Source: Thermoplasmata archaeon (GTDB lineage: Archaea > Thermoplasmatota > Thermoplasmata > Thermoplasmatales > Thermoplasmataceae). Taken from it: 6,077 nucleotides of DNA. Position numbers and translations under genes: made by a program. The stretch covers positions 1 through 6,077 of the forward strand of contig JAKBQK010000574.1 in assembly GCA_021835265.1 (NCBI GenBank), written 5' to 3'. Positions 1 through 6,077 of this stretch are shown here, in pieces. The notes beneath the pieces were generated by a model that worked only from the letters and a program-made list of their open reading frames with translations, did no database searches and was not told the DNA's origin. Each line of letters starts with the position of its first letter. The first letter of the stretch is position 1.

Positions 1-18
1 CTTAACTGACATCAAAAG

Positions 19-26
19 AAATAAAT
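19..26 (+). promoter_or_regulatory. possible TATA box of the tRNA gene
   Basis: AAATAAAT lies about 28 bases upstream of the first tRNA base and is preceded by an A-rich stretch (AAAAG at 14-18) that could serve as a BRE. The spacing fits an archaeal TBP site with transcription starting close to the mature 5' end. It is weak evidence based on position and composition only. Confidence 0.35.
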
Positions 27-50
27 GTCCATATGGCATCCTGCTGGGTC

Positions 51-125
51 GCTCCGGTAGTGTAGCCAGGTCAAGCATAAGAGACTCTCAATCTCTCGAC
101 TCGGGTCCAAATCCCGGCCGGAGCA
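51..125 (+). tRNA. tRNA-Glu (anticodon CTC)
   Basis: A complete cloverleaf can be folded by eye. The acceptor stem 51-57/118-124 is seven perfect pairs, followed by discriminator A125. The D stem is 60-63/75-78 with the G18-G19 pair at 69-70. The anticodon stem 80-84/92-96 is five perfect pairs. Loop 85-91 places anticodon CTC at 87-89, which reads GAG (Glu). The variable loop has four bases, and the T stem 101-105/113-117 contains one T-G pair. The acceptor sequence GCTCCGG is typical of archaeal tRNA-Glu. No CCA is encoded and no intron is present. One oddity is the T loop (106-112), which reads TCCAAAT, so position 55 is C instead of the nearly universal T. All other features look functional. 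Confidence 0.95.
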
Positions 126-341
126 TTTAAATATAAACCCAATGACCTACTGTCTCCACAAATAATTCACTATATTAAATATATGACTCTTCTAATTTAG
201 TTCTTTATGGTTTTTTTCATAACTGTGAAAGAAAATATTAAGAATAAAATTGAGAGATTTGGATGAGTTGTTTATTTTCCAATCAATCTCGAAGAACTTT
301 CATAACGGCACTTGATACCTTCCAAGTTTAGCTTAAAGCTA
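126..341. other. AT-rich spacer without a gene
   Basis: I see no coding frame here. The spacer holds a 9-bp inverted repeat at 211-219/226-234, which is a T-rich arm, a 6-base loop and an A-rich arm with one T-G pair. It also holds a 6-bp repeat TAGCTT-A-AAGCTA at 329-341, just past the point where the extended minus-strand reading frame would stop. Either could help end transcription of the minus-strand unit, but neither is followed by a convincing T-run on that strand. No copy of the tRNA 3' end and no integrase gene is present, so nothing marks this as an attachment site. Confidence 0.5.
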
Positions 342-400
342 TTAAGTTAGGTCTGGTAAATCACTTTCAATTTGATTATTCATTTCTTGATGCATCTTTA
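342..400 (-). other. possible -1 frame extension of the COMM-like gene
   Basis: The COMM-like frame ends ...AAC TCT TAA. Stepping back one base at the TCT codon gives TTA AAG ATG CAT CAA... and stays open for 19 codons (peptide LKMHQEMNNQIESDLPDLT) to TAA at 342-344. The peptide continues the kind of terminal helix that COMM domains have. It could be a recent indel, a sequencing error or programmed frameshifting. There is no canonical slippery heptamer, so the last is least likely. Confidence 0.35.
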
Positions 401-967
401 AGAGTTCTCCATCAGGTAGCTTAGTGACACTATATCGACCTCAAGCTGAAGGTAATAGGCATCGCCAGCTTCATCTGTTTTGAGGTTCATTATACCAATA
501 GGTCCATTTATATTCTTTCGTCCAGTGCTTGATATGGGTTGATCCACTCTCCAGACAAGTTCTGATAAATTAGGAAGCAAGGAAAGTCTTACGTTTGAAA
601 TAACCTCTGAAAAGCGATCGCTATATTTTGTCAAAGAATCCCAACTAAGCTTAGCTCTTTCTTTTTCTATGCTTATGCGAGATAGGTTCTCAATGAAATT
701 ATCCTCTGACGTCTCCCGCGTAAATGACCTCATCAAACTCACATACATTGTGCCAAACGATGTAACCTGAGACCCTTGACCCCTTAACTCTTTTGCAAAC
801 GCCTTGTCTTGGTCAGACAATTTTTTTTCGAGGATTTCATTAGAAAATAGCACCGACTCTACGTATGCGAGTACCTTTTTGAAATGTTCATCATAGAGTT
901 CCATGATCTTTTTGGAGTATCGTTTCAAGAATTTTGGGTACATGAAAGAACTACCAGGACCGTTCAA
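398..967 (-). CDS. COMM-domain-like (COMMD-type) protein
   Basis: This 189-residue protein has a helical N-terminal part (about 1-125) and a C-terminal domain (about 130-189) resembling the COMM domain of eukaryotic COMMD proteins. From memory of human COMMD1, shared positions are the WRVD motif (139-142), a downstream Ser, the I-x-x-P-[IV]-x-I-x-x-L strand (153-162), and a final L-x-LE-x-D-x-V strand (173-180). COMM domains normally end with a longer helix. Here the frame stops early, but the -1 frame continues for about 19 codons with helical, amphipathic sequence to a stop at 342, giving a total near the usual COMMD length. The start is TTG, chosen because GGAGGTGA sits 7 bases upstream. 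The ATG at residue 9 has no such site. It directly follows the 74-residue gene (TAA then TTG), so the two are co-transcribed. In eukaryotes COMMD proteins form the Commander complex in endosomal sorting. The role in an archaeon is unknown. The similarity is unconfirmed. Confidence 0.55.
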   Translation of the reverse strand: MNGPGSSFMYPKFLKRYSKKIMELYDEHFKKVLAYVESVLFSNEILEKKLSDQDKAFAKELRGQGSQVTSFGTMYVSLMRSFTRETSEDNFIENLSRISIEKERAKLSWDSLTKYSDRFSEVISNVRLSLLPNLSELVWRVDQPISSTGRKNINGPIGIMNLKTDEAGDAYYLQLEVDIVSLSYLMENS

Positions 968-1192
968 TTAGTCACCTCCCAGTTGAGGTTTTGTTGTTCT
1001 GTAATGAAAGTCAAAGCTAAATTTCTCTCTCGAATCGCCTCTCTCTTGCCACCATTTCCCTTCATAGTCAGTTGTTACGACATCCTTGAATGTTCTTATT
1101 ACAGGATAAACAGTTACTCTCTCATCAGGAATATTCTTGATAAAGCGTATTCTATCGGATATTCTCTGAATATTTTGTCTTCCAAATGACAT
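968..1192 (-). CDS. hypothetical protein, 74 aa
   Basis: I do not recognise this small, basic and aromatic-rich protein. It starts at ATG with a purine stretch (AGAGGGG) about 9-14 bases upstream. Its last codons, GGA GGT GAC TAA, double as the ribosome binding site of the COMM-like gene, whose TTG start follows the stop with no gap. That arrangement argues that it is a real translated gene coupled to the next. Visible features are an Arg/Ile-rich N-terminus (about 5-20), a YPVIRTF segment (29-35), a GKWWQERGD segment (45-53) and a C-terminus ending KPQLGGD. No signal peptide or membrane segment is seen. The frame stays open upstream of the ATG, antisense to the broken ORF at 1196, and I see no good TATA box within 50 bases. 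The nearest candidate is GAATATATC on the minus strand near 1271-1279. The gene may therefore be truncated at its 5' end. Confidence 0.5.
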   Translation of the reverse strand: MSFGRQNIQRISDRIRFIKNIPDERVTVYPVIRTFKDVVTTDYEGKWWQERGDSREKFSFDFHYRTTKPQLGGD

Positions 1193-1195
1193 CTT

Positions 1196-1732
1196 TTGGG
1201 CCCCTCTGTGAGAAAAGCGACTGCAAAGAATGGTTCCATCCTTAAGGAAAGTGCTTCGGGAATAAGAGGGCAGATATATTCATCCCCGGATAACCTGAAA
1301 GTGAAGGATGCTATGAAGATCCTTGAAATTCTCAAGGAAATCATTGGCATTTCAAACATCAGGAATGAAGGGCAAGAGACTCTGAAGAGATATGTGGCTT
1401 TTGCCCATTATGTGGTCAGGAAAGGATATTCGGTGGATGACATGGAGCTCCTCATTTAAAAGGGAAAATATCTCGAAAGTTTCAGGGCATTTCAGCATTC
1501 AATCAGCATGATTGCAGAAAGATACGGAGTACCTGAGCACGAAGCATTAGCTTATGCTTTCATAGGAATAGATGAATATTTCAGGAGGAGGGCTGAGCTT
1601 GAGAAAGATATCCAAGAAAAAGAAGAGCAACTTAAAGCCGTAGAACAAAAGCTGAATCATCGCCTAAAGGGAGGGTCCCGTGTTAGAATGGCGAATTTTG
1701 AGAATAGAGCCGGGGATTTGCAAAAATTATGA
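1196..1732 (+). pseudogene. interrupted ORF, coiled-coil C-terminus, function unknown
   Basis: Two open stretches, 1196-1459 and 1508-1732, lie in the same frame and are separated by a single TAA at 1457-1459 plus 16 sense codons. Read through, they give about 178 residues. These are a helical N-terminal half (DAMKILEILKEIIG region, then a YVAFAHYVVRKGYSVDD segment), a helical middle (SMIAERYGVPEHEALAYAF, then IDEYFRRR), and a charged coiled coil rich in Glu, Lys and Gln (about 130-155). The reading flows naturally across the stop, which suggests one gene broken by a nonsense change. The 5' end is also suspect. The only start is TTG at 1196 with no ribosome binding site, an in-frame TGA sits at 1187, and the divergent minus-strand gene starts 3 bases away, leaving no room for a promoter. 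I could not assign a family. It may be a remnant of a mobile or plasmid-type gene. The 3' half could still be translated from ATG 1508. Confidence 0.5.
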
Positions 1733-1888
1733 ACGTTATTATGATGCCATAGGATGGTATTTGTAAAAAAATTGAATCGATCAACTTGAAATTTATGTCA
1801 AAACCTTATAATAATTCCACAGGTTCCGCCTCTTACATTTTTGGATTACTGTAATTTCGTCTACCTATTCAATAACAATTTTCTTTAA

Positions 1889-1908
1889 TGTTATCCCCAA
1901 AGATAACA
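1889..1908. promoter_or_regulatory. inverted repeat upstream of promoter, possible operator
   Basis: TGTTATC (1889-1895) and GATAACA (1902-1908) are perfect 7-base arms around a CCCAAA spacer. The repeat ends about 14 bases before the TATA-like box of the next gene, a position suited to a dimeric regulator. It could also be a hairpin in an upstream transcript. No second copy was found in the window. Confidence 0.3.
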
Positions 1909-1919
1909 GATGGGCAGGT

Positions 1920-1933
1920 AAATAATTTATAGA
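1920..1933 (+). promoter_or_regulatory. TATA-like box for a near-leaderless transcript
   Basis: AAATAATTTATAGA is centred about 26 bases before the GTG start at 1953. Archaeal transcription begins roughly that far from the TATA centre, so the mRNA would start at or next to the start codon. This matches the absence of a ribosome binding site before that GTG. Confidence 0.55.
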
Positions 1934-1952
1934 AGGACTTTCTTGCTTAGTT

Positions 1953-2255
1953 GTGGTAGCCTCCCCTTTTGGATACATTGTTCTTAATGTTCTCTATCTC
2001 CTTGTCTTTGTTCTTGTTTTTATTATAGGGATTGTTTTTTATATGACCGATAAAAAGAGGCTTGCCCAAAGGATTATTGCTTATCCTTTTGCTGTTCTTG
2101 GAATATTGGGGGCAATATTCTTCGCAGAGGTAGGGATAGTGTCCAATATTATCAGCCTCACCATATTTTTTTCTGTGATTTACATCATATTGTTATTTAT
2201 AGGTATATATGTAATTCGATGGAAGCCAGCTCTGAACAGACGGTCTGATCAGTGA
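1953..2255 (+). CDS. small three-helix membrane protein, 100 aa
   Basis: This is a hydrophobic protein with three predicted membrane helices at about residues 8-30, 41-60 and 65-88. The basic loop TDKKRLAQR (32-40) and the basic tail RWKPALNRR (89-97) both point to the cytoplasm by the positive-inside rule, so the N-terminus would be outside. There is no cleavable signal peptide, enzyme motif or known family that I can name. The GTG start is taken because it coincides with the predicted transcription start. The stop codon TGA (2253-2255) overlaps the GTG start of the next gene as GTGA, which implies translational coupling to the J-domain protein. A cytoplasmic tail next to a cytosolic co-chaperone suggests that the two work at the membrane together, but this is inference from gene order only. 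Confidence 0.75.
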   Translation: MVASPFGYIVLNVLYLLVFVLVFIIGIVFYMTDKKRLAQRIIAYPFAVLGILGAIFFAEVGIVSNIISLTIFFSVIYIILLFIGIYVIRWKPALNRRSDQ

Positions 2256-2947
2256 AGGTGACAAAAGTGGACAAGGTTCCTTTTACAGTTTTTCAGGAGG
2301 CGCAGCTGAATTTTTTCAATAAGTCAGGGGCAGTTACTTTTAAATACGATACTGGAAAGATAGCATCAAGAAGAATAGAATTGTACGTCTATTCTTATTT
2401 TATGACACCTACTCCAAAAAGTGGGAATACTTGGACAATTGAAGGTGCTAAAATTGGGAGTTTTCCCGACATTTATCAAAAAACACTTGGAGTGCACAAT
2501 ATCGCCTGGAAATTTACCAGAGAAAATGTTGAGGAAATAGATCTTCTCCTGGTTTTTATTAAAGGAAATGGCCATTTTGCACGTTCTGAATTCATATGTG
2601 GAGCAAAGACGAGGAGAGAAGATATCTCCAGATTGTTGAGGCCATTGGCATCAGCTGCAAGAGAGTGTGGAATGCCAAAAGACGGTACTGGAATTACTCA
2701 TGTGTACCATGAAGGTACGGCAACTAATGGAAATAATAGGGAGAGACTAAGAAAGGAACCAGATGACGAAAGATACTTCAGGGTGCTGGGCATCATCCCA
2801 ACTACCAACATTGGATTAGTTAAGGCTGCTTATAGAGAACTGGCAAAACAGTTCCATCCGGACACAAATACTGGTATTTCCCAAGACAGAATGAAAGAAA
2901 TAAACGAGGCTTATGAAAAAATTCTTACGAGATTAGAGCTAAAATAG
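2252..2947 (+). CDS. protein with C-terminal J domain (DnaJ-like co-chaperone)
   Basis: Residues about 173-229 form a J domain. They begin ERYFRVLG (173-180), then a helix KAAYRELAKQ (191-200), then the HPD tripeptide at 202-204 that stimulates the Hsp70 ATPase, and a last helix RMKEINEAYEKIL (213-225). J domains recruit DnaK/Hsp70 to a chosen client. The first 140 residues are an unrecognised region of alternating hydrophobic and polar segments, probably beta-rich (for example RRIELYVYSYF at 40-50 and IDLLLVFIKGN at 96-106), ending in a helix. A polar linker (about 143-172) separates the two. There is no Gly/Phe or zinc-finger region, so this is a J-domain-only (class C) protein. It overlaps the upstream membrane-protein gene by 4 bases. 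The start is uncertain. GTG 2252 is the coupled start, but GTG 2267 (residue 6) has GAAGGTGA 5 bases upstream and may be the true one. Confidence 0.85.
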   Translation: MKVTKVDKVPFTVFQEAQLNFFNKSGAVTFKYDTGKIASRRIELYVYSYFMTPTPKSGNTWTIEGAKIGSFPDIYQKTLGVHNIAWKFTRENVEEIDLLLVFIKGNGHFARSEFICGAKTRREDISRLLRPLASAARECGMPKDGTGITHVYHEGTATNGNNRERLRKEPDDERYFRVLGIIPTTNIGLVKAAYRELAKQFHPDTNTGISQDRMKEINEAYEKILTRLELK

Positions 2948-3399
2948 AGTCGAATAAATTTGCGCAGAAGACACTATTTTAAAATAGAAGAGCGATTAAT
3001 CAATGAGATTGTTTGATGAACAAGTCATCCAATCATCACTAATAGAAGTCCAATGGTTTGCATACTAATAAGTCTAAAAAGGCCTACCACGGAAGACATG
3101 AACTTTCTCATAAGAAATGGGCCCTTCGCTTTCCAAATTTATAGAAAACCAAAGCCTATCAGACAGAATCGCGTCAACGTAAGGCGTATCTGAACCAGAA
3201 CCCGCAATCTTTGCATTTCAGGCGTTAAATGGTTATTTCAAGAAAATTGAAGAGTGAGATACCAGTATAGGAGGTAGGTAGGAGCTGCACAGGCGATTAG
3301 ATCTGAACAGTATTTTTGTTTCATAAATGGGCAATCCTTTCATCATAACTTATTTTAAGCTATGATAAATATATTATGAGACTATTCGTTGCCAATTAA
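2948..3399. other. gene-poor 452-base gap, possibly decayed coding DNA
   Basis: No intact gene is seen. A perfect 14-bp palindrome CTATTTTAAAATAG lies at 2974-2987, 26 bases after the J-protein stop. It may be a terminator hairpin or a binding site. On the plus strand, the frame from ATG 3117 to TGA 3255-3257 reads as a plausible protein fragment interrupted by only one TAA (3180-3182). Its second half contains the segment VSEPEPAIFAFQALNGYF. It could be a gene relic, perhaps of a transposase, but I cannot name a family and the support is weak. The last 40 bases hold the promoter of the queF-like gene. Confidence 0.4.
3364..3376 (+). promoter_or_regulatory. TATA box of the queF-like/TGT-like operon
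   Basis: GATAAATATATTA is centred about 29 bases upstream of ATG 3400. There is no ribosome binding site before that ATG, so a leaderless or near-leaderless transcript is expected. The box is one of the strongest TATA-like sequences in the window. Confidence 0.6.
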
Positions 3400-3783
3400 A
3401 TGGATTTAACAAGTCTGAATGTAAAAGATAACAAGAATCCGGATAAGAAGTATCTCTGTGAACACACTTTTGCAGAATTGACTGCGGTTTGTCCCGAATC
3501 AAAGTTGCCTGATTTCTATACCATTAAGATTACGTATGAACCAGAGGAAAGTTTGGTGGAACTTAAATCCCTGAAGTATTACTTTTCCTCATTTAGAAAC
3601 ATTGAAATTCTACATGAAGAATTGATTAATAAGATCACAGATGATCTCATAAAATCAATAGAACCAAGACGGATATATGTGGAATTGCAGGTAAATGTTC
3701 GTGGTGGTATTAACACTGTTATCAAGAGAAAGTGGTCTAAAACAAATGGGGATGAAGATATCTTTACATCAAACCCTACATGA
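3400..3783 (+). CDS. queF: QueF-family NADPH-dependent 7-cyano-7-deazaguanine reductase
   Basis: QueF reduces the nitrile of preQ0 to the aminomethyl group of preQ1 using two NADPH, through a covalent thioimide. This 127-residue protein is the short, unimodal form. The catalytic Cys is C31 in TAVCPES and the acid Asp is D38 in LPDF. The QueF signature E-[SL]-K-[SA]-x-K-[LY]-[YW] appears as ELKSLKYY (54-61), followed by SSFRN (63-67), the substrate-binding His-Glu pair at 72-73 and RGGI at 101-104. The related archaeal amidinotransferase QueF-L, which makes archaeosine, is reported to lack this NADPH-linked signature, so a true reductase is favoured here, though not proven. The C-terminus (after about 113) is short and degenerate. 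It is the first gene of an operon with the TGT-like gene 14 bases downstream. In an archaeon, which needs archaeosine rather than queuosine in tRNA, a preQ1-making enzyme suggests a use outside tRNA. Confidence 0.85.
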   Translation: MDLTSLNVKDNKNPDKKYLCEHTFAELTAVCPESKLPDFYTIKITYEPEESLVELKSLKYYFSSFRNIEILHEELINKITDDLIKSIEPRRIYVELQVNVRGGINTVIKRKWSKTNGDEDIFTSNPT

Positions 3784-3797
3784 CGAGATGATAAGGA

Positions 3798-4805
3798 ATG
3801 GAAGTGGATATTAAATACAAAAGTAGCAACCTGTCACGAATGGCTGTTGTAAGGATCGGCGATAAAGAGTTGGTAACTCCAGCATATTTTCCAGCTATAT
3901 CAAGTCTCCAACCCTTTGATGTTAAAGAGTTGTTTGATTTCATTATTGAAAAGAAATATGGTAAAATGTTACTCTCTTCATATGATATAAATAAGGATGA
4001 ACGCTTGCATGAAAATAAGTCGGTCGGTGAAGTAAGCCAATATTCTCGAACTGGAAATTTTGTGATGATGGATTCCGGTGTTTTCGAGAGTTATTGGAAG
4101 AGTGATAAAACCTGGACATTTAAGGAATATAGAGATACTTTGGAAAAAGTAGATGCTGATTTTTATGCTACATTTGATTTTTCCCCTAATATTCTACCTA
4201 GAGAGCTTGATCTATATTCTGAGTTGATAACGAGAATTAGGGAATCACGCGATGTGATAACAAACGGCGTACCCCTAGAGATACTTCATGGCAGAACACC
4301 AGAAGAGCTTATAGGCATCGTTTCAAAATACGCATCTTCACTGGGAAATGAACAAAGCAGAATAATTGCAATTCCTGAGCGAGAATGCGGAGCTTCAGTG
4401 TTAGAAAGAGGAAGAAACATAATGCAAATAACACACAAGCTCAGAGAAAGGAGCGAAAAATTTCTATTGCATATCCTTGGATGTGGAAACCCGATTTCAA
4501 TGGCATTATATGCTTATTGCGGTGCTGATACCTTTGATAGTATAGATTGGACTAGCAACATCTTTGAAAAGAATGAGAATAAGATTTTTGACTTTTCACA
4601 ATTGGACCTTATCGGATGCCACTGTGAGGCTTGCTCAATGGAAGAAAAATCTTATATCAATCGGGCACTACTTCACAATTTATTATTTTACCAGCAGCAT
4701 GTTGAAAAACTGCAGTACATGATTAAAGAATGTACGTTAAAAGACTACGTGCAAGTGTACCTCGGAACTCCTTTATTCAGGCAGTTAGAAGAATCAATTA
4801 TCTAA
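3798..4805 (+). CDS. divergent TGT-family transglycosylase (DpdA/Cap10-like)
   Basis: This 335-residue protein belongs to the tRNA-guanine transglycosylase superfamily, which swaps guanine for a 7-deazaguanine base. Visible landmarks are a conserved N-terminal strand with TPAYFPA (27-33), MMDSGVF (90-96) corresponding to the active-site DSGGFQ region with D92 as candidate base, LHILGCGNP (224-231), GADTFDSIDW (242-251) matching the nucleophile loop with D247 as candidate nucleophile, and a zinc site C274-x-C276-x2-C279 with H293 in RALLHNLLF. The stretch between the last Cys and the His is 13 residues, shorter than the roughly 25 of ordinary TGTs, and there is no PUA or other RNA-binding domain as in archaeal arcTGT. 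That favours a specialised paralog such as DpdA, which acts on DNA, or the type IV CBASS protein Cap10. The start is unsure. AAGGA abuts ATG 3798 but lies 6 bases before GTG 3804, which may be the real start. It is co-transcribed with queF, and its stop lies 2 bases from the convergent minus-strand gene. Confidence 0.8.
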   Translation: MEVDIKYKSSNLSRMAVVRIGDKELVTPAYFPAISSLQPFDVKELFDFIIEKKYGKMLLSSYDINKDERLHENKSVGEVSQYSRTGNFVMMDSGVFESYWKSDKTWTFKEYRDTLEKVDADFYATFDFSPNILPRELDLYSELITRIRESRDVITNGVPLEILHGRTPEELIGIVSKYASSLGNEQSRIIAIPERECGASVLERGRNIMQITHKLRERSEKFLLHILGCGNPISMALYAYCGADTFDSIDWTSNIFEKNENKIFDFSQLDLIGCHCEACSMEEKSYINRALLHNLLFYQQHVEKLQYMIKECTLKDYVQVYLGTPLFRQLEESII

Positions 4806-4807
4806 TC

Positions 4808-5014
4808 TTATAGTCTTGAAACTTTTTCCTTAAGTTCTAAAATTTTTATATATTGCATTAATGCATAGTTGGCCACATCTGCAAGCTCCTCCTCAATTTG
4901 CTCGAATAAATCTAACCTTTTGTATCTATCTCCATATAACTCGTTACCAGTATCCAGTCTGGCGTAGCAGAGCTTAAAGAATTTTTCCAAATATTCCTTC
5001 ATCTTTGGTTCCAT
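4808..5014 (-). CDS. MazG-like small helical protein, 68 aa
   Basis: This short all-helical protein has a YGDRYKR segment (27-33) followed by EQIEEELADVANYAL (38-52). The E-E-x-x-D/NY pattern is that of the metal-binding helix of MazG-like all-alpha NTP pyrophosphohydrolases, which hydrolyse non-canonical or excess (d)NTPs. Small phage and bacterial proteins with a YGD...EEL-x-D-x-ANY layout, of unknown function, look similar. At 68 residues it is shorter than a full MazG domain (about 100) and would need to dimerise. It starts at ATG 5014 with no obvious ribosome binding site. TTTAAAAA on the minus strand (5046-5053) could be its TATA box. It is convergent with the TGT-like gene (2-base gap) and divergent from the glycosylase gene, so it splits the deazaguanine cluster in two. 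Whether it polices a modified nucleotide pool is speculation. Confidence 0.6.
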   Translation of the reverse strand: MEPKMKEYLEKFFKLCYARLDTGNELYGDRYKRLDLFEQIEEELADVANYALMQYIKILELKEKVSRL

Positions 5015-5124
5015 AGAATATGCCTACGTTTGATTTCTTTAATCGTTTTTAAATGCATTTCTTCCTTATAATTTTATATGAGCGATGTAAAATTTTATGT
5101 ACACAATGGTGGTTGAACTTATAA
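5015..5124. promoter_or_regulatory. divergent promoter region, MazG-like gene / glycosylase operon
   Basis: For the plus strand, the 10-bp palindrome TAAAATTTTA (5088-5097), continuing as ATTTTATG, lies about 30 bases before ATG 5125, giving another near-leaderless transcript. For the minus strand, TTTAAAAA (5046-5053) lies about 35 bases before the MazG-like start. A second TATA-like stretch, TTATAATTTTATA (5067-5079), sits between them and could serve either side. The repeated AATTTTAT elements may also bind a regulator. Confidence 0.5.
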
Positions 5125-5835
5125 ATGCAGAATATTGCAGATTCAGGAGATATTGAGGTTAGGATTAGACTGCTATTAGGCCAATTCCCAAATTCATTGA
5201 GGCTTAACACACCTTATAAGTATTGGTTACGAATGTGTGACAATAGATTATGGGAAGAAATCGTTCTCTGCATATTATCTAGTAATATAAATTTCGAAAC
5301 TGCCTATTCAGCACTATTGCAATTAATCAATCGAGAACTTATAGACTACAATTCCTTTACAGAAATTACCCCAGATAGAATTCTCAAAGAATTGAGGAGG
5401 TCTATTTATCTACCAAAAAAAAGAAACGATGAGTTTAGGGTGTATAGATATCCCAGTTTGCGGGCAAAACATCTGTATAAGTCAGGGTTGGTGATTAGAG
5501 ATAGATATGGCGGACTTCATATCCTCTTGGCCGAATTCGATGAAATCGATGAACTCAGAGCCGAAATTGTAAGATTTCTACCAGGAATTGGAATGAAAGA
5601 GGCCTCAATGTTTTTGAAAAATATTGGTTTCTCTGATCGATTGGCCGTATTGGATAGTCATGTAATGAGATTTTTGTTCCCAGATTTCTACTCGCACAAC
5701 CAAAAAAGAATTCTTTCTCAAAAAGCATATCTTAATGTTGAAAGGAAATTTCTCGATTTATCCGATAAGATTGGAATTTCACCTAGGTTGCTTGATAGCT
5801 TGCTATGGCATTATGCTAGGGAGGGAACGTATTGA
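5125..5835 (+). CDS. Ogg2-type 8-oxoguanine DNA glycosylase/AP lyase (OGG/Cap11-like)
   Basis: This 236-residue protein is an HhH-GPD superfamily base-excision enzyme. The helix-hairpin-helix LPGIGMKEASMFLKNIG (152-168) carries the candidate catalytic lysine K158 in the GMKEAS context typical of the archaeal/bacterial Ogg2 family. The downstream catalytic aspartate is D177 in AVLDSHV. An upstream LCILSSN segment (48-54) and the C-terminal LLDSLLWHYAREG (222-234) also match the family layout. Length is slightly above the usual 205-215. Such enzymes flip out and cleave an oxidised purine and nick the strand through a Schiff base. With both catalytic residues kept it should be active. It starts at ATG 5125, near-leaderless. 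Its TGA overlaps the TTG of queC (TTGA) and its last codons supply queC's ribosome binding site, so the two are coupled. OGG beside TGT and QueC is the ancillary trio of type IV CBASS (this member is called Cap11). The alternative is removal of a modified or unmodified guanine in a DNA-modification system. Confidence 0.8.
   Translation: MQNIADSGDIEVRIRLLLGQFPNSLRLNTPYKYWLRMCDNRLWEEIVLCILSSNINFETAYSALLQLINRELIDYNSFTEITPDRILKELRRSIYLPKKRNDEFRVYRYPSLRAKHLYKSGLVIRDRYGGLHILLAEFDEIDELRAEIVRFLPGIGMKEASMFLKNIGFSDRLAVLDSHVMRFLFPDFYSHNQKRILSQKAYLNVERKFLDLSDKIGISPRLLDSLLWHYAREGTY
5818..5826 (+). promoter_or_regulatory. strong ribosome binding site deciding the TTG start of queC
   Basis: AGGGAGGGA ends 5 bases before TTG 5832 and lies within the last codons of the glycosylase gene. 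It supports the TTG start, which gives the PP-loop protein its normal short N-terminus. Confidence 0.75.
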
Positions 5836-6077
5836 AGGTTGTATGTTTAGTATCGGGGGGACTTGATTCCTCATCAATGATGCTTTTACTGAAAAAGTAT
5901 GGTTATGAAATTTATCCACTACACATTAATTATGGCCATAGAGCAGAAGAAAAAGAGTGGAACTCTTGCCAGAGAATTGCTGATGTAATTGATTCAAACA
6001 AACCGCATAAAATCGATATTTTTGGATTAGAAGTCATTCATAGTAGTTTGTTAAATGATAATTTGGATATGGTTAAG
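5832..6077 (+). CDS. QueC-family 7-deazaguanine synthase (Cap9-like), 3' truncated by window
   Basis: Only the first 82 codons are present. The protein opens with the ATP pyrophosphatase PP-loop VSGGLDSSS (7-15). It continues with PLHINYGHRAEEKEW (29-43), the counterpart of the (D/N)YGQRH-x-E segment of QueC. Canonical QueC uses ATP and ammonia to turn 7-carboxy-7-deazaguanine into preQ0. QueC relatives in immune systems include Cap9 of type IV CBASS and QatC. Cap9 is reported to conjugate the deazaguanine to a protein instead of making preQ0. The zinc-binding Cys cluster that separates a complete QueC from variants would lie beyond the window, so the choice cannot be made here. The TTG start overlaps the glycosylase stop by TTGA. 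A QueF-like reductase in the same cluster would consume the preQ0 that a true QueC makes. Confidence 0.85.
   Translation, partial: MKVVCLVSGGLDSSSMMLLLKKYGYEIYPLHINYGHRAEEKEWNSCQRIADVIDSNKPHKIDIFGLEVIHSSLLNDNLDMVK

What the first reader, a model, noticed from the sequence alone, without database searches (positions are those of the whole stretch)
3400..6077. 7-deazaguanine cluster: type IV CBASS-like trio plus QueF
Seen: QueF-family, TGT-family, MazG-like, Ogg2-type and QueC-family genes lie together, with glycosylase and queC overlapping by 4 bases. Known: QueC (Cap9), TGT (Cap10) and OGG (Cap11) are the ancillary genes that define type IV CBASS, while TGT-like DpdA plus deazaguanine synthesis genes mark DNA-modification systems. 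An added QueF is not part of the type IV CBASS set as I know it. Inference: either an archaeal CBASS variant whose CD-NTase and effector lie past 6077, or a new arrangement in which preQ1 goes into DNA and an active glycosylase polices it.
Basis: partly seen in the sequence, partly recalled or inferred. Interest (0 to 1): 0.88.

Follow-up and report, generated by a model that had tools for sequence, protein, structure and literature searches.

The report
Deazaguanine-tagging TIR immune operon, cut short
This archaeal gene cluster looks like the left half of an antiviral operon in which enzymes borrowed from tRNA-base chemistry probably attach a modified base to the tip of a TIR signalling protein, a sister of a recently described bacterial immune system that does this to a different kind of protein.

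Summary
The genes are real: QueF (3400-3783), TGT-like (3798-4805), Ogg-like (5125-5835) and a truncated QueC (5832-6077, 4-base overlap). The 68-aa MazG-like ORF is doubtful. The TGT parts from housekeeping arcTGT/Tgt with 100/100 support, on the side of CBASS Cap10. All seven archaeal genome loci found (L001-L007) read TGT-OGG-QueC-TIR-8xMP: a ThsB-type TIR protein with a glycine-rich tail, then a membrane protein; no CD-NTase lies there. The two bacterial type IV CBASS CD-NTases examined begin MGGSGGG, as the TIR tails nearly do. In a tree the window's 82-residue QueC falls inside the TIR-associated clade (97/92), sister of Cap9; its best match is L002, the one archaeal locus that also has QueF directly before TGT. 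QueF was found in 1 of 250 genomes of that phylum: the L002 genome. Best reading: an archaeal immune operon in which QueC conjugates a 7-deazaguanine to a TIR protein's N-terminus. The TIR gene would lie past the window's end, so this is inferred; no reaction is shown. A CD-NTase version is unlikely; preQ1-in-DNA has no support. My searches of an open-access library found no report of it.

The parts
3400..3783 (+). QueF-II type nitrile reductase (127 aa); C31, P37-D38 and the motif ELKSLKYY (54-61) present; 14 bases before TGT
   Evidence: 57% identical over 113 residues to the QueF before TGT in L002; five further pairs of QueF/TGT homologues share a contig length
3798..4805 (+). TGT-like protein of the Cap10 kind (335 aa); D92, D127, D247 and zinc-type ligands C274, C276, C279, H293 kept
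5125..5835 (+). Ogg-HhH DNA glycosylase-like protein (236 aa), catalytic-type K158 and D177 present
5832..6077 (+). QueC-family ligase of the TIR-associated, Cap9-related clade, first 82 residues only; SGGLDS and YGHRAEEKE; TTG start overlapping OGG by 4 bases
4808..5014 (-). 68-aa ORF with a weak MazG/DUF1599 likeness; not part of the conserved operon, may not be a gene

Best explanation
The right half of the window is the left part of an archaeal immune operon: QueF - TGT - OGG - QueC - [TIR with glycine-rich tail - 8xMP], the bracketed genes being predicted past base 6077 from relatives. By analogy with type IV CBASS (Cap9/CdnD, published), the QueC-like enzyme activates 7-carboxy-7-deazaguanine (CDG) with ATP and couples it to the N-terminus, mostly glycine, of the ThsB-type TIR protein (inferred). 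The TGT-like protein binds that tagged tail in its base pocket, as Cap10 does with CdnD (inferred from kinship and kept pocket residues). The OGG-like protein is probably catalytically able and acts on an N-glycosidic bond of unknown identity (inferred). On infection the licensed TIR makes an NAD-derived signal that opens the 8xMP membrane effector (inferred from TIR and Thoeris biology). QueF probably removes free preQ0, a competing base for the TGT pocket, in archaea that otherwise lack it; most bacteria found with these operons have a housekeeping QueF (inferred). Shown here by sequence: gene content, order, kinship, tail likeness and recurrence of QueF. Not shown: any reaction or any defence.
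For: Gene order TGT-OGG-QueC-ThsB_TIR-8xMP in 7 of 7 archaeal loci L001-L007 (8xMP on the other strand in L002), with TIR and 8xMP over the Pfam cut-off in 7 of 7. TIR tails: 10 of 11 aligned proteins begin MG; 77 of the 120 listed homologues begin MG. Both type IV CBASS CD-NTases examined begin MGGSGGG. 19 contig lengths are shared between the 120 listed TGT and 118 entered TIR contig lengths, against a chance mean of 0.96 and maximum of 3. Window QueC: inside the TIR-associated clade 97/92; 18 of 18 QueCs of that clade outscore both Cap9s and every listed housekeeping QueC, best L002 at 66.7 bits. TGT: 31 defence-type rows against 8 housekeeping rows, 100/100. QueF: 5 QueF/TGT contig lengths shared (chance mean 0.24, maximum 2), two of these also shared with TIR; L002 has QueF 5 bases before TGT in the operon that holds TIR; QueF in 1 of 250 genomes of that phylum, the L002 genome. 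All 13 plasmids with the TGT have a TIR match that reaches into the tail (tail read in four). Published chemistry: abstract of PMC11996544; sections of PMC13279940.
Against: The window ends inside QueC, so TIR, 8xMP and the DQ motif are not seen in it. Its closest TGT relatives (P0002-P0005) share no contig length with the listed TIR proteins. By single-sequence search the window TGT scores higher to P. horikoshii arcTGT (40.5 bits) than to Cap10 (28 bits); a profile gives 54.6 and 54.9. QueF reaches its cut-off in only 1 of 7 archaeal genomes with the operon. 16 of 120 TIR homologues begin MS and 4 MA (13 MSGG, 4 MAGG), so glycine is not always residue 2. QueCs of this clade have DQ where Cap9 and canonical QueC have DC, so the substrate could differ from CDG. 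Three of the 18 clade members (L008-L010) have a small MGG protein not shown to be a TIR. No antiviral activity is shown for this branch by any search.
Confidence: 0.66

Rival explanations
1. An archaeal type IV CBASS: the missing right side encodes an MGG-tailed CD-NTase and its effector, with QueC conjugating CDG to the CD-NTase as published for Cap9.
For: TGT and QueC match PADLOC's CBASS models; two type IV CBASS loci (L028, L090) have QueC, TGT and an MGGSGGG CD-NTase.
Against: No CD-NTase follows QueC in 7 of 7 archaeal relatives; SMODS over the cut-off in 0 of 10 relatives' genomes; window QueC scores 19.4 and 14.5 bits to the two Cap9s against 30 to 67 to the TIR-associated clade; CBASS order differs (QueC before TGT, CD-NTase directly after TGT).
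Confidence: 0.14
2. A DNA-modification system in which preQ1 made by QueF is placed in DNA by the TGT-like enzyme and policed by the glycosylase.
For: QueF, TGT and an Ogg with kept K158/D177 lie together.
Against: TGT does not group with phage 9g's transglycosylase (one long-branch sequence) but with Cap10; no FolE, QueD or QueE among the window proteins scanned; relatives carry TIR and membrane-protein genes and mostly lack QueF.
Confidence: 0.05
3. Housekeeping tRNA modification genes (archaeosine or queuosine) that happen to lie together.
Against: Separate TGTs of 239-288 bits to PF01702 exist in 5 of 7 archaeal relatives' genomes; separate QueCs over 130 bits in 5 of 7, and two divergent QueC-like copies in a sixth; 100/100 split from housekeeping TGT.
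Confidence: 0.03
4. TIR operon as in the best explanation, but QueF and QueC make a different tag (for example from preQ0 or preQ1), or QueF is only a passenger.
For: DQ for the DC of Cap9 in 17 of 18 QueCs of the clade; QueF in a minority of operons.
Confidence: 0.12

Closest known systems
Type IV CBASS (Cap9/Cap10/Cap11 with CD-NTase)
   Same: QueC-like and TGT-like proteins of one clade apart from housekeeping enzymes; MGG-tailed partner protein; an OGG-like gene and a hydrophobic, probably membrane, protein nearby in L028
   Different: Partner in all seven archaeal relatives is a ThsB-type TIR, not a CD-NTase; QueC carries DQ, not DC; archaeal TGT keeps zinc-type cysteines that the two CBASS TGTs lack; OGG keeps a lysine that the OGG-like protein of L028 lacks by alignment, a protein with no Pfam match
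Thoeris
   Same: ThsB-type TIR protein (PF08937) with an invariant W-E pair in the 11 aligned; type II Thoeris also disrupts the membrane (passage of PMC12948488)
   Different: QueC, TGT, OGG and the glycine tail; 8xMP (archaea) or a SLATT-type protein (some rhizobial plasmids) beside it instead of ThsA
qatABCD
   Same: QueC-family enzyme with a partner that needs an N-terminal glycine motif (PMC13279940, sections read)
   Different: QatC is about 400 aa with extensions (PMC13329287); here QueC is 195-216 aa in relatives; the archaeal operons hold TIR and 8xMP instead of QatA, QatB, QatD
Dpd DNA-modification systems
   Same: TGT-family enzyme and deazaguanine genes
   Different: TGT not with phage 9g's transglycosylase; no preQ0 synthesis set in the window

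Membership tests
Type IV CBASS | CD-NTase gene in the operon, window itself | not testable with these tools
   window ends at 6077 inside QueC; no whole genome held
Type IV CBASS | CD-NTase gene in the operon, archaeal relatives | tested here: not met
   7 of 7 loci have ThsB_TIR and 8xMP after QueC; PF18144 over cut-off in 0 of 10 relatives' genomes
Type IV CBASS | Cap9-like QueC | tested here: inconclusive
   in one clade with Cap9 (97/92) but inside the TIR-associated sister clade (97/92), on 82 residues
Type IV CBASS | Cap10-like TGT | tested here: met
   100/100 split from housekeeping TGTs with both CBASS TGTs on its side; order inside that side is weak; PADLOC TGT 79.2 bits
Type IV CBASS | Cap11-like OGG | tested here: inconclusive
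   Ogg-HhH present; PADLOC gave no match; of two CBASS loci, L028 has an OGG-like gene by alignment only (no Pfam match) and L090 shows none beside the trio
Thoeris | ThsB-type TIR protein (relatives) | tested here: met
   PF08937 over cut-off in 7 of 7 archaeal loci
Thoeris | ThsA effector (relatives) | tested here: not met
   the adjacent gene is 8xMP PF24838 in 7 of 7; ThsA was not searched for elsewhere in the genomes
qatABCD | long QatC with extensions | tested here: not met
   relatives' QueC 195-216 aa; window copy truncated
Archaeal housekeeping TGT | groups inside arcTGT | tested here: not met
   100/100; TIGR00432 48.6 bits against cut-off 350
Dpd DNA modification | TGT of the DpdA kind | tested here: inconclusive
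   one phage sequence only, long branch, falls with housekeeping TGTs 96/95
Protein deazaguanylation | NDG on the partner's N-terminus | not testable with these tools
   needs mass spectrometry

The most novel reading that the evidence does not exclude
The protein-bound 7-deazaguanine should keep its glycosidic nitrogen free (from recalled chemistry), so the TGT-like enzyme, whose three catalytic-type aspartates are kept, may exchange it for a guanine in invader or tRNA nucleic acid, covalently tethering the TIR protein to nucleic acid; the OGG-like enzyme, with its catalytic-type lysine kept, would cut the link. The operon would then be a write-and-erase system for protein-nucleic acid conjugates that switches TIR signalling.
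Probability: 0.1. Interest if true: 0.96.

Novelty: new variant of a known kind. Interest (0 to 1): 0.83.

Why it matters
If right, attaching a nucleobase to a protein's N-terminus is a shared switch in prokaryotic immunity that has been coupled to at least three unrelated kinds of partner (CD-NTase, probably QatB, and TIR), in archaea as well as bacteria. It would link Thoeris-type signalling to deazaguanine chemistry, and would make the open questions of what Cap10 and the glycosylase do directly testable in operons whose TGT and OGG keep their catalytic-type residues. QueF gives a handle on how the chemistry coexists with archaeosine synthesis.

Tried and rejected

Rows left out of counts: A1 used 18 of the 120 listed TGT homologues and the trees 14 of them plus the window and loci. 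L006, L020, L021 and L030 TGTs and the empty row L075 were not in the TGT trees; the DpdA row was dropped; the window QueC was left out and added; phage 9g QueC was left out of both QueC trees. In the contig-length test P0151 (QueF) and P0231 (TIR) had no length, and one TIR length (992, P0260) was left out by oversight; it has no counterpart in the other lists. The test rests on equal lengths, not on reading the contigs; of the 19 TIR/TGT lengths, 7092 is locus L001 itself, which was read. In one search my ORF picker missed the QueC and TIR of L030; and one search show both. In one search the G002 TGT match is marked with one TAA; the L002 ORF used here (9977-10966) is open and I did not look further.
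Full report
Observation. The four main genes are present and read in one direction: QueF 3400-3783, TGT-like 3798-4805, Ogg-like 5125-5835 and QueC from 5832 to the end. Family scores are far above chance. QueF reaches the preQ1 synthase cut-off (122 against 86.9 bits) and keeps C31, D38 and ELKSLKYY at 54-61; that this motif marks NADPH-dependent nitrile reductases rather than archaeal QueF-like amidinotransferases is recalled. The TGT-like protein misses the arcTGT cut-off widely (48.6 against 350 bits) but matches PADLOC's CBASS TGT (79.2 bits). The minus-strand MazG-like ORF is weak and lies in a 319-base gap that is -23 to 64 bases in relatives, so I leave it out.

Relatives. A search of 5.8 billion proteins gave 165 TGT relatives, 120 listed. 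An 18-row alignment (A1) found 10 loci among species genomes: seven archaeal (Thorarchaeota, Nitrososphaerota, Thermoplasmata and archaea without a closer name) and three rhizobial. The type is rare: 3 of 398, 2 of 300 and 1 of 389 genomes (plus two weak matches) in three phylum samples that overlap in part. In all seven archaeal loci the order is TGT-OGG-QueC-TIR-8xMP. The fourth gene scores 52.8 to 71.8 bits to ThsB_TIR (cut-off 21.2) and the fifth 96 to 124 bits to 8xMP (cut-off 30). L002 also has a QueF 5 bases before TGT, 57% identical to the window's over 113 residues; its 8xMP gene is on the other strand. The three rhizobial loci have a 142-143 aa MGG protein after QueC; the two scanned (L008, L010) have no Pfam family over its cut-off (L009 read).

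Bacterial branch. On plasmids, 13 records carry a TGT relative, 10 of them Rhizobium plasmids with hits at 26-27% identity that are probably not independent. Four were read: PfkB - TIR::TGT fusion - OGG - QueC - MGG-tailed TIR, then in two of the four a SLATT-type (DUF4231) protein and another TIR (Pfam for L018 and L019). The same 13 records are the 13 top rows of the search with an archaeal TIR, with matches from query residue 22-25, inside the tail; the 7 other rows listed start at residue 38 or later, and 42 of 62 records are not listed, some of which may reach the tail too. Of 289 genomes sampled from the class of the Mesorhizobium genome, 4 had the CBASS-type TGT: L028 is a type IV CBASS with SMODS at 46.4 bits; L029, L030 and L031 are the TIR type.

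The shared tail. The L028 CD-NTase begins MGGSGGGSY (taking the ATG one codon inside the ORF) and the cyanobacterial CBASS one (L090) MGGSGGGFF. Tails of the TIR partners begin MGGGSGG, MGGGGGG and the like; 10 of 11 aligned begin MG. Of 3277 TIR homologues 120 are listed, and of these 77 begin MG, 16 MS and 4 MA. The six other TIR proteins printed from the plasmid loci lack such a tail. The abstract of PMC11996544 states that Cap10 binds the modified N-terminus of the CD-NTase; PMC13279940 (introduction, first part of results, and discussion read) states that Cap9 joins CDG to the N-terminal glycine and that QatB needs an N-terminal glycine motif. The tail therefore predicts the acceptor here; the reaction is not shown.

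Kinship. The TGT tree (39 rows) parts 31 defence-type sequences, window included, from 8 housekeeping ones with 100/100; the order inside is weak (archaeal group 48/57), so I do not claim which partner type is older. An earlier tree with phage 9g's transglycosylase put that with housekeeping TGTs (96/95), on a long branch. Sequence alone is less clear: by single-sequence search the window TGT is nearer arcTGT than Cap10 (40.5 against 28 bits), by profile they are equal (54.6 and 54.9). All defence-type TGTs keep D92, D127 and D247 of the window numbering; the archaeal ones also keep C274, C276, C279 and H293, which the bacterial ones lose in part or whole. The QueC tree makes 18 QueCs one clade (97/92), sister of two Cap9s, apart from 12 housekeeping QueCs (98/93). 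Fifteen of the 18 lie before a tailed TIR; the other three (L008-L010) before the small MGG protein. With the window's 82 residues added, the window falls in that clade (97/92); its scores are 30 to 67 bits to all 18, 19.4 and 14.5 to the Cap9s and at most 18.2 to housekeeping ones. This is the most direct evidence from the window itself that a TIR, not a CD-NTase, follows. The DC described for QueC and Cap9 in PMC13329287 (section 4 read) is DQ in 17 of the 18 (DA in L007) and DC in both CBASS copies; the window ends before it.

QueF. Contig lengths listed for QueF and TGT homologues coincide five times (1843, 3614, 11660, 15699, 17171) against a chance mean of 0.24 and maximum of 2; 11660 and 17171 also occur among TIR homologues, and 6079 for QueF and TIR. 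If the 1843-base contig is one contig, it can only hold the two genes side by side. QueF reaches its cut-off in 1 of 250 genomes sampled from the L002 phylum, the L002 genome itself, and in 1 of 7 archaeal against 6 of 7 bacterial genomes with these operons or type IV CBASS. I infer that QueF removes free preQ0, which archaea make for archaeosine (recalled) and which would compete for the TGT pocket; bacteria mostly already have QueF. Other readings, a different tag or a passenger, are kept as rivals; most archaeal operons do without QueF, which this idea does not explain.

Mechanism and limits. Best reading: CDG plus ATP, QueC-like enzyme, tag on the TIR N-terminus; TGT-like partner holds the tagged tail; TIR then signals to the 8xMP membrane protein. 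CDG supply from the housekeeping pathway is plausible (sub-cut-off QueE-like matches on the same contig as the housekeeping QueC in G003-G005) but not proven. The glycosylase keeps K158 and D177, as do 16 of 16 copies of this branch, window included, while the OGG-like protein of the L028 CBASS lacks the lysine by alignment, so this branch is the better place to learn what it cuts. The window TGT model is good (pLDDT 90.1) but its best structural matches, Cap10 and arcTGT, are tied.

Literature. I searched for TIR with QueC, deazaguanine, Thoeris, SLATT, Cap9/Cap10 and 'deazaguanylation' and recognised no report of a TIR partner in the listings; PMC13279940 and PMC13329287 contain neither 'TIR' nor 'Thoeris' in their main text. 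The library lacks most subscription journals. PMC13329287 describes a QueC cluster 4 in Proteobacteria with PfkB neighbours and no settled function; the rhizobial plasmid QueCs here also have a PfkB neighbour (PF00294 39.5 bits in L018) and may belong to it, but the published cysteine motif differs, so this is only a lead. Only the abstract of PMC11996544 was available; its full text may mention related operons.

Noticed in passing
L018 6575-7978, L019 6662-8062, L020 6575-7978, L021 6584-7984: TIR domain fused to the N-terminus of the TGT-like protein on rhizobial plasmids; a second, unfused TIR with an MGG tail follows QueC.
   Followed up: partly
L008 12246-12674, L009 12246-12674, L010 5237-5668: Small MGG-tailed proteins after QueC without a Pfam family over its cut-off in the two scanned; predicted Rossmann-like fold for L008, possibly a further kind of acceptor.
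   Followed up: partly
L040 4062-9939: An IMG/VR viral or proviral contig of 82,665 bases carries a PfkB-like gene - TIR::TGT - OGG - QueC - MGG-TIR run with a DUF4231-like and a TIR-like gene after it on the other strand (read by eye).
   Followed up: partly
L018 5375-6508 and L031 5209-6387: PfkB-type carbohydrate kinase gene directly before TIR::TGT; possible link to the unexplained QueC cluster 4 of PMC13329287.
   Followed up: no
window 51-125: tRNA-Glu (CTC) gene at the left edge; no duplicated 3' end within the window.
   Followed up: yes
window 2252-2947: 231-aa protein with a C-terminal DnaJ domain (39.9 bits), N-terminal part without a Pfam match over its cut-off.
   Followed up: no
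window 398-967: 189-aa minus-strand ORF with weak COMM-domain (below cut-off) and Csn2 matches, most likely chance.
   Followed up: no
P0242: A tailed TIR homologue (MAGG start) named as from Candidatus Brocadia, so the TIR type may reach Planctomycetes.
   Followed up: no
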